64,000 bases of DNA from Haladaptatus sp. ZSTT2 (lineage in GTDB: Archaea; Halobacteriota; Halobacteria; Halobacteriales; Halococcaceae): the NCBI RefSeq assembly GCF_037081775.1, contig NZ_JBAMHQ010000001.1, forward strand, positions 1,922,001 through 1,986,000, read 5' to 3'. Below the pieces are notes generated by a model. The model made no database searches. It was given only the letters and a program-made list of their open reading frames with translations, and had not been told where the DNA came from. The position numbers and the translations under genes are program-made. Shown here piece after piece: positions 1-64,000 of this stretch. Numbering within the stretch: position 1 is the stretch's first letter; each line of letters opens with the position of its first letter.

Positions 1-499
1 CCGCCCACCCAATCGCCACCGCGCGCTGGCCGTGACGAAACGGTCGGCCGCAGGTGTCGGTCACGACGACGGGGACGCCGAGTTCGTCGTGAATCCGCGC
101 GGCGCTTTCACTCGGGCGTTTCGGCAGGAGAAGCAGGTCTGCATCGGGGACGTTCGAGCGGTCGATGCCCGCGTTCACGCCGACGTGGCCAAAGCGGGTT
201 TCCGTAAGTAAGAAGGGCGCGTCCATCACGATGTCCGTCGATTCTTCGAGCACGGCTTGGGCGAAGCGTGGGTCTTTTTCCTCGCCGGTAATCGCTTCGA
301 GAGTCGCCGCGATTTCGCGGGCACGGGGGCCGGCCGGGAACTCAGCAAGATTGGCCTGTCTGCCCTCCGCCTTCGAGATGATGGTGCTCGCAATCACCAC
401 GACGTCGTCGGGGTCGAGCGAGACGCGTTCTGCGATGAGCGCGGCGATGTCGTCGCCCGGACGCACCTCGGGGAGGTCGGGCACCGAGAACAGTTCCAT
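1..499 (-). CDS. cofE: Coenzyme F420-0:L-glutamate ligase, 3' partial
   Basis: This enzyme adds glutamate residues to F420-0 with GTP, the last step of coenzyme F420 synthesis in the cytoplasm. Reading leftward from the ATG at 499, 166 codons are visible and the gene runs off the window, so the C-terminal third is missing (the family is about 250 residues). The start MELFSVPDLPEV and the stretch FGHVGVNAGIDRSNVPDADL followed by LLLPKRPSESA are typical of CofE. An F420-NADP reductase gene at 8752-9420 shows that F420 chemistry is used in this organism. The family call is firm; nothing can be said about the missing end. Confidence 0.9.
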   Translation of the reverse strand, partial: MELFSVPDLPEVRPGDDIAALIAERVSLDPDDVVVIASTIISKAEGRQANLAEFPAGPRAREIAATLEAITGEEKDPRFAQAVLEESTDIVMDAPFLLTETRFGHVGVNAGIDRSNVPDADLLLLPKRPSESAARIHDELGVPVVVTDTCGRPFRHGQRAVAIGWA

Positions 500-547
500 A
501 GGTGTTGGTCGCTGTCGTCACCTAAAAAGCGACCCGATAGGTGCAAG

Positions 548-1045
548 CTACCCGTCGATGCGCGAGACGGAGATGGCGTCGCCGTCGACATCCACAACGA
601 GCATGGTCGTCGTGAGCGCGGGGGCTGCGCCAGTTGCACTGCCCGGATTCAACAGACGTACGCCGTCTACCACTTCGTCGAGCACCTGATGGGTGTGCCC
701 GGAGACGCCGATGGTCGTCCCTGCCGCGTGGTCAGCGACAATACCAGCCACTCGCTCTTTGTAGGTGTCGAGATCGCCGGTGCCGTGGGTGACGACGAAG
801 CGAACCTCGCCCACGTCGAGGGTGGCAACCTCTGGCAAGTCGAGGTCGTCTGCATCCATGTTTCCGAGACACGCCGTGAACGATTCACCGGCAATCTCTT
901 TGACGCGCTCGAAGGCGTCAACCGAGTCGAAATCGCCCGCGTGAATGGTGTACTCGGCTGATTCGATTTGGGCTACCACCCATTCGGGGATGGTCTCTTT
1001 TCGGGAGGGAATGTGCGTGTCTGCGATGAGTGCCACGCGTGGCAT
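548..1045 (-). CDS. YfcE/MJ0936-type metallophosphoesterase
   Basis: A 165-residue calcineurin-like phosphoesterase of the small YfcE/MJ0936 family, which hydrolyses phosphodiesters with two metal ions; the natural substrate is unknown. The metal-binding signatures occur in order: DTHIPSR near the N terminus, HAGDFDS, GNMDADD, THGTGD and GHTHQ. The start at 1045 (MPRVALIADTH) is chosen over longer upstream starts because it places the first metal motif at the usual distance from the N terminus and puts a TATA-like element 24-32 bases upstream. The gene is divergent from the eIF-2B-like gene at 1099 with a 53-base shared promoter region. Confidence 0.88.
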   Translation of the reverse strand: MPRVALIADTHIPSRKETIPEWVVAQIESAEYTIHAGDFDSVDAFERVKEIAGESFTACLGNMDADDLDLPEVATLDVGEVRFVVTHGTGDLDTYKERVAGIVADHAAGTTIGVSGHTHQVLDEVVDGVRLLNPGSATGAAPALTTTMLVVDVDGDAISVSRIDG

Positions 1046-1068
1046 ACGCGGAGATTCACCGCCCGCCC

Positions 1069-1077
1069 TTCTAAATG
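1069..1077. promoter_or_regulatory. Shared TATA-like element between divergent genes
   Basis: The sequence ttctaaatg lies 24-32 bases before the start at 1045 on the minus strand and 22-30 bases before the start at 1099 on the plus strand. Both are the spacing expected of archaeal TATA boxes with very short leaders. Inferred from position and composition only. Confidence 0.45.
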
Positions 1078-1090
1078 TTCGCCGGACGAA

Positions 1091-1096
1091 GGAGGT
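1091..1096 (+). promoter_or_regulatory. Shine-Dalgarno site GGAGGT
   Basis: GGAGGT sits two bases before the ATG at 1099 and decides that start against the in-frame upstream ATG at 1075. A strong SD is uncommon in this window, where most genes look leaderless. Confidence 0.7.
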
Positions 1097-1098
1097 GT

Positions 1099-1941
1099 AT
1101 GGCCCGAGACCTGTCGGTCGAAACCATCCGCGACGACCGCGACCACGGCTCGGCACAGCTCTCGTTGTGGGCACTCGACGTCCTCCACGAAGGCGCGAAA
1201 GCGGCCGACGATTGGGAGGACGTCGCCGCCCTCGCCCGCGACCTCGTCGCCGCCCGCCCGAGCATGGTGGTCATCGAAAACCGCATCAATCGCGTGCTGC
1301 ACGCCGCCGCCCACACGCCAGAGGCGGTGGCCGCCGAGGCTCGCGCCGTTCGAACGCGCGCAGAACACGCAGACAACGCGGCAGCAACCGAACTTGACTG
1401 CCTTTCTGGGAAAACCGTGTTCACGCTATCGCGCTCCGGGACGGTGCTCACCGCCCTCAACCACGCGACGCCTGCCCACGTCATCGTCGCCGTCTCGAAC
1501 CCCGGCGGCGAAGGCGTCCGCGTCGCAGAGAGGCTTGCCTCGACGACGAAAACGACGCTCGTCTCGGATGCGGGTATCGCCCAAGCGCTCGCGGACTTCG
1601 ACGTGGCGTGTGTCGTCGCCGGCGCGGACACGATTCTCGCAGACGGCAGCGTCGTGAACAAGGTCGGAACGCGCGTCGCGGCGAGCGCCGCCAACACGCT
1701 CGGAATCCCCTTCTACGCCGTCTGCTCGCTCGACAAGGTGAATCCGCGAGACGGCTACGACCCCGAGCCACGAGACGCGGCGGAACTGTACGACGGCGAC
1801 GCAACCCTCGGCGTGTCGAATCCTACCTTCGACCGCACGCCACCCGACCTCGTGACGGGGATTGCGACCGAGGCGGGACTGTTCGACACGGGTGACGTGG
1901 CGACCGTGTCTACGGAACTGCGCGGACTCGCTGATTGGTAA
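1099..1941 (+). CDS. eIF-2B alpha/beta/delta-like protein (sugar-phosphate isomerase fold)
   Basis: A 280-residue member of the family holding eIF-2B regulatory subunits, methylthioribose-1-phosphate isomerase and ribose-1,5-bisphosphate isomerase. The C-terminal half carries the family signature GADTILADGSVVNKVGT (about residues 175-191), in which the Asp of ADG is the catalytic acid of the isomerases, followed by PFYAVCSLDKVNP. The N-terminal helical part is short. In archaea such proteins are often named initiation factor 2B, but many are metabolic isomerases; the sequence alone does not decide. The start follows a good SD site. No obvious operon partner: the next gene is 170 bases downstream. 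Confidence 0.8.
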   Translation: MARDLSVETIRDDRDHGSAQLSLWALDVLHEGAKAADDWEDVAALARDLVAARPSMVVIENRINRVLHAAAHTPEAVAAEARAVRTRAEHADNAAATELDCLSGKTVFTLSRSGTVLTALNHATPAHVIVAVSNPGGEGVRVAERLASTTKTTLVSDAGIAQALADFDVACVVAGADTILADGSVVNKVGTRVAASAANTLGIPFYAVCSLDKVNPRDGYDPEPRDAAELYDGDATLGVSNPTFDRTPPDLVTGIATEAGLFDTGDVATVSTELRGLADW

Positions 1942-2110
1942 GCGTCAAATCCCTCCATCCGATACGTCTCACTGGGCGGCGGTGACGACAGTTACCCCCT
2001 CTGAGCCCCTTGTGACGACGCTCACATTCTGAGCCGCCCACTCTCTATGGTTGTGAGCGGCCCGTACCCACACGCGCACCAGTTACGTTCGATTCGTGCT
2101 TAGTTCTTCC

Positions 2111-2872
2111 ATGCACCGTCGTCGGTTTCTCGCCACAGCCGCCGGACTCAGCGCCGCTGCGGGCTGTCTCACGGGTGGGTCGCCAACGGAGCCGACGACC
2201 ACCGAACCCGTCCCGCCCCTCTCACTCGCAGAACAGGGCATCCCGAGTACAATTTGCGAGGAGGAGATCAAACCGAAAACCATCCGCGCCATCGTCGAAC
2301 CGCGATTCGGCACGAGCTGGAACGGCCTCGAAATCGAGTCAAAATATCTCCGGCGCAACCAACTGACTCTCGCCGACCACCAGACCGTCATCGGCCTCCG
2401 CGATGACGAGCGAGCGCGAGCCTACCCGCTCACGATTCTCTGGTGGCACGAGATAGTGAACGACGACTTCGGCGGCCCCGTTTTGATAACGTATTGCCCG
2501 CTCTGTGGCAGCGGCCTCGTCACAGACCGACTCATCAACAACGAGCCAACGCGCTTTCTCGTCTCCGGCCTCCTCTGGCAGGCACCGGGCGTCTACACCG
2601 CCGCGAGCGAACTGGAGAACAGAACGTTCGTCGCCTACAAGAACAGCTCGGTTGTCTCAGAACACGTCCGCAACAACGCCAATCTCGTGATGTTCGACGA
2701 GGCGACGCGCTCCTATTGGAGTCAAATTCTCGGGCGCGCCATCTGCGGGCCACTCGAAGGCGAGCGTCTCGTCATCCGCCCTTCAGAACTGACGACGTGG
2801 GGCGACTGGAAGACACGATACCCAGACACGGACGTCCTCCTTCCGCCACCGTATTCGACGGTAGTGGAGTGA
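2111..2872 (+). CDS. DUF3179 domain Tat lipoprotein
   Basis: A predicted secreted lipoprotein of 253 residues. The N terminus MHRRRFLATAAGLSAAAGCL has a twin-arginine motif, a short hydrophobic stretch and a lipobox ending in Cys, so export folded through Tat and lipid anchoring are inferred. The mature part matches the DUF3179 family with its landmark TYCPLCGSG, a conserved Cys pair of unknown role, and a later WGDWKTRYPDTDVL. The ATG at 2111 is chosen because it puts the Tat motif at the N terminus; an in-frame GTG at 2096 would add five residues. Function of the family is unknown. Confidence 0.82.
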   Translation: MHRRRFLATAAGLSAAAGCLTGGSPTEPTTTEPVPPLSLAEQGIPSTICEEEIKPKTIRAIVEPRFGTSWNGLEIESKYLRRNQLTLADHQTVIGLRDDERARAYPLTILWWHEIVNDDFGGPVLITYCPLCGSGLVTDRLINNEPTRFLVSGLLWQAPGVYTAASELENRTFVAYKNSSVVSEHVRNNANLVMFDEATRSYWSQILGRAICGPLEGERLVIRPSELTTWGDWKTRYPDTDVLLPPPYSTVVE

Positions 2873-2903
2873 TGGAGAAGCGCACCACTCACAAAATTAC
2901 GAT

Positions 2904-3524
2904 TTAAAAAAATTTGAGCAAGTCGTCGCGCTTGTTCGCGTGGGCGTGCTCTCGAAGCGCCTCGTTCAACGTGTCGATGTTGCCGCGTTTGGCGGTAATC
3001 GGGCAGATAACGTCTTGCCACTGCTTCCACGGCGGGGCGAGGCCGAGTCGGTCTGCGAGGTCGTTCAGGCGCTCGTCTTTGTCGTCCACCTTGTCCATCT
3101 TGTTGACGGCGACGACGACGGGAATCCCGAGTTCTCTGAGGAAGTAGAACATCTCCACGTCGTGGGGAATCGTCTCGTCTGTGGTGTGGCGGTCAATGAT
3201 GTCGATGACACTCTTTCCGTCCACGACGAGGACGCCGAGCATGATGTTGTCCGCGTTTTCCTCGATATAGTGAACGATGTTGGTCTTGATCTCCTCGCGG
3301 TGGTCTTCATCCACGCCGGACATGAATCCGAAGCCGGGGAGGTCGGTTATCATGAAACTCTCCGGTGCCCAGTCGAAGTGGTTCGGTTGCCGGGTCACGC
3401 CCGGTTTCTTGCCCGTATTGAACTTCTTGTGGCCGGTGAGAAGGCGCATAAGCGTCGATTTCCCGACGTTTGACCGCCCGACGAGGACGATTTCGGTGTC
3501 GCGGTCGGGGCGATTTTGGAACAT
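2904..3524 (-). CDS. engB: EngB/YihA-type GTP-binding protein
   Basis: A 206-residue TRAFAC-class GTPase. G1 is GRSNVGKST (residues 16-24), G3 is DLPGFGFM and G4 is [18 protein letters not shown] lies in switch I as in EngB. Bacterial EngB acts in assembly of the large ribosomal subunit; the archaeal role is assumed similar but is not established. The second ribosome-type GTPase NOG1 lies 2 kb away. The start at 3524 lies just inside the intergenic space toward the divergent DUF389 gene. Confidence 0.9.
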
Positions 3525-3592
3525 ACGCTCTCTTTTCGCTCAGGCTTGAAAACCACCGCGGGTTATTTTTCACCCGCCCCCGTCGATTCGGT

Positions 3593-4885
3593 GTGCGACT
3601 CGTACAGGTCACCATCCCGGCGGGCAAACGTGAGGCGATTCTCGATACCTTGGACGACGAAGGTATCGACTACGTCCTCACCGACGAGACGAGCGGCCGG
3701 GAGTTCACCGGTGTTGTGTCGTTTCCCCTCCCAACGAACGCAGTCGAACACGTCCTCTCTCGCCTCCGCGAAGTCGGCGTCGAAGAGCACGCCTACACCG
3801 TCGTCATCGACGCAGAAACCGTCATCTCACGGCGCTTCGAGGCGCTCAAAGAAAAGTACGACGAGAGCGAGGCGGGCAACGAACGAATCGCCCGCGAAGA
3901 GTTGGTCGCAACTGCAACAGACCTCGCGCCCTCGATGGTCATCTACGTCACCATGACGGTGGTGAGCGCGGTCATCGCCACCGCCGGACTCTTGCTCGAC
4001 TCACCAGCGGTCGTGGTCGGGTCGATGGTCATTGCACCACTCATCGGCCCGGCGATGGCTTCGAGTGTGGGGACGGTTATCGACGACAGCGACCTGTTCC
4101 TTCGCGGCGTGAAGTTGCAGTTCATCGGCTTTGCGTTCGCCATCTCCGCGGCCGCCCTGTTTGCTTTTCTCATCAAGACGATTCACCTAATTCCGCCGGG
4201 TATCGACCCGACCGAAATCGGGCAGGTCAGCGAACGCCTGTCGCCCGATTTCCTCTCGCTCGTCGTCGCCCTCGGTGCTGGTATCGCGGGCGCGTTCAGC
4301 CTCTCGTCTGGCGTCTCCGCCTCGCTCGTCGGGGTGATGATTGCCGTGGCACTCGTCCCGCCCGCCGCCACCGTCGGCATCGGCATCGCGTGGGGGCTTC
4401 CGATGGTCGTTCTCGGCTCTGGCATCCTCGCGCTCGTCAACGCACTCTCCATCAATCTCGCCGCGATCTCCACGCTCTGGTACACCGGTTATCGCCCAGA
4501 CCGCTGGTTCAAACTCGATGCGGCCCGCACGACGACGATAAAGCGGATTGGCGTCCTTCTCGGTGCGATTCTCATTCTCTCTGTGTTCCTTGGCGGCGTG
4601 ACCTACGCGTCGTTCACGAGCGCAACTGCAGAAGAGGACATCCAGAACCAAATCGAACAGACGCTTTCCGCACCCGGCTACGAGCAGGTGACGCTGCTCG
4701 ACGTGCAGGTGGAGTTCACGGATAACATCATCACACAGCGCCCTTCTGATATCATCGTGTCTGTCGGTGTCCCGCCGGATACCGAAAAGCCACCGCTCGC
4801 CACGACGTTGCACGCAGCAATCGCGGAGAATCTTGGTTACGACGTTACCGTACAGGTGCAGTTCGTCGAACTCCAAGCCAGCTGA
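3593..4885 (+). CDS. DUF389 / TIGR00341 family membrane protein
   Basis: A 430-residue integral membrane protein of unknown function. Residues 1-110 form a soluble ferredoxin-like N-terminal part (MRLVQVTIPAGKREAILDTL), followed from about residue 115 by at least six hydrophobic segments. A conserved GSMVIAPLIGPAM loop lies in the membrane region, and a soluble C-terminal tail of about 100 residues follows. This layout is typical of the DUF389 family. The GTG at 3593 is preferred over longer upstream starts because homology begins there and a TATA-like gttattttt lies about 25-31 bases upstream. It is divergent from engB. No function is claimed. Confidence 0.82.
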   Translation: MRLVQVTIPAGKREAILDTLDDEGIDYVLTDETSGREFTGVVSFPLPTNAVEHVLSRLREVGVEEHAYTVVIDAETVISRRFEALKEKYDESEAGNERIAREELVATATDLAPSMVIYVTMTVVSAVIATAGLLLDSPAVVVGSMVIAPLIGPAMASSVGTVIDDSDLFLRGVKLQFIGFAFAISAAALFAFLIKTIHLIPPGIDPTEIGQVSERLSPDFLSLVVALGAGIAGAFSLSSGVSASLVGVMIAVALVPPAATVGIGIAWGLPMVVLGSGILALVNALSINLAAISTLWYTGYRPDRWFKLDAARTTTIKRIGVLLGAILILSVFLGGVTYASFTSATAEEDIQNQIEQTLSAPGYEQVTLLDVQVEFTDNIITQRPSDIIVSVGVPPDTEKPPLATTLHAAIAENLGYDVTVQVQFVELQAS

Positions 4886-4914
4886 GCGCTCGCTATTTTT
4901 CCTTGTCTGACGTA

Positions 4915-4921
4915 GGAGGGG
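4915..4921 (+). promoter_or_regulatory. Shine-Dalgarno-like GGAGGGG
   Basis: GGAGGGG ends one base before the ATG at 4923, an unusually tight spacing. It could serve the ATG at 4923 or, at longer distance, the in-frame ATG at 4938. Confidence 0.45.
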
Positions 4922-4922
4922 T

Positions 4923-5633
4923 ATGGGGTACCGATTCATGACGCGCACCCTCGCACTCGCTGCATTTGTGGTGCTCGCAGGGTGTTTGGGGACGATTGAT
5001 TCACCGGGCGCTGATTCTGCCACCGGACAGCGAACGATTCAGATTTCGGCTGTGGGCGAAGCCACTGGCGAACCAGACCAGGCAGTCGTAACGCTCGGCG
5101 TCAGCGCGGTCGCTGCATCCGCAGACGACGCTCGAACGCAGGTTGCTGCCGACGTCTCTACGATGCGAACCGCGCTCCGCGAAGCGGGCGTGGCTGACGA
5201 CCAACTCCAAACAGCCTCGTTTTTCATCGGTGAAGAACGGCTAACCGACGAAACCGACTCCCGGATGTTCCGCGCCACGCACCTGTTCCGGCTCACGCTC
5301 ACGGATACCGAGTCGGTTGGCGCAATTATCGATACGGCCATCGAGAACGGGGCGACGAACGTCCAAAGTGTCCAGTTTACGCTCTCGACCGATCGGTCGC
5401 GCGAACTGCGAGCTGTGGCGCTCGAAGACGCTATGGCGAATGCACGTAACCAGGCGGACACGCTCGCCGCGGCCGCGTCACTCTCGATTAGCGGGGTTCA
5501 GTCGGTAGAAACGGGGGAACTTTCGGTCGGGCCGGTGTTCCGAGATGTCGCCGCAAGCGCGGAGACGACCATCGAACCCGGGCCAGTGACCGTCACGGCG
5601 CAGGTAACGGTGGTGTACAACGCGACTGTCTAG
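4923..5633 (+). CDS. SIMPL (DUF541) domain lipoprotein
   Basis: A 236-residue exported protein with a short hydrophobic signal ending in VVLAGCLG, a lipobox, so it is probably anchored outside the membrane. The body is a SIMPL/DUF541 domain: QISAVGEATGEPDQAVVTLG, a central ENGATNVQSVQFTL and the A-rich helix RAVALEDAMANARNQADTLA. Family members are periplasmic or surface proteins of poorly known role. Two starts are possible, 4923 and 4938; the second gives the more typical signal MTRTLALAAF. The stop shares the bases CTAG with the stop of the convergent NOG1 gene. Confidence 0.82.
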   Translation: MGYRFMTRTLALAAFVVLAGCLGTIDSPGADSATGQRTIQISAVGEATGEPDQAVVTLGVSAVAASADDARTQVAADVSTMRTALREAGVADDQLQTASFFIGEERLTDETDSRMFRATHLFRLTLTDTESVGAIIDTAIENGATNVQSVQFTLSTDRSRELRAVALEDAMANARNQADTLAAAASLSISGVQSVETGELSVGPVFRDVAASAETTIEPGPVTVTAQVTVVYNATV

Positions 5634-6586
5634 CGGATGGTGAACTCGTGTTCGTAGCCGATGGCTTCGACGGCCGCGTCGAGCGTTTCTTCGACGCCTT
5701 CGTTTTCGGTGACGCTCATGTAGCAGTCGGCTTCGACCTCGTCTGAGCGGTCGATTTTGTTGGCGACGGTGAGCACTGGCTGTTGGTCGAACTGCGCAAC
5801 GAGCGCGTCGCGCAGGGCGAGTTGGTCTGCGAGTGGGTAGCCACACGAGGCGCTCGCGTCAACGAAGACGAGCACCACGTCGGCGAGATGTTCGAGCGCG
5901 CTCACGGCTTGGGCCTCGATGTCGTTGCGTTCGTCTGCGGGGCGGTCGAGCAGGCCGGGGGTGTCCACAATTTGATAGCGGATGCGGTCGCGCTCGATGT
6001 GGCCGACGTGGACTTGCGTCGTCGTGAACGGGTAGGTGGCCGTTGCGTTGCGGGCGTTGGTCACGGCGTTTACGAACGACGATTTGCCGACGTTCGGGTA
6101 GCCTGCGACGACGATGGTCGGCTCCTCGGGACGGATGTCCGGCAGTTTGCGGAGGATGTCGCGGGCTTCGTTGAGCCGCTTTAAGTCGTCGTCAACCTCT
6201 TCGGTCACGTCTGCGAGGCGGGCGAACGCCTGTTTTCTCACCTTGCGCGCGGTGTCAACATCGCCGCTCACGCGGCGCTGGTACTCCTTTCTGATGTCGC
6301 CGCACTTGCGTCCGGCCCACATCACTTCGGAGAGGCTCTTTCTGAGTTCGTCTACGTCTACGAGCGCGTCTGCGAGCTCGTAGTAGAAGGGGTCGACGTC
6401 ATTGAAGTCGGGCCACGACGTGCCGACGTTCTGGAGATTGTCAGAGAGAATGTTGGCGGCCGTCATCAGCATCGACTGCTGGGCGTCGAGGCCCTTCTTG
6501 GCACGACCCGCTCGCGCTGCCCGCGAGAAGGCCTTATCGATGAGTTCGTCCGACCGCGGCGTGGTCGGGAGGTCCTCGAAAATCAT
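5630..6586 (-). CDS. nog1: NOG1 family GTP-binding protein
   Basis: A 318-residue NOG1-type GTPase, acting on large-subunit ribosome assembly by analogy with the nucleolar eukaryotic protein. Residues 1-150 form the helical N-terminal domain (MIFEDLPTTPRSDELIDKAF at the start). The G domain follows with G1 GYPNVGKSS, the NOG-specific ATATYPFTTTQVHVGH switch I, G3 DTPGLLDRP and G4 NKID. Eukaryotic NOG1 is about twice as long; the archaeal form ends after the G domain as here. A TATA-like cataaaag lies 23-30 bases upstream of the start, consistent with a leaderless transcript. Confidence 0.92.
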   Translation of the reverse strand: MIFEDLPTTPRSDELIDKAFSRAARAGRAKKGLDAQQSMLMTAANILSDNLQNVGTSWPDFNDVDPFYYELADALVDVDELRKSLSEVMWAGRKCGDIRKEYQRRVSGDVDTARKVRKQAFARLADVTEEVDDDLKRLNEARDILRKLPDIRPEEPTIVVAGYPNVGKSSFVNAVTNARNATATYPFTTTQVHVGHIERDRIRYQIVDTPGLLDRPADERNDIEAQAVSALEHLADVVLVFVDASASCGYPLADQLALRDALVAQFDQQPVLTVANKIDRSDEVEADCYMSVTENEGVEETLDAAVEAIGYEHEFTIR

Positions 6587-6608
6587 GTGCCTCGCTATGC
6601 GAGCCGAA

Positions 6609-6616
6609 CATAAAAG
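6609..6616 (-). promoter_or_regulatory. TATA box for nog1
   Basis: Read on the minus strand the element is CTTTTATG, 23-30 bases before the ATG at 6586, the spacing of a leaderless haloarchaeal promoter. Confidence 0.55.
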
Positions 6617-6775
6617 CCCGTTCGTTGGCGTTTCCGAGCGTGTCTCCGTGTCATGGCGAACAGCCAGCCAGTGGTTTACGCGACGAGCGTGGCCGGACTA
6701 TCGCAGTCCTCGTCGCGGTTTACAGTCAGGACATACGGGCGGTGGCCGCGGCTTTGCTGATAAAAGTTCGCTCGC

Positions 6776-7063
6776 TCAGCGTCGGTCAGCTAGTTCCGCA
6801 CGCAGGTCTTCGAGGTCCATGTCCTTCATCGAGAGGAGCACCAGCATGTGGTAGACGATATCCGCGGCTTCGTGGGCCAGTTCGTCGTGGTCGTCGTCTT
6901 TCGCCGCGAGGATGAGTTCGGTGACTTCCTCGCCCAGCTTTTCGAGGACGGCGTTTTCTCCCTTCTCGTGGGTGAACAACGACGTAGTGTACGACCCTTC
7001 GGGAAGCTCTTCTTTGCGCGATTCGATGAGGTCGAACAGCTCGTCGATAACGTCGTCGCTCAT
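6776..7063 (-). CDS. hisE: Phosphoribosyl-ATP pyrophosphatase
   Basis: Second enzyme of histidine biosynthesis, hydrolysing phosphoribosyl-ATP to phosphoribosyl-AMP. The 95-residue protein is an all-alpha MazG-like fold with the metal-binding pattern GEEVTELILAAKD and DELAHEAADIVYHMLVLL. It stands alone here as a HisE domain rather than fused to HisI. It overlaps the end of the DUF151 gene by four bases, so the two are probably co-translated. No other his gene lies in the window. Confidence 0.94.
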   Translation of the reverse strand: MSDDVIDELFDLIESRKEELPEGSYTTSLFTHEKGENAVLEKLGEEVTELILAAKDDDHDELAHEAADIVYHMLVLLSMKDMDLEDLRAELADRR

Positions 7064-7506
7064 AGTTGGCCGACCTCACGAATGTCTCTCAGTTCGTCGA
7101 AGTCTGCGAGCGGGCGGCGGCCGTCTTCGAACACGGCGTCTGAGATGTGGATGGGTGCGTTCGTGCGCGAGACGAGCGCGAGGGTGTCGCTCGGGCGGGC
7201 GTCGATGACGGTGGTGTCGCGCGGGGTGTTGAGATAGAGGTCTGCGATGTACGTCTCGTCTTCGAGCGTGCTGATTTCGACGTGGTCGATGTGGCCGCCG
7301 AGTTCCTGGACGAGGTCTAACATGAGGTCGTGGGTGAGCGGGCGGCCGATGTCGATGGCGTCCATCCCGCGGGCGATGCTCGCCGCTTCCTCGAAGCCGA
7401 TGAAGATGGGGAGGATGTCGGTTTCGTCCTCCACGGCGAGTAAGACCACGGGCACGGGGCCGTCGGGCGTGTTGGCGACGCGGACGGCCTCGATACTGGC
7501 GTTCAT
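7060..7506 (-). CDS. Bifunctional nuclease family (DUF151) protein
   Basis: A 148-residue DUF151/BFN domain protein. Recognisable parts are LPIFIGFEEAASIARGM, the PLTHDLMLDLVQELGG helix and ARPSDTLALVSRTNAPI, all standard for this domain. Plant and bacterial members are reported nucleases, but the activity of archaeal ones is not known. The start at 7506 (MNASIEAVRV) is preferred to one four codons upstream because it matches the usual family start. It sits between pdxT (34-base gap) and hisE (overlapping), in the run Sec61beta-pdxT-DUF151-hisE. Confidence 0.85.
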   Translation of the reverse strand: MNASIEAVRVANTPDGPVPVVLLAVEDETDILPIFIGFEEAASIARGMDAIDIGRPLTHDLMLDLVQELGGHIDHVEISTLEDETYIADLYLNTPRDTTVIDARPSDTLALVSRTNAPIHISDAVFEDGRRPLADFDELRDIREVGQL

Positions 7507-7540
7507 ACTCACACCCAAGCGGGGGCGAGTAAAAAGGGTG

Positions 7541-8128
7541 TCACTGCCGGTCGAAAAAGGCCAGTCCGTGGATGCGCGCGTCGGCGGTCAGTTCGGGGTG
7601 AAATGAAGTGGCGATGACGTTGCCGTCGCGGATGGCGACGGGGCGACCGTCCCACGCGGCGAGTATCTCGACCCCGTCGCCCACCTCGCTGATGAGCGGC
7701 GCGCGGATGAACACGGCCGGGAACGGTTCGTCGAGGCCGGTTACGTCGAGGGGGGCCTCGAAGCTGTCTTTCTGGCGGCCAAAGGCGTTGCGCTCGACGG
7801 TCACGTCGATGATATCGAGCGTTTTCACGCGCTCGTCGTGGGCGTCTTTTGAGGCGACGATAAGCCCGGCGCAGGTGGCAAGAATCGGCTTTCCGGCTGC
7901 GTCGTGGGCCTTGATTTCCTCGTCGATGCCCTCTTTTTCGAGCAGCCGCGAGATGGCGGTTGACTCCCCGCCCGGGAGGAGCAGCAGATCACAGTCGGGG
8001 ACGATGCCCGCTTTGCGGATTTCGACGGCGGTGACGCGCTCACCGAGCGACTGGGCGGCCTTTTCGATGGCCGCTGCGTGTTCGCTGACGTCGCCCTGCA
8101 CGGCGATGACGCCGGCTTTCAGACTCAT
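7541..8128 (-). CDS. pdxT: Pyridoxal 5'-phosphate synthase glutaminase subunit
   Basis: This class I glutamine amidotransferase releases ammonia from glutamine and passes it to PdxS for vitamin B6 synthesis. The 195-residue protein shows GVIAVQGDVSEH at the N terminus, the oxyanion-hole LLLPGGESTA, the nucleophile Cys in ILATCAGLIV, and the His/Glu pair in ATSFHPELTAD near the C terminus, so it appears catalytically complete. The partner gene pdxS is not in the window. Confidence 0.95.
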   Translation of the reverse strand: MSLKAGVIAVQGDVSEHAAAIEKAAQSLGERVTAVEIRKAGIVPDCDLLLLPGGESTAISRLLEKEGIDEEIKAHDAAGKPILATCAGLIVASKDAHDERVKTLDIIDVTVERNAFGRQKDSFEAPLDVTGLDEPFPAVFIRAPLISEVGDGVEILAAWDGRPVAIRDGNVIATSFHPELTADARIHGLAFFDRQ

Positions 8129-8179
8129 AGCTCACGGTAGGAAAGACGCGGCGAAAAAGACCCGGTTTCGTGGGCGGTG

Positions 8180-8338
8180 TTACAGTGCGTTCAGCACCTG
8201 AATCATGATGCCGAAGAAGATGCCAAAGGCAACGACCGTCTTCGGGTCGATGCGGATGGCGTTGCGGTCTTCTGCGTCGAAATAGCGCACGAGACCGGCG
8301 CTTGACATGAGACCGCCGGAGTTCTGGCCTTTGCTCAT
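8180..8338 (-). CDS. secG: Preprotein translocase Sec61beta subunit
   Basis: A 52-residue single-span protein, the small beta subunit of the archaeal Sec translocon. It has the usual polar N terminus [20 protein letters not shown], an RIDPKTV motif just before the membrane and one C-terminal helix ([15 protein letters not shown]). The ATG at 8338 gives the standard family length; an in-frame extension to 8470 would overlap the promoter of the divergent thioredoxin gene and is rejected. The TATA-like CGTTTAGGG lies about 30 bases upstream. The SecY and SecE partners are elsewhere. Confidence 0.9.
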
Positions 8339-8453
8339 ACTCACCACAAAACGAGCGAGTGCCCTAAACGTTTCGACAGGCGGTTGTGAGCGGGGTTTGG
8401 CGATAGTGGAAACCCTTATGCGCGAGGCTGAGTAACCTCGGATAGACCTACCT

Positions 8454-8720
8454 ATGACCGTCACGCTCAAGGATTTCTACGCAGACTGGTGTGGCCCGTG
8501 CAAGACCCAAGACCCAATCCTCGACGAGCTTGAAGAGGACTGGGGCGACGTTTCCTTCGAGAAGGTGAACGTAGACGAAGAACAGGACATCGCAAACGAG
8601 TATCAGGTTCGCTCGCTCCCGACGCTCATCATCGAAAACGACGGCGGCGTCGTCGAACGCTTCGTCGGTGTCACCCAGCGCGAAGACATCGAACAAGCCC
8701 TCGAAAAGGCGAGCGCATAA
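8454..8720 (+). CDS. trxA: Thioredoxin
   Basis: An 88-residue thioredoxin-fold protein with the canonical redox site WCGPC at about residues 12-16, a cis-Pro loop SLPTL, and a shortened N terminus that begins directly at the first strand ([16 protein letters not shown]). It reduces protein disulfides in the cytoplasm; which reductase serves it cannot be told. The gene is divergent from sec61beta, and a ccttatg element lies 33-40 bases before its ATG, implying a short leader. Confidence 0.9.
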
Positions 8721-8751
8721 ACGCCGACTTCTCTCCGACTTCACCGACTGT

Positions 8752-9420
8752 TTAGCGGAACGTAACGCCGAGGTCGTGCATCCCGTCGTTGTTCATGGCG
8801 ACGTTGATGAGCAACGGCGTGATGGCTTCGACTTCCGACGCGTTTGCGAGGCCGCCCGCATCGACCGGCCGGAGTCCCTCGATCCCGTCTGAGAGCATCC
8901 GAACCGTCTCTTTTGCGTCCGGGTCGTCACCCACGAGCAGCGTGTCGATATCCAATTCAGCATCCAGATTGGCGAGCCGTGCGGCGGGCAGGTTGTGGAA
9001 CGCGCCGACGACCGGCGTGCCCTCGGGGGCCGCACCGGCGGCCAACTGGGTCACGCTGCCAGCGCTCGGTGCGTTGTAGTGGAAGCCGTCGTCGTCGCGC
9101 TTCATCCCGACGGCGGGACTCACGAGGACGGTATTCTCGTCTAAGCCGTCTGCGACCGACTCGATGGTGTCGACGAGGTGGTACGCCGGAACCGCAAGCA
9201 CGACCACGTCGGCGCGGTCTGCGGCCATCTGGTTGGTGAAGCCGGTGACCTTCACGTCGCGGCCGCGGCTGTCGAGTTCGGTCATGTACTCTTCTGCCTT
9301 CCCACGGGCGCGTTCGGGGTCGCGCGACCCGATGACGACCTCGTGGTTCGTGTCGTACGCCCAGCGCAGGGCGAGCCCTTCACCGATATCGCCGGTTCCA
9401 CCAAGGAGTGCAATTCGCAT
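8752..9420 (-). CDS. npdG: F420-dependent NADP reductase
   Basis: Transfers hydride between reduced F420 and NADP+, linking F420 chemistry to NADPH. The 222-residue protein has an N-terminal Rossmann motif LLGGTGDIGEGLALRWA, GSRDPERA after the second strand (NADP phosphate binding), the segment VVLAVPAYH and the C-terminal MNNDGMHDLGVTF. Length and motifs agree with the family. It is the last gene of a minus-strand run (UPF0146, HAD hydrolase, small membrane protein, then this gene). With cofE at the window start it shows working F420 metabolism. Confidence 0.88.
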   Translation of the reverse strand: MRIALLGGTGDIGEGLALRWAYDTNHEVVIGSRDPERARGKAEEYMTELDSRGRDVKVTGFTNQMAADRADVVVLAVPAYHLVDTIESVADGLDENTVLVSPAVGMKRDDDGFHYNAPSAGSVTQLAAGAAPEGTPVVGAFHNLPAARLANLDAELDIDTLLVGDDPDAKETVRMLSDGIEGLRPVDAGGLANASEVEAITPLLINVAMNNDGMHDLGVTFR

Positions 9421-9471
9421 AGCTGACCCTCGGGTGTTGGGCGATTAAACGTTTGGAGAGCGGAGGGTGTT

Positions 9472-9669
9472 TCAGGAAAACTGCGCGCGAACCGTTGCAA
9501 AGCCGTCGCGGTAGACGAGCCAGTAGGCCGCAACAAGTGGGAGACCAAACGCGAACGGGAGATACGGGAGTTGCGTGAGCGGGTCCGGCGGGAGGAGGAG
9601 TGCCATTGGCCCAATCGTGAAAAACGAGAGAACCCACGTCGTGAGAAAAAATTTGATGAAGCGATTCAC
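9472..9669 (-). CDS. Small two-helix membrane protein, unknown
   Basis: A 65-residue protein with two hydrophobic segments (FIKFFLTTWVLSFFTIGPMA and LPFAFGLPLVAAYWLVY) around a proline-rich loop, ending RDGFATVRAQFS. I choose the GTG at 9669 because residues upstream of it look non-coding and would run into the HAD gene. It lies between the HAD hydrolase (25-base gap) and the F420 reductase (51-base gap) on the same strand, so co-transcription is likely. I do not recognise the family and give no function. Confidence 0.6.
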   Translation of the reverse strand: MNRFIKFFLTTWVLSFFTIGPMALLLPPDPLTQLPYLPFAFGLPLVAAYWLVYRDGFATVRAQFS

Positions 9670-9694
9670 ATCCGCACTTCGTGTTACTAACCCA

Positions 9695-10561
9695 TCAATT
9701 TTTGCGGAGTAGGTTCGGTAGCTCGTTGACCGATTCGAGCACGGCGCTTGCGCCCACGTCAGCGAATTTCTTGCGGCCTGCGTCGCCGGTAAGCCCGCCC
9801 GTAAGGACGCCAATCCCGTAGTAGACGCGCGCGCCGTCGCCGCGGTCTGCATTCAGGGCGGTCTTCACGTCGTCTAAGGTGTCGCCGACGAATGCGACGT
9901 GGGCCGCCCGGGTTCGGTCGGCCAGTCGGATGAGCGCGCGTGGGTTAGGCTTGCCTGCTTCCCAGTCGTCCATCGTCCAGCGCAGGTCGTCGGGGATGTC
10001 GAGGCCGACGCGCTCTAAGGCGATTTTCGCCTCGCCTTCGGGACGACCGGTGAGCACGGCCACGTCGAAGCGCTCGGTCAGGGCTTCGATGGTTTCGGGT
10101 TCGAGAAGCACCGGTTCGTCGTTGATGAACCCGCGCGTCTCCATCGTCGGCTCTTGACCTTCGAGTTCTCGATAGCGGTCGCTTCCGAGATAGAGCTGTT
10201 GGAACACGTCGCGCAGACGCTCTGGCTCCCACTCGTCGAAGACGGCGTCGGGTTCGTCGAGGATGACTCGCACGGCGTGTTTTGCCGCGCCGAGACCCCC
10301 ACCTTCGCGGGCGATTGCGTCGGTGTATTCTTCGAGCGTCAAATCGAGGCCTTCGTGGCGGGCGAGGATGTAGAGTGCCGCCGCGTAGGTGAGTTGCCAG
10401 TCGTTGTTGAACCCGCCTGCGTCCTTGAACAGTTGAATGCCTGCCTTCTCGATAGTGTCGCCGTACACCGTCTCGATGCTCTCTACGATGGCCCGTCGGT
10501 AGGAGTCGGCCACGTCAACGAGCACGCCGTCGATGTCGAGGACGACCGTGTCTACGCGCAT
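9695..10561 (-). CDS. HAD-type hydrolase, TIGR01548-like
   Basis: A 288-residue haloacid dehalogenase superfamily phosphatase. Motif I is DIDGVLVDV (residues 8-16), motif II is LTGRPEGE, and the motif III/IV region is [11 protein letters not shown] followed by [10 protein letters not shown], so all catalytic positions are present. It resembles the archaeal TIGR01548 group of unknown substrate. The ATG at 10561 ([11 protein letters not shown]) is chosen; three extra upstream codons are unlikely. It follows UPF0146 with an 18-base gap, an association I recall from other haloarchaea. Confidence 0.85.
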
Positions 10562-10579
10562 ATCACACACTTTGCCCGG

Positions 10580-10987
10580 TCAGTCATAACGGGTTCGTCC
10601 GCGTTCGAGCGCACGAAAAAGGGTGTCCCCAGGAAGCATTTCAGGTTTCGCAGGGATGACTGCGGGGTCGGTGCCGAGGGTCGTGAAATAAAAGTCAGCG
10701 CCGACGCGCTTTGCGACCTCCGCGACCGCTCCTTGGAGGTCGGGTGGGCAGTTGAGCGCGTAGATGCACTCTGCGGTATCGTACACGCCGAGGCCGGGGT
10801 TGGTAATGTCATCTCGTACGAACGTCACGCCGTCCGGCACTGGCACGTCGTCGATATCTACCGCCGTCACATCCTTGCCGGAGGCGACGAGGCCCGCCGC
10901 AACGTCGGTGCGGCGGCCGATTCCCACCTCGACCAACCGGTCGTAGCGGGATAATCGGGAGACGAGTGCCTCGGTCGAGTTGTCCAC
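10580..10987 (-). CDS. UPF0146 family protein
   Basis: A 135-residue protein resembling a short Rossmann-type methyltransferase core: LVEVGIGRRTDVAAGL at the usual S-adenosylmethionine-binding loop, VTAVDIDDV after the second strand and VYDTAECIYALNCPPDLQ. It belongs to UPF0146, whose role is unknown; binding of a nucleotide-type cofactor is inferred from the fold only. The GTG at 10987 (VDNSTEALVSR) is the best start; longer versions would overlap the archaemetzincin gene, which is divergent. It heads the run of genes ending with the F420 reductase. Confidence 0.75.
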   Translation of the reverse strand: MDNSTEALVSRLSRYDRLVEVGIGRRTDVAAGLVASGKDVTAVDIDDVPVPDGVTFVRDDITNPGLGVYDTAECIYALNCPPDLQGAVAEVAKRVGADFYFTTLGTDPAVIPAKPEMLPGDTLFRALERGRTRYD

Positions 10988-10995
10988 GTCGGTGT

Positions 10996-11004
10996 GTTTA
11001 TCAT
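10996..11004 (+). promoter_or_regulatory. TATA box for archaemetzincin gene
   Basis: gtttatcat lies 23-31 bases before the ATG at 11027, fitting a leaderless transcript. It overlaps the start region of the divergent UPF0146 gene. Confidence 0.5.
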
Positions 11005-11026
11005 TGACGCAGACAAATGTGTTGCC

Positions 11027-11548
11027 ATGCACGTCGACATCGTGCCGGTCGGCGAGGTGCCGGCGCTGGTCAAGCGTGAAGCCTCAGCCGGGCTCCGGTC
11101 TGTCTATGGCTGTGACGTCACGCTCCACGACGCTCTCGACATCCCCGAGAGCGCCTTCGACTCGAGCCGAAACCAGTACCGGGCCGAGGACTTTATCGAA
11201 CTCGCCAGCCGCGTGGGGTCGGGGAACAAGAACATCGCCATCACCGCCCAAGACCTCTACTATCGTCGGCGTAACTACGTCTTTGGCCTCGCCTATCTCT
11301 CTGGCAACGGCAGCGTCATCTCGACGTACCGCCTCCAAACCTCCTCCGACGGCGGCTTTTCGAATCGCTCCTCAGAAGACGTGTTCGCAGACCGCGTCCG
11401 CAAGGAGGTCGTCCACGAAATCGGCCACACCCTCGGCCTCGAACACTGTGACAACAGCCGATGCGTCATGAACTTCTCTCCCACGGTGCGCGAAGTCGAC
11501 GTGAAAGAACAGAACCTCTGTGGCACGTGCCAGCGGCAAGTGCTGTAA
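11027..11548 (+). CDS. amzA: Archaemetzincin, zinc metalloprotease
   Basis: A 173-residue cytoplasmic metzincin-like protease. The full archaemetzincin signature is present: zinc ligands H130, H134 and H140 and catalytic E131 in HEIGHTLGLEH. Next come the structural cysteines C141 and C146 and the Met-turn M148, then a CxxC pair at 165-168 that binds the second structural zinc. An intact site predicts activity; physiological substrates of the family are unknown. The ATG at 11027 (MHVDIVPVGEVP) matches the family start and has a TATA box at leaderless spacing. Divergent from UPF0146. Confidence 0.93.
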   Translation: MHVDIVPVGEVPALVKREASAGLRSVYGCDVTLHDALDIPESAFDSSRNQYRAEDFIELASRVGSGNKNIAITAQDLYYRRRNYVFGLAYLSGNGSVISTYRLQTSSDGGFSNRSSEDVFADRVRKEVVHEIGHTLGLEHCDNSRCVMNFSPTVREVDVKEQNLCGTCQRQVL

Positions 11549-11570
11549 CGTAGCATACACTTCCGAGAAG

Positions 11571-11577
11571 GTTATCT
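11571..11577 (+). promoter_or_regulatory. TATA-like element before small membrane gene
   Basis: gttatct is 28-34 bases upstream of the ATG at 11605. Confidence 0.4.
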
Positions 11578-11604
11578 TCTATCGGGAACTTTTGACTATC
11601 TGCA

Positions 11605-11913
11605 ATGTCTGAACAATCTGCCCGGTCACGCGCACGCTGGGCCATCCGCGAGGGAGCCATCATCGGAGGTATCCTCGGCTTCTGGCTGGTCGCCTTGCTC
11701 GCGTTGACCCTCCTGTTGAGCGTCGTCGCCAACGTCGCGCTGATGCTCAACCTCGAACCGTTCTATTTCTTCCACAGCCAGTCAATGCAGTTCGTGCTCC
11801 CGCTCGTCCTCCAAGCCGCAACCGCCAACGTGGCGCTCTACACGCTCGTCAGGGTGGGCATGCTGATTATCGACCACTGGCGAAAAACGAGTCCGGCAGT
11901 TCAGGGCGCGTAG
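11605..11913 (+). CDS. Small membrane protein, unknown
   Basis: A 102-residue protein with a basic N terminus (MSEQSARSRARWAIREG) and two long hydrophobic stretches: one from about residue 18 to 48 (ending NVALMLNL), and a second around FVLPLVLQAATANVALYTLV. The basic RW...R N terminus suggests a cytoplasmic start. It has its own promoter-like element. Its last 13 bases overlap the 3' end of the convergent ABCE1 gene. I do not recognise the family. Confidence 0.65.
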   Translation: MSEQSARSRARWAIREGAIIGGILGFWLVALLALTLLLSVVANVALMLNLEPFYFFHSQSMQFVLPLVLQAATANVALYTLVRVGMLIIDHWRKTSPAVQGA

Positions 11914-13715
11914 TAGTACTCGCCCGCTTTCTTCTGTTCGCGGTCGAGTTGGCTGTCGAGTTTGTTGATGCGCGGACGGCCCATGCGCTCGTCGCGCCGG
12001 AACGTGATATTGAGATTCGAGAGGAACTCGTTCATCCCCTCGCGCATTTCGAGTGGCGGCGCGGCGTGGCCGTGCATCGCCGGTTCGCCGTCGAACACCA
12101 TGAGGCGGTCTGCGAGCAGGTCGATCATGTAGATGTCGTGGTCGATGACCATGACCGTCGCGTCGTGATTTTCTGCATACCGGCGAATCGCCGTCGTCGC
12201 GCGAACTCGCTGTTCGACGTCGAGGTGGGCAGACGGTTCGTCGAGCAGGTAGAGGTCTGCGTCCTCAGAGAGGCACGCGGCGATGGCGACGCGCTGGCGT
12301 TCCCCGCCCGAGAGGTCCGTAAGGTTCTGCTCCATGATGCGGTCGAGTTGGAGCGGTCCCGCAATCTCCGTCTGCCAGTACGACGAGCCGAAGTCGTCGG
12401 TGATAGAGGAGAGGAACACGTCGACGCGCATCGGCTGGTCGATTTCGATGTACTGCGGTTTGTACGAGATGTCCATCCGCCAGTCGAGTTCGCCCTCGTC
12501 TGGCTGGAGGTCGCCGGTGAGCAGCTGTGCGAGCGTGGATTTCCCAATCCCGTTTGGCCCGACGATGCCGAGCACTTCGCTCTTGTAGATGTTCCCGCCT
12601 TCGACTTCTAAGCTGAACTCGCCGTCGCCGTAGGATTTCTTCAGGTCGGGGTACGAGACGAGCAGGTCGCCTTTCGCCGTTTCCCGTGGCGCGTGTTCTT
12701 CGAACTTGATGGCGTTCGGGCGAATCCGCATGTTCTCGTTGTTGAGATACCCCTGCAGGTACTCGTTGATGCCGTTTCGCACGGATTTGTTGCTCGTGAT
12801 GACACCGAACGCCCCGGGTTCACCGTAGGCGATGTGGAGGGTGTCTGCGAGCATGTCGAGAATTGCAAGGTCGTGTTCGACCACGAGCATCGAGCGGTTC
12901 TCTTCCTCGGCGAGTTCGCGGATGAGGCGCGCGGCGGTCATGCGCTGGCCGATGTCCAGATACGGCGTAATCTCGTCTAAGAAGTAGAAGTCGGCGTCGC
13001 GGGCGAGCGTCGCCGCAAGCGCGACGCGCTGGAGTTCGCCGCCGGAGATGGAGTCGATGTCCTGATCCATCACCGGGCGAATCGACAGGCGGTCTACGAG
13101 TTCATCGAGAACGCCTCGTTCGTCGGTACGTTCGAGCAGTTCGCGCGTGTTCCCGTCGAACGTCTTTGGAATCTGGTCTACGTACTGCGGTTTGCGGGCA
13201 ACCGTGAGGTCGCCTTCGCGCAGGTCTTCTAAGAAATCCTGTAGTTCGGTGCCGCGATACTCGTCGATGACGGCGTCCCAGCCGGGCGCATTGCCGAACT
13301 GGCCGAGGTTCGGTTCGAGTTCGCCGGAGAGAATCTTGACGGCGGTCGATTTACCAATCCCGTTCGGTCCGAGAATCCCGGTGACGCGGCCCTCTTCTGG
13401 AACCGGCAGGCCGTAGAGCGAGAAGGCGTTCTCGCCGTAGCGGTGGGTCGGTTCCTGGTTGAGCTCTTGGGGGAGGTTGATAATCTCGATTGCGTCAAAC
13501 GGACACTTCGAGACGCAGATACCGCAGGTCTCACCGAGACAGATCTCCTCTGAGATACGAATCTGGTCCGGTTTGCCCTGCAGCGTGTCCTCGCCGCGTT
13601 GGGTGATGCATTCTTTGCCCGTTCGATTTGGCGGGCAGTAGTTTGCACACTCGTAGTTACAGCGGTCGGGTGAACACCGGTCTAAGTCCACGACCGCGAT
13701 GCTGTCATCCGCCAT
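11901..13715 (-). CDS. ABCE1/RLI, ribosome-recycling ATPase
   Basis: The 604-residue twin-ATPase that splits ribosomes after termination. The N terminus holds two 4Fe-4S clusters (RCSPDRCNYECANYCPP and CLGETCGICVSKCPFDAI). NBD1 has Walker A GPNGIGKST, signature SGGELQRVA and Walker B FLDEITPYLD. NBD2 has GPNGIGKST, SGGERQRVA and LLDEPSAHLD. Both sites look complete. The ATG at 13715 (MADDSIAVVDLD) is chosen over an upstream extension because it starts at the first cluster domain. It lies two bases downstream of the EMC6-like gene and was probably transcribed with it. Confidence 0.96.
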   Translation of the reverse strand: MADDSIAVVDLDRCSPDRCNYECANYCPPNRTGKECITQRGEDTLQGKPDQIRISEEICLGETCGICVSKCPFDAIEIINLPQELNQEPTHRYGENAFSLYGLPVPEEGRVTGILGPNGIGKSTAVKILSGELEPNLGQFGNAPGWDAVIDEYRGTELQDFLEDLREGDLTVARKPQYVDQIPKTFDGNTRELLERTDERGVLDELVDRLSIRPVMDQDIDSISGGELQRVALAATLARDADFYFLDEITPYLDIGQRMTAARLIRELAEEENRSMLVVEHDLAILDMLADTLHIAYGEPGAFGVITSNKSVRNGINEYLQGYLNNENMRIRPNAIKFEEHAPRETAKGDLLVSYPDLKKSYGDGEFSLEVEGGNIYKSEVLGIVGPNGIGKSTLAQLLTGDLQPDEGELDWRMDISYKPQYIEIDQPMRVDVFLSSITDDFGSSYWQTEIAGPLQLDRIMEQNLTDLSGGERQRVAIAACLSEDADLYLLDEPSAHLDVEQRVRATTAIRRYAENHDATVMVIDHDIYMIDLLADRLMVFDGEPAMHGHAAPPLEMREGMNEFLSNLNITFRRDERMGRPRINKLDSQLDREQKKAGEYYYAP

Positions 13716-13717
13716 GT

Positions 13718-14017
13718 TTAGAAGACGTGGCCTTGCAACAGGAGCGTCCAAGAAACGAACCACAGCGAGAAGGTCATGAAGCCCACGTACAGGTAGTCCT
13801 TCGTCGAGAAGTCCTGTACGTCGATGCCGAGCAGGCGCAACAGCGGCAGCTGCACCAAGATTGCACCAACGAGGGCGAACACTGCCGTCGTGTCCTGTGG
13901 TCCGGTCGCGACCATCGCGGAAATGATTGCACCGGCCACCCCCGCGAGTGCCGAGACCGACGTGACCGTAACCCCACGCATATGGGCTTTACGGCGGTCG
14001 AGCGTTTCGGTTGCCAT
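13718..14017 (-). CDS. EMC6-like membrane protein
   Basis: A 99-residue protein with three predicted helices: VSALAGVAGAIISAMVA, VFALVGAILVQLPLLRLLGI and VGFMTFSLWFVSWTLLL. The stretch FSTKDYLYVGFMTFSLWFVS resembles the archaeal homologues of EMC6, a core subunit of the eukaryotic ER membrane protein insertase. The assignment rests on recalled family likeness, not on a search. The gene ends two bases before ABCE1, so a membrane-insertion factor and a ribosome-recycling factor would be co-expressed. The start at 14017 (MATETLDRRKAH) is the only compact one. Confidence 0.65.
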   Translation of the reverse strand: MATETLDRRKAHMRGVTVTSVSALAGVAGAIISAMVATGPQDTTAVFALVGAILVQLPLLRLLGIDVQDFSTKDYLYVGFMTFSLWFVSWTLLLQGHVF

Positions 14018-14071
14018 ACAGCAGTGTTCGGCTATGGAGCGTAAAAAGGCGTTCGTTCGTGCGCCCTCAAT

Positions 14072-14079
14072 CTTTATGC
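14072..14079 (+). promoter_or_regulatory. TATA box for winged-helix gene
   Basis: ctttatgc is 27-34 bases before the ATG at 14106. Confidence 0.5.
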
Positions 14080-14105
14080 TTCCAGCGCCACAGTCATTTA
14101 TAGTA

Positions 14106-14384
14106 ATGGCTGAAACTACTGGGGAGGGGCTCTCTGACCTTCCACCGAGCGCGAAGCTGGTGTTTAAAGTGCTCGAATACAACGGGCCGCTGACGCAGAA
14201 AGGTATTGTCCAAGAGTCGATGCTCTCTGCGCGCACCGTCCGATACGCCCTCGAACGGCTCGAAGAAATCGGCGCAGTGAGCGAAGATGTGTATTTCGCA
14301 GACGCACGACAGAATCTCTACGAAATTCCGTCAGAACTTATCGCGGCAGATGGCGGTGCGGACCCGGCTGTCTGCGACGACTAA
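14106..14384 (+). CDS. Winged-helix DNA-binding protein, MarR/TrmB-like
   Basis: A 92-residue stand-alone winged helix-turn-helix protein. After SAKLVFKVLEYNGPLTQKGI comes the recognition region SARTVRYALERLEEIGAV and a wing EDVYFADARQNLYEI. There is no ligand or dimerisation domain beyond this, so it is probably a small dimeric regulator; its targets are unknown. The ATG at 14106 is chosen because a TATA element sits at leaderless distance. It is divergent from the EMC6-like/ABCE1 pair and might regulate it, but no operator is seen. Confidence 0.8.
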   Translation: MAETTGEGLSDLPPSAKLVFKVLEYNGPLTQKGIVQESMLSARTVRYALERLEEIGAVSEDVYFADARQNLYEIPSELIAADGGADPAVCDD

Positions 14385-14489
14385 CTCCATACTCACTTTC
14401 TTTGTGCTTCTGAACGCTGAGCCGCGGCTGTATCTTGTGTTAGGAAAAAGGAACACTGTAACGGTGGTGTTTGAGCGCTTACAATCCGG

Positions 14490-14924
14490 TCATTCGGTCG
14501 GAAGGTCGACCACACCGAGTTGCTGCATCATGCCGAGTGTATCCGGCTGCACCCACCGTTCTGCAATTTTCCCGTCTTTGATACGGGTAAACACCATGTT
14601 CTGAACCTCGAACCGCTTGCCCGTCGGCTCGAGCCCCATGAACGCCCCTTCGTGGGTTCCACGGAGCGTCACGCGCATCGCCACCATGTCTCCTTCGGCG
14701 ATGACTTCCTCAACCGTCGCCGAGAAATCAGCCCATGCAGTGCGCAATTCTTCGATTTGTTTCTTTACCGCGTCGCGCCCTTCTACGTCTCCGAATGGGC
14801 TGTGATCGATAATGTCGGCTGCACAGTACTCGTCGATTAGTGCTATGTTTCCTTCCGTGGCGATCTCTTCGGGGAAGCGCCGCGCAATCTGTTTGTTCTT
14901 CTCAAGTCCAGCTATTGTTGCCAT
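14490..14924 (-). CDS. SnoaL-like ester cyclase family protein
   Basis: A 144-residue NTF2-fold protein of the SnoaL-like group. Seen are IDEYCAADIIDHSPFGDVEG, with the His-Asp region of the active-site pocket, FSATVEEVIAEGDMVAMRVT, and FTRIKDGKIAERWVQPDTLG near the C terminus. Members range from polyketide cyclases to stress-related proteins without a known reaction, and the substrate here cannot be inferred. The ATG at 14924 (MATIAGLEKNKQ) is chosen over an upstream extension because the conserved helix begins there. No operon partner. Confidence 0.8.
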   Translation of the reverse strand: MATIAGLEKNKQIARRFPEEIATEGNIALIDEYCAADIIDHSPFGDVEGRDAVKKQIEELRTAWADFSATVEEVIAEGDMVAMRVTLRGTHEGAFMGLEPTGKRFEVQNMVFTRIKDGKIAERWVQPDTLGMMQQLGVVDLPTE

Positions 14925-15134
14925 GACCAACCTCTCTGTGAGCTCGATTCGGCCGATAATTGCAGCCAGTTGTCTCGCGCTCACGTAGTATCTTGGCCGC
15001 AAATCGTGTTAACTATTCGCTCGTTCGATCCGGTTCGCCAGCCGTTTTCAACCACCGAACCACCCGCTCTCGCGCGGCTCGAAACCACGCTTTCGAATTT
15101 AGCTCACCGCGAAAAAGGTTCTGCCGACAACAGG

Positions 15135-16991
15135 TTACGACGAGATGACCGAAATCTGTTGGCCGTGGTCGATGGCGCGCTCTAACTCTTCTGCGATTGC
15201 GCTGCCGCGCGACACCTGGATGTCGCCGCCTCGGGAGACGGTTGCAGTGAACAGGTACTCGCCGTCTGCCTGGACTTCGATGGTCTCTCCGGCCCGGTCC
15301 TTCCCGATGGGGATGACGACGTGGCGCGAGGAGATCTCAGGCGTGACAACGTCGCTGGTCTCTTTCGGGGTGCTTGCCTGGGCTCCCTGTCCAGACTCGT
15401 TGCGTTCTTCTGGGCGTTCGTCGAGCGTCCGCACGTCGATACTCATGCCGAGGCGGTCTTCGACGTCTTGGATGCGACCGCCGCCTTTGCCGATGACGTA
15501 GGAGATGTCGCGGTCTTCGACGTACACGACGGCACTCGATTGGCTCTTGATTTCCACGTCAACGTGGCCGCGGGCAATGGAGCGAATCTCACGTTCGATT
15601 TCCTTCTTTGCGAGTTTGTTCACGCCCTTGTCGCGGCTGCCACCCGCGCCGACGGGCACGGTGACGACCTGCCGGTTGAAGGTGTAGATTTCGTACTCGG
15701 GCTGGCCCGTCTCGTAGTCTCGAATCATGATGACGGGCCGGGCGAGGTCTTCTTCCATGAGGCCTTCCGGCACCTTGACTTCCGTCGTCACGTCGTACAC
15801 TTTCGCCACCTGTCCGGCCTCAATGTAGATGACCGTGTCTGCCACCTGCGGGATGAGGCCGAGTTCGACGCGGCCAATCAGGCGCTGGAGGGCGTCGATG
15901 GCGCGGGTCGCGTGGACCACACCAATCATCCCAACCCCGGCGAGACGCATGTCCGCGAACACCGAGAAGTCGCTCGTTTTGCGCACTTCGTCGTAGATGG
16001 TGTAGTCGGGGCGCACCATCAGCAAGGAGTCCGCGGTCTTCTCCATCGACCCGGCGAGTTCGGTGTACTGCGTGATTTCGGGGCCGACCTGCAGGTCGCG
16101 CGGTTTCTCCATCGTTTTGACGGCGAAGCCGGTGTCGTTTAAGAACTCGGCGACGGCTTGGCCGAAGGTGGACTTCCCCGCCCCGGGAGCCCCGGCGATG
16201 AGCACGCCGCGCTGGTGTTCGAGCAGGCGCTCTTTGATGGTGTCTGCGGCGTCGTAGTCGTCCATCGTCGTCTTGACGATTGGCCGGACCGCCGTAATTT
16301 CGAGTGCGTCGGAAAACGGCGGGGACGCAATCGCAATCCGATAGTCGCGGAATTGGACGATGGTCATGCCCGGCTCTGAGAGTTCAACGAAGCCTTCTTC
16401 GTCGTCCTCTGCGCCGTGTTCGATTTCCGCCGCCATGTCACGGAGTTCGCCTTGCGTGAGCACTTCGTCGCGGATTTTCTCGAAGGACATCTCGCCGACA
16501 GAGCCGCGTTTTGCCATCGGACGGACGCCCACCTTTAGGTGGACGGACATCGTTTGGTCGTCGAAGTACTCCTCGATTTCGAGGGTGCCGACCTGCCGGA
16601 TGGTCGGCTCTAAGTAGATGACTTCGAGGCCTTTCGCCTTCGCAACCTTGCTCTGGACGACGTCGCTCGTGACGAACGTGGCGTCGTACTCGGCCGCGAG
16701 GTCACGAATCAGCGCGTCGATTTCACCCTGTTTGGCACGGCTTCGCTCGCCGGTACTCGGTCGTCGTCCGACGTACTTCATGGTCACCTCACCGGCGTCG
16801 GCTAACTCTGCAAGTTTTTGGAGTTCGCTGAGGCCTGCCCAGCCACTCTCGTGGCCGTCGTTGGCCCGCGACTCAAGTTCTGCAACGACAGCTTCCGGGA
16901 CGTAGACGGTCGCGCCAGCGAACTCGCCGCTTTCGACTCGTTCGGACACGCGGTGGTCGATGACCACACTCGTATCCGGTACGACATTCAT
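15135..16991 (-). CDS. PIN domain-ATPase-KH domain protein (PINc/VapC family ATPase)
   Basis: A 618-residue three-part protein. Residues 1-135 are a PIN nuclease domain (MNVVPDTSVVIDHR; acidic positions D6, E38 and later FVTSDVVQSKVAK). The middle holds a secretion/pilus-type ATPase core with P-loop GAPGAGKST (267-275) and GVVHATRAIDALQRLIGR. The C terminus has a KH RNA-binding motif VIGKGGGRIQDVEDRLG. The family is widespread in archaea and is inferred to act on RNA; substrates are unknown. The ATG at 16991 is used because upstream codons in frame belong to the divergent M20 gene region. Confidence 0.9.
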   Translation of the reverse strand: MNVVPDTSVVIDHRVSERVESGEFAGATVYVPEAVVAELESRANDGHESGWAGLSELQKLAELADAGEVTMKYVGRRPSTGERSRAKQGEIDALIRDLAAEYDATFVTSDVVQSKVAKAKGLEVIYLEPTIRQVGTLEIEEYFDDQTMSVHLKVGVRPMAKRGSVGEMSFEKIRDEVLTQGELRDMAAEIEHGAEDDEEGFVELSEPGMTIVQFRDYRIAIASPPFSDALEITAVRPIVKTTMDDYDAADTIKERLLEHQRGVLIAGAPGAGKSTFGQAVAEFLNDTGFAVKTMEKPRDLQVGPEITQYTELAGSMEKTADSLLMVRPDYTIYDEVRKTSDFSVFADMRLAGVGMIGVVHATRAIDALQRLIGRVELGLIPQVADTVIYIEAGQVAKVYDVTTEVKVPEGLMEEDLARPVIMIRDYETGQPEYEIYTFNRQVVTVPVGAGGSRDKGVNKLAKKEIEREIRSIARGHVDVEIKSQSSAVVYVEDRDISYVIGKGGGRIQDVEDRLGMSIDVRTLDERPEERNESGQGAQASTPKETSDVVTPEISSRHVVIPIGKDRAGETIEVQADGEYLFTATVSRGGDIQVSRGSAIAEELERAIDHGQQISVISS

Positions 16992-17096
16992 ACCAGAGGT
17001 ACGCCCGCGAACCCTGATAAGACTGTTCAACAGGCGGTCGCGCGTGGACGCACACGACCCCTGAGAGGTAAGGCCCTCGCCCGCAACTCTTTGCTC

Positions 17097-18164
17097 ATGA
17101 CCGTCGCAGCCCTTACCCGCGACCTCGTCTCGATTCCGAGCCACGACGACGAAACCGCCGCCGGAGATTTCATCGAAAACTGGCTCCGCGAAGAAACAGA
17201 CGCCGCCGTCACGCGAGACGAAACAGGCAACGTCATCGCTCGAAAAGGGTCGGGCGACCGCTCGCTCGCGCTCGTTGGCCACCACGACGTGGTCGCCCCC
17301 GACGCCTCCCAACTCAACGGCGACGAGTACGTTGTCGAAGAACGCGACGGCCGGCTCTACGGCCGAGGCACAGCAGACATGAAAGGAGCCGTCGCCGCCG
17401 CCATGTACGCCTTCCGCGACGCCGACCCGTCCTGTGAACTCGTGTTCGCCTCGTTCGTTGGCGAAGAAGTCGGCGGCACCGGCGCACGCGCCGCCATCGA
17501 CGGCGGATTCGCCCCCGACTTCGCCATCGTCGGCGAAGGCTCAACCGGGTACTCTGCCGCGGGCGTCACGGACGTGGCGGTCGCCCACAAAGGCCGACGT
17601 GGGAGTACGATTACGGCGGCGGGAAAAGCCGCCCACGCGAGCGAAGTGGAGTCGGGTGAGAACGCAATCTACCGCGCCTGCGACGCCGTGAACATCGTGC
17701 GCGACCTCGATTTCCCGACCGCGACCGTGCTAGGCCACGACATGATGGGGAGCGTCGCCGTCACCGAAATCGAGGGCGGCAGCGGCTGGAACGTCATCCC
17801 TGCGTCCTGTTCGGTGACCGTAGACGAGCGCACGGTTCCCGGCGGCTACGCGCCGCTCGAACAGGTCGAGGACGTGGAAGGCGTCTCGTGGGCCGTAGAC
17901 CAGGACTTACCGCCGATGGCGTGTGATGACGCCGACTTCGCCGCTCTGGTGCTCCGGGCGGCCGAGGACACACAGAACGTCGGCCCAGAGCAGGTTACGA
18001 AACCCCACGCCACCGACGCGGGGTGGCTCGCACAGGCCGGGACGACCTGCGTCATCTGTGGGGCGGCAGAACAGGGCGAGGCCCACACCAAAGACGAGAG
18101 CGTCTCCATCGCGACGCTCGAAACGTGTGAAGCAATCTACCGCGAGGTAGCCGAATCGGTCTGA
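17097..18164 (+). CDS. M20 family metallopeptidase (ArgE/DapE-like)
   Basis: A 355-residue zinc-dependent amidohydrolase of the M20 family. The signatures are LALVGHHDVVAPD (metal His-x-Asp), LYGRGTADMKGAVAAAMYAF (bridging Asp), FVGEEVGGTGARA (catalytic Glu and metal Glu), a lid-domain HKGRRGSTITAAGKAAHASE, and a C-terminal GEAHTKDESVSI giving the last His ligand. Members cleave N-acyl or peptide bonds (succinyl-diaminopimelate, acetyl-ornithine, dipeptides); the exact substrate is not readable. The ATG at 17097 gives the normal start; a longer frame would overlap the PIN-ATPase gene. Confidence 0.86.
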   Translation: MTVAALTRDLVSIPSHDDETAAGDFIENWLREETDAAVTRDETGNVIARKGSGDRSLALVGHHDVVAPDASQLNGDEYVVEERDGRLYGRGTADMKGAVAAAMYAFRDADPSCELVFASFVGEEVGGTGARAAIDGGFAPDFAIVGEGSTGYSAAGVTDVAVAHKGRRGSTITAAGKAAHASEVESGENAIYRACDAVNIVRDLDFPTATVLGHDMMGSVAVTEIEGGSGWNVIPASCSVTVDERTVPGGYAPLEQVEDVEGVSWAVDQDLPPMACDDADFAALVLRAAEDTQNVGPEQVTKPHATDAGWLAQAGTTCVICGAAEQGEAHTKDESVSIATLETCEAIYREVAESV

Positions 18165-18212
18165 GCCACCTCGTGTGAGAGGATTGATAGGCGGCGGCTT
18201 CCTTGTTCCAGT

Positions 18213-19712
18213 ATGGCACCGGACACACCCGATGCGTACGACGCCCTTCTCTCGAAGTACCGCCGAATCTCCGGCCTGCAGGACGCGGGCCAACTGCTCT
18301 CGTGGGACCAGCAGGTCATGATGCCGCCGGGCGGCACCGGTGCGCGGTCGCGCCAACTCTCGGCGCTCTCTGCGACCAGCCACGAACTGCTCACCGCAGA
18401 CGAGATTGGCGACCTGCTCGGTTCGGTCGAGGGGAACGTCTCGGGCGAGCAAGCCTCCGCAGTCCGCGAGATTCGCCGCCAGTACGACCGGGCGACACGC
18501 GTCCCGACCGAGTTGGTCGAACAAATTTCGATTGCCACCTCAGAGGCGCTGCCCGTCTGGGAGGAGGCAAAGGCCAACGACGACTTCGACGCCTTCGCGC
18601 CGACGCTCGAAAAGATGGTGGAGCTAAAGCGCGAGTACGCAGCCCACATCGACCCGGACGAAGACCCGTATGCCGTCCTCTTTGCGGACTACGAACCGTA
18701 CCTTGAACTCGACACCGCAGACCGCGTCCTCTCGCGGCTCCGTGACAACCTCGTCCCGCTCATCGAAGCCGTCGGGGAAAGCGACGTAGAGCCACCGCGT
18801 CCGTTCGCCGGAACGTTCGACACGAGCACCCAAAACGAACTCTCCCGGGACGCGCTCTCGTTGCTTGGGTACGACTGGAATCGTGGCCGCCTCGACTCCT
18901 CCAGTCATCCGTTCTCGACGGGGACGCAGTTCGACTCGCGCATCACGACGCGCTTCAAAGAAGCCGACCCAATCGACGCGCTCACCGCGACCATCCACGA
19001 GTTCGGCCACGCAACCTACACGCTTGGCCTGCCACAGGACAAGTACGGCTCCCCACTTGGGGAGTCCCGCGACCTCACCGTCCACGAGTCCCAATCGCGC
19101 CTCTGGGAGAACCACATCGGTCGCTCGCGGGCGTTCTGGGAGCGCTTCCTGCCGTCGTTCAAAGACCGCTTCCCGCAGGTTGGCGGCGCGAGCGCGGACG
19201 ACGCCTACCGCGCCGTCAACCGGGTTTACGATGACAACTACATCCGCGTCGAGGCGGATGAACTCACCTACCACATGCACATCGTACTCCGATACGAAAT
19301 CGAGCAAGCGCTCATCCACGGCGACATCGAGGTCTCAGAGGTGCCACAGGTCTGGAACGACAAAATGGAAGAGTACCTCGGCATCCGCCCCGAGACGGAC
19401 GCGGAGGGCTGTCTGCAGGACATTCACTGGAGCCACGGTAGCTTCGGCTACTTCCCGACCTACTCACTGGGTTCGGTGCTCTCCGCCCAACTCTTTGCGA
19501 GCGTCGAAGACGCCATCCCGGACGTGTACGACAAGGTGCGCGAGGGCTCGTTCGACGACCTTCACTCGTGGCTCACCACGAACGTCCACGCCCACGGCAA
19601 GCGCTACACCACGCCCGACCTCGTGGAGGAAGCGACTGGCGAGGAGTACACGGCCGACTACTTCATCGACTACGCCACCGAAAAGTACAGCGACCTGTAC
19701 GACCTCGACTGA
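18213..19712 (+). CDS. M32 carboxypeptidase (Taq type)
   Basis: A 499-residue thermostable-type carboxypeptidase Taq homologue that removes C-terminal residues from peptides in the cytoplasm. The zinc site HEFGHATY occurs at about residues 261-268, and ESQSRLWENHIGRSRAFWE provides the downstream Glu ligand. The N-terminal LLSWDQQVMMPPGG and the C-terminal YFIDYATEKYSDLYDL are family landmarks. Full length with no truncation. It follows the M20 gene by 48 bases on the same strand, so the two peptidases may be expressed together in peptide breakdown. Confidence 0.95.
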   Translation: MAPDTPDAYDALLSKYRRISGLQDAGQLLSWDQQVMMPPGGTGARSRQLSALSATSHELLTADEIGDLLGSVEGNVSGEQASAVREIRRQYDRATRVPTELVEQISIATSEALPVWEEAKANDDFDAFAPTLEKMVELKREYAAHIDPDEDPYAVLFADYEPYLELDTADRVLSRLRDNLVPLIEAVGESDVEPPRPFAGTFDTSTQNELSRDALSLLGYDWNRGRLDSSSHPFSTGTQFDSRITTRFKEADPIDALTATIHEFGHATYTLGLPQDKYGSPLGESRDLTVHESQSRLWENHIGRSRAFWERFLPSFKDRFPQVGGASADDAYRAVNRVYDDNYIRVEADELTYHMHIVLRYEIEQALIHGDIEVSEVPQVWNDKMEEYLGIRPETDAEGCLQDIHWSHGSFGYFPTYSLGSVLSAQLFASVEDAIPDVYDKVREGSFDDLHSWLTTNVHAHGKRYTTPDLVEEATGEEYTADYFIDYATEKYSDLYDLD

Positions 19713-19837
19713 GCCGCAAACTATTCGTTTTCCCGTTTTTCGCCCACAATAGTTACAACTGTCTGGTTATTCGGCTACCATCTTCACACTGTCAAAGCCA
19801 GAAACACTAAGTACTGTCGTGGTATAGCATACCATGT

Positions 19838-20017
19838 ATGGCCTCAGCACCGAACGACACTGTATTCGACGAGTTTCTCTCGCAACGTGGCCACGAAACT
19901 GCTGTTGTTGGATGGCAGCAGAACTATAACAAACTCCAGTGCCCAGAGTGTATGGGCCTCCACGATACAGGAGCAACGGAGTGCTCGGTATGCGGTTGGT
20001 CCCCGCGAACCGCGTAG
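19838..20017 (+). CDS. Small zinc-finger protein (HVO_0416-like)
   Basis: A 59-residue protein with a two-half zinc ribbon: CPEC at residues 35-38 and CSVC at 49-52, preceded by an acidic helix (TVFDEFLSQRGHETAV) and followed by GWSP. It resembles a haloarchaeal small zinc-finger family that I recall as HVO_0416, without being able to check. The ATG at 19838 is used; an ATG four bases earlier is in another frame. It precedes a second small zinc-finger gene and the UvrD-type helicase on the same strand. Function unknown; a protein or RNA contact role is only a guess. Confidence 0.75.
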   Translation: MASAPNDTVFDEFLSQRGHETAVVGWQQNYNKLQCPECMGLHDTGATECSVCGWSPRTA

Positions 20018-20116
20018 AACCCGTCGCTGATTCATTTTTTGCACAGATGCGCCGTTGATACCGCTTATCAGGGATACTGATTTATTGTATTATTTCCATA
20101 ACGATAAATGAGAAAT

Positions 20117-20275
20117 ATGCCCGAATGCCAGAACTGCGGCTCTTTCGTGACCGACGCCTACGTCCGCGTCTTTTCACCGACTGGAATCAGCGACCCTCGC
20201 GTCTGCCCGCGATGTACCGACAAAATCAGAGAGGGCGCGTCCGTTCGGGACGCCCGTTCGCCCCGAAATCCGTAG
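20117..20275 (+). CDS. Small double-CxxC zinc-finger protein (DUF7563-like)
   Basis: A 52-residue protein beginning MPECQNCGSFVTDAYVRVF, with CxxC pairs at residues 4-7 and 30-33 (VCPRC), then a charged tail KIREGASVRDARS. The two pairs should bind one zinc. It matches a conserved haloarchaeal family that I recall as DUF7563. An in-frame ATG at 20108 would add three residues; the start at 20117 gives the usual family start. The upstream 100 bases are AT-rich (tgatttattgtattatttcc) and likely contain its promoter. The helicase gene starts 73 bases downstream. Confidence 0.75.
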   Translation: MPECQNCGSFVTDAYVRVFSPTGISDPRVCPRCTDKIREGASVRDARSPRNP

Positions 20276-20348
20276 TCTGTGGGCTTCTACGCGGGCTTTT
20301 GGAGGCTAACCCAGAGGTTTATCCATCACCGTCTCTACCACATGGACA

Positions 20349-22184
20349 ATGACTGACGCCGAACCCACGGTCACTCGTCTCTTTGGGGGGCCGGGGAGCG
20401 GGAAGACGACGGCACTTCTCGACGAAGTTGAGGACATCCTCGCACAGGAGGGTGTCGAAATCAACGACGTGCTCGTTGTCTCCTACACCCGCGCTGCAGC
20501 AGCAGAGATTCGAGAACGCCTCGCAGAGCGCCTCGATGTCACCCCGCGGTCGCTCAAGGGGAACGTCTCAACCATGCACGCAAAGGCCTACGAACTGCTC
20601 GACCTCTCGCGCAAGGACGTGGTAGGCGAGAAGGAAAAAAAGGAGTTCTGTGAGGAGTACGGCCTCGAATTCGAAGACGAATATTCGAGTTCACGCCGCC
20701 GCACCGCCCGCTCGACCACGATTGGGAACAAAATCATCGCCACGAGCCAGTGGCTCCAGCGCACCCGCCGCGAGGTGGCAGACTGGTACGACGTTCCCTT
20801 CCAGTGGAACGTAGAGAAAGTCCGCCTCCCACCGGACATCGACCCGAACGCCCAAGAGGGGAACAAGTACACCCCGACGTGGCCGTCTGACGACAAGCGC
20901 ATCGACATCCCTGAGGCCATCCGCGCGTGGCAGTCCTACAAGGGCAAGCAAAACAAGGTCGGCTTCGCCGACATGCTCGAACGCGTCCACCAGCGGTCGC
21001 TGCTCCCGAGCGTTGACTACCTCGTTATCGACGAGTTCCAGGACATCACGACGCTCCAGTACGCGGTGTACGAGGAGTGGAAACAGCACATGAAACACGT
21101 CCTCATCGCGGGTGACGACGACCAGGTCGTCTACGCGTGGCAGGGCGCAGACCCGAAACTCCTGCTCGAAGAGGAGGGCGAAGACGTGATTCTCCCGAAC
21201 TCCTACCGGCTGCCGTCGAAGATTCTGAACGTCGTCCAACACGAGATTCGCCACATCGAAGAGCGCCAGGAGAAGAAGCTTCGGCCGCGGAAGGAAGGCG
21301 GCATCGTCGAAGCGATGAGTTCGCCCTCCATGCTCGACCTCGTGCGCGAACTCCGGCGCACCATCGAAGAAGAGGAAGGCACCATCATGGTGCTGTTCCG
21401 GGCGCGCTATCAGATGTTCCAGTTCATGGACGAGTTCATCGACGAAGGGATTCCGTTTCGCGTCCTCACCGACCAGCGCATGTGGACCGACCGCCTCCAT
21501 CAGTACGTCACCGCGGTCGAAGCCATCGACGCGGGCGAGAACGTAGATGGGTTGCAAGCACGCCGACTCGCCAACATGCTCGCGGATTCGGCGTTCGGCA
21601 CGAACGACCGCGATGCGCTGTTCGAGGCCATTGAGGACGCGAAAGAGGAACACGACGAAGACGACCTCACGAATCTCGAATTCGAGCCGGATTTCATCCG
21701 CGAATTCGCGCCGTTCGTCCCCGCACCCGTGTCTGCCGCAGACATGCTCCGGAAAGTGACGTCCTTCCAGAGGCGCTCGCTCAAAGCCTACTTCGCGGGT
21801 GATTACCAGCACTTAGACCGCGAGAACGTTCGTGTGGGCACTATCCACTCCGCGAAAGGTCGTGAGGCAGACCACGTGTTCGTCGCCACCGACCTCACCG
21901 AGAAGGTCGTCGAACAGATGGCCGCGCTCCTCGAACAAGAGGGGCGCATCCCCGAGGGCATCGAGTTCACAAAGCGCACGAGTCCAATTCCGATTATGAC
22001 CGACAACGAGCGGCGTGTGTTCTACGTCGGGATGAGCCGTGCGCGCGAACGCCTCGTCATGATGGAAAATCTCGTGGACGGCGCGCCGACACTCCCGATT
22101 GACGTGTTGCTCCACAACCGTCCGGTCGAAAAGCCGCTCGCAGAACTGCTCGAAGAAGCCACAGAACCGCTGTCTGCCGACTGA
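20349..22184 (+). CDS. UvrD/Rep-type superfamily 1A DNA helicase
   Basis: A 611-residue SF1A 3'-5' helicase. Motif I is GGPGSGKTTALL near the N terminus, motif II VIDEFQDIT, motif III GDDDQVVYAWQGAD, motif V VGTIHSAKGREADHVFVATD and motif VI VFYVGMSRARERLVM, so all ATPase motifs are intact. It is shorter than bacterial UvrD and lacks a long C-terminal tail. UvrD acts after UvrABC in excision repair, and uvrA is at 29034; a joint role is plausible but not shown. The stop codon abuts the stop of the convergent gene at 22185 with no space between. Confidence 0.93.
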   Translation: MTDAEPTVTRLFGGPGSGKTTALLDEVEDILAQEGVEINDVLVVSYTRAAAAEIRERLAERLDVTPRSLKGNVSTMHAKAYELLDLSRKDVVGEKEKKEFCEEYGLEFEDEYSSSRRRTARSTTIGNKIIATSQWLQRTRREVADWYDVPFQWNVEKVRLPPDIDPNAQEGNKYTPTWPSDDKRIDIPEAIRAWQSYKGKQNKVGFADMLERVHQRSLLPSVDYLVIDEFQDITTLQYAVYEEWKQHMKHVLIAGDDDQVVYAWQGADPKLLLEEEGEDVILPNSYRLPSKILNVVQHEIRHIEERQEKKLRPRKEGGIVEAMSSPSMLDLVRELRRTIEEEEGTIMVLFRARYQMFQFMDEFIDEGIPFRVLTDQRMWTDRLHQYVTAVEAIDAGENVDGLQARRLANMLADSAFGTNDRDALFEAIEDAKEEHDEDDLTNLEFEPDFIREFAPFVPAPVSAADMLRKVTSFQRRSLKAYFAGDYQHLDRENVRVGTIHSAKGREADHVFVATDLTEKVVEQMAALLEQEGRIPEGIEFTKRTSPIPIMTDNERRVFYVGMSRARERLVMMENLVDGAPTLPIDVLLHNRPVEKPLAELLEEATEPLSAD

Positions 22185-22424
22185 TTACTCGTCGTCTTTC
22201 TCTTTGACCACTGCGCCCGCGACCTTCTCTGCAGCCATCCCTGGCAGGTCGCCGGGCGTCGTGATGTACTCCTCGATTGCAATCATTAGAATCGCGAGGC
22301 CGATGAAGCCGCCGCCGATGAGGTGCTCTCCTCTCGTGAGCATATCGAGGCCGAGCAAGCCCACGGGGATGGCGAAGGCGAGCGCGATGGCCAACTGGAT
22401 GGTTCCGAGAATGCCCTTTCCCAT
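22185..22424 (-). CDS. Small membrane protein, conserved haloarchaeal family
   Basis: A 79-residue protein with two hydrophobic segments, GTIQLAIALAFAIPVGLLGL and GGGFIGLAILMIAIEEY, and a charged C terminus ending VVKEKDDE. I recall similar haloarchaeal proteins under a DUF name (DUF7533) but cannot verify it. The start MGKGILG at 22424 is the only ATG before the first helix. Its neighbour riboflavin synthase is divergent, 83 bases away. Function unknown. Confidence 0.7.
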   Translation of the reverse strand: MGKGILGTIQLAIALAFAIPVGLLGLDMLTRGEHLIGGGFIGLAILMIAIEEYITTPGDLPGMAAEKVAGAVVKEKDDE

Positions 22425-22507
22425 TGGAAGAGCGTTTCGCTCGCGCGTGCAAAAACGCCTCGGCTGAAGGCGGGGGATTCTTTCGCTTCCCCTCCCTATC
22501 TGCCCCT

Positions 22508-23083
22508 ATGTTCACCGGAATCGTCGAAACGACGGGTGACGTACTCGCCGTCACCGACACCGACGGCGGCCGACGGCTGAAACTCGGCGCGCCCTTTACT
22601 GACCTCCACCACGGCCAATCCATCAGCGTCAACGGAGCCTGTCTCACCGTCGAAGAATTTGGCGACGGCTGGTTCTCCGTGTTCCTCCTCAGAGAAACCG
22701 TCTCGCGTACCGCGTTTGATGCCATCGAAGAAGGCGACGTGGTCAACTTAGAGCGCGCCATGCCCGCAGACGGGCGCTTTGACGGCCACATCGTCCAAGG
22801 GCACGTCGATGGCACCGCCGAGATTCGCCGCATCGACCAGCTCGGCGACGACTGGGAGTTCGAAATTTCGCTGCCCGAAGACTCGGCCAAATACGTCGTC
22901 GAGAAGGGGTCGATTACCGTCGATGGAATCTCGCTCACGGTCGCCTCGCGCGAGGACGACTCGTTTACGGTTGCCATCATCCCGACGACCTACGACCTCA
23001 CGAACCTCTCAGAGAAACAGGTCGGTGACCGCGTCCACCTCGAAGTGGATGTCATCGCGAAGTACGTAGAACAGTTGCTTTAG
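22508..23083 (+). CDS. Riboflavin synthase, alpha subunit type
   Basis: Dismutates two molecules of 6,7-dimethyl-8-ribityllumazine to riboflavin. The 191-residue protein shows the two homologous lumazine-binding repeats: MFTGIVETTGDV with SVNGACLTV in the first, and GHIVQGHVDGTAEI with ITVDGISLTVASRE in the second. This is the bacterial-type enzyme, as in other haloarchaea, not the unrelated archaeal synthase of methanogens. The start at 22508 is fixed by the invariant MFTG. No FMN riboswitch-like structure is seen in the 83-base leader region. The stop overlaps the stop of the convergent PrsW gene by four bases. Confidence 0.94.
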   Translation: MFTGIVETTGDVLAVTDTDGGRRLKLGAPFTDLHHGQSISVNGACLTVEEFGDGWFSVFLLRETVSRTAFDAIEEGDVVNLERAMPADGRFDGHIVQGHVDGTAEIRRIDQLGDDWEFEISLPEDSAKYVVEKGSITVDGISLTVASREDDSFTVAIIPTTYDLTNLSEKQVGDRVHLEVDVIAKYVEQLL

Positions 23084-24114
23084 GCGTCGTATTCTGTTTT
23101 CTCGACTTTCATCTCGCTCGCGTCGGGCGTGTCGTGTAGGTCGCGGTAGGTGTGGCTGTATCGGCGGAGTTTGCGCAGGAGGATGTAGCCAAAGAATCCA
23201 TCGTAGACGATGACGAAGCCGAGGAACACGACGAACGGCGAGACGCTCGGGATGAGCACGCTGATGAGGTCGGGGACGATGGTGACGAGCGTGTTGTAGG
23301 TTGCGTGGATGAGTGCTGCGATGAGCAGGCCTTTCACGACGATTGGGCCGCGATTTTCGGGGTTGAACTTGGCGAGTCCGAGATAGTAGCCCGCGAACGC
23401 AGAGTAGATGACGTGGCCCGGCCCGGCGAGCGCACGCACGGCGGTGATGTCGGAGCCTGCGCCCACGATGTTCCCGCTCGCGAGGAAGGCGGCGTTCAAG
23501 TTCTGGGTGATGTACAGCGCGTTTTCGATGGTGGCGAAGCCGAGTCCGGCTATCGCGCCGTACACCGCGCCGTCAATGACCGCGTCGAAGCGCTCTGAGC
23601 GGTAGGCATACAGCCGGATGGCGAGCCACTTTACGGTCTCTTCGACGGGACCGACGACGAGGTAGAACATGAACACGAGGCCGAGCACGGGGAGGGTGCC
23701 AAAGCCGGAGCCGATGGCTTGGACGCCGTTGCCGACGTAGGTGTTCAATATGCCCGCAAAGCCCGCGAATAACACGGCGAGGACGAACGTCGCAACCATG
23801 AGTTCGAGTGGCTCTTCGCTCGTCGCATCTTCGCGTCGCACGTACCATGCAAGCCCAAGGGCGGGGAGTGCAGAGAGCACGACGAGTGCGCCAACGGCTG
23901 GCTCGGTAATCGCACCAACACCACCGAGAGCGAACTGGGCGACAAAGATGATCAGTGCCATCAGAAAGACGATGGCACGAAGGGAGAACTTGAGCCCGCG
24001 GAAAATGGAGACTGCAACGCGGTCGAGCCGAGACCGCACCTCCCACGTCGCAACATCGTAGAGATCTTGTGACCCGTCGGCGCGCGCCTGAATCGGGTCG
24101 CGTCTATCCGTCAT
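23080..24114 (-). CDS. PrsW-family intramembrane metalloprotease
   Basis: A 344-residue protein with about eight membrane segments. The protease signatures are EETVKWLAIRL (EExxK), GFATIENALYI (second acidic site), AGPGHVIYSAFAGYYLG and a late HATYNTLVTI, which give the Glu and His residues of the PrsW/CPBP-like active site. Bacterial PrsW cleaves anti-sigma factors; archaea have no such target, so its substrate is open. The N terminus is soluble and charged (MTDRRDPIQARADGSQ). The ATG at 24114 is used because the region before it is a divergent promoter area holding a perfect inverted repeat (24170-24188). Confidence 0.85.
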   Translation of the reverse strand: MTDRRDPIQARADGSQDLYDVATWEVRSRLDRVAVSIFRGLKFSLRAIVFLMALIIFVAQFALGGVGAITEPAVGALVVLSALPALGLAWYVRREDATSEEPLELMVATFVLAVLFAGFAGILNTYVGNGVQAIGSGFGTLPVLGLVFMFYLVVGPVEETVKWLAIRLYAYRSERFDAVIDGAVYGAIAGLGFATIENALYITQNLNAAFLASGNIVGAGSDITAVRALAGPGHVIYSAFAGYYLGLAKFNPENRGPIVVKGLLIAALIHATYNTLVTIVPDLISVLIPSVSPFVVFLGFVIVYDGFFGYILLRKLRRYSHTYRDLHDTPDASEMKVEKTEYDA

Positions 24115-24169
24115 GCACCGATGTATGCCATCCCCGACCCTAATTGTTCTGCCTACTAGCCCTCCTTCA

Positions 24170-24188
24170 AACACCTAATACAGGTGTT
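24170..24188. repeat. Perfect inverted repeat AACACCT-N5-AGGTGTT
   Basis: Arms at 24170-24176 and 24182-24188 are exact complements around AATAC. The dyad lies seven bases upstream of a TATA-like element (24196-24203) for the small ORF at 24230 and 56 bases upstream of the PrsW start, a likely regulator-binding position. Confidence 0.55.
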
Positions 24189-24195
24189 AGGGGTA

Positions 24196-24203
24196 GTTTT
24201 ATC
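24196..24203 (+). promoter_or_regulatory. TATA box for small ORF at 24230
   Basis: gttttatc is 27-34 bases before the ATG at 24230. Confidence 0.4.
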
Positions 24204-24229
24204 ACTGCCTTCGTGCCGAGTGTTGGGTC

Positions 24230-24382
24230 ATGGCACGGTACAGCACGAGCAGAGGCCTGCTCTACACGGCCCCACCGAAAACCGACCGACGGACCACAAC
24301 CGAAGAACACGCACCGACGACAGCCAAAGACCTCCCGACCGTCACCGACGACGCCCCGACGGCCGCCCCCGCAGACGACTGA
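24230..24382 (+). CDS. Possible 50-residue disordered protein
   Basis: The ORF reads MARYSTSRGLLYTAPPKTDR, then a low-complexity tail rich in Thr, Pro, Ala and Asp. It has a TATA-like element at leaderless spacing with an inverted repeat next to it, and it ends 46 bases before the gene at 24428, which supports expression. Against it, the composition could arise by chance in high-GC DNA. I do not recognise it; treat it as a probable but unproved small gene. Confidence 0.4.
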   Translation: MARYSTSRGLLYTAPPKTDRRTTTEEHAPTTAKDLPTVTDDAPTAAPADD

Positions 24383-24427
24383 GCACAGACCGCGCTATTT
24401 TCAATCCCGCCCACCCAACCGTGGAAC

Positions 24428-24802
24428 ATGCACTTCGACCAGCGAACGCAGGCGGCCCTTCGTGACGCTGGCCTCTCGCTCGACGACCTGAAAACGGTCT
24501 CTCGCAATATCGTCGAGACGACGCAGGCTGACGCAGACCGCCTCCGTGCCTTCTTCGAGGAACACGACACCGTCTACTCGGACATGGATCTCGCCCACAG
24601 CCGCGACGACTTTCCAGAACACACCGTGTCCTACTGCGACCTGTTCACCCACGGCGCGGACATCCGCGGCTACCTCCGCTTTGACTCGTGGGGCGTCCCC
24701 GTCGAAGGCGGGCGCATCCTTGGCGACGACGTGGTCGAACTGAACCTCGGCGCGACGGTGCACGACCGCGTCCGCTTTGCCACCTCGCGCGACGCGCTAT
24801 GA
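24428..24802 (+). CDS. Conserved haloarchaeal protein, partner of FAU-1 gene
   Basis: A 124-residue soluble protein with an N-terminal helical part (MHFDQRTQAALRDAGLSLDD) and a C-terminal beta-rich part (ADIRGYLRFDSWGVPVEGGR). No catalytic motif is visible. It resembles a family I recall as DUF7532, unverified. The last bases form ATGA with the start of the FAU-1 gene, so translation is probably coupled and the two proteins may work together on RNA; this is inference from gene order only. Confidence 0.75.
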   Translation: MHFDQRTQAALRDAGLSLDDLKTVSRNIVETTQADADRLRAFFEEHDTVYSDMDLAHSRDDFPEHTVSYCDLFTHGADIRGYLRFDSWGVPVEGGRILGDDVVELNLGATVHDRVRFATSRDAL

Positions 24803-26178
24803 ACGTCCGCGTCCGCGGCATCTACACGACCGCCATCACCCACCTGCTCCACGAGGCGGGCCACGACGTGGTGCTCGCCTCAGAACCCATCCAGAACCGG
24901 TTTGACGAATCGTTCCCCGACGCCGAATACGACGCAACCGTCGAGACCACCGCCGACCGCCAAGGTGTTTCGGTCATCGGCACCGAGGACGCTGTTTTCG
25001 CCCTCACAGACCTGCTTTCGGTGGATATCGACACGTTCTCGTGGGCAGACCCGGCCCCGAGGGGGGCCATCTGCAACGCCGTCGTGATGGAGACGAAAAA
25101 GAGCGGCGCAATCGTGGATGTGGGCGAATGCGACGCCTTTCTCCCGTACTCGAAGGTTGACGACCGCGTCGAAGAAGGCGACGCGCTCCGCGTACAGGTG
25201 CGCGACCCCGCCGCCCCGTGGAGCGACGACCGGCCGGTCGTTGACACCCGCATCAGAGTGATGGGCGGCCTCGTCACCCTCGTCCGAGGCAGCAAACCGT
25301 CCGGGACCCGCCCGATGGCCCTCGGCGACCTGCTCCCGACCGACCCACCCGAGGGCTGGTACATGAACTGGGGACGGGACGCAGACGACGCCAGCCTCGA
25401 CGCCCTCGACGACGCGCTTTCGGGAGCGGTCGAACAGGCAACGGCCATCGAGCAGGCGCTGTCGTCGGCACCCGCACCCGAAGACGACGCTCCGCACCTG
25501 CACTACACGGGCGACGCCACGCGCTGGGTTTGGTTCGGCCGCGACTCCCGGTTCGCGCTCGACGACCACCGCCGCGCCGTGACGACGACGATGCCCGGCC
25601 ACCACCGGACGAAGGCCGCAGACCGTCGCGCGAGCGCCGCCGTTGATTTCGCAGAGGCCATCTGCGACCCGAGCGGGGGCTTTCCCTTCGCTGCCGTCAC
25701 TCGACAGTTCGGCCCGCTGACGGGCGACCGACTGGCGATTGGCCACGGCAAACCCGAAGGTCGGCTCATCACGCTTGGGTCAGGAACAGTCACCGACCGA
25801 GACGTGGACAAACAGCGCATCACTCTGACCCGCGAAATGTCGCCCGGTGGCTCCTACGACGCCTTAGACGTGCCCCGACGCGCCGGGGACGTGGCGGTCA
25901 CGAAGTTCACTGAAGGCAAATGGTGGTATCCCACGGTGTACAAGAGTCAGGACGGCGAGCGCCGGGGCACCTACGTCAACATCTGTACGCCGGTCGAACT
26001 GTTCCCCGACAGCGTCCGCTACGTGGACTTACACGTCGATGTCATCAAACACGCAGATGGCACGGTCGAGCGCGTCGATGACGACGAACTCGACGACGCC
26101 GTTTCCGCCGGACACATTTCACCCGAACTCGCAGAAAAAGCGCGACGCGTCGCGAGCGCCATCGAAAACGCGCTCTAA
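24799..26178 (+). CDS. fau1: FAU-1 type RNA-binding protein / ribonuclease E/G-like
   Basis: A 459-residue archaeal FAU-1 (AU-1) homologue. Residues 1-75 are an N-terminal domain (MNVRVRGIYTTAITHLLHEA). An S1-like region follows near residues 88-135 (VMETKKSGAIVDVGECDAFL), then the RNase E/G-like core including RLITLGSGTVTDRDVDKQRI. A C-terminal DUF402 domain shows PGGSYDALDVPRRAGD and GKWWYPTVYK. Pyrococcus FAU-1 binds AU-rich RNA and has been linked to 5S rRNA processing; the role here is assumed. The start at 24799 overlaps the stop of the preceding gene (ATGA), and its stop overlaps that of the convergent gene. Confidence 0.85.
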   Translation: MNVRVRGIYTTAITHLLHEAGHDVVLASEPIQNRFDESFPDAEYDATVETTADRQGVSVIGTEDAVFALTDLLSVDIDTFSWADPAPRGAICNAVVMETKKSGAIVDVGECDAFLPYSKVDDRVEEGDALRVQVRDPAAPWSDDRPVVDTRIRVMGGLVTLVRGSKPSGTRPMALGDLLPTDPPEGWYMNWGRDADDASLDALDDALSGAVEQATAIEQALSSAPAPEDDAPHLHYTGDATRWVWFGRDSRFALDDHRRAVTTTMPGHHRTKAADRRASAAVDFAEAICDPSGGFPFAAVTRQFGPLTGDRLAIGHGKPEGRLITLGSGTVTDRDVDKQRITLTREMSPGGSYDALDVPRRAGDVAVTKFTEGKWWYPTVYKSQDGERRGTYVNICTPVELFPDSVRYVDLHVDVIKHADGTVERVDDDELDDAVSAGHISPELAEKARRVASAIENAL

Positions 26179-27659
26179 TCAGACTGCTCTTCTCGCCGCA
26201 GATAGCGCCACGCGCCCAGACCGACTCCGGTAATCGCTGCGGGCACGCCAAAGCCCGGACCGGAGGTGTCGGTTGTCGTCTCTTCTGTCGTGGTGGTCGA
26301 TTGCGTCGTCGTGGTGGTCTGGGTCGTGGTTTGGGTGGTCGTCGTCTGCGTCGCAGTTTGTGTCGCCGTCGGGGTTTCCGTTTCCGTCAACGACGGCGGA
26401 TTTGCTTGCTCGCCCGCCCGGTCGGGGAAGGTGTAGAGTGCCGTGCCATTGGCACCGTCGCCGCTCGGGTTCTCGTGGCTGGTTGCGACGAAAAATTCGC
26501 CCGGGACGGCGAGTTGTGCCGTCCAGAAACTCGTTTCGTCGGGTTCGCGCCACCACGCGAGCTCCTCGGGGGTGGCCGGGTCTGCGATGTCGTGAATCTT
26601 CACGCCGCCTTGGTACCACGAGGTGTAGAGGTGGTCGCCCGCGATGTCGAAGTTGTGCGAGGTGGTCCACGTCCCTTGGAAGGTGCCATCTGCAGTCTCC
26701 GGCGGCGCAATCATGGCGAGCGACTCCGGCGCGGTTTTATCGGAAATGTCGAACAGTTCGATGCCACTCGGCCCGCCCGTATCGTCAGCGGCGTCTACGT
26801 CCCACGACTCGCCGCCGACGCCCATCACCGTCGCGTCGTCGTTGACCGTGACGTAGTGGTCGTTGCCCGGCGGCTCGAACACCATCTGTCTGAGCTGGTC
26901 GTCGGTGAGTTGGGCGAGTTCGTCCGGGTCTGGCGTCCGCACGTTGCCGAGATACTCGGGGTTCGCCGGGTCAGAACAATCGACAATCCACGTCCCGGCA
27001 TCCCAGAAGACGAGATACGCAATCGGGTTTTTGACGTACAGGTCGTGGAGCGTCCAGACGCTGGTGTTGATGTCGGCCCACCGCTCGTCGTGGTCGGCGA
27101 TCGACCAGCGGCCGACTTCTTCCGGTTCGCCGCTCACGTCAACGATGACGAGTTCGTTTCTTCGCGTATCGATGTCGGCGTGTTCGTTGTCGCCGAGGTA
27201 GGCGGTGTCGCCTTCGAGGTAGACGTTGTGGTGGAAGAAGTTCGTCTCGTACACAGCGCGCTGGGTCGGATTCTCGGGGTCTGAGACGTCGTAGATGACG
27301 AGTGCGTTGATGTTCTGACTCGCCGTGGGGTTCGCCGGCCCGGCGACGAGGAGCGTGTCGCCGTCTATTTTCACGTCGTAGATACCGCGAAGTGGCCCAC
27401 CCTCAACGTCGCTCAGCAACCCCCGTTCTTCTGCGAGCACCGTCGGGTTTGCGGGGCTACTCACGTCCACGATGGCGAAGCCGTTGGTCAGGGCCACATA
27501 GGCGGTTTCGCCGTCGGCGCTCACGACGACCTCTTTTGCGCGAGGAAGGTCAAGGCGCGCAATCGGTGCATAGCCGGATTCTTGCGCAGTGCCGATATGA
27601 CTGAAAAGGGGGAGGGCGGCGCCTGCGGCTGCAGCCTGGAGGACCTGTCTGCGGCGCAT
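26175..27659 (-). CDS. LVIVD-repeat surface protein with PGF-CTERM-like anchor
   Basis: A 494-residue exported beta-propeller. The N terminus MRRRQVLQAAAAGAALPLF is a Tat-type signal. LVIVD repeats follow, each with a short strand such as GFAIVDVSSPANP, ALVIYDVSDPENP, LVIVDVSGEPEEV and GIELFDISDKTAPE. A Thr/Gln-rich spacer of about 35 residues (likely glycosylated) leads to PGFGVPAAITGVGLGAWRYL and RRE, a PGF-CTERM-like tripartite tail processed by archaeosortase in related species. Its ligand is unknown. A TATA-like acatatat is about 20-26 bases upstream. The stop overlaps the stop of the FAU-1 gene. Confidence 0.85.
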   Translation of the reverse strand: MRRRQVLQAAAAGAALPLFSHIGTAQESGYAPIARLDLPRAKEVVVSADGETAYVALTNGFAIVDVSSPANPTVLAEERGLLSDVEGGPLRGIYDVKIDGDTLLVAGPANPTASQNINALVIYDVSDPENPTQRAVYETNFFHHNVYLEGDTAYLGDNEHADIDTRRNELVIVDVSGEPEEVGRWSIADHDERWADINTSVWTLHDLYVKNPIAYLVFWDAGTWIVDCSDPANPEYLGNVRTPDPDELAQLTDDQLRQMVFEPPGNDHYVTVNDDATVMGVGGESWDVDAADDTGGPSGIELFDISDKTAPESLAMIAPPETADGTFQGTWTTSHNFDIAGDHLYTSWYQGGVKIHDIADPATPEELAWWREPDETSFWTAQLAVPGEFFVATSHENPSGDGANGTALYTFPDRAGEQANPPSLTETETPTATQTATQTTTTQTTTQTTTTTQSTTTTEETTTDTSGPGFGVPAAITGVGLGAWRYLRREEQSD

Positions 27660-27676
27660 GCCCCATGTAAACCCGT

Positions 27677-27685
27677 TACATATAT
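27677..27685 (-). promoter_or_regulatory. TATA box for LVIVD gene
   Basis: The minus-strand element ATATATGTA lies 18-26 bases before the ATG at 27659, slightly closer than the usual leaderless spacing. Confidence 0.4.
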
Positions 27686-27712
27686 GATGGTTTTGGTCAG
27701 GTCATTCGTGGC

Positions 27713-28393
27713 TCAATTGCTGTTGTTGTTGGTGGGCAACTGCGGGATGAGCCACGAGAGGAACGCGTCTTCGCTCCGGGTCTGCATCCAGATGCGTCCG
27801 GGACCGGTGAACGTCACGACGAGGCCTTCGCCGCTCAGCAGCGTCGACTTGAGGCCGCCGACTTTGTTCACCGTGAAGTTCGCCGTCTCCTCGAAGGCGA
27901 CGACGTGACCCGTGTCGACGATGTATCTCTCGTCTGCATCCAACTCGACTTCTTGAATCGCACCGTAGCTCGACAGGAAGGTTTCACCCGTCCCGGTGAG
28001 CTTGAGCAAGAACAGGCCTTCGCCGCCGAAGAACGTCCGCCCGCCGCCGAACTTCGTGTCGATGTCGATGCTCGGGTCTGCGGCGAGAAACGACCCCGAC
28101 TGGACGTAGAGCGTTTCGTCTTCTAAGTCGTGGTTCACCACGTCGCCGGGAAGCGGCGGAGCGAGCGTGACGTGCCCGGCGGTGTTCGCGGTAAACGTGT
28201 TCATGAAGAAACTCTCGCCGCCGAGGACCGAACGCTTCAGCGACCCGAGAATCCCCCCGTTCGCCGCGGTCTTGATTTCGACGCCGTCTGTGTAGCTGAC
28301 CATCGAACCAGCTTCGGTGACGATTGCCTCGCCTGTATCAAGGTGAACGGTCACGAGGGCGAACGACGGGCGGTGGTCGATTTCGTGGTGCAT
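27713..28393 (-). CDS. AIM24/TIGR00266 family protein
   Basis: A 226-residue beta-helical protein of the AIM24 family. Landmarks are VTEAGSMVSYTDGVEIKT, GSLKRSVLGGESFFMNTFTA, LYVQSGSFLAADPSI, GLFLLKLTGTGETFLSSYG and GLVVTFTGPGRIWMQTRS. The family is widespread; bacterial and yeast members are poorly defined, with links to membranes or mitochondria. The end carries an NNNSN tail. The start MHHEIDHRPSFA at 28393 fits, and ACACCTACGTGT, a small dyad, sits directly before it. Confidence 0.86.
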   Translation of the reverse strand: MHHEIDHRPSFALVTVHLDTGEAIVTEAGSMVSYTDGVEIKTAANGGILGSLKRSVLGGESFFMNTFTANTAGHVTLAPPLPGDVVNHDLEDETLYVQSGSFLAADPSIDIDTKFGGGRTFFGGEGLFLLKLTGTGETFLSSYGAIQEVELDADERYIVDTGHVVAFEETANFTVNKVGGLKSTLLSGEGLVVTFTGPGRIWMQTRSEDAFLSWLIPQLPTNNNSN

Positions 28394-28448
28394 TACACCT
28401 ACGTGTTAGTTTGCCTCCACTAAGGAGATTTGCCCCGTTTGGGTCGCG

Positions 28449-28898
28449 TCAGTCTCGCCGGACGTACGTCACCGGGCACGGGGCGGCAAAGAGCACTTCC
28501 TGTGCCGTAGAGCCGAACACGGCCTTGCCCGTCGGGGAACGCTTTCTCCCGCCGATGACGACGCGGTCTGCATCGACGTTCTCTGCGAGGGTGACGATAG
28601 CGTCGCCGTGGTTTCCGACTGCGCCTTCGATTTCGTACGATACCTCCGCGTCGTCAAAGTGTGCCGCGAGGTCTCGAATCGTCGTGTGCCGTCGGGCGAC
28701 TTCACCGGGCTCTGCACGGGTTTGCGGTGTGTAGTCGAGTTGGTCTAACACCGATTCGAACTCGTCTTCGGTGAACACGTGGCCGAGTACCACGGTCGCG
28801 CCGGTTGGCTTCGCCACCTCGATAACGGTCTGTGCAAGTTTGTTCACGCTGTTTGCGTCGCGGGGGCCAACCGCGAGTAACATGGTGTCAAGTGCCAT
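28449..28898 (-). CDS. Universal stress protein (UspA family)
   Basis: A 149-residue Usp domain. The start MALDTMLLAVGPRDANSVNK has the strand-loop typical of the fold, and the C-terminal DRVVIGGRKRSPTGKAVFGS carries the ATP-binding G-2x-G-9x-G(S/T) pattern (GGRKRSPTGKAVFGST), so it is probably an ATP-binding type. Its trigger is unknown. The ATG at 28898 is chosen over one 15 codons upstream because a TATA element lies 26-32 bases before it. Confidence 0.88.
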   Translation of the reverse strand: MALDTMLLAVGPRDANSVNKLAQTVIEVAKPTGATVVLGHVFTEDEFESVLDQLDYTPQTRAEPGEVARRHTTIRDLAAHFDDAEVSYEIEGAVGNHGDAIVTLAENVDADRVVIGGRKRSPTGKAVFGSTAQEVLFAAPCPVTYVRRD

Positions 28899-28923
28899 GC
28901 TCGGCTGGTTGTTTCGTGACCGG

Positions 28924-28930
28924 CTAAAAC
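28924..28930 (-). promoter_or_regulatory. TATA box for uspA-like gene
   Basis: The minus-strand GTTTTAG is 26-32 bases upstream of the ATG at 28898. Confidence 0.5.
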
Positions 28931-29033
28931 GTACGGCCATCAATGAGCGACTGCTTTTCTACCCCGCTCGCGTGCCACCGTCTCACACCCTAACCGACAG
29001 CGTTTCACTGCTTCCGTCCATACGCAGACGTAG

Positions 29034-31985
29034 ATGAGCAAGGACTACATCGAGGTTCGGGGGGCCAACGAACACAACCTGAAAGACCTCGACGTTCGCG
29101 TGCCACGCGAGACGTTCACCGTCGTCACCGGACTGTCGGGGTCGGGCAAGTCGTCGCTCGCCTTCGACACCATTTACGCCGAGGGTCAACGGCGCTACAT
29201 CGAGAGTCTGAGCGCCTACGCCCGCAACTTCCTCGGGCAGATGGACAAGCCGCAAGTCGAGAGCGTCGAAGGGCTGTCACCGGCTATCTCCATCGACCAG
29301 AAAAACGGGGCGAACAACCCCCGCTCAACGGTCGGAACGGTGACCGAACTCCACGACTACCTGCGGCTGCTGTACGCCCGCGTCGGGATTCCTCACTGTC
29401 CCGAGTGTGGCCGTGAGGTGGGCGAACAGAGCGCCCAGAACATGGTGCGCCGGATTCTCGAACTGCCCGACGGAACCAAGGCGAAAATCGCCGCGCCGGT
29501 CGTCCGCGACCAGAAAGGCGCGTTCGCAGACCTGTTTTCGGACCTCGTGAGCGACGGCTACTCGCGCGTCGAAGTCGACGGCGAGGAGTACGACCTCACC
29601 ACAGAGAAGCCAACGCTTGACGAGAACTTCCGTCACACCGTAGATGTCATCGTAGACCGCGTAAAAATCGCAGAGAAGGCGCGTTCACGCATCACCGACA
29701 GCGTCGAAACCGCGCTCCGCGAAGCCGACGGCATCATCAAAGTCATCCTACCGAACCCGCCAGAGGGCGTCCGTCTCGGCTCCGAGACGCGTTCGACCGG
29801 GTCGCTTAGCGCGGATGCGGAGAAAGACGGCCGCCTCGTCGTTGAGTTCTCAGAAGACCTCGCGTGCACCCACTGTGGCATCGACCTGAGCGAAGTCGAG
29901 ACGCGGAGTTTCTCCTTCAACAGCCCGTACGGGGCGTGTCCGGAGTGTTCCGGACTTGGGGAGACGAAAGAAATCGACGAAGCACTCGTGATTCAAGATG
30001 CGAACCAGCCGTTGAAACACGTCTTCGAGCCGTGGAGCTACAACCGGAACTACTACCGCCGCCAGCTCGACTCGATGGGCGAGCACTACGACGTTTCGCT
30101 TGACACGCCATTTGAAGAACTCGATGAGGAAGTCCAGCAGGGCTTTCTCTACGGCACTCGCGAGGACGTGCTGTTCGAGTGGAAGACGAAAAATGGAATT
30201 CGCCGCAAGGAACAGCCGTTCGAGGGCGTCATCCCGAATCTCGAACGCCGCCACGTCGAAACCGACAGCAAGCGCGCTCGTGAGCACATCGAGAAGTTCA
30301 TGTCCGTCACGACGTGCCCGGCGTGTAACGGCTCGCGCCTGAAACCCGAATCGCGCGCGGTGCTCGTCTCCGGTACGTCGCTGCCCGAGGTGAACCGGAT
30401 GAGCATCGGTGATGCACTCTCCTACTTCGAAGGCCTCGAAGACACGTTCACCGACCGCGAGCGAACCATCGCCACGGAGATTCTCAAAGAGATTCGCGCC
30501 CGGCTCGGGTTCATGTGCGAAGTCGGCCTCGAATACCTCACGCTCGACCGCGAGGCGGCGACCCTCTCGGGCGGGGAGAGCCAGCGGATTCGTCTCGCTA
30601 CGCAAATCGGGTCCGGCCTCGTCGGCGTGCTCTACGTGCTCGACGAACCGTCGATTGGCCTCCACCAGCGCGACAACGACCGCCTGCTCAACACGCTCTG
30701 TGAACTCCGCGACATCGGGAACACGCTCCTCGTCGTCGAACACGACGAGGAGACGATGCGCCGGGCGGACAACATCATCGACATGGGACCGGGTCCCGGA
30801 AAACGCGGCGGCGAAGTCGTCTTCCAAGGCACCTACGACGAAATCCTCGATGCTGACACCATCACCGCGGAGTACCTCTCCGGCCGGAAAGCGATTCCCG
30901 TCCCAACAGAGCGACGCGAAGCGGCCGACTCGATCACCATTCGCGGCGCGCGCCAGCACAACCTCAAGAACCTCGACGTGGACATTCCGCTCGGCTGTTT
31001 CACCGCCGTCACGGGCGTCTCTGGCTCCGGGAAATCGACGCTGATGCACGAGATTCTCTACAAGAGCCTCGCGCGGACGATGAACAACAACACGAGCGTT
31101 GACCCCGGCGAGCACGACTCCATCGAGGGCCTTGACCAAATCGAGACGGTGCGCCTCATCGACCAGAGTCCGATTGGCCGCACCCCGCGGTCGAATCCGG
31201 CGACCTACACCGGGGTGTTCGACTACATCCGCGAACTGTTCGCAAAGACGAAACTCGCCCGCCAGCGCGGCTACGAGAAGGGACGCTTCTCGTTCAACGT
31301 GAAAGGCGGCCGCTGTGAGGAGTGTGGCGGACAGGGCACCGTCAAAATCGAGATGAACTTCCTCTCAGACGTGTACGTCCCGTGCGAGGAGTGTGAAGGC
31401 GACCGCTACAACGACGAGACCCTCGACGTGACCTACAAGGGCAAGACCATCGCTGACGTGCTGGATATGAGCATCGAGGAAGCACTCGAATTCTTCGAGG
31501 CGGACACGCGCATCAAGCGCCGTCTGCAACTGCTCTCCGACGTTGGCCTCGACTACATGCGCCTTGGCCAGCCCTCGACCACGCTCTCGGGCGGCGAAGC
31601 CCAGCGCGTCAAACTCGCCGAAGAACTCGGTAAGAAACAGACCGGCGAAACGCTGTACCTGCTCGACGAGCCAACGACTGGCCTCCACTCGGAAGACGAG
31701 CGCAAACTCATCGAGGTGCTCCAGCGACTCGTGGACAACGGGAACAGCGTGGTCGTCGTTGAACACGAACTCGACCTCGTCAAAAACGCAGACCACATCA
31801 TTGACCTCGGGCCGGAAGGCGGCGAGAAAGGCGGCCAAATCGTCGCCCGCGGCACGCCCGAAGAAATCGCCCGCACCGACGACTCTCACACCGGTCGCTA
31901 CCTCCGTGACCTGCTTCCGGACATCGAACTCGACGGGCCGCGCGCAGACCGCGTCGCTCCGGCGATGACGACCGACGACGACTAA
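29034..31985 (+). CDS. uvrA: Excinuclease ABC subunit A
   Basis: The DNA-damage recognition ATPase of bacterial-type nucleotide excision repair, full length at 983 residues. The first Walker A is GLSGSGKSSLAFDTIYAEGQ and the first zinc module is built on CPEC...CTHC and CPEC pairs. The ABC signature LSGGESQRIRLA and Walker B VLDEPSIGLHQRD follow. The second half has GVSGSGKSTLMHEIL, the zinc finger CEECGGQG...CEEC, LSGGEAQRVKLA and LDEPTTGLHSED. All elements are intact. uvrB and uvrC are not in the window; a UvrD-like helicase is at 20349. Confidence 0.98.
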   Translation: MSKDYIEVRGANEHNLKDLDVRVPRETFTVVTGLSGSGKSSLAFDTIYAEGQRRYIESLSAYARNFLGQMDKPQVESVEGLSPAISIDQKNGANNPRSTVGTVTELHDYLRLLYARVGIPHCPECGREVGEQSAQNMVRRILELPDGTKAKIAAPVVRDQKGAFADLFSDLVSDGYSRVEVDGEEYDLTTEKPTLDENFRHTVDVIVDRVKIAEKARSRITDSVETALREADGIIKVILPNPPEGVRLGSETRSTGSLSADAEKDGRLVVEFSEDLACTHCGIDLSEVETRSFSFNSPYGACPECSGLGETKEIDEALVIQDANQPLKHVFEPWSYNRNYYRRQLDSMGEHYDVSLDTPFEELDEEVQQGFLYGTREDVLFEWKTKNGIRRKEQPFEGVIPNLERRHVETDSKRAREHIEKFMSVTTCPACNGSRLKPESRAVLVSGTSLPEVNRMSIGDALSYFEGLEDTFTDRERTIATEILKEIRARLGFMCEVGLEYLTLDREAATLSGGESQRIRLATQIGSGLVGVLYVLDEPSIGLHQRDNDRLLNTLCELRDIGNTLLVVEHDEETMRRADNIIDMGPGPGKRGGEVVFQGTYDEILDADTITAEYLSGRKAIPVPTERREAADSITIRGARQHNLKNLDVDIPLGCFTAVTGVSGSGKSTLMHEILYKSLARTMNNNTSVDPGEHDSIEGLDQIETVRLIDQSPIGRTPRSNPATYTGVFDYIRELFAKTKLARQRGYEKGRFSFNVKGGRCEECGGQGTVKIEMNFLSDVYVPCEECEGDRYNDETLDVTYKGKTIADVLDMSIEEALEFFEADTRIKRRLQLLSDVGLDYMRLGQPSTTLSGGEAQRVKLAEELGKKQTGETLYLLDEPTTGLHSEDERKLIEVLQRLVDNGNSVVVVEHELDLVKNADHIIDLGPEGGEKGGQIVARGTPEEIARTDDSHTGRYLRDLLPDIELDGPRADRVAPAMTTDDD

Positions 31986-32027
31986 CGACGCTACATCTCT
32001 TTCTGCTGAGAGCGCGTAGCTTTCACT

Positions 32028-33026
32028 ATGACCGCCATTTACGCACCATTCCGTGAGGTGCTCGTCGTCGCCACCGGCCGTGGCGAGGACTGGCAGGCAA
32101 CCGAACGCCTCGACGGCCATGCACTCGAATGCGTGGCCGTCTCGCAGGCCGCACCCGATCGTGTGTTCGTCGGAACCTTCGACGACGGACTGCAGCGCAG
32201 TCTCGACGCTGGCGACACGTGGGAACAGGTTGGTGGGGACGTCATCGAGGGTGCCGTGATGTCGGCGCGGGTGAGTCCGCACGACCCTGACACGGTCTAC
32301 GTCGGCACTGAACCAAGCGCCGTCTATCGTTCAACTGATGGGGGCGATTCGTGGACGGCGCTCTCGCCGCTCACCGACCTTCCCTCAGCAGACGAGTGGT
32401 ACTTCCCGCCGCGTCCAGACACCCACCACGTTCGGTGGATTGAGGTCGACCCGGCAGACCCAGAACTCCTCTACGTCGGCATTGAGGCCGGAGCGTTCGT
32501 TTACTCCGAAGACGGCGGCGAGTCGTGGCACGAACGCCCCTCCGGCTCGCGCTATGACAACCACTCGCTGGCCGTCCACCCAGATGCGCCTGGACGCGTC
32601 TATGCGGCGGCCGGCGACGGCTACGCCGAGTCACGAGACGGCGGGAAATCGTGGAGCCACCTACAGGACGGGTTGCGCCACCGCTACTGCTGGAGCGTCG
32701 CACCCGACCCGGGCGACCCGGACACGGTGGTTCTCACCGCAGCCGCCGGGCCGTATTCGGCGCACAACCCATCGTCTGCTGAGTCCTTCGTCTACAGACG
32801 CGAGGGCGACGGTGCGTGGGAACGCTGTGGGACAGATCTCGGAGAAGGAGACGGACTGGTTCGCCCTGAGTTGGCGACGGTCGGCGAGCCCGGAGTCGTC
32901 TACGCGTTCTCGAACCGCGGCATCTCGCGCTCGTCGGATGCCGGAAAATCGTGGGACTCGCTCTCGGTTCCGTGGAGCGACCGCTACACCGGACTGACAC
33001 CACGCGGCTTCGCGGTCATCGAATAG
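32028..33026 (+). CDS. BNR/Asp-box repeat beta-propeller protein
   Basis: A 332-residue cytoplasmic propeller (no signal peptide). Five Asp-box motifs are visible: SLDAGDTW, STDGGDSW, SEDGGESW, SRDGGKSW and SSDAGKSW, each at the end of a repeat with DPDTVYVGT-like strands between. Asp-boxes also occur in sialidases and VPS10 proteins, but the arginine triad of sialidases is not evident, so no enzyme activity is claimed. It starts 42 bases after uvrA on the same strand and may be read through from it. Confidence 0.8.
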   Translation: MTAIYAPFREVLVVATGRGEDWQATERLDGHALECVAVSQAAPDRVFVGTFDDGLQRSLDAGDTWEQVGGDVIEGAVMSARVSPHDPDTVYVGTEPSAVYRSTDGGDSWTALSPLTDLPSADEWYFPPRPDTHHVRWIEVDPADPELLYVGIEAGAFVYSEDGGESWHERPSGSRYDNHSLAVHPDAPGRVYAAAGDGYAESRDGGKSWSHLQDGLRHRYCWSVAPDPGDPDTVVLTAAAGPYSAHNPSSAESFVYRREGDGAWERCGTDLGEGDGLVRPELATVGEPGVVYAFSNRGISRSSDAGKSWDSLSVPWSDRYTGLTPRGFAVIE

Positions 33027-33165
33027 GGGCACACAGCCAGCACAGCACGCTCACGAAGCCGGCTGCTGGACACCCGCGGCGGCTTCGCGGCAGTTCTCAC
33101 ATGGCCCGTGCTGGCCGCGTGTTCACTGATAAGTGCTCGCACGGGACGCCGAGAGGCCGGGAAGT

Positions 33166-33171
33166 ATATAC
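33166..33171 (+). promoter_or_regulatory. TATA box for flavoprotein gene
   Basis: TATATA, 25-30 bases before the ATG at 33196, the clearest TATA box in the window. Confidence 0.65.
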
Positions 33172-33195
33172 TGGCGGAAAAGTTAGGCGAAGGCA

Positions 33196-34287
33196 ATGTA
33201 CGATTTCGTCGTCGTCGGTGCTGGCCCTGCCGGGTCGCGGTTTGCCCGTCGTACCGCCGAGGCCGGACACGACGTGCTCGTCCTCGAACGCGGTGAGGTG
33301 GGCAAACCCCTCGCCTGTTCGGGCCACGTCAGCACCGACCTCTGGGAGTTCACGCCGCCGGGTGCGCGCGAGCAACTTCTGCAGAACGAAATCTCGGGCG
33401 CACGATTCCACGCGGGCGGCCCCGGAAGCGACGCCCACCTTTTCTACAAACACGAGGTCATCTCGAACGTCATCGACCGCGTCGGCCTTGACAAGATTCT
33501 CGCAGACACGGCCCGCAAGGCGGGTGCCGACCTGCGCGAGAATCACAGCGTCACGGGCGTCACCGAACGCCGCGACCGCGTTTCGGTTGTGGCACAAACG
33601 CCAGACGGTACGGAAACCTTCGAGGGAAAAATCGTCGTCGGGTGTGACGGTCCCGTCTCGCGGGTGCGCCGCGAGTGTGGCCTCCCCGAACCCAAGGAGA
33701 AACTGCAGGGCGTGCTTGCCTTCTCCGAGGAAGATGACCCCGGCGAGTACGTGGACGTGCACTTGACCGCGCCGACCTTCTTCGCGTGGCGCATCCCCCG
33801 TGGTGAGGCGGGTGTCGAGTACGGACTCGCCGCGCCACCGGGTTCGGAGCCGACCGCACGCGAACTGTTCGACGAGTTCGTCTCCGGCTACGACGTCGAA
33901 ACCTCGCATTTCTGTGCGGGCATGATTCCCATTGGCCCGCCAAAGCGCGTGACTGGCCGCCGGAGTTTGCTGATTGGCGATGCGGCCGCCCAGACCAAGC
34001 CGTTCACCGGCGGCGGAATTGTGTACGGGATGACCGCCGCAGACCACGCCGCGGCGACGGTTGACCCCGACGACCCGAGCACGCTTGGCGACTACGAGCG
34101 GGCGTGGCGCGATGATTTACGTACCGAAATTCGTCTCGGTGCGTGGATTCGCAAGGCGTACTCGCTGCCGAAACCCGTGCAGAATGCCGGACTTGGGACG
34201 CTCGCAGGCGAGATTGGCGTCCACATGGACAAGCCCACCACGATTGCCTCGCGCGAGCAGTTGAAGGCGCTCCTGTCGAGAAAGTAG
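33196..34287 (+). CDS. Geranylgeranyl reductase family flavoprotein
   Basis: A 363-residue FAD-dependent reductase related to archaeal digeranylgeranylglycerophospholipid reductase, which saturates isoprenoid chains of membrane lipids. The FAD motif VVVGAGPAGSRFARRTAEAG opens the protein, LACSGHVS follows the first helix, VVGCDGPVSRVRRECG is the second dinucleotide motif, and RSLLIGDAAAQTKPFTGGGI the third. The CSGHV cysteine is usual in the family. Whether it acts on lipids, menaquinone tails or retinoid precursors is not decided. It has its own TATA box. Its stop directly abuts that of the convergent ygfZ-like gene. Confidence 0.82.
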   Translation: MYDFVVVGAGPAGSRFARRTAEAGHDVLVLERGEVGKPLACSGHVSTDLWEFTPPGAREQLLQNEISGARFHAGGPGSDAHLFYKHEVISNVIDRVGLDKILADTARKAGADLRENHSVTGVTERRDRVSVVAQTPDGTETFEGKIVVGCDGPVSRVRRECGLPEPKEKLQGVLAFSEEDDPGEYVDVHLTAPTFFAWRIPRGEAGVEYGLAAPPGSEPTARELFDEFVSGYDVETSHFCAGMIPIGPPKRVTGRRSLLIGDAAAQTKPFTGGGIVYGMTAADHAAATVDPDDPSTLGDYERAWRDDLRTEIRLGAWIRKAYSLPKPVQNAGLGTLAGEIGVHMDKPTTIASREQLKALLSRK

Positions 34288-35364
34288 TTAGTCGAGATAC
34301 GTCGGCAGTCGCCCGGATTTCTGGCTCCCTTCCACAAACGGAAGTCGTTCGATGGTTCCAGTCGTCTTTCCGACTTTGAGGTCGAATTCTGTCAGCCCGT
34401 ATTCGACGTAGGCGAGCGCGAGCGGTTCGTCGCGCGAGGGGCTTTCGACGGCGCGGGTCACGGTTCCAACTTCTTCGCCATCGACGGAGACGGTAGCTCC
34501 CGCTTCGGGAAGTTCTTCACAGACAATGCCGACGAGTCGGCGGCTTGGCTGGCCGCGATTTTCGACCCGAGAGACGACCTCTTGGCCGACGAAACAGCCC
34601 TTCTCGAAGTTGAGAGCGTTTCTGATGCCGGCGACGTTCGGAATCTGGCCGTCGAGTTCGGTTTCGAACAGCGGCGTTCCGGCTTCAAGGGTGAGCGAGT
34701 CCCACGTCTCGTAGCCAAAGGGACTGGCTGCCATGCCGAAATAGAGCAGCGCGTCGAGCACTTCTTCTGCTTGGTCTGCGGTGCAGACTACCTCGTAGCC
34801 CTCCTCCCCAGTCGGGGCGTCGGTTGCGATGACGGTGACGCCCGCCTCGCCCATCGACCCACGGTCGAACGAGAGTGGGCCTTCGGGCGCGCCGGGACCA
34901 GTCAGGACGCTTGCGATTTTTTCGGTGGCTTTCGGGCCGTGGACGCCGAACACGGCGAAGTCGTCGGTGGCGACGCTGATGTCCACGTCTTGGATGAACG
35001 TCTTGCCTTGCCAGTCGTCTGCGAGTGCTTGTGCGTGGTCAGGCGGCGTGAACAGCAAGAGGCGCTCGCCCGCGTTGTAGACGTACATGTCCAGCTTGAC
35101 GCGGCCTTGCGGGTCGAGAAGCAGTGAATAGACGCCCTGTCCGTCGTCGGTCGGGACGGAGTTCGAGATGGCGTTGTCCACGAACGCGACGCAGTCGTCG
35201 CCTTCGACGAGGACGACGCCGTAGCCCATCTCGATGACGCCAACGACGTTCCGGACGGCCTTGTGCGCCTGTGCGGGTCGCCCGTAGTGACGGACGACGC
35301 GACGGCCGCCGCGCTCTGTGAACGTTGCGCCGTGGTCTTCGTGGAATCCCTCGACGACAGTCAT
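34288..35364 (-). CDS. ygfZ: YgfZ/GcvT-like folate-binding protein
   Basis: A 358-residue protein of the YgfZ/GcvT group. The YgfZ signature KGCFVGQEVVSR is present, with the Cys needed for tetrahydrofolate-dependent iron-sulfur cluster maintenance in bacteria. GVYSLLLDPQGRVKLDMYVY and the C-terminal barrel region GTVTRAVESPSRDEPLAL are also typical. It is often annotated as aminomethyltransferase, but the signature favours YgfZ. It follows the winged-helix-like gene at 35404 by 39 bases on the same strand. Confidence 0.85.
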   Translation of the reverse strand: MTVVEGFHEDHGATFTERGGRRVVRHYGRPAQAHKAVRNVVGVIEMGYGVVLVEGDDCVAFVDNAISNSVPTDDGQGVYSLLLDPQGRVKLDMYVYNAGERLLLFTPPDHAQALADDWQGKTFIQDVDISVATDDFAVFGVHGPKATEKIASVLTGPGAPEGPLSFDRGSMGEAGVTVIATDAPTGEEGYEVVCTADQAEEVLDALLYFGMAASPFGYETWDSLTLEAGTPLFETELDGQIPNVAGIRNALNFEKGCFVGQEVVSRVENRGQPSRRLVGIVCEELPEAGATVSVDGEEVGTVTRAVESPSRDEPLALAYVEYGLTEFDLKVGKTTGTIERLPFVEGSQKSGRLPTYLD

Positions 35365-35403
35365 GGCTGGTGGTATTTGCTGGCCGGGAATAAACCTCGC
35401 CCT

Positions 35404-35700
35404 CTACGGCGAGAACTTCCCGAGAATCCGGTCTATCAGTGACGGTTCGTCTTCTGCCTCTCCCGGCTCTGGAACGACCTTGTCGTCTGGGAGGATGACG
35501 GTTCGTGCCCCTTCGTCGGTTACCTCGATGAGCCCGGCGTCTTTCAGGCTCGCCAGTGCGTCTTCGAGTTCGTCGATGGAAATGTCTGCGTGCGCCCGCA
35601 GTTCGAACACGGTCAGCCCCTCGCCCTTTCTATCGACCAAGGCGTCGAGCACCGCAACCTCCGTCGCGTCGCGGTTCCGATACTCACGCTTTGCCCTCAT
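35404..35700 (-). CDS. Conserved haloarchaeal winged-helix-like protein (DUF6432-like)
   Basis: A 98-residue protein with a small helix-turn-helix-like core: TEVAVLDALVDRKGEGLTVF, then ISIDELEDALASLKDAGLIE and a strand pair TDEGARTVILPDD. A short acidic tail follows, ending in SLIDRILGKFSP. It resembles the haloarchaeal DUF6432 family as I recall it. The start at 35700 (MRAKREYRNRD) fits that family; in-frame ATGs at 35724 and 35742 are possible. It lies upstream of ygfZ in the same direction. Function unknown. Confidence 0.7.
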   Translation of the reverse strand: MRAKREYRNRDATEVAVLDALVDRKGEGLTVFELRAHADISIDELEDALASLKDAGLIEVTDEGARTVILPDDKVVPEPGEAEDEPSLIDRILGKFSP

Positions 35701-35827
35701 ACGCCACTGTATGTCGGGATACATCTTACCCTTGTCCCCCACCTGTCAGCTTGTTTGTTGTTTCACCCCCCGAAACGGGGGGTCATTTCGCTCCCACGTG
35801 GCCGTCTGGAGTACAGGAAACAGTACT

Positions 35828-35835
35828 CTTATACT
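35828..35835 (+). promoter_or_regulatory. TATA box for zinc-ribbon gene
   Basis: cttatact is 24-31 bases before the ATG at 35859 and supports that start over an in-frame ATG at 35847. Confidence 0.5.
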
Positions 35836-35858
35836 CGCACGTTGGGATGCAATTGCCA

Positions 35859-36593
35859 ATGAGTCTCAAGTGTTCGCTCCTCGGCCACCGGTACGGCGAA
35901 CTGGAAGTCGAACGGGAGCGAGAGGAGCGCGGGAGCGAAGTCGTGGTGACGGTGCGTGAAATCGAGGTGTGCGAGCGCTGTGGGGGCACGCAGGTGCGCT
36001 CTGAAGCCAAAGAGGTCACGACGATGGAGACGGCGCAACGAGCGCCAGAACCCGTCGAGGACGAACCCGTCTCCGATGACGCAGCCGCTGTCACAGAACC
36101 CGACGAGGAACCCGCCGACTTCGAATCGACCGACGAGACAGGCGACGAGGAGGCCGTCCCGTCAGACCCTGCAGACGAAGATGTCGAAATCATCGATGAG
36201 CACGAAGCCGCAGACGTGGGGCACGATTCGGCCCCGAACTTAGCGGAAGTCGAGCAGTACGAGGAACTGGACGACTTAGACCCCGAACAGGACGACGGCA
36301 TCATCCTCACCGACGAGGAAGAGGAGGTGCCACAGCGCAAACCCGGCGAGTGGCCGGACGAACCAGAGCACGTCGACCCGACGGACACGAGCTGGGTGCG
36401 AAACGGCGACGGCGACGATGCTGCAGCGGAGCTTGACGAGCCTGCTCCGGCCACGCGGCCGGGCGATGGCCACTTCCACTGTCCGAAGTGCGACTTCGAG
36501 ACCGAGGTGCGCGAATCCCCACTGCGCGAAGGTGACATCTGTCCGTCGTGCAAGCAGGGGTATCTCGACCGGGTTGCGACGCGAAAAGAGTAA
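35859..36593 (+). CDS. Acidic linker protein with zinc ribbons at both ends (DUF7093-like)
   Basis: A 244-residue protein with three parts. An N-terminal module (MSLKCSLLGHRYGELEVERE, with a CERCGG pair near residue 46) is followed by an extremely acidic, probably disordered centre of about 130 residues rich in Asp, Glu and Pro. A C-terminal zinc ribbon shows CPKC at about residues 208-211 and CPSC at 229-232. This separation of two Cys modules by a flexible acidic linker suggests a scaffold. I recall a DUF7093 label for this haloarchaeal family. It precedes the DUF5611 gene by 25 bases. Confidence 0.75.
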   Translation: MSLKCSLLGHRYGELEVEREREERGSEVVVTVREIEVCERCGGTQVRSEAKEVTTMETAQRAPEPVEDEPVSDDAAAVTEPDEEPADFESTDETGDEEAVPSDPADEDVEIIDEHEAADVGHDSAPNLAEVEQYEELDDLDPEQDDGIILTDEEEEVPQRKPGEWPDEPEHVDPTDTSWVRNGDGDDAAAELDEPAPATRPGDGHFHCPKCDFETEVRESPLREGDICPSCKQGYLDRVATRKE

Positions 36594-36618
36594 AACCTGG
36601 CTACGCAAACACCTGTTC

Positions 36619-37002
36619 ATGAAGGAGTATAAGATGCGCCGTGGCGAGACGCTCGAAGAGCGAATCCCCGACATGAAAGCAACCGTCGAAGACTACTTTG
36701 GGACAATCACGGGGACGGAAGATTTCAAAGGAAGTGACCTCTTCGTCGTTGGCGAACCCAAGAACCCAGTGTTCACGCGCATCATTGCCGGTGCGGTCAA
36801 ATACAGCGGCAAAAAGGACAAACTCGCCGTCCACTTCGAAGAGCGAGACGCAAAAGAGATTCTCGATAAAGGCCTCGCAGACCACGCCGCAGACGCCGTG
36901 AGCGCCAAAAACGACTTCCTCCTTGAAGCCACGGGTCGCGACGCAAAGAGCCGCCGAAAGTCGATGAAGCGCGAAGTCGAAGACGACTCGCCGGACTTCT
37001 AA
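36619..37002 (+). CDS. DUF5611 family protein
   Basis: A 127-residue conserved haloarchaeal protein: MKEYKMRRGETLEERIPDM opens it, SDLFVVGEPKNPVFTRIIAG and KYSGKKDKLAVHFEERDAKE form the core, and LEATGRDAKSRRKSMKREVE closes it. I recall these blocks from the DUF5611 family. No enzyme motif is seen. The ATG at 36619 is used; one five codons later is also in frame. It is probably co-transcribed with the zinc-ribbon gene before it. Confidence 0.8.
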   Translation: MKEYKMRRGETLEERIPDMKATVEDYFGTITGTEDFKGSDLFVVGEPKNPVFTRIIAGAVKYSGKKDKLAVHFEERDAKEILDKGLADHAADAVSAKNDFLLEATGRDAKSRRKSMKREVEDDSPDF

Positions 37003-37087
37003 CCCCGATTCGACGTCGGTTCAGATTTTTCGGACAGTCCGCAAATAATACCTAGATTTATCGTCGTATGGTACGTAGTAACATACT

Positions 37088-37138
37088 GGCCTTCCGTGAG
37101 TGCTACTATGGTGGGAGTCAATAGCACGGAGTGAGGCC
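37088..37138 (+). ncRNA. Candidate structured small RNA
   Basis: In the 204-base gap between two convergent genes a long stem-loop can be drawn: GGCCT (37088-37092) with AGGCC (37134-37138), TCC (37093-37095) with GGA (37128-37130), and GTGCTA (37100-37105) with TAGCAC (37122-37127), closing a 16-base loop. A TATA-like agattta at about 37054-37060 lies 28-34 bases before the first stem. A second hairpin follows at 37164-37191. An ORF of only 18 codons overlaps it (37068-37124). No known RNA family is recognised. Confidence 0.35.
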
Positions 37139-37163
37139 GCACTGTCTGTCATGGTCTTTCATA

Positions 37164-37191
37164 CTCTCGGGCCCTTTTTGCCCGCAGAGAG
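37164..37191 (-). terminator. Hairpin downstream of sepF
   Basis: CTCT and CGGGC at 37164-37172 pair with GCCCG and AGAG at 37180-37191, with a three-base bulge. On the minus strand it follows the sepF stop and a short T-run (CTTTTC), so it may end the sepF transcript. It may equally close a plus-strand RNA from 37088. Confidence 0.35.
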
Positions 37192-37206
37192 AAAAGTCGA
37201 GCGCGC

Positions 37207-37566
37207 TTAGCGGCCGCCGAGTTTCTGGCGGCTGATAGAGACGCCCGTTGGCGTGAGGATAAGCTGGTCGTCGTCTTTCTGGACGATGTCGCCACCGACT
37301 TCCTGGGCGACCTGCTGGAGTTCGTCGCTGATGCGTTGCATCGTGCGGTCCTCGGTCGCGTGGCGCGTGATGTCCGCGATGACGAGGTCGCCGTCATAGA
37401 TGGCGTCTTTGATGGCGATAACGTCCTGTTGATTGCCGATCTTGGCGATGTGGACGCGCATCTTCGCATCGCCAGCCGCGGCCTCGAAGTCATCTATGTT
37501 GAGCTCTAGGTAGTCGTCGGTCTTTCGAGACCCACGCTCACCCAGCAGCTTGTTCATAAATCCCAT
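37207..37566 (-). CDS. sepF: Cell division protein SepF
   Basis: A 119-residue SepF. In archaea SepF anchors FtsZ to the membrane and recruits the division ring. The N terminus MGFMNKLLGERGSRKTDD is the amphipathic membrane-targeting segment. The core begins YLELNIDDFEAAAGDAKMRV, with HIAKIGNQQDVIAIKDAIYDGD and DITRHATEDRTMQRISDELQ following. It is complete. The ATG at 37566 has a TATA-like element 25-30 bases upstream; longer frames are rejected because they lose the N-terminal anchor. Divergent from the subtilase gene. Confidence 0.92.
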   Translation of the reverse strand: MGFMNKLLGERGSRKTDDYLELNIDDFEAAAGDAKMRVHIAKIGNQQDVIAIKDAIYDGDLVIADITRHATEDRTMQRISDELQQVAQEVGGDIVQKDDDQLILTPTGVSISRQKLGGR

Positions 37567-37590
37567 AGAACACACACCGGTTGCTTCGAG

Positions 37591-37596
37591 TATAGG
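37591..37596 (-). promoter_or_regulatory. TATA box for sepF
   Basis: Minus-strand CCTATA, 25-30 bases before the ATG at 37566. Confidence 0.5.
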
Positions 37597-37667
37597 TGTT
37601 ACGTCAGACGTGGTCTGCTTGACACCATGCGCCCGGGTCGCTGCGCCATGCCAACACAGGCCAAGAA

Positions 37668-37674
37668 TTAAATA
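37668..37674 (+). promoter_or_regulatory. TATA box for subtilase gene
   Basis: ttaaata is 29-35 bases upstream of the ATG at 37703. Confidence 0.45.
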
Positions 37675-37702
37675 CTGTGGCTGGGTCGTAAATATTGCAT
37701 AT

Positions 37703-38878
37703 ATGAGTGATATAAATTTAACGCGACGAACATTGCTAAAAACCTCTGCTGTTGGAGCAGTTGGCACACTTTTCGTTGGGAGTGCGGCCGCTGAAAAGCC
37801 GCCCCGCCGCATCGTCGGGACGAGCTCCCCCGGCGCAAGCGCAGAAGCGCGCGGGCAAGCCCACACCGTCCACCGCACGCTCGACTTTGGCGCACATGGG
37901 CAGGCAGTTGCCGGGCGCTTTTCAGACCAAGCCGTTGCGCAACTGCAAAAACACAGCGAGGTCCGCTACGTCGAAGACGACATTACGATGTACGCCATCG
38001 GCAAACCGGGCGACGGTGTCACTACACAGTCCCAGACCCAGCCGTGGGGCATCGACCGCGTAGACGCAGACGTCGCCCACGCAAACGGCTACACCGGTAG
38101 CGGCGCAGACCTCGCCATCATCGACACGGGTATCGACTCAGACCACCCCGACCTCGCCGCGAACATCGGGGCTGGCCAAGCGTTCACGAAGGCAAAAGGC
38201 AACTACGCCTACGACTGGGACGACGACAACGACCACGGCACCCACTGTGCCGGTATCGCCGCCGGTATCGACAACGCAGAAGGCGTCGTCGGCGTCGCCC
38301 CCGAGGCAACCCTCCACGCCGTCAAAGTCCTCGACAAGCGCGGCAGCGGCTACCTCTCTGACGTCGCCGCAGGCATCGAGTGGGTCGCAGACCAAGGCTA
38401 CGACGTCGGCTCGATGAGCCTCGGCGCGAGCAGCGGCGCACAGACGCTCAAAGACGCCTGCCAGTACGCCGTCGACAACGGCGTCTTCCTCGTCGGCGCG
38501 GCCGGAAACAGCGGGCCGTGTACGAACTGCGTTGGCTACCCCGGAGCCTACTCGACGGTCATGGCCGTCTCCTCCACTGACTCCGCTGACAACCTCTCCG
38601 GGTTCTCCTCACAGGGGCCAGAAGTCGATATTGCCGCACCCGGGACGGACATCTACTCCTCGGTCGTCGGCGGGTACGACACCTTCTCCGGCACGTCGAT
38701 GGCGACGCCGCACGTCGCGGGCGCGGCCGCCCAACTCATGGCGGGCGGGAGTTCGAACACGCAGACGCGCTCGTCGCTTGCGAGCGCGGCAGAAGATATT
38801 GGACTCGGTTCGAACGAGTCTGGCGCAGGCCTGCTCGACGTGGCCACAGCGCTCGGCCTCGACTCGTCGGATAACTAA
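37703..38878 (+). CDS. Halolysin-like subtilisin serine protease
   Basis: A 391-residue secreted S8 protease. The Tat signal NLTRRTLLKTSAVGAVGTLF is followed by an inhibitor-type propeptide (HTVHRTLDFGAHGQAVAGRF to about residue 105) and the catalytic domain. The active residues are D141 in IIDTGIDSDHPD, H178 in DHGTHCAG, the oxyanion N269 in AAGNSG and S332 in GTSMATPH. Two nearby cysteines (GPCTNC) may form a disulfide. The protein ends soon after the catalytic domain, without the long C-terminal extension of some halolysins. Full activity is predicted. Confidence 0.95.
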   Translation: MSDINLTRRTLLKTSAVGAVGTLFVGSAAAEKPPRRIVGTSSPGASAEARGQAHTVHRTLDFGAHGQAVAGRFSDQAVAQLQKHSEVRYVEDDITMYAIGKPGDGVTTQSQTQPWGIDRVDADVAHANGYTGSGADLAIIDTGIDSDHPDLAANIGAGQAFTKAKGNYAYDWDDDNDHGTHCAGIAAGIDNAEGVVGVAPEATLHAVKVLDKRGSGYLSDVAAGIEWVADQGYDVGSMSLGASSGAQTLKDACQYAVDNGVFLVGAAGNSGPCTNCVGYPGAYSTVMAVSSTDSADNLSGFSSQGPEVDIAAPGTDIYSSVVGGYDTFSGTSMATPHVAGAAAQLMAGGSSNTQTRSSLASAAEDIGLGSNESGAGLLDVATALGLDSSDN

Positions 38879-38893
38879 AACGCAACTTCTCTT

Positions 38894-39373
38894 TTATGCG
38901 GTAAAGTTGTACAACTCGTCGCCGACGAAGTGGATGGATTTGACGACTTTGCCGGAGTCACCGACCATGTCCGAACCCGCGGTGAGCGCCGTGCCGATGG
39001 CGAGCACTTTGCCGTGGGTTTCCTCTGCGATGGCGACGACGTCACCTTCTTCGATGGAGTCGTCGGCTTCGACGATGCCCGGGCGCATCACGTCTGCGCC
39101 GTCTGAGACGAACGAGACGGCGCCGGCATCGACCGTCACGACGTTTCGCTCTGGCGGGTAGTCGTTTGCGCCTCGAACCGTGAGAAACGGTGTGCCATCG
39201 AGACGGCCAACCGTTGCCGCGCCGTCTACGAGGATGAGTTCGAAGTCCGAATCTTTGAACTCAACGAGCTCGAAACTGTCCGCGTCGAGGTCAACACCGA
39301 GTCCGTCTGCGAGGGCTTCTGTCACGGCTTTTACCTCGTCACTGCGGAGGTGATGGCGAGATTTGACTTCCAT
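38894..39373 (-). CDS. PUA domain RNA-binding protein (MCT-1/Tma20-like)
   Basis: A 159-residue protein with a pre-PUA N-terminal domain (MEVKSRHHLRSDEVKAVTEA) and a C-terminal PUA domain: VTVDAGAVSFVSDGADVMRP then GIVEADDSIEEGDVVAIAEE and GKVLAIGTAL. The layout resembles MCT-1/Tma20, which act on the small ribosomal subunit during reinitiation or recycling; in archaea this is only inferred. The ATG at 39373 is chosen; five extra codons upstream look unneeded. It converges with the subtilase gene with 15 bases between stops. Confidence 0.83.
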   Translation of the reverse strand: MEVKSRHHLRSDEVKAVTEALADGLGVDLDADSFELVEFKDSDFELILVDGAATVGRLDGTPFLTVRGANDYPPERNVVTVDAGAVSFVSDGADVMRPGIVEADDSIEEGDVVAIAEETHGKVLAIGTALTAGSDMVGDSGKVVKSIHFVGDELYNFTA

Positions 39374-39465
39374 ATCGGAGACTGTCACTGCCGGACATTA
39401 AATCGTCCGTCCGCAGATTTGCGCCCGCAACAACAGCTAAATATTCCCGCGTCTAAGCCCCGCTC

Positions 39466-39762
39466 ATGTGGGGTTCCCGGAAGTCCCGGGCCAGCACGGT
39501 TGTCACCTGTACCGCGTGTGGCAAGACTGTCCTTCGCAACGAAGCGCGTGAATACGACAAGTACGGCAACCGCTGGGATCGCGATGGCAAACAGTTCGAA
39601 CACCTCTGTAAGAAATGCGACACAGACCTCTGCCACCAGCCACGCGGCGGCCTCGAAACTTTGCTCACGGAGTGTGGCGCGGGCGAAGTCTCACAAGATG
39701 AGTTCCTCGCACGCTACACCCAGACCGTCAGAGACCGGTACGATTCGCTCGGTGAGCGCTGA
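39466..39762 (+). CDS. Zinc-ribbon conserved haloarchaeal protein
   Basis: A 98-residue protein with CTACGKTV near residue 15, CKKCDTDLCHQP near residue 48 and a helical C terminus (SQDEFLARYTQTVRDRYDSL). The two CxxC pairs likely bind one zinc and the third Cys-His may add to it. The core AREYDKYGNRWDRDGKQFEH is distinctive of a haloarchaeal family (DUF7562, recalled but unverified). It lies 57 bases before the RNB nuclease gene on the same strand; a link to RNA metabolism is only suggested by position. Confidence 0.72.
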   Translation: MWGSRKSRASTVVTCTACGKTVLRNEAREYDKYGNRWDRDGKQFEHLCKKCDTDLCHQPRGGLETLLTECGAGEVSQDEFLARYTQTVRDRYDSLGER

Positions 39763-39819
39763 CCGACCCTCCCTGTTCGGGTCGATACGTCTTTCTGTCC
39801 GACTTCCGTAGCCCCGGGT

Positions 39820-41130
39820 ATGACTGACGACGCCCAGGCCTACGCCGGGACGGCCGAGGGACAAGGTCCCGTCGAAATCGACGAAGACCTCGCCCGACAC
39901 CTCGCGAACAAACGCGAGGAACTCTTCGAGAAGTTCGAGATTCGCGATGCCTTCCCACCGGAAGTCATGGCCGAAGCAGAAGAACGCACCACCGACGTCC
40001 AGGAGGAAATCCACGCCGAGGTGGACAATCGGACTGACCTCCGGGACATGCCGACGTGGACCATCGACCCGGTGGACGCCCAGGACTTCGACGACGCCAT
40101 CAGCATCGAGGAAGGAGAAGAGGAGTACACGCTGTGGGTACACATCGCGGACGTGACCCACTACGTCCACCCCGAGTCGAATATGTGGGAGGAGGCGGTC
40201 AAACGCGGGAACACAGTGTACCTGCCCGCGTACACCATCCACATGCTCCCGCCGATGCTCGCAGAGACGGTCTGTTCGCTCGTGCCCAACGAGGAACGCC
40301 TCGCTCACACCGTCGAGATGCACATCAGCAAGGAGACACTCTCCTACGAGTCTATCGACATCTACAAATCTGTCATCGAATCCGACGAACGCCTGACCTA
40401 CTCGCAGGCAGAAAAGCGCCTAGACGACGAAGACGCAGACCTCCACGACGAGATTTCGCTCGTCTTCGAACTCGCAAACCAACTCCACGAACAGCGCAAA
40501 GAAGACGGCTCGCTCGTGCTCAACCCGAGCCGTGACCGCGCTCACACCATCATCGAGGAGTGCATGCTGAAGGCGAACAAGGCCGTCACCCACGAACTCA
40601 TGTGGGGCCGTGGGGTCGAGGCGATGTACCGCGTCCACCCCCAGCCAACTCCCGACGAGTGGGACAAAGCCCTCCAAGAGATCCAAGACCTTGACGGCGT
40701 GAAAATCCCCGGCAGCACGTGGGACGACCCGCGCAAGGCCGTGAACGCGACCATCGAAAACGCCCCCGGCCGCCAGCTCAACAAGATTCAGTGGGCCGTG
40801 ATGAAGGTGATGCCCCGGGCGAAGTACATGAACGACCCGTTCGGCGGCCACCACGCGCTCAATTTCGAGATTTACGGCCACTTCACGAGCCCCATCCGAC
40901 GGCTCTCAGACCTCATCAACCACTGGATTGTCTACCAGAACGACGTCCCCGAAAATCTCATCGAACTCTGTGACCGCGCTTCCGACCGCCAGAAGGCCGC
41001 AGAAACCTGCGAACGCCAATACAAGCAGTTCCTCGAAGAAGTCGGCCTCGACCCCTACGCGGTCAACAGCCGCGGGCTCGTGGTCATCGAGGACGATGAC
41101 GACGAAGCCGACGAGTCAATAGACGAGTAA
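39820..41130 (+). CDS. rnr: RNB-domain exoribonuclease (RNase II/R type)
   Basis: A 436-residue 3'-5' exoribonuclease. The catalytic block TIDPVDAQDFDDAISIEEGE holds the four metal-binding Asp residues, and HFTSPIRRLSDLINHWIVY is the conserved C-terminal RNB motif. Unlike bacterial RNase R there is no cold-shock domain before it and no S1 domain after it; an acidic tail (EDDDDEADESIDE) takes its place. Haloarchaea lack the archaeal exosome, and this type of enzyme is the known 3'-5' exonuclease there (established for Haloferax), so it is probably essential for RNA decay. Confidence 0.92.
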   Translation: MTDDAQAYAGTAEGQGPVEIDEDLARHLANKREELFEKFEIRDAFPPEVMAEAEERTTDVQEEIHAEVDNRTDLRDMPTWTIDPVDAQDFDDAISIEEGEEEYTLWVHIADVTHYVHPESNMWEEAVKRGNTVYLPAYTIHMLPPMLAETVCSLVPNEERLAHTVEMHISKETLSYESIDIYKSVIESDERLTYSQAEKRLDDEDADLHDEISLVFELANQLHEQRKEDGSLVLNPSRDRAHTIIEECMLKANKAVTHELMWGRGVEAMYRVHPQPTPDEWDKALQEIQDLDGVKIPGSTWDDPRKAVNATIENAPGRQLNKIQWAVMKVMPRAKYMNDPFGGHHALNFEIYGHFTSPIRRLSDLINHWIVYQNDVPENLIELCDRASDRQKAAETCERQYKQFLEEVGLDPYAVNSRGLVVIEDDDDEADESIDE

Positions 41131-41201
41131 CCCCACCCGCTTTCTCGCGCTTTCATATGTGAACCTCCGGTTAGTAGGCGCTGCCAGCCGTAGTCTGCGC
41201 C

Positions 41202-42842
41202 ATGGCTTGGCACGTCACGGTTCCAACGGAGAGCTACGACACCGCGCGCGACCAGTTCGAGTGGGACCTTCCCGATGACTACAATCTCGCTCACGACCTC
41301 GTGAGAAAACACGAAGATAGAGACGCCCCAGCACTGTATCAGGCGTATCCTGACGGACGACGCGAGACCTACTCGTTTGCCGACCTCGACCGGCTGTCGA
41401 ACCAACTCGCCAACGGCCTCGAAGCTCGCGGCATCGAACGCGGTGACCGCGTCGCCGTCCTCGTCCCACAGAAACCGGAAAACCTGCTCACGCACCTCGC
41501 CTGCTGGAAACTCGGCGCAATTTCGCTTCCGCTCTCGAAACTGTTCGGCCCGGACGCCGTCGGCTACCGCCTCCGCGACAGCGAGGCGAAAGCCATCGTC
41601 GTAGACGAAAGCGTGCGCGATGTGGTCACGGAGATTCGTGACGACTGCCCCGACCTTGCCCACGTCATCGAAGTCGATAGAGCAGCGGACAGCCCCGAAA
41701 CGCCGTTCGAAGACGTACTCGCCGGGCAACCAGACACCTTCGACATCGTCGAAACCGACGCCGAAACGCCCGCCATTATTATCTACACGAGCGGTTCGAC
41801 CGGCCCGCCGAAAGGCGCACTCCACGGCCACGGCGTCTGGGTAGGCCACTGCCCGGCGTTCCAGATGTACTTCGAACTCGACTTAGACGACGCCGTCTGC
41901 TGGACACCCGCAGACTGGGCGTGGATTGGCGCGCTCGGTGACCTCGTCTTTCCCGCGTGGCACTACGGCCGTCCCGTCGTTGGCTACCCGATGGGGAAGT
42001 TCGATGCAAAGACCGCGTTCTCGCTCATGGCGGAGTTCGGCGTCACCGATTCGTTCCTCCCGCCGACTGCCATCCGCATGCTGATGGATGTTGACTCGCC
42101 TGCAGAACAGTACGACCTCTCGCTTACCGCCATCTGTTCGGGTGGCGAACCGCTCACGCCCGAAATTTTAGACTGGGCAGACGCCGAACTCGACGGCGTC
42201 GCGGTGAACGAACTCTACGGCCAAACTGAAGCAAATCTGCTCGTCACGAACTGCCGAAAGTGGTTCGACGCGCTCCCCGGAAGCATGGGTAAACCCGTCC
42301 CCGGCCACGACGTGGCCATCGTCGACCCCGACACGGGCGCAGAGTGTGCCACGGGCGACATCGGCGAAATCGCGGTGCGTCGAGAGGGCGACCCTGTCGT
42401 GTTCAAAGAGTACTGGAACAACCCCGAGAAAACCGAAAAGGCGCGCGTCGGCCCGTGGCACCTCACTGGCGACCTCGGCAAGCGCGACGACGCGGGCTAC
42501 ATCTGGTTCAAATCGCGGGACGATGACCTTATCATGACGAGTGGCTACCGCGTCGGGCCGGGCGAAGTCGAGAGCGCCATCTTGGAACATCCAGCCGTCG
42601 CACAGGTCGGAGTCGTCGGCGTCCCGGACGACCGCCGAGGCGAACTCATCAAAGCGTTCGTGCAGGTGACCGACGGGACGGAACCGAGCGACGCGCTTAA
42701 AACAGAGATTCAAACGCTCGTCAAACAGAATTTGGCGAAATACGAGTATCCACGCGAACTTGAGTTCGTCACCGAACTTCCGCAGACGACGACGGGGAAA
42801 ATCCAGCGAAAAACGCTCCGTGAATCGGAGCTTCCGAACTGA
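41202..42842 (+). CDS. AMP-forming acyl-CoA synthetase
   Basis: A 546-residue ANL-superfamily ligase that activates a carboxylic acid to its CoA thioester. The motifs are IIIYTSGSTGPPKGALHGHG (P-loop), NELYGQTEANLLVTN (A5), WHLTGDLGKRDDAGYIWF (A7), SGYRVGPGEVESAILEHP (A8 hinge) and TTTGKIQRKTLRESE with the catalytic Lys. It is closest in look to medium-chain or acetyl-CoA-like synthetases; the acid is unknown. Its stop abuts that of livF, and its position suggests it activates whatever the neighbouring LIV-type transporter imports. Confidence 0.9.
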   Translation: MAWHVTVPTESYDTARDQFEWDLPDDYNLAHDLVRKHEDRDAPALYQAYPDGRRETYSFADLDRLSNQLANGLEARGIERGDRVAVLVPQKPENLLTHLACWKLGAISLPLSKLFGPDAVGYRLRDSEAKAIVVDESVRDVVTEIRDDCPDLAHVIEVDRAADSPETPFEDVLAGQPDTFDIVETDAETPAIIIYTSGSTGPPKGALHGHGVWVGHCPAFQMYFELDLDDAVCWTPADWAWIGALGDLVFPAWHYGRPVVGYPMGKFDAKTAFSLMAEFGVTDSFLPPTAIRMLMDVDSPAEQYDLSLTAICSGGEPLTPEILDWADAELDGVAVNELYGQTEANLLVTNCRKWFDALPGSMGKPVPGHDVAIVDPDTGAECATGDIGEIAVRREGDPVVFKEYWNNPEKTEKARVGPWHLTGDLGKRDDAGYIWFKSRDDDLIMTSGYRVGPGEVESAILEHPAVAQVGVVGVPDDRRGELIKAFVQVTDGTEPSDALKTEIQTLVKQNLAKYEYPRELEFVTELPQTTTGKIQRKTLRESELPN

Positions 42843-43577
42843 TTATTCCTGTCCGCTTCCCTGCATCAGTTCTTGAATCGCAGGTTTCTTTTTGAGTTCG
42901 TGTGGGTCGCCCGAATCGACCACCTCACCGCGTTCGATGACGACGATGCGGTCTACGATGTCGGGGACGTGCGTCACGTTCGACTCCGCGATGAGCACGG
43001 CAATGCCCTGTTCGTTGATGGCTTTGATGTGGGTTTTCAGGTTCTCGACCACAACTGGAGCAAGCCCTTCGAGTGGTTCGTCTAAGATGAGCAAGTCGGG
43101 CTTGAGCGCGAGGGCGCGACCAATCGCAGCCATCTTCGCCTGCCCACCAGAGAGGTTCTCGACGTTCGCGTTCGAGCGTTCTTCGAGTTCGGGCAGCACG
43201 TCGTACACTTCCTCGATTACGGCGTCTTCGTCGTCGATTCCCCGCGCTTTTCCGGCCGTCCAGATGGGGAGTCGAAGGTTCTCCTCTACGGTCATCCCGG
43301 TGAACAGTTTGCGGTCTTCTGGCTGGTAGCCAATCCCGCGTTTCGGGATGAGTTCGGCGCGGAGGTCGGTGAGCTCCTCGCCTGCAAACCGCACCGACCC
43401 GCTCTGGAGGTTGGTGAGGCCCATAATTCCCCGGAAGGTGGAGGTCTTACCCGCACCGTTGCGGCCAACGAGGCCGATCGCCTCGCCTTTGTTCACCTCG
43501 AAGGAGACGTCGTGGGTCACCTGAAAGCCCTCGACTTCGGCGTTTACGTTTTTGACCGAGAGGAGTGAGTCGCTCAT
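42843..43577 (-). CDS. livF: LIV-type ABC transporter ATP-binding protein (LivF)
   Basis: A 244-residue ABC ATPase. Walker A is GRNGAGKTSTF, the signature LSGGQAKMAAIG, Walker B LLILDEPLEGLAPVVV with the LivF-typical GLAP, and the switch His region is replaced by AESNVTHV (Asn in place of His), as is common in LivF-type proteins. It overlaps the end of livG by four bases and is the last gene of the livJ-H-M-G-F run. It powers uptake through LivH/LivM. Confidence 0.9.
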   Translation of the reverse strand: MSDSLLSVKNVNAEVEGFQVTHDVSFEVNKGEAIGLVGRNGAGKTSTFRGIMGLTNLQSGSVRFAGEELTDLRAELIPKRGIGYQPEDRKLFTGMTVEENLRLPIWTAGKARGIDDEDAVIEEVYDVLPELEERSNANVENLSGGQAKMAAIGRALALKPDLLILDEPLEGLAPVVVENLKTHIKAINEQGIAVLIAESNVTHVPDIVDRIVVIERGEVVDSGDPHELKKKPAIQELMQGSGQE

Positions 43578-44323
43578 TTCTCCACCCCCAACAGGAGGCG
43601 GCGGAGTTCGTCGTCGGTTTCGAGAATTGACGGGTCGCCTTGTCCGTGGATGGCTCCCTGATGGAGTGCCACGACGCGGTCTGCATACCCCTTCACGATG
43701 TCCATGTCGTGTTCGATTGTCACCGTCGTCACGCCCTCTTCTTTGCTCACGCTGGCGATGGTCTCGATGACGTACTCCTTCTCGCTGGTCGAAACCCCGG
43801 CGGTGGGTTCGTCGAGCAGGAGGTAATCGGGTTCGAGGCCGAAGGACATGCACACGTCGAGCAGTTTGCGCGTGCCGTGGGGCAACTCTGCGGCAACGTG
43901 GGCTGCGTGCTCGTCTAAGCCGAACTTGATAAGCAGGTCGTCGACCTTTCGTTCGACCTCGGCGTGTTCGTCGCGGAGGCTGAACATGCTCATCAATTTC
44001 TTCTCTTTCGAGAGCACCGCCGTCCGGACGTTTTCGCGGACGGTCATCTCGTCGAACACCTGCACGACCTGGAAACTGCGGACGAGTCCGGCGTGGACTC
44101 GGTCTTCGGGAGCCATCCTGGTAATGTCTTTCCCGTCCATGACGACGCTCCCTGAATCGGGCGAGAGCAGGCCAGTCAGGAGATTCACGAGCGTGGTTTT
44201 CCCCGCGCCGTTCGGCCCGACGATGAACACGATTTCGCCGTCGTGCCGGCCGAATTCGACGGACACGTCGTTGGTCGCTACGAGACTGCCGAACTGCTTT
44301 CTCAAGGTTTTGGCTTCTAGCAT
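43574..44323 (-). CDS. livG: LIV-type ABC transporter ATP-binding protein (LivG)
   Basis: A 249-residue ABC ATPase with Walker A GPNGAGKTTLVNLLTG, the LivG-type RSFQVVQVFDEMTVRENV after the Q-loop, an atypical signature segment ELPHGTRKLLDVCMSF in place of LSYG, Walker B LLLDEPTAGVSTSEKE and the switch His in TIEHDMDIV. Partner of LivF. It starts one base after the livM stop region and overlaps livF by four bases, so translation of the set is coupled. Confidence 0.9.
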   Translation of the reverse strand: MLEAKTLRKQFGSLVATNDVSVEFGRHDGEIVFIVGPNGAGKTTLVNLLTGLLSPDSGSVVMDGKDITRMAPEDRVHAGLVRSFQVVQVFDEMTVRENVRTAVLSKEKKLMSMFSLRDEHAEVERKVDDLLIKFGLDEHAAHVAAELPHGTRKLLDVCMSFGLEPDYLLLDEPTAGVSTSEKEYVIETIASVSKEEGVTTVTIEHDMDIVKGYADRVVALHQGAIHGQGDPSILETDDELRRLLLGVEK

Positions 44324-44324
44324 C

Positions 44325-45488
44325 TCACTTCACCCCGAAGACGAGGACTTTGACGTTCTGTACCGACCGGCTTGCGGCGGTGACGAGCGATTCTGTGAAC
44401 GACGAGAGCCACGACCCGATGACAGCCGGATCGTCTTTGAAACTGCTCGCGGCGTTTCTGACGCGCCCGCCTTTCTTGAGCGACCCCACGATACCCTGTG
44501 GGAACCCGAAGACGAGCGCCAGCAACACGAGGCCGGTCAGCGCGTCGAAGTAGTTGGTCAGGTCACGACCCATGTCCTGCAAGAGCACGAGGACGATACC
44601 GCCGACGAGCGGCCCGAGCAGGGTCTGATACCCGCCGAGGATGGCCATGAACAGGATGTCCCCCGACCGGAGGAAGTAGAGCACTGGGCCGGGCCTGACG
44701 TGTTGTTGCACCATCGCGTAGAGCGCGCCGGCCATCCCGCCGTACACCGCGGAGACGACGAACGCGAGCCAGACGTACCGGCGGACGGGGATGCCGATGA
44801 ACTGAGCACGGGTGCGGTCTTGGCCAATCGCGTCGAGCGCCGCGCCGAACGGCGAGTTGATGAGTCGCCACATCACGAGCAGCGACACGACGACGAGGAC
44901 GACGGTGAGGTAGTACATCAGCACCTCGTAGGCGTCCGGCGGGAGCGCCAACCCGAAGATGTCGGGACGCATGTTCGGCCCCGGACGGACGGGGAGGCCG
45001 TCGCTCGACCCAAAGAAGGCCTGCCCCTGAACGAGCGCGTAGAGCAACTGCCCAAAGGCGAGCGTCAGCAGCGAGAAGTACAGCCCCGTGTGGCGAAGCG
45101 AGAGGTAGCCAATCAGCATCGCCATCAGCGTCGCAAGCAGCATCCCTGCGATGAGTAAGAGGGCGAACTCGGTCACGTTGTACTTCGCGGCGAGCAGCGC
45201 CGTCGTGTAGGCTCCCGTCCCGAAGAAGGCGGCGTGCCCGAACGAGACGAGTTGGGTGTGGCGAACGAGCAGGTTGAGGCCAACCGCCGCAAGCCCGAAC
45301 ACGACCCCTTGGTGGAGGACGCTGAGTTGAATCGTGGGCGAGAGCCGCGCGATGTCCGGGAGTGCGAAGAGAAAGAGCAGGCCAACGAGTGCAAGCGCCG
45401 TCTGGCGCAACGTGAGTTCGAGCCCGCGCATCACTCTGACCTTGCGCTCGCCGTCGCGCGAGACGAGGCCGGGCAGTCGATTACGCAT
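44325..45488 (-). CDS. livM: LIV-type ABC transporter permease (LivM)
   Basis: A 387-residue permease with about nine to ten membrane segments. The LivM landmarks are LLVRHTQLVSFGHAAFFGTG near the N-terminal third and the EAA-like loop region RAQFIGIPVRRYVWLAFVVS, followed by YGGMAGALYAM and FMAILGGYQTLLGPLVGGIV. The ATG at 45488 lies inside the end of livH (ATGCGTAA), which fixes the start and implies coupled translation; a longer frame to 45509 is rejected. The substrate is not readable from the permease. Confidence 0.9.
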   Translation of the reverse strand: MRNRLPGLVSRDGERKVRVMRGLELTLRQTALALVGLLFLFALPDIARLSPTIQLSVLHQGVVFGLAAVGLNLLVRHTQLVSFGHAAFFGTGAYTTALLAAKYNVTEFALLLIAGMLLATLMAMLIGYLSLRHTGLYFSLLTLAFGQLLYALVQGQAFFGSSDGLPVRPGPNMRPDIFGLALPPDAYEVLMYYLTVVLVVVSLLVMWRLINSPFGAALDAIGQDRTRAQFIGIPVRRYVWLAFVVSAVYGGMAGALYAMVQQHVRPGPVLYFLRSGDILFMAILGGYQTLLGPLVGGIVLVLLQDMGRDLTNYFDALTGLVLLALVFGFPQGIVGSLKKGGRVRNAASSFKDDPAVIGSWLSSFTESLVTAASRSVQNVKVLVFGVK

Positions 45489-46422
45489 CCATCTCACCCC
45501 ACGTGCCAAAGAGGCCGTCCGGCTTCACGAGCAGGATGACGGCCATGATGGCGAACGGTGCGGCGAGTTCGGCTGGCGGGTACTGCCACGTCGCCCACTT
45601 GCTCAGAATGCCGACGACGAGTGCGGCGACGAACGCCCCGCGCAGACTCCCGAGGCCGCCAATCACGATAACGACGAAGGAGAGGACGAGTGGGTTTGCG
45701 CCCATCTCCAGAGTCGCGTTCGTCGGTGGGAGCGCCATCGCGCCGGCGAAGCCAGCGAAGAATGCGCCGACGGCGAACACGAGCGTGAAGGTCCGGTCGG
45801 TGCTCACGCCAATTGCCGTCGCCATCTCGCGGTCGATGGCCGTCGCGCGGATGATGCGGCCGGTTTTCGTCCGGTTGAAGAAGTAAAACAGCCCGACGAC
45901 GACGACAGCGCCCACCGCGATGATGACCAGATTGTACGTCGGGTAGTTGAGGCCGACGAGTGAGGCGGCGGGAATGCCGTTGATGCCGCTGTAGACGCTC
46001 TGCAGCCGGACAGGGGTTGGTCCCCAGCCGAACTTGATGGCGTCTTTGATGATGAGCAACAGTGCGAACGTCAATACGAGTTGGTACACCTCGTTGCGGT
46101 CGTAAATCGGTCTCAAGAGAACTGACTCAATGGCTGCGCCAACGGGCACGAGGACAGCGGCGGTGAGCACCGCACCCCCGAGGACGACGGCGACGAACAC
46201 GGCCTGTGACGCCGCGTCGGTCGGTGGCGGCACCAGCCCGACGACGTAGCCGAGGACGCTCGATGCGACGTAGGCTCCAAGCGCGTACAGTTCGCCGTGG
46301 GCGAGGTTCAACACGTCGAGGATGCCGAGGATGATGGTCAGTCCCGACGCGATGAGAAACAGGATGAACCCGTACTGGACGCCGTGGAGCGTGTGTGTGA
46401 TGAAGTTTGTGAGGACACTCAT
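45481..46422 (-). CDS. livH: LIV-type ABC transporter permease (LivH)
   Basis: A 313-residue permease with about eight membrane segments. ITHTLHGVQYGFILFLIASG and LTIILGILDVLNLAHGELYA are the standard LivH opening; ATAIDREMATAIGVSTDRTF is the cytoplasmic loop that contacts the ATPase, and LSFVVIVIGGLGSLRGAFVA lies near the end. Pairs with LivM. The livJ gene ends 51 bases upstream. Confidence 0.92.
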   Translation of the reverse strand: MSVLTNFITHTLHGVQYGFILFLIASGLTIILGILDVLNLAHGELYALGAYVASSVLGYVVGLVPPPTDAASQAVFVAVVLGGAVLTAAVLVPVGAAIESVLLRPIYDRNEVYQLVLTFALLLIIKDAIKFGWGPTPVRLQSVYSGINGIPAASLVGLNYPTYNLVIIAVGAVVVVGLFYFFNRTKTGRIIRATAIDREMATAIGVSTDRTFTLVFAVGAFFAGFAGAMALPPTNATLEMGANPLVLSFVVIVIGGLGSLRGAFVAALVVGILSKWATWQYPPAELAAPFAIMAVILLVKPDGLFGTWGEMDA

Positions 46423-46473
46423 AGGTCGCTGTTCGTGGTTTGCTGAATTTTCGTCATGAAAGCGGAACTCGGG

Positions 46474-47802
46474 TTACCAGCTCTCGATCCAGTCGATGGA
46501 CTTCGTGCCCGGCGGTGGCGACACGTCCGGTGGACTGTACGAGTTGATGTCGTTCAAGACGGGTGCGCCAACGTCGCCCGACCAGCCCATCTCGCCGAAG
46601 TACGTCGTCGAGAGGCCCTGGTGGCGCTCGCTCATGACGTGATAGCCGGCGGGCGTGAAGAAGCCGTGGCCTTCGAGGGACATGGCAATCTGCTCTTGGC
46701 TTGGCCAGCCACCGAGGAGGTTGACTGCTTTTTCGGTGGCCGTCGCCCACGACGCAACCGCGCCGTAGCCGCTCATGAAGTGGCCACTCGGGATGATGTC
46801 CCACTTGCTGCGGGCATCGTCGAGCATCTTCTGGCCGGGACTCCAGCGGGAGGGCTCCGGCTCGCCCCAGTAGTAGTTGCGCGACCCAGAGAACGCCTGT
46901 GCCTGCTCGACGATGTCCTGACTCAGGTCATTGACGGCGCTGTAGAGTACCGTCCCGACGAGTTGGGTGTTGTCGAACATGTTGTTCGCGGCGGCCTGAT
47001 TCATCATGGTCACCACGTCGCCACCCCACTGACTGGAGAACGTCACGTCCGGCTGCTGGTTGTTGATTTCGGTGATGTGGGTGGACATGTCGTCTGCGAG
47101 CAGGTCGGGGAAACCTTCATAGACGATTTCCACGTCGGTGAGCTTCTGCAGCGCCGTCGTGTACACCTTCCACTCGTCTTTCCCGAAGGCGTAGTTCGGG
47201 TTGATTCCCGCGACGGTGTTTACGTTCTCCGCACCGAGACGGTTGACCGTCTCGCGGGCCGCAGATACGCACTCCATCACGTCGTAGTTCTGGAATCTGA
47301 ACGAATAGGTCGGGTCTGGAACCGTCTCCTCGTACAGCGTCGTGACCGTCCCGTCGGTCGAGACGTTCACGACGCCCTGGGCTTCGACTTCCGGTGCAAG
47401 GGCGGCGTGCCCGCCCGATGAGACCGGCCCAAACGTGACTTCCTTGCCCTCGGAGACGAACTGCGTGTAGTTCTCGACGTAGGCGTCTGCTTCGTGTTTC
47501 ACATCAAGTTGGATTTCCCGACCGGCAATCCCGCCCGCGGCGTTGATGCGTTCGACGGCGAGTTCCGCGCCGTACTGCGACTGGAGGCCAAGCACGGCCG
47601 CCGGGCCTTCGGTGAACGTCTGGAGGCCCGCCTGAATCGGTTCGTCCGGTACGTCGCTTACCTCACCCGAGGTGTCTTGGTTCGTGCCTGCACCGATGAG
47701 CGAACTACACCCGGCGAGCGCCGCCGCGAGTGCCGTTCCGCCGACGGCCTTGAGCATGGCCCGTCGGTCCATTCCGTCGTCTGGAGAAGTTTTGTGAGTC
47801 AT
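46474..47802 (-). CDS. livJ: LIV-type ABC transporter substrate-binding lipoprotein
   Basis: A 442-residue binding protein of the periplasmic-binding type I fold. Its start shows a Tat motif MDRRAMLKAVGGTALAAALA followed by a lipobox GCSS, so it should be exported folded and lipid-anchored. QSQYGAELAVERINAAGGIA and GREIQLDVKHEADAYVEN open the mature fold. The ligand may be a branched-chain amino acid, an amide or an organic acid; aromatic positions such as YYWGEPEPSRW suggest a larger ligand but prove nothing. The ATG at 47802 is used, leaving a short basic leader before the Tat motif. Confidence 0.87.
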   Translation of the reverse strand: MTHKTSPDDGMDRRAMLKAVGGTALAAALAGCSSLIGAGTNQDTSGEVSDVPDEPIQAGLQTFTEGPAAVLGLQSQYGAELAVERINAAGGIAGREIQLDVKHEADAYVENYTQFVSEGKEVTFGPVSSGGHAALAPEVEAQGVVNVSTDGTVTTLYEETVPDPTYSFRFQNYDVMECVSAARETVNRLGAENVNTVAGINPNYAFGKDEWKVYTTALQKLTDVEIVYEGFPDLLADDMSTHITEINNQQPDVTFSSQWGGDVVTMMNQAAANNMFDNTQLVGTVLYSAVNDLSQDIVEQAQAFSGSRNYYWGEPEPSRWSPGQKMLDDARSKWDIIPSGHFMSGYGAVASWATATEKAVNLLGGWPSQEQIAMSLEGHGFFTPAGYHVMSERHQGLSTTYFGEMGWSGDVGAPVLNDINSYSPPDVSPPPGTKSIDWIESW

Positions 47803-47936
47803 AGCTGTATCATAGTCGTGCGCCTGCAGGGAGGGGGTCTCGAACCACGTCACGGCCTCCCGTGCTGGCCACTGTCACGGACTACTGTTCCTCATAAACC
47901 GAAAAATAGCACCGGGTTAATATGTGAACGTGCGCC

Positions 47937-48638
47937 TCATTCGAGGTCGGCCATCGCCCTGATGACGTTTTCGAGCAGTTTCTGTTGACTGCGCCTGAGA
48001 TTCTTCGAGACGGCGGTTTTCGAGATGTCAAACTCCGCGGCGAGAGTCGAGAGATTCGCGTCGCGCGGGCTGTTGAAGTAGCCCGCTTCGACCGCCGTTG
48101 AAAGCGTCTCACGTTCGACCGTCGAGAGATTGCGACAGCCTTCGAGCAACGAGATTGCCGGGCCAGCGTTTCTGAGCAAGTCGAACAACTCGCCGAGTTC
48201 GTAGGTTCGCCGTGAGTCGATGCCGAACTCGTTGTGGCGTTCGAGCTCCGCGAGAAAATCGTCCGCAAGACCGCCGTCATCGACGCCGACGTGCCACGTC
48301 TCAGAGCCGTCTTCGATGTGGAACGGGCCGGTGATGTAGGCGTCGTACTCGCGCACCGTCGCCATCGCTTGTGTCTCGCCAATCGTCGTTTTCACTTGCG
48401 CGCGGTCGCCTCGCTTCGAGAGCAGTTCGAGGGTGTGCATGTGGTCGTGGTCTGCGAGGGCGTGGAGGCCGTCATCGAGCGTTGACCGGTCCGGTGCTTC
48501 GACCAACATCCGAGTTTCTAATTCTTGAGAGCGGTTGTTGAAGTCCCACTGCATGGCGGTAAACGAGACTGGGTGGTCGTCGGTGGTGTCGATGAACGGG
48601 CAGTCGTACTGCGTCATATCGAGAGTGAGGTCAATCAT
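47937..48638 (-). CDS. Bat-type helix-turn-helix regulator
   Basis: A 233-residue transcription regulator of the haloarchaeal bacterio-opsin activator type. The N-terminal 160 residues form the sensory part (HTH-associated GAF-like), and the C terminus is the HTH_10 domain: LSTVERETLSTAVEAGYFNS, then LSTLAAEFDISKTAVSKNLR and RSQQKLLENV. It lies upstream of the liv genes in the same direction (134 bases before livJ) and probably controls them. A strong inverted repeat at 48686-48707 sits next to its TATA box, suggesting autoregulation. The ATG at 48638 is used; upstream codons to 48665 are within the leader. Confidence 0.88.
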   Translation of the reverse strand: MIDLTLDMTQYDCPFIDTTDDHPVSFTAMQWDFNNRSQELETRMLVEAPDRSTLDDGLHALADHDHMHTLELLSKRGDRAQVKTTIGETQAMATVREYDAYITGPFHIEDGSETWHVGVDDGGLADDFLAELERHNEFGIDSRRTYELGELFDLLRNAGPAISLLEGCRNLSTVERETLSTAVEAGYFNSPRDANLSTLAAEFDISKTAVSKNLRRSQQKLLENVIRAMADLE

Positions 48639-48676
48639 GGCCCAAGCCTGTCTGTGCCTACTCACATGGTCATTCG

Positions 48677-48685
48677 GTATAAATT
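48677..48685 (-). promoter_or_regulatory. TATA box for Bat-type regulator
   Basis: Minus-strand AATTTATAC, 39-47 bases before the ATG at 48638, implying a leader of roughly 15 bases. Confidence 0.5.
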
Positions 48686-48707
48686 CCTGTCACAGATTCT
48701 GGACAGG
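48686..48707. promoter_or_regulatory. Inverted repeat beside regulator promoter
   Basis: CCTGTC (48686-48691) and GACAGG (48702-48707) are exact complements; inside them CAGA (48693-48696) and TCTG (48698-48701) also pair, giving a 22-base near-perfect palindrome directly upstream of the TATA box of the Bat-type regulator. Confidence 0.6.
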
Positions 48708-48805
48708 TAATTGTCTTGATTGATTCCGCAATAAACGGGTCGAATGCGCCGCTGGGTGGTGTCTCACTGGCCCACGAAAAATGCAAGCAGCGCGGTAGTT
48801 CGGCG

Positions 48806-49255
48806 TTACGAAAACCGCTTTTTCACTTTGCCGAACAGCCCGCCGTCGTCATCGTCGGTGTCGTCGGTCGTGTCTGCTGTGCCGTCTGCCGTGGACGCTT
48901 CCTCGGTCGGTGGCTCGGAATCGGTGTCCACCGTCTCCGCTGCGGACGCGTCACCGGCAATCGAGACGGCCTCCTCAATCATCGCACCCGCGTCGTTCAC
49001 GGCGTCTTTGACCGTGCCGTTTACGAGCGGTTTCCCCTCGAAGCGGTCGGTCTGAACCTTGGTGTCTGCGGCGACGATGACTGCGTCGGCCGCGGCGATA
49101 TCGTCTGCAGTGAGTTCGTTTTCCGTGCCCATGGCCCCGTTGACCTCGACTTTGATTTCGTGGCCCAGCTCGGGGGCGCTTTGTTCTAAGTTCTCGGCGG
49201 CCATCTGGCTGTGTGCGATTCCCGTCGGACAGGCGGTTACGGCGACGAATTTCAT
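48806..49255 (-). CDS. ptfB: Fructose PTS component EIIB
   Basis: The phosphocarrier that receives phosphate from EIIA and gives it to fructose bound on EIIC. The active site Cys is C9 in VTACPTGIAHSQMAAE. Residues 1-103 form the EIIB domain; beyond it lies a tail of about 45 residues rich in Asp, Thr and Glu (TVDTDSEPPTEEASTADGTA) ending in a basic KKRFS, not usual in bacterial EIIB. The ATG at 49255 overlaps the ptsI stop (ATGA). It is last in ptfC-ptfA-ptsH1-ptsI-ptfB, the order known in Haloferax. Confidence 0.93.
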   Translation of the reverse strand: MKFVAVTACPTGIAHSQMAAENLEQSAPELGHEIKVEVNGAMGTENELTADDIAAADAVIVAADTKVQTDRFEGKPLVNGTVKDAVNDAGAMIEEAVSIAGDASAAETVDTDSEPPTEEASTADGTADTTDDTDDDDGGLFGKVKKRFS

Positions 49256-50934
49256 TGGTTGAGCAGTTGTGTGATGTCTGAGATAGTCGTTGCGGCCAGC
49301 GCGTCGCTGGCGAGTGTGGCGGCGTCTGCGTGCGATGTTGCGGCGACGCCCGCTTTCACATCCGGGATGGTGATGGCACTCATCGATAGCTCGTCTAAGC
49401 CGAGGCCGACGAGCAGTTTGAGCAGCGTTGGGTCGCCCGCCATCTCGCCGCACATCCCGACCCAGCAGTCGTGTTCGTGGCCCACCTGTACGATGCGGTG
49501 GATGGCCCGAAGCACGGCCGGGTGGCGTGGGTCGTGGAGGTAGGAGATGCGGTCGTTCTCGCGGGAGGTCGCCATCACGTACTGCGTGAGGTCGTTCGTC
49601 CCGATGCTGAAGAAGTCCACGCGCGTGGCGAGTTCTTCTGCCATGAACACCGCACTCGGCGTCTCTACCATGACGCCGAACTCGGGGCGCGCCCACTCGA
49701 CGCCCGCTTCCTCAAGGTCGGCTGCAACCTCGTCTACGGCTTCGAGCGCACGGTCGAGTTCGTCCACGGTCGAGACGAGGGGGAACATGACCGAGAGACC
49801 GTCGCCGTGTTCGCTCGCCGCCGCACGCATGAGCGCCCGCAGTTGCGTGCGAAACAGGTCAGCGTCGGAGTCGAGCGACCGGCGGATGCCGCGCTCGCCG
49901 AGGAATGGATTTTCTTCGGGCGCTTGGTCGAGATACGGAATCGGTTTGTCCCCACCGATGTCGAGCGTCCGGACGACGACGCGGCCGTCGGGGAACGCAG
50001 ACAGCGTCTCCGCGATTGCCTCGTACTGCTCGTCTTCGCTTGGGGGCGACTCGCGGTTGAAAAACAGGAACTCGGTGCGAAACAGGCCAATCCCGTCTGC
50101 GCCGTGTTCGACCGCGCTCTCGATTTCTGCGGGCGTCCCGACGTTTGCGGCGACTTCGATGGACACGCCGTCGGTGGTCTCGACGGCGTCCGTATGGATC
50201 TCAACGTCGCGGCCACTCGCGGCGTCGGCTCTCACGGCCTCGTCGGGGTCAACGATGATCTCGCCTGCGTTGCCGTCAATGACGACTTCCGTTCCTTCCT
50301 GAATATCTTCGATGCCCGCGCCCGCGCCGACGACCGCGGGGATGCCAAGCGAGCGAGCGAAGATGGCGGCGTGTGAGGTGCGCCCGCCTTCGACGGTGGC
50401 GAAGCCCGCGACCCGCGAGGGGTCGAGCTGGGCCGTGTCGCTCGGCGTGAGGCGCTCTGCGAGGAGAATCGTTCCCGCGGGGAGCGCAGAGAGGTCGATG
50501 CGCTCGCTCCCGGCGAGGATGCGCACCAGTCGGTTGCGAACGTCGCGCAGGTCGTCTGCGCGCTCTGCCATCATCCCGTCCATCGACTCGAACTGTGCGA
50601 TGGGGTCTGCGAACGCCTCGCGGACGGCGGCGGTCGCAGCGAGGCCGTCGTCGATACCGTCCTCGACGCTGGCTTCGATTTGCGGGTCTGCGAGGAACTG
50701 GAGGTGGGCGTCGAACACGCCTGCTTCGTCCTCACCGACCAGGTCGCGGGTTCGTTCGCGCTCTGCTTCGATTTCTTCACGAGCGGTCTCCTTTGCGTCC
50801 TCGAAGTTGGCACGCTCCTCTTCGGGCGTCCCGGCGTCGGTCGTCTCGGGGAGGCTCTCGTCTGGGCGATACCAGCGGACAGTTCCGACATCGGAAAGCG
50901 GCGTCGCGCCGGTTCCAGTGACGGTTCGAGACAT
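49252..50934 (-). CDS. ptsI: PTS enzyme I (phosphoenolpyruvate-protein phosphotransferase)
   Basis: Enzyme I autophosphorylates from phosphoenolpyruvate and passes the phosphate to HPr. The 560-residue protein has the phosphohistidine H188 in GGRTSHAAIFARSLGIPAVV, IGLFRTEFLFF, and the PEP-binding block FFSIGTNDLTQY with RHPAVLRAIHRIV and the Cys of GMCGEMAGDP near the end. All are intact. The ATG at 50934 is chosen because ptsH1 ends four bases upstream and the N-terminal domain begins directly; the longer frame to 51042 would overlap ptsH1. Confidence 0.95.
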   Translation of the reverse strand: MSRTVTGTGATPLSDVGTVRWYRPDESLPETTDAGTPEEERANFEDAKETAREEIEAERERTRDLVGEDEAGVFDAHLQFLADPQIEASVEDGIDDGLAATAAVREAFADPIAQFESMDGMMAERADDLRDVRNRLVRILAGSERIDLSALPAGTILLAERLTPSDTAQLDPSRVAGFATVEGGRTSHAAIFARSLGIPAVVGAGAGIEDIQEGTEVVIDGNAGEIIVDPDEAVRADAASGRDVEIHTDAVETTDGVSIEVAANVGTPAEIESAVEHGADGIGLFRTEFLFFNRESPPSEDEQYEAIAETLSAFPDGRVVVRTLDIGGDKPIPYLDQAPEENPFLGERGIRRSLDSDADLFRTQLRALMRAAASEHGDGLSVMFPLVSTVDELDRALEAVDEVAADLEEAGVEWARPEFGVMVETPSAVFMAEELATRVDFFSIGTNDLTQYVMATSRENDRISYLHDPRHPAVLRAIHRIVQVGHEHDCWVGMCGEMAGDPTLLKLLVGLGLDELSMSAITIPDVKAGVAATSHADAATLASDALAATTISDITQLLNQ

Positions 50935-50938
50935 CTGT

Positions 50939-51205
50939 TCAGGCACTGTCTTCGGGGGTTGTAAGGATTGCTTCGAGCGCGTCGAGGGCGGCTTCTGCGT
51001 CCGCGCCCTCGGCGGTGAGCACCACGTCGTCGCCGGAGGCAACGCCGAGGCTCGTCACCGCGAGCATGCTCTGGGCGTTGACCGCATCGCCGTCTGCGGG
51101 GGCAATCGTAATCTCCGAGTCGTACTCTCCCGCGGCCTCGACGAAGCTCGCGGCGGGGCGGGCGTGGAGGCCGTCTTCGGGGACGACGGTGACGGTGCGC
51201 TCCAT
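50939..51205 (-). CDS. ptsH1: PTS phosphocarrier protein HPr
   Basis: An 88-residue HPr. H14 in DGLHARPAASFVEAA is the phosphoacceptor from enzyme I. A serine at position 46 (NAQSMLAVTSLG) corresponds to the regulatory Ser46 of bacterial HPr, although no HPr kinase is seen here. The start shares one base with the ptfA stop (TAATG), indicating coupled translation. Confidence 0.95.
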   Translation of the reverse strand: MERTVTVVPEDGLHARPAASFVEAAGEYDSEITIAPADGDAVNAQSMLAVTSLGVASGDDVVLTAEGADAEAALDALEAILTTPEDSA

Positions 51206-51669
51206 TACGCCACCGCCTCCTTGAGCGTCTCGCGGACGGTCGCCTCTGTCTCTGCGTCGTACAGCGATTCGCGCACTTCCTCGTGCATGAGCGCCCGAGA
51301 GAGCGAACTCAGAATCTGGAGGTGGTCGTCGCTGCCCTCGGCCGGGACGAGAATCATGAAGATGAGGTGGGCCGGTTCGTCGTCCATCGCGCCGAAGTCG
51401 ATTCCCGCCTCAGAGCGGGTAAAGGCGACGAGAGGCTCGTCTACGGCGTCGGTTTTCGCGTGGGGGATGCCGATGCCCATGCCGACGCCGGTCGTCGTCT
51501 GTTCTTCGCGTTCGAGGAGGGCTGTGAGGGCTGCATCGCGGTCGGTTACGCGGCCGCCGGAGACCGCGAGGTCGAGGAGGTATTCGATGCATGCGCGCTT
51601 CTCTGTCGGGGCTCCGGAAAGCGAGATGTGCGTCTCCGGAAGCAGGGTGTCAATGGTTTCTGAGTGCAT
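51205..51669 (-). CDS. ptfA: Fructose PTS component EIIA
   Basis: A 154-residue EIIA of the fructose/mannitol class. Active-site H70 lies in VGMGIGIPHAKTDAV, and LVPAEGSDDHLQILSSLSRA is the typical late motif. It takes phosphate from HPr and gives it to EIIB. The ATG at 51669 (MHSETIDTLLPETH) is used because a longer frame would enter the ptfC gene region. Between ptfC (34-base gap) and ptsH1 (one-base overlap). Confidence 0.94.
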   Translation of the reverse strand: MHSETIDTLLPETHISLSGAPTEKRACIEYLLDLAVSGGRVTDRDAALTALLEREEQTTTGVGMGIGIPHAKTDAVDEPLVAFTRSEAGIDFGAMDDEPAHLIFMILVPAEGSDDHLQILSSLSRALMHEEVRESLYDAETEATVRETLKEAVA

Positions 51670-51703
51670 TGTTGATGAAAAGGTGGACGCGTTCTGTGTG
51701 TGC

Positions 51704-52828
51704 TCAATCGGACGATTGTGATGTAGTTCCTGTGGCAGACTCGCCAACAGTTGCCTTGAGGCCGGTTGCCATGCCCGCGGTCACGAGCGAGCCAAGCAGG
51801 ACACAGCCGATGAACAGCAGGGGTTGGTTCGAGAGCGGGACGACGAAGATGCCGCCGTGTGGGGCGGGCATCGTCACGCCGAGAGACATTGAGGCACCAC
51901 CGGCGACGGCGCTCCCGGCGACGAGGGCGGGAATCACCCGAAGTGGGTCTGCGGCAGCGTAGGGAATCGCACCTTCCGTGATGAACGACAGGCCCATCAG
52001 GACGCCGTTTTTCGCGTTCTCTTTCATCTCGGTAGCGTACCTCTGTGGGGCGATGAAGTTCGAAATCGCCATGCCGAGCGGCGGCGTCATGCCAGCGATC
52101 ATGACGGCGGCCATCGGGGCGTACACGCCCTCGCTGATGAGGCCGACCGAGAATAGGTAGGCCACCTTGTTGACGGGTCCACCCATGTCGAACGCCATCA
52201 TCCCGCCGAGGATGAGACCGATGACGAGCGCCTGTCCGCCCTGTAAGCTTTTGAGGAAGGCAGTGAGCGACTGGTTTGCGATGGCGACGGGTGCGCCGAT
52301 GCCGAAGAGGACGACCGGGGCGAGCACCGCCGTCGTGAGGACGGGGATGATGAGCACCGGCATCATCGGAGCAATCTCTTTCGGGACGTTCAGGTTCTTG
52401 AAGAAGCGTGCAACATAGCCGGTGAGCAGTCCGGCCACGAGCGCGCCGAGGTAGCCAGCACCGAGGCCACCGGCGTCTAAGCCGATGAACTTGCCTGCCT
52501 CGGTGACGACCGTGCCCTGCTGGAGCAGATATGAGAGCACAAACCCGGGAGCGAGTGCGGGGCGGTCTGCGATTGCGTACGCGATGTAGGCACCGAGCAC
52601 CGGAACCATCAGGGTCAGCCCGGCCACGCCAATCTGGGCGAGGAACCAACCGAGTGAACCCGTGTTGTCGAACACAGTCTGTGTGTCGCCAACGGCGAAC
52701 CCGAGGGCGAGGAAAATACCACCAATCGTGACGAACGGAATCATGAACGAGACCCCGGTCATCAGGTCTTCCTTCACAGAAGTGAGGTGTGTTCGGAGCG
52801 CCGTTTCTACTGAATCGCTAGATGACAT
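51704..52828 (-). CDS. ptfC: Fructose PTS permease EIIC
   Basis: A 374-residue membrane permease that takes up fructose and releases fructose-1-phosphate with EIIB. About nine hydrophobic segments are visible; family landmarks are PFVTIGGIFLALGFAVGD, MMAFDMGGPVNKVAYLFSVG, GLSFITEGAIPYAAADPLRV and TMPAPHGGIFV. It is a stand-alone EIIC. The 137-base region upstream, toward pfkB, is strikingly AT-rich and should hold its own promoter; a TCGAACG motif at 52836-52842 matches one before glpR. Confidence 0.94.
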   Translation of the reverse strand: MSSSDSVETALRTHLTSVKEDLMTGVSFMIPFVTIGGIFLALGFAVGDTQTVFDNTGSLGWFLAQIGVAGLTLMVPVLGAYIAYAIADRPALAPGFVLSYLLQQGTVVTEAGKFIGLDAGGLGAGYLGALVAGLLTGYVARFFKNLNVPKEIAPMMPVLIIPVLTTAVLAPVVLFGIGAPVAIANQSLTAFLKSLQGGQALVIGLILGGMMAFDMGGPVNKVAYLFSVGLISEGVYAPMAAVMIAGMTPPLGMAISNFIAPQRYATEMKENAKNGVLMGLSFITEGAIPYAAADPLRVIPALVAGSAVAGGASMSLGVTMPAPHGGIFVVPLSNQPLLFIGCVLLGSLVTAGMATGLKATVGESATGTTSQSSD

Positions 52829-52965
52829 GGTCTGCTCGAACGCTAGAGACTGTGTTCAAAAGATGTTTCGAATATGATTATTTATGTATATTTAGTAACG
52901 GAATTTATTGGCTACTTCTCTCTATTGACAAAATAATGCACGGAAGAAAGCCGTTTACCCGGCTC
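52829..52965. promoter_or_regulatory. AT-rich ptfC promoter region
   Basis: This gap is far richer in A and T than its surroundings, with minus-strand TATA-like runs near 52875-52892. It has a partial dyad TTCAAA...TTTCGAA at about 52851-52868 and the motif TCGAACG at 52836-52842, 8-14 bases before the ATG. A matching motif lies at 54644-54650 before glpR. Confidence 0.5.
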
Positions 52966-53877
52966 TTACTGTCGTGCAGAAACAGTCACGCGGCCTGCGT
53001 TGCGTTGCACGTTTGACAACACTGGCACCTGTGTGCCGGGGGTAGTGACCACTTCTGACGCGATGGCGACTCCCTCTTTGAGAGCTGCTTCGTCTCCCAC
53101 CCCGCGCGCGAACGCCGACAGCATGCCCGCGAGGAACGCATCGCCCGCGCCGACGGTGTCTACGACGTCCACGTCGAGTGCGGCCGCGTGGAACACGCGT
53201 TCTGGGGTGACGAGCAGCGCGCCGTCGTCACCGAGCGATGCCGCCACGCGCTCGTAGCCCTGTTCGCGCAGGGCTTTCGCCGCCGCGACGCAGTCTTCGA
53301 GCGACTCCGTCTCCACCCCAGTCGCCACAGTGAGTTCTTCTCGGTTCGGTTTACAGAGTGCGTACTCCGCAGATAGCTCGGTGAGCAGGTCGCCGCCGAC
53401 GTCCACGACGGTCTCCCACGCGCCCGCTTGCGCGATGCGGTCTATCGCGCTCGCATCGAGTCCCTGCGGCAGGCTGCCCGCGATAACGACCGTTTCAGGG
53501 TCGTGTTGCTGTGCGGTGTCGATGATGTGCTCTATGGCAGCCACACCGACGTGCGGGCCGTCTTGGTTCACCTTGAACTCGCCGTCTGGCGCGTGCAGGG
53601 TCGTGTTCAGCCGCGTGAGTCCCGTAATCTCGACGAAGTCTGTTGAGACGCCGGTTTCGTCGAGTCGTGTCTCGATGAACTGGCCGAGAAAGCCGCCGAC
53701 GAGACCGGTCGCACAGGTCTTGACGCCGCATTCGCCGAGGTATTTCGAGACGTTGATGCCCTTGCCACCGGCGTCGTACTGGGCGTCGTTTGTTCGCGCC
53801 ACTTCGCCGTGGCGGAGGGGCTGGTCGAGCGTGAGCGTGTGGTCAACTGCGGGATTCAGGGTGACGGTCAGTATCAT
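52966..53877 (-). CDS. pfkB: 1-phosphofructokinase
   Basis: Phosphorylates fructose-1-phosphate made by the PTS to fructose-1,6-bisphosphate. The 303-residue ribokinase-fold protein has the N-terminal GGKGINVSKYLGECG (substrate binding), VVIAGSLPQGLDASAI, and the C-terminal DTVGAGDAFLAGMLSAF with the catalytic Asp. It overlaps the glpR stop by four bases, so the regulator and kinase form one transcript. No fructose-bisphosphate aldolase gene is seen in the window. Confidence 0.93.
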   Translation of the reverse strand: MILTVTLNPAVDHTLTLDQPLRHGEVARTNDAQYDAGGKGINVSKYLGECGVKTCATGLVGGFLGQFIETRLDETGVSTDFVEITGLTRLNTTLHAPDGEFKVNQDGPHVGVAAIEHIIDTAQQHDPETVVIAGSLPQGLDASAIDRIAQAGAWETVVDVGGDLLTELSAEYALCKPNREELTVATGVETESLEDCVAAAKALREQGYERVAASLGDDGALLVTPERVFHAAALDVDVVDTVGAGDAFLAGMLSAFARGVGDEAALKEGVAIASEVVTTPGTQVPVLSNVQRNAGRVTVSARQ

Positions 53878-54635
53878 TGTGTCTGAAGAACGTCTACGTT
53901 TGCCGCGTCGAACGCTTCTTGGTGTACTGCACTGAGCGACTGATTGGTGATGAACACGTCAATGTCCGCGAGCGTGGCGAACTCGATGAAACTGCGCTTG
54001 CCGAGTTTCGACCCGTCTGCGACGAGCACGACGCGCTCTGCGCGCGCTATCATGACCTCTTTGACGAGCGCTTCGTCCTCGTTTGGGGTGCTCAGACCGC
54101 CTCCTTTGTCGATGGCGTTCGTCCCGAGAAACAGCAGGTCGAAGTTCATACGTTCCATGAAGCCCGTCGCACTCGGGCCGACAAGCGCGCGGGTTCGCCG
54201 CCGGAGCGTCCCGCCGGTGAGTTTCACCTCGTTTTCGTCGCTCATGAGTTCCATGGCGAGCAACGGCGAGTTCGTCACCGCGAGAAACGAGCCGTCTTTC
54301 GGCGCGCGCTTTGCGACCTGCATCGTCGTCGTCCCGGCGTCGAAAAACACGACCTGTCCGGGGTGAATCTGACCCGTCGCAACCTCCGCGATGGCCGCCT
54401 TTTCCTCTAACCGCTGGACGTCGCGCTGGCCGTAGCTCTGTTCGCGCCCGACGGCGGTCACCGGAACCGCACCGCCGTGTGACCGCTCGATGAGTCCCTC
54501 CTCTTCGAGTTCGCGGAGGTCACGCCGAATCGTTGCCTTCGAAAACTCAAGGTTCGTTGCGAGTTCATCGACGGCACAGCCATCGTGCGCGGTGACCAGT
54601 TCGACGATTTTTCGCTTTCGCTCGGCGGGTAACAT
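53874..54635 (-). CDS. glpR: DeoR-family repressor GlpR
   Basis: A 253-residue DeoR-type regulator: the N-terminal HTH (DELATNLEFSKATIRRDLRE followed by LEEEGLIERSHGGAVPV) and a sugar-phosphate sensor domain with VVFFDAGTTTMQVAKRAPKD, MNFDLLFLGTNAIDKGGGLS and VVLVADGSKLGKRSFIEFA. In Haloferax, GlpR represses pfkB and glycerol/fructose genes; the same gene order here supports the name. Its own start region carries CGTTCGA (54644-54650) and a TATA-like attaac about 21-26 bases upstream. Confidence 0.92.
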   Translation of the reverse strand: MLPAERKRKIVELVTAHDGCAVDELATNLEFSKATIRRDLRELEEEGLIERSHGGAVPVTAVGREQSYGQRDVQRLEEKAAIAEVATGQIHPGQVVFFDAGTTTMQVAKRAPKDGSFLAVTNSPLLAMELMSDENEVKLTGGTLRRRTRALVGPSATGFMERMNFDLLFLGTNAIDKGGGLSTPNEDEALVKEVMIARAERVVLVADGSKLGKRSFIEFATLADIDVFITNQSLSAVHQEAFDAANVDVLQTQ

Positions 54636-54643
54636 GCGTGTGT

Positions 54644-54650
54644 CGTTCGA
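54644..54650. promoter_or_regulatory. Candidate GlpR operator half-site CGTTCGA
   Basis: CGTTCGA lies 9-15 bases before the glpR ATG; its complement TCGAACG is 8-14 bases before the ptfC ATG (52836-52842). Shared sequence and position at the two promoters of one pathway suggest a common operator. Confidence 0.4.
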
Positions 54651-54738
54651 CTAGCCATTAACGGGCATACTTGTTAATTGCTTGTGTTGTATCTCTGTGC
54701 GTTTGTGCGTGCAAAAAAGACGGAACCGGGTACAGCGT

Positions 54739-55572
54739 TCAGGCTGGCTTCCCGGACATCAGGTCGTCGCGCTCGCGCAGTTCGCGGCTGAAGTACGGCG
54801 AGGCGTCTTCACGGGCGCTCAGTTCAGTCATCACGACGAAGGCGATGGCCCAGACAACGGCCAGCGCACCCCAGAGTGTCCCCGCGCTCGACGTGAGCGT
54901 CGGAAGGACGATCGAAGCGAAACCTATGTACGCGGCAAACATCCCAGCCAGCCAGGCGAGCAGGCGGAAGCCAATCGACTCGAACGCGACGAGCAGGCCT
55001 GCTGCGATTATGGTGAGCGCGAGGGCTACCATTGGCATGTAGTGGCCGAACAAGGCGTGTTCGTCACCAGTGGCTTGGAGTTGGAACTGGTTTCCAGCGT
55101 AGGCCAACAGCGGAACAGCCGCTGCGACGGTGAGCACGAGTAGAGCAGGGCTGTATCGTTCCCCGACGGTGAATAGTCTGCGACCCGCTGGGTGCAGGAG
55201 TCCAATCAGTACGATTGGGATGAAAAACACCACAACGCCAAGGTCGCCCATCATGACCTGAAGGACAGTCAGAGACGCCATCGCGAGGAACGTCGCCTGG
55301 TATGCGGCGACTCTCGTTTCGGGCTTGTAGAGCTGGACGAGGACGCCGAGCGTAATGAACGCAACGAGGCTTGCGAGCGCGATGAGGTGGAACTGGTGGA
55401 TGCCGAGTTCCGCACCCATCGTGAAACCAAGGACGAGGAACAACAACAACTCACCGACGGTTAATACGAATATGCCAACCGTTGCGATAACGACGAGGTA
55501 GAACGCCACGCGCTTCGCACGCTGCATCGTGGTTGTGGTGGATTGGTCGACTGACGATTCTGTAACTGTCAT
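54739..55572 (-). CDS. Eight-helix membrane protein, tandem paralogue A
   Basis: A 277-residue protein with about eight hydrophobic segments from residue 20 to 245 and a soluble charged tail AREDASPYFSRELRERDDLM then SGKPA. Residues shared with paralogue B include LGIHQ-F/L-H near the first loop, LVQLYKP-x-TRVAA, GLLHPAGR, GDEHAL-x-GHY and LLVAFESIGFRLLAWL; the repeated His residues at predicted membrane borders could bind a metal or heme. I do not recognise the family and give no function. The ATG at 55572 is used; a dyad (55611-55631) lies 39 bases before it, as in paralogue B. Confidence 0.75.
   Translation of the reverse strand: MTVTESSVDQSTTTTMQRAKRVAFYLVVIATVGIFVLTVGELLLFLVLGFTMGAELGIHQFHLIALASLVAFITLGVLVQLYKPETRVAAYQATFLAMASLTVLQVMMGDLGVVVFFIPIVLIGLLHPAGRRLFTVGERYSPALLVLTVAAAVPLLAYAGNQFQLQATGDEHALFGHYMPMVALALTIIAAGLLVAFESIGFRLLAWLAGMFAAYIGFASIVLPTLTSSAGTLWGALAVVWAIAFVVMTELSAREDASPYFSRELRERDDLMSGKPA
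54746..54821. repeat. Direct repeat, copy 1 (paralogue C-terminal end)
   Basis: These 76 bases match 55680-55755 with three mismatches. They encode the common C-terminal tail of the two membrane paralogues, and the offset between copies is 934 bases. Confidence 0.9.
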
Positions 55573-55610
55573 TATTATCACTCAGTAGGCGTACGGACGG
55601 CCGGTGAGGG

Positions 55611-55631
55611 GATAATAATGGTTCGATTGTC
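55611..55631. promoter_or_regulatory. Dyad GATAAT-N9-ATTGTC before paralogue A
   Basis: GATAAT at 55611-55616 and ATTGTC at 55626-55631. The inner edge is 39 bases from the ATG at 55572. The same pattern with one base changed lies at 56557-56577 before paralogue B at the same distance. Confidence 0.55.
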
Positions 55632-55669
55632 TGGAAAAAGATGCTATTTCTGGAACAAACGGCTGGTTT

Positions 55670-56518
55670 TTATCCGGCCGGCTTCCCGGGCATCAGGTCG
55701 TCACGCTCGCGCAGTTCGCGGCTGAAGTACGGCGAGGCGTCTTCGCGGGCGCTCATCTCCGCGGCGGCGACGAACACGATTGCCCAGACGATGGCGAGCC
55801 CACCCCAGAGGACGCCAACGTTCGACGCCTGAATCGGGAGCACCACCGAGAGGAGGCCGAAGTATGCTGTCAGCACCCCAAGGAGCCAGGCGAGCAGGCG
55901 GAAGCCAATCGACTCGAACGCGACGAGCAGGCCGGCGATGACGATGGTGAGCGACAGCGTCGCCATCATGGCGTAGTGGCCCATGAGCGCGTGCTCGTCA
56001 CCCGCCCCAGTTTGGAGTCCGAGTTGGTTGATAACGAACGCGAGCAGCGGGATGGCCGCCACGATTGTCAACCCGAGCAGCGCCGGGCTGTACTTCTTCC
56101 CGACCGTGAGGAGCTTCCTGCCCGCGGGGTGGAGCAGCCCGACCACGACGAACGCGACGAAGAACGGGAGCACCTCACTCAGCGAGGCGTTGCCCGTGAG
56201 CGCGAGGATGAGCGTGGCAATGGCGATCATCACCGCACCCGCTTGGAACGCCGCCACGCGCGTCACTGGCTTGTACAACTGAACGAGCATCGTCAGTGCC
56301 CCGAAGAACACGACGATTGCAATGCCCATGACGTGGAGTTGGTGGATACCGAGTTCCTGGCCGAGGCCGAAGCCAAGCCCGAGGAGCATGAACAGCTCAC
56401 CCGTAAACAGCACGAACATGCCCAGTGTGATGAGTACCGCGAGGTAGAACGCCCCCAGCTTGATTCTGCTCATCGTCATGCCACCCGTTTCACTCATCGA
56501 AGTTTCTGAAGTTGCCAC
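55670..56518 (-). CDS. Eight-helix membrane protein, tandem paralogue B
   Basis: A 282-residue paralogue of the downstream gene, alignable over its whole length with the same eight hydrophobic segments and tail (YFSRELRERDDLMPGKPAG). The GTG at 56518 (VATSETSMSETG) is preferred to the ATG at 56497. It aligns with the start of paralogue A (MTVTESSV), and the upstream dyad is then exactly 39 bases away in both genes. Direct repeats of 76 and 49 bases with a constant offset show tandem duplication with later sequence exchange. Function unknown; the conserved HQLH and DEHALMGHY are the residues to test. Confidence 0.75.
   Translation of the reverse strand: MATSETSMSETGGMTMSRIKLGAFYLAVLITLGMFVLFTGELFMLLGLGFGLGQELGIHQLHVMGIAIVVFFGALTMLVQLYKPVTRVAAFQAGAVMIAIATLILALTGNASLSEVLPFFVAFVVVGLLHPAGRKLLTVGKKYSPALLGLTIVAAIPLLAFVINQLGLQTGAGDEHALMGHYAMMATLSLTIVIAGLLVAFESIGFRLLAWLLGVLTAYFGLLSVVLPIQASNVGVLWGGLAIVWAIVFVAAAEMSAREDASPYFSRELRERDDLMPGKPAG
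55680..55755. repeat. Direct repeat, copy 2
   Basis: Partner of 54746-54821, three mismatches in 76 bases. Confidence 0.9.
55885..55933. repeat. Identical 49-base block shared by the paralogues
   Basis: Identical to 54951-54999, at the same 934-base offset. It encodes the LLVAFESIGFRLLAWL region, while the DNA on both sides is much less similar. Confidence 0.9.
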
Positions 56519-56556
56519 TGTAATTCACCTACCCGTGCTGATTTGCCCGATGAGGA

Positions 56557-56577
56557 GATAATAATTCACGAATTATC
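56557..56577. promoter_or_regulatory. Dyad GATAAT-N9-ATTATC before paralogue B
   Basis: A perfect inverted repeat, GATAAT at 56557-56562 and ATTATC at 56572-56577, 39 bases before the GTG at 56518. Counterpart of 55611-55631. Confidence 0.6.
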
Positions 56578-56662
56578 ACGTTTAACTGGTTATTTCTGTG
56601 ATAGCTCGTCGTTGGCGGGTTGTTACACCGCTCTACGCCCAAATCGCGCCCTCCGTAACCAC

Positions 56663-56669
56663 TTTATCT
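56663..56669 (+). promoter_or_regulatory. TATA box for Cys-rich gene
   Basis: tttatct is 22-28 bases before the ATG at 56691 and supports that start. Confidence 0.5.
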
Positions 56670-56690
56670 CAGTTCATTGAACGAACGCTA

Positions 56691-57086
56691 ATGACTCGGT
56701 TCGTGTGTGTGTCGTGCGGTTCGAGACTTACAACCGCCGTCAAAACGCTCACTGACACCGATCGTCTCTTCGACCACGATTCTGTCTCGTTTGACGAAAC
56801 CGGCGCCACAGCATACCTCCCCGAAGGCGTCTATTTCGTCGCCACCGAGACAACGAATCCTCGCGAGTACGACGTTGGTAATTTCATCGTCAACATCCAG
56901 AGTGCGCCGGGAACAGTCATGTCCCACAACCACAGCCGAACTGCTGGCTGTTGCGGACTCGACGGCCTCGACGACCCGAACGTCGTCTGCGAAAACGGCC
57001 ACGAAGTTGGCACTCAACGCTCCGATTGCTGGACACTGCACTACGTCGCGTTCCACCCTGAGTTAGTTGAGATGGTTGAGGGATGA
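56691..57086 (+). CDS. Cys-rich small protein, unknown
   Basis: A 131-residue soluble protein. A CxxC at the N terminus (MTRFVCVSCGSRL), then a cluster AGCCGLDGLDDPNVVCENGH followed by EVGTQRSDCWTLHYV, give seven Cys and several His that could bind one or two zinc ions. The middle (PEGVYFVATETTNPREYDVG) looks beta-rich. I do not recognise a named family. The start at 56691 follows a TATA element at leaderless spacing; a longer frame to 56598 is rejected. Confidence 0.7.
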   Translation: MTRFVCVSCGSRLTTAVKTLTDTDRLFDHDSVSFDETGATAYLPEGVYFVATETTNPREYDVGNFIVNIQSAPGTVMSHNHSRTAGCCGLDGLDDPNVVCENGHEVGTQRSDCWTLHYVAFHPELVEMVEG

Positions 57087-57151
57087 CGTGCGTTTGTCTC
57101 AATCGTATCCATCGACTCGCTTCGCTTGCCGTGTTGCGTCGTCAAAATGTA

Positions 57152-57223
57152 TGGACTTGCCGGGATTTGAACCCGGGGCCTCTTCCTTGCGAAGGAAGCG
57201 ATCTGCCGCTGATCTACAAGCCC
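57152..57223 (-). tRNA. tRNA-Ala (CGC anticodon)
   Basis: Read on the minus strand, the 72-base RNA forms all four arms. The acceptor GGGCTTG pairs with CAAGTCC, including the G3-U70 pair that identifies alanine tRNA. The anticodon stem CTTCC/GGAAG encloses TTCGCAA, so the anticodon is CGC. The T-arm is CCGGG-TTCAAAT-CCCGG and the discriminator is A. CCA is not encoded. No intron. The rpsJ gene ends 139 bases upstream on the same strand, with an AT-rich element (57247-57257) between that may be its promoter. Confidence 0.96.
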
Positions 57224-57339
57224 GAACGCGGTTTTACGTAACCGGTGTCGTTATTTGAAGCTTCGTTTTTCGTCCGTGCGAGTGACACGCTCACAACCCC
57301 GAGAGGGGGCCGGGATGCTGTTCCCTCTGTGCGTGTTCG

Positions 57340-57358
57340 AAAAAGGCGCGGATGCGCC
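57340..57358 (-). terminator. Hairpin plus T-run after rpsJ
   Basis: On the minus strand GGCGC-ATCC-GCGCC is followed at once by TTTTT (57340-57344). The first stem base lies four bases after the rpsJ stop. This is a compact intrinsic-type terminator, a form that is not common in haloarchaea. Confidence 0.65.
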
Positions 57359-57362
57359 GGAG

Positions 57363-57671
57363 TCAGTCTTCGAGGACGATCTCGATGCTGACGTCGTTGG
57401 GAACCTGAATGCGCATCAGCTGACGGAGTGCACGCTCGTCGGCGTCCAGGTCGATCAGCCGCTTGTGGACGCGCATTTCCCAGTGCTCCCACGTTGCCGT
57501 CCCTTCGCCGTCAGGGGACTTGCGGGTGGGGATTTCCAGCGTTTTCGTTGGGAGCGGCACCGGACCGCTCAGGTTGACACCGGTCTTCTCCGCGATTTCG
57601 CGGACGTCGCTGCAGATTTTGTCGAGGTCCACGGGGCTGGTGCCCGCGAGCCGGACGCGTGCTTGTTGCAT
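57363..57671 (-). CDS. rpsJ: Ribosomal protein uS10
   Basis: A 102-residue small-subunit ribosomal protein of the head domain. [20 protein letters not shown] and [20 protein letters not shown] (the long loop) with [19 protein letters not shown] are standard. It starts six bases after EF-1alpha, the conserved archaeal tuf-rpsJ order, and is followed by a hairpin with a T-run. Confidence 0.97.
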
Positions 57672-57677
57672 TGTGGT

Positions 57678-58946
57678 TTACCGTTCGTTGACGGAGAGGA
57701 CCTTGCCGGCCGCGATGGTCTGACCCATGTCGCGGACTGCGAAGGAACCGAGCTCCGGAATCTCGGAGGACGGCTCAATGCTGAGTGGCTTCTGTGGGCG
57801 AACGGTGACGACTGCTGCGTCGCCGTTCTTGATGAAGTCCGGGTTCTCCTCTGCGACCTCACCACTGGCTGGGTCGAGTTTCTGGTCGATGGACTCGATG
57901 GTACACGCGACCTGTGCCGTGTGGGCGTGGAAGACTGGCGTGTAACCGGCGGTGATGACGGATGGGTGCTGCATCACGACAATCTGAGCCTGGAAGGTCT
58001 CTGCGACCTTTGGTGGGTCCTCTGCTGGACCACAGACGTCACCGCGGCGGATGTCGTCTTTGCCAATGCCACGGACGTTGAACCCGACGTTGTCGCCTGG
58101 TTCTGCCTGTGGGACTTCCTGGTGGTGCATCTCGATCGTTTTGACCTCACCGGAGACGTCGGACGGCTGGAACGAAACGTTCGCGCCGACGTCGAGGGTG
58201 CCGGTCTCGACACGGCCGACTGGGACCGTACCGATGCCGGAGATGGTGTAAACGTCCTGGATTGGGAGACGCAGTGGTGCGTCCGTCGGTGGCTGTGGTG
58301 CTGGAAGCGAGTTGAGTGCTTCGAGCAGGGTTTCACCGTCGTACCATGGCGTGTTGTCGGATTCTTCGGAGATGTTGTCACCCTCGAATGCGGAAATCGG
58401 GATGAAACTCGCGTCTTCCGTGTTGAAGCGAACCTGCTTGAGGAGGTTCTTGACTTCTTTGACAACTGCCTTGTACTCGTCTTCGTCGTAGTTGACGACG
58501 TCCATCTTGTTGATGGCGACGATGAGCTCGTTGATGCCGAGCGTACGGGCGAGGAACACGTGCTCACGGGTCTGTGGCGCAACACCGTCGTCTGCGGCGA
58601 CGACGAGGACGGCGTTGTCTGCCTGGGACGCGCCCGTGATCATGTTCTTCACGAAGTCGCGGTGACCAGGACAGTCGACGATGGTGAAGTAGAATTCATC
58701 CGTGTCGAACTCCTGGTGGGCGATGTCGATGGTGACACCGCGTTCGCGTTCTTCTGCGAGGTTGTCCATCACGTAGGCGAACTCGAAGCCACCTTTGCCT
58801 TTGGACTCTGCCTCTTCGCGGTGCTGTTCGATGACGTGCTCGGGTACACTCCCTGTCTCGTAGAGGAGTCGCCCGACCAGCGTACTCTTTCCGTGGTCAA
58901 CGTGGCCGATGACGGCCAAGTTCTGGTGCGGTTTGTCTTCGCTCAT
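57678..58946 (-). CDS. tuf: Elongation factor 1-alpha
   Basis: Carries aminoacyl-tRNA to the ribosome as a GTP complex. The 422-residue protein has G1 GHVDHGKST, the switch [15 protein letters not shown]4 NKMD and the EF-1alpha-specific [11 protein letters not shown]. The start [20 protein letters not shown] at 58946 is standard; five more in-frame codons upstream are unlikely. It forms an operon with rpsJ. A TATA-like tatatc at about 58970 would give a short leader. Confidence 0.97.
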
Positions 58947-59076
58947 TGGTATCTCACGCACAGAGGCGCTATATCGGGTTCTTTTGGGAGTTGCGGTTAA
59001 AACAATTTCGGAACGCTGCTCGCGTCACACCGCCGCCGTCGGGCGTTTTGACAACCCATGGCACGGTTGTGCCACC

Positions 59077-60024
59077 CTATCGCAGTCGGCCGATGTCAGC
59101 CAGTACGGCGGTGGCCGTCTCCGGGCCACCGGCCCCGCGACCACTGATATTGAGTCGTCCCGCGTGCTTTGTCTCCAGTTGGACGATGTTCCGCGTGCCA
59201 CTCACCGCGAGCGCACCGTGTTCGGGCACGAGTCGTGGCCCGACGCGCACCGAACCGTCCGACACCTCGCCGATGAGTCGAATCGTCTCGCCGTCTTCTG
59301 CGGCGAGGTCGAGCGCGCTTGGCGGAATCGAGGAGATGCCCCGCACCTCCGCGTCAGCCAGCGTGTACTCGCGCGCACCCTCCGCGAGGACGTTCGCGAG
59401 GATGACGCACTTGAGCGCGGCGTCGGTTCCCTCCACGTCGAAGGTCGGATCTGCTTCGGCCACGCCGAGGTCTTGGGCCTCTGCGAGGACGTGTTCGTAC
59501 CCGAGGCCTTCCGCGGCCATGCGCGTGAGGATGAAGTTCGCCGTCCCGTTCAACACGCCGCGAACGGCGGTGATGTTGCGCGACCCCATGTCCGCAATAG
59601 TAGAGAGGGCAGGAATGGCTCCGGCCACAGTTGCTTCGAATAGCACCTCACCTTCGCTTTCGCGTTCGAGCGCGCGCACGTCGGCGTAGCGCTCTGCAAC
59701 CGGCCCTTTGTTCGCGAGGACGACGTCGCAGTCTGCTTCGAGGGCGGCCCTGACGTGGCTGAACCCCGGCTCTGCGTCGCCGAGCGTCGTCGGCGTCGCC
59801 TCGACGAGTACGTCGTAGTCGCCAGAGAGGACGGTTTCCGGGCTCTCAGCACCGACTGCTTTCCCGCGCTCTTTGCGGTCGAGCGCGTGGGCAACGTCAA
59901 TGCCAGACGCGTCGATGGCCGCGCTCTGTGAGTCCGCGAGCGCCGTGACGGTGTGGCCGTACTCGCCGGCCAACTCCGCGACCGAGCGGCCAACAGCACC
60001 GGCTCCAAGGATGGCGAGTTTCAT
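59077..60024 (-). CDS. hom: Homoserine dehydrogenase
   Basis: Reduces aspartate semialdehyde to homoserine for threonine and methionine synthesis. The 315-residue protein starts with MKLAILGAGAVGRSVAELAG (dinucleotide binding), then VVLANKGPVAERYADVRALE with the catalytic Lys, EATVAGAIPALSTIA, and GVLNGTANFILTRMAAEGL, followed by AEADPTFDVEGTDAALK. There is no C-terminal ACT domain. The regulatory ACT modules are on the separate upstream gene, whose stop overlaps this start by four bases. Confidence 0.93.
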   Translation of the reverse strand: MKLAILGAGAVGRSVAELAGEYGHTVTALADSQSAAIDASGIDVAHALDRKERGKAVGAESPETVLSGDYDVLVEATPTTLGDAEPGFSHVRAALEADCDVVLANKGPVAERYADVRALERESEGEVLFEATVAGAIPALSTIADMGSRNITAVRGVLNGTANFILTRMAAEGLGYEHVLAEAQDLGVAEADPTFDVEGTDAALKCVILANVLAEGAREYTLADAEVRGISSIPPSALDLAAEDGETIRLIGEVSDGSVRVGPRLVPEHGALAVSGTRNIVQLETKHAGRLNISGRGAGGPETATAVLADIGRLR

Positions 60025-60569
60025 TGGTCGCCTCCGTCGAGAAGCGGTTCAACGACCTCTAAGCCCTTTTCTGCTGCAATCCCCCGCACGGTTTCGAGCA
60101 CGCGCTCTGCCTTCCCGCGTTGGGTGGCAAGCCGCATCCGGGCACACGACACCTCGTCAGTGCCGTTTGGCGCGGTTAGCGACACATCTGCGACCGAGGC
60201 ACTCGTACACTCTTCGAGCCGCGTGAGCGTATCAGAGAGGTCCGTCTCGACCAAGTGGCCGATGAGCACGATGTTCATCTCCTCGCCGTAGCGCTCGGGG
60301 CCAGCTTTGGTGACGTTCACACCGTTTTCTCTGAGCGCGCCCACGATGGTCTCGAAGCGCTCTGGGGTCGCCTCGAAATCGACTTCGACGGGGATGCGCC
60401 CGCGTGGGGTAATCGACCCGCGCTCGTGGAAGATAGAGAGAAGGTTCCCCCCGTTGTTTGCGATTGGTTCGAGCGCGGCCAACAGTTCACCGGGCTCATC
60501 GGTGAGTTCGAGTCGGACGATGTAGGCCCGTGTGTACTGCCCGCCGTCGGTCGTTGCTTGCTCACTCAT
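60021..60569 (-). CDS. ACT-domain amino-acid-binding protein
   Basis: A 182-residue protein of two ACT domains: AYIVRLELTDEPGELLAALE with NNGGNLLSIFHERG in the first, and MNIVLIGHLVETDLSDTLTR with SVADVSLTAPNGTDEVSCAR in the second. Such proteins bind amino acids as allosteric signals. It overlaps hom by four bases, so it probably acts as a detached regulatory subunit of homoserine dehydrogenase, perhaps sensing threonine; this is inference. Its ATG directly follows a TAG stop of an upstream frame (TAGATG). Confidence 0.85.
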   Translation of the reverse strand: MSEQATTDGGQYTRAYIVRLELTDEPGELLAALEPIANNGGNLLSIFHERGSITPRGRIPVEVDFEATPERFETIVGALRENGVNVTKAGPERYGEEMNIVLIGHLVETDLSDTLTRLEECTSASVADVSLTAPNGTDEVSCARMRLATQRGKAERVLETVRGIAAEKGLEVVEPLLDGGDQ

Positions 60570-60881
60570 CTAGACCACCCGACGACGCGCGTCGGCGAGG
60601 CGCAAGCCGCCGTAGGGCGGGCCACCGAACGATGTTCGATGCAAAAGGCCTGAATCATGCGTTCCACTCACTCGTGCGACGATAAAAGCCTGATGTAACA
60701 TGCAACCGTTGGTAAAATTCGCCGCACTGTCACATGGTGAGCTGACTGCGTTGCTCTCGGTCTGCTGAAAGAAAGATAGAGTCGCACCCGAACCCGCCGG
60801 AAGGCGCGTTCGGCCTTTTTCAGGCGTGTTTTTCAAGGAGGGGTTCGCCTGCGGCGAACCCGACGATGAAAAAGGTGCGCT
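60570..60881. other. 312-base gap with structured leader and EF-2 3' region
   Basis: The longest gap in the window. The half next to the ACT gene holds minus-strand TATA-like elements (GGCTTTTATC at 60681-60690), a CCGCC-CTAC-GGCGG hairpin (60612-60626) and the palindrome CGACGCGCGTCG. A frame also ends exactly at the ACT start. The half next to EF-2 holds a 9-bp hairpin and T-runs. No gene of normal size is convincing here. Confidence 0.5.
60841..60861 (-). terminator. Nine-pair hairpin after EF-2
   Basis: GGGTTCGCC (60841-60849) and GGCGAACCC (60853-60861) pair perfectly around TGC. On the minus strand it begins 20 bases after the EF-2 stop, just after a CCTTTTTC run (60870-60877). Confidence 0.5.
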
Positions 60882-63068
60882 TTAGAAGTAGTTGATCGAC
60901 TCGGGCAGTTCGAGTTTCATGCCCTTGCGCTCGCGGATTTCGCGGATGGTCTCTGGCTGGAGGTTGTCAGCCATGTCCTGGAAGCCTGCGTTCTCCGTGT
61001 TCCAGGAGGCGCGGCCTTCCGTCGCGGAGCGGAGGTCGGATGCGAATCCAATCATCTCCTGCACTGGGGCAACGCCTTCGACAACCATGACGTCGCCGTC
61101 CTGGTACATGTCGTCGACGCGGCCACGGCGACCCTGAATCTCGCCGGAGGCGGCACCCATGTGCTCGGTCGGCACGTCGATGCGGACGTTCTGGATCGGT
61201 TCGAGCAGCGAGATCTCACCAGCGATGAGCGAGCGGTGGATGGCGTCGCGGGTTGCCGGGATGACCTGTGCTGGACCGCGGTGGATGGCGTCCTCGTGGA
61301 GCTTTGCGTCTTCGAGGCGGAACAGTGCGCCTGCGACTGGCTCCTTTGCGAGTGGGCCGTCGTCGAGGGCCTCTTCGAGACCTTCGATGACGAGTTCCAT
61401 CGTCTCGTTCAGGTGCTGGATACCCTTCGTGTCGTCGATGAGGATGTTCGTCCCGTAGATGTGTTCGACGTTCTGGGCGGTGTCCTTGTCCATGCCGGCT
61501 TCCATGAGCGCCTCGCGGCGTTCGAGTTCTGGCATGTCCATCGTCGCTTCACCGAGCTTCAGCAGCTCCACGATCTCTTCCGAGAGTGGCTCTACGCGGA
61601 CGTAGAAGCGGTTGTGGCGGTTTGGCGAGATGCCTTCGACCGTCTGGGAGGCCTTGCGCGGCTTCTCACGGTAGACAACGATAGGCTCACCAGTCGTGAC
61701 AGGGATTCCCTGGTTGCGTTCGATACGCTGGGTGATGACTTCGAGGTGAAGTTCACCCTGCCCACTGATGAGGTGCTCGCCGGTGTCCTCGTTAATCGTA
61801 ATCTGGATGGTGGGGTCTTCTTTGGAGACCTGGCGAAGCGTCGCGATGAGCTTTGGCAGGTCGTCCATGCTCTTTGCCTCGACGGACTTCGTGATGACGG
61901 GTTCGCTGATGTGCTCGATGGACTCGAACGGCGTCATCTCCACGGAGGAGACGGTGGAGCCAGCGATGGCGTCGCGAAGGCCCGTCACGGCTGCGATGTT
62001 ACCTGCAGGGACGCGCTCGACTTCCTCGCGTTCGCCACCCATGTAGAGGCCGACAGACTGGATGCGGTTTTTGCCCGCAGTCCCGGAGACGTAGAGTTCC
62101 TGACCGCGCTCGATGGTCCCGGAGAACAGGCGACCGGATGCGACTTCGCCTGCGTGTGGGTCCATGGCGATGTCCGTGACCATGAAGACGACTTCGCCGT
62201 CGTCGTCGACGTCACGCATCTGAATCGCGATTTCGCTCTCTGGGTCACCACGCCAGACGGTCGGGATACGACGTGGCTGCGCTTCGATTGGGTTCGGGAA
62301 GTGCTCTGCGACCATGTCCAGCACGACGTCCGAGAGCGGCGAGAGCTCTTTGAGCTCTTCCGTGTTGTCGTTCTGGTTGTAGTCGATGATGTCACCGAAG
62401 TCGATGCCGGTCTCCTGCATGGATGGGAGGCTGACTGCCCAGTTGTAGAGGGCAGAACCGAAGGCGACAGTCCCGCTCTCGACGGAGACCTTCCAGCCGT
62501 CTTCCTCGTATTTCTCCTCTGCCATGCCGCGGATGAGTTCGTTGACCTCGCGGATGACCTTCTGGAGACGCTGTTGCATCTCCTGTGGGCCTTCCTGCAG
62601 CTCGTTGATGAGGCGGTCGACCTTGTTGATGAACAGTGCTGGCTTGACACCCTCGCGGAGTGCCTGGCGGACAACCGTCTCAGTCTGGGGCATCGTGCCT
62701 TCGACTGCGTCAACCACGATGAGCGCACCGTCGACTGCGCGCATCGCACGCGTCACGTCGCCACCGAAGTCGACGTGGCCGGGCGTGTCGATGAGGTTGA
62801 TGAGGTGGTTTTTACCGTCCCATTCGTGGGTCATCGACACGTTTGCCGCGTCGATGGTGATGCCACGTTCCTGCTCGTCCTCCTCGGTGTCCATCGCAAG
62901 CTGGTGGCCTGCAAGGTCCTTGGAGATCATACCTGCCCCCGCGAGCAGGTTGTCGGTCAGGGTTGTTTTACCGTGGTCGATGTGCGCCGCGATGGCCATG
63001 TTCCGGATGTGCTCCGGCTTGTCCATCAGGCGTTCACATTCCTGGACAATCTTCTTTCGTCGGCCCAT
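60882..63068 (-). CDS. fusA: Elongation factor 2
   Basis: The translocase of the ribosome, full length at 728 residues. G1 is [10 protein letters not shown], switch [19 protein letters not shown] and G4 NKVD. The diphthamide site lies in the tip of domain [18 protein letters not shown], with its His present. The ATG at 63068 ([20 protein letters not shown]) is the family start; a longer frame to 63131 is rejected. Gene order fusA-(ACT-hom)-tuf-rpsJ keeps the archaeal elongation-factor cluster with two amino-acid genes inserted. Confidence 0.97.
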
Positions 63069-63330
63069 ATGGGCTAACCTTCCGGCAGGAGGTTCAAAAG
63101 GATAGTGTTTCGTGCGAGCCAGCGCTGACACATCAATTCTGCCGAATATCCTGGCGAAACCCGCTCAGGAGGTGTTTTCTCTCTAAACCACACCTCTGCC
63201 TTTATTCAGCTCCCAAACCGAGAAAACGAGGCGTACGTCGCTCGAAATCGCCGCAAACCGTCTCTGCCACCTGTATGTCAACAATCCCCACAAAATACTT
63301 CTCTCACCCTGCCGTTTGGTATGTATACAC

Positions 63331-64000
63331 ATGGATGTCCGTGTGCCAGCAGGCGTGTCCCAAGACCCGTTTCTCGGGGCACAGTACCTCTTTGAGACCG
63401 AATACGACCTCGACTGGCCAGTCATCGTCACGGTTCGCGACAACCCCGACGAGCGCACGTGGACGGCACACTACGTCGAACACCACTTGCTCAACATTTC
63501 GAGACAGGCCGCATCGAGCGCGATGGCCCGCGAGCTCGTGCTCCACGAGTACGCGCACATGTACCGCTACGAGCAGGGCCACCCCTCCCACCTCCAATCG
63601 ACCGCAGAAGCGCTCGTCCTCGCGTTCACCGGGCGACAGGTCGAGCAGCGAAAGCTCACCCACTGCTATCAGATTGCGAATCACATGAAGGACATCTACG
63701 CCGACGATATCACTCTCGACGTGTACCCGGCGACGAAACTCCTCGCGTTCTTAGAAGCCAGCCTCGCAACCGCCGTCGCAAACCGGCCTATCGACCGGCC
63801 CGGAGCCGTCCGCCACACCCCGGCCGCAGACCCGGATATCACCGCCGTAAACGCCGCGTTCGCACTCGGCCTCGCCGAGCGCCACGACCTCATCGAACCA
63901 GACCACCGCCTCTACGAACTCGCCGCCATCGCGGCCGCAGACGCACCGAACGTCAATTTAGATTCGTTCAAGCGCCGATTCCGCACGCTCTCACGCGACA
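63331..64000 (+). CDS. HExxH-motif protein (DUF5781-like), 3' partial
   Basis: 223 codons are visible before the window ends. After MDVRVPAGVSQDPFLGAQYL comes RQAASSAMARELVLHEYAHM, which contains HEYAH, an HExxH zinc-protease-type motif (about residues 73-77), followed by HPSHLQSTAEALVLAFTGR with possible further His and Glu ligands. I recall a DUF5781 label for this haloarchaeal family; no activity is known to me. It is divergent from EF-2 with a 262-base gap holding its promoter. Confidence 0.75.
   Translation, partial: MDVRVPAGVSQDPFLGAQYLFETEYDLDWPVIVTVRDNPDERTWTAHYVEHHLLNISRQAASSAMARELVLHEYAHMYRYEQGHPSHLQSTAEALVLAFTGRQVEQRKLTHCYQIANHMKDIYADDITLDVYPATKLLAFLEASLATAVANRPIDRPGAVRHTPAADPDITAVNAAFALGLAERHDLIEPDHRLYELAAIAAADAPNVNLDSFKRRFRTLSRD

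Follow-up and report, generated by a model that had tools for sequence, protein, structure and literature searches.

Tandem paralogues in Haladaptatus of a haloarchaea-specific eight-helix membrane protein with conserved histidines predicted at the outer face

The A/B Locus

Within the window, i.e., the whole stretch of 64,000 nucleotides of Haladaptatus sp. ZSTT2 DNA that was analysed, two neighbouring genes on the minus strand encode related membrane proteins. Gene A (55,670-56,518) begins with a GTG codon and specifies an eight-TM (transmembrane helix) membrane protein of 282 residues, while gene B (54,739-55,581), its tandem paralogue, is listed with 280 residues; by comparison with the copy found in another genome of the genus (G016), translation of B probably starts at the in-frame ATG at 55,572, giving 277 residues. 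The two proteins align over their full length with 59% identity (281 columns, E = 3e-114), as expected from the initial annotation, which had described neighbouring, full-length membrane paralogues. Both contain the motifs GIHQ-x-H, LYKP-x-TR, HPAGR and DEHAL-x-GHY and share the C-terminal tail SAREDASPYFSRELRERDDLM-x-GKPA. Each has five histidines, all located within these motifs, and no cysteine. The genome holds no third copy of the family.

The genes are separated by 88 bp, and a further 103 bp separate B from glpR (53,874-54,635, minus strand), which encodes a DeoR/GlpR-type regulator. An element common to both genes, CCATTATTATCCCCTCACCG, lies on the minus strand at 55,602-55,621, about 30 nt before the start of B, and is matched upstream of A by GAATTATTATCTCCTCATC (56,549-56,567, minus strand). 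The shared form, ATTATTATC-Y-CCTCA-Y-CG, precedes A, B and all congeneric copies but one, and the element upstream of B is possibly an archaeal TATA region. The presence of a matching element before each gene suggests that A and B have separate, duplicated promoters, in keeping with the earlier remark that the genes have their own upstream sequences. Beyond A lies a divergent open reading frame of 131 aa on the plus strand (56,691-57,086), zinc-ribbon-like in its sequence (MTRFVCVSCGSRL..., with more Cys and His downstream). It has no Pfam match and did not turn up in the loci retrieved from the two congeneric genomes, and is therefore possibly a species-specific insertion.

The similarity between A and B is unevenly distributed at the DNA level. 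Overall identity is 66%, but it rises to 90-93% over the final 30 codons and to 90% between alignment codons 201 and 220; uninterrupted identical stretches measure 41 bp and 50 bp. Two patches can be delimited on the minus strand: the 3' end of B (54,739-54,834), which is about 90-93% identical to the 3' end of A, and the region around B codons 195-211, which includes the exact 50-bp run. In the tail, B is only 56-70% identical to its G016 orthologue, and the A and B copies within G016 share no exact run of at least 20 bp. The combination of high-identity blocks and low identity to the orthologue makes the identical tail look like the outcome of a gene-conversion event in this lineage, with A as the donor and B as the recipient. 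The identity of the charged tail reported initially is thus real between the two proteins but local, and the family alignment shows no conservation of the tail across the wider family.

Distribution of the Family and Genomic Context

A whole-genome search of the order recovered relatives in 55 of 392 genomes, belonging to 26 of 95 genera. At class level, 50 of 292 genomes were positive, all of the same order, with a few weak or partial matches; in a sample of the phylum, each of the 13 positive genomes was of the same order or closer. The class and phylum searches found no family member outside the haloarchaeal order, a phage collection contained none, and a scan of genome contigs with A alone as the query returned no relative; the family alignment itself lacks a block of sufficient conservation for such a scan. 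Within its own taxonomic family, only 3 of 18 genomes are positive, all of the same genus as the strain. Homologues are carried by plasmids of Halobaculum magnesiiphilum, Salinigranum rubrum and Natrononativus amylolyticus, where they are annotated as hypothetical proteins; literature searches with the accessions and locus tags of these homologues found nothing. In G081, the gene is decayed, with a frameshift and an insertion of about 1.6 kb that splits it (L175 2152-4578; G081:C3:177.7-180.1 kb). Sparse spread and the occurrence of some decaying copies characterise an accessory, patchy family.

The tandem arrangement is rarer still. It occurs in 2 of the 55 positive genomes, that of the strain studied here and G016, both of the same genus; a third congeneric genome, G017, carries A and no B, copies are dispersed in the remaining multi-copy genomes, and a single copy is present in most family-bearing genomes. 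The proposal that A and B form a general two-subunit unit is thus not sustained, nor did the suggested census of haloarchaeal genomes reveal a constant pairing. The tree unites the five congeneric proteins in a single clade (100/99), within which the A copies (99/93) and the B copies (100/99) form separate groups. This topology places the duplication before the split of these congeneric species, and B was most likely lost in G017.

Beyond glpR follow the genes for PfkB, EIIC, EIIA, HPr and EI, so that positions 49,252-54,635 hold a complete fructose-type PTS cluster in an archaeon (EI, HPr, EIIA, EIIC, PfkB and the DeoR-type regulator). Linkage of the family to glpR, pfkB and the EIIC gene is confined to the genus, and four genomes of sister genera possess a glpR-like gene and no family member, which argues that the fructose cluster, a neighbour outside the A/B system, is not a partner. 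A functional link to the PTS is accordingly disfavoured, and an operon of A and B with it was rejected, relatives elsewhere having different neighbours. Flanking genes are conserved only in one genus (g51) and in small clades. The 87 proteins encoded next to family members include five MFS transporters and three HTH_10 regulators, the most frequent families among them, and a comparison of the family loci disclosed no consistently adjacent metal, heme or redox gene. An HTH_10/BAT, FilR1-like or SRPBCC gene is directly adjacent at a few loci (L034, L037, L039 and L041). At L037 and L041, which come from different families, an SRPBCC (Polyketide_cyc2) gene lies directly upstream, with a 46-bp gap or an overlap of a few bases, and BAT/HTH_10-class genes are found farther upstream (with Pfam evidence for L041).

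Conserved Histidines and Predicted Membrane Topology

Conservation was assessed in 63 distinct homologues, with identities down to about 25%. Of these, 61 retain every one of the five histidines of A and B: H59, H62, H176 and H181 are each kept in 61, and H130, in the HPAGR motif, in 62. After P84 and P131, which are invariant prolines, the highest conservation is found mainly at the five histidines and at D174, R87, R207, S224, W245 and E254. The conserved membrane-edge histidines of the initial annotation therefore withstood a direct check for non-conservation, four of them being assigned to the outer side. The two exceptions, L094 and L095, jointly lack H59, H62, H176 and H181, and also Q80, R87 and E254. 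They form a deep sister branch in the tree, and comparison with the family profile (hhalign 96-97%, E of about 1e-10) identifies them as true relatives. These genes (L094 4319-5107, L095 3559-4335) come from genomes that are 59% and 76% complete, in two other families of the order. The joint loss of the four outer histidines supports the existence of a single functional site, which would most simply be a transition metal site.

AlphaFold2 (AF2) models show eight helices for both A (mean pLDDT 93.8) and B (mean pLDDT 93.0), and the N terminus is predicted to be inside. In the four predicted outer loops, K+R residues average 0.05, 0.00, 0.10 and 0.00, versus 1.64, 2.69, 2.54, 0.51 and 2.54 on the inner side; this clean positive-inside pattern, together with the models, agrees with the eight helices counted initially. 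Because nearly all positive charges are in the inner loops, the four histidines are placed outside. H59, H62, D174, H176 and H181 are thereby predicted at the outer face, and H130, R87, R207, E254 and the tail at the inner face. The HxxH motif marks the start of TM2 and the D-x-H-x4-H-Y motif the start of TM6, both extracellular by topology.

Searches with A, B and the family alignment against Pfam, NCBIfam and PDB sequences gave no match beyond scattered weak ones. Hits of one family member to ABCC10_N (E = 0.035) and of two members to bacteriorhodopsin (best E = 0.0077) were judged to be noise. Foldseek comparison of the A and B models with the PDB likewise gave no match (best E 0.5 and 0.2), and the family, which could not be named at the outset, has no clear counterpart among characterised families in the sequence and Foldseek searches or in the profile comparisons with CtaA, CopD and Brp/Blh. 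In VIA-align, the best repeated resemblances were to ABCC TMD0 domains and otopetrin (rmsd 3.9-5.3 Å over 142-161 residues), with Z scores of 6.8-9.6, within the range that the tool describes as common for helical bundles, and each half resembled four-helix-bundle folds (VKOR). MHYT, CtaA, Brp/Blh and CopD were not among the matches listed in the fold comparison. An internal duplication of TM1-4 and TM5-8 was considered but not established: the halves score 18.4 in hhalign (P = 0.018), above 40 reversed and rotated controls (largest score 10.4), but the unrelated BCD family scores 19.2 against the N-terminal half.

A Putative Outer-Face Metal Site and Its Alternatives

Altogether, A and B are genus-restricted tandem duplicates within a haloarchaea-specific family of eight-helix membrane proteins. 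The data show the family, its topology and conservation, the joint loss of the outer histidines and the limits of the tandem arrangement. This new, uncharacterised family probably consists of metal-binding membrane proteins; the metal, its ligands and the activity are what we infer, as are the proximity of the four outer histidines and a role in sensing or redox chemistry. The reading that we tentatively favour, and that falls somewhat short of an even chance, is an outer-face metal site made of four histidines and one aspartate, coupled to a conserved inner cluster and serving a sensor or redox role. In such a model, H59, H62, H176, H181 and D174, often joined by an acidic residue at position 41, would form one outer site for a transition metal, with Cu the likeliest candidate and Fe or Zn as alternatives. 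The inner cluster, composed of Q80, R/K83-P84, R87, H130-P131, R207 and E254, would then relay the metal state, or the metal itself or an electron, across the membrane, making the protein a metal-dependent sensor or redox protein of the outer face. Against this stand the failure of HMM, profile and fold comparisons to match the family to metalloproteins, the lack of cysteine, the partial conservation of methionine and the lack of a consistent metal, heme or redox neighbour; conserved histidines might also serve proton transfer or structure.

An alternative view takes the protein to be a transporter or channel that would carry protons, ions or small molecules and use the outer histidines and the inner Arg, His and Glu residues as gates or proton relays, with no structural metal. 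This view, which lies on the unlikely side, draws on the presence of a conserved polar cluster at either face of the eight-helix bundle, on a weak resemblance to the otopetrin proton channel (Z 6.8 for A and 8.5 for B, rmsd about 4 Å, 142-149 residues) and on a helix arrangement weakly like that of ABCC TMD0 domains. However, these Z scores are in the range that the tool warns of for helical bundles, no transporter family is matched, and the all-or-none loss of the four histidines suits a metal site at least equally well. The initial annotation had itself inferred a heme or copper site, and a membrane b-type cytochrome could be envisaged in which H59 or H62, together with H176 or H181, provide axial heme ligands within a pair of four-helix bundles like that of heme A synthase. 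The eight helices, the conserved histidines near the ends of TM2 and TM6 and the match of each half to four-helix-bundle folds (VKOR) are compatible with such a protein, which is nevertheless quite improbable: hhalign gives 0.1% with archaeal CtaA versus 96-99.9% in family-internal controls, the histidines sit at outer helix ends and not mid-bundle, the two pairs are too close to hold two hemes easily, and H130 has no second inner histidine. The spacing of the histidines (i, i+3 and i, i+5, at outer helix starts) would rather suit a non-heme metal than stacked b-hemes. Equally improbable is a protein that serves in the membrane as partner to a cytoplasmic regulator or enzyme (e.g., HTH_10 or SRPBCC) and whose histidines are conserved for folding or structure; the HTH_10/BAT, FilR1-like and SRPBCC genes adjoining at L034, L037, L039 and L041 speak for it, but these are few, and most loci have unrelated neighbours.

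The favoured outer-face metal site can be carried further, to a haloarchaea-only protein of new fold whose four-His outer site either responds to a redox metal or gas or works as an oxidoreductase. This extended form is distinctly unlikely; if it were true, MHYT and heme A synthase would be joined by another kind of membrane site built from outer-face histidines. The family is carried by about one-seventh of the haloarchaeal genomes sampled and is nameless in every library tried. Should the four outer histidines bind metal, they would constitute an archaeal membrane metal site of a new type, readily testable by mutation, for which the His-less sister branch (L094, L095) offers a natural control.

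Comparison with Known Membrane Protein Families

Several known families share individual traits with A and B. The helix packing of the otopetrin N-domain and of ABCC TMD0 is similar (Z up to 9.6 over 152-156 residues, in the background range for helical bundles), with identities of 7-12% and scores typical of chance bundle matches. Full-length forms of CtaA/Cox15 heme A synthase have eight helices and, like the A/B family, conserved histidines, but in different motifs; archaeal CtaA gave no profile match (hhalign 0.1% with the entire sequence as with either half, no PF02628 match). The genome encodes a separate CtaA-like protein of about half the usual bacterial length (L132, G000:C1:847122-847544, open frame of about 195 aa), which also occurs in relatives. 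Brp/Blh beta-carotene cleavage enzymes resemble A and B as haloarchaeal multi-helix membrane proteins with conserved histidines, and were set aside (hhalign 3.0% for the whole, no PF15461 match); the genome has no BCD gene. The likeness to the CopD copper-import family lies in the proposed membrane metal site; CopD scores 0.1-0.2% in hhalign, with no PF05425 match, and the CopD-like genes of the genome are separate from A and B.

Closest in character is the MHYT sensor domain, an integral membrane domain whose TM2 and TM6 carry conserved His/Tyr (HY) at their outer ends, often with Met close by. It comprises three motifs, one each at the outer end of TM2, TM4 and TM6, and the response to CO of the MHYT protein CoxC of Afipia carboxidovorans requires copper (PMC11347149). 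The A/B family has two such sites instead of three, with no conserved His at the outer end of TM4, and its first motif is at the start of TM2 (out-to-in), whereas that of MHYT is at the end. Unlike MHYT sensors, the A/B family has no fused signalling domain and has eight helices with the N terminus inside. A Pfam scan (E up to 1) detected no PF03707 domain in the 63 members, and the genome contains no MHYT domain. By analogy, the MHYT domain appears to be the nearest nameable functional counterpart of the A/B family, which is not itself a member.
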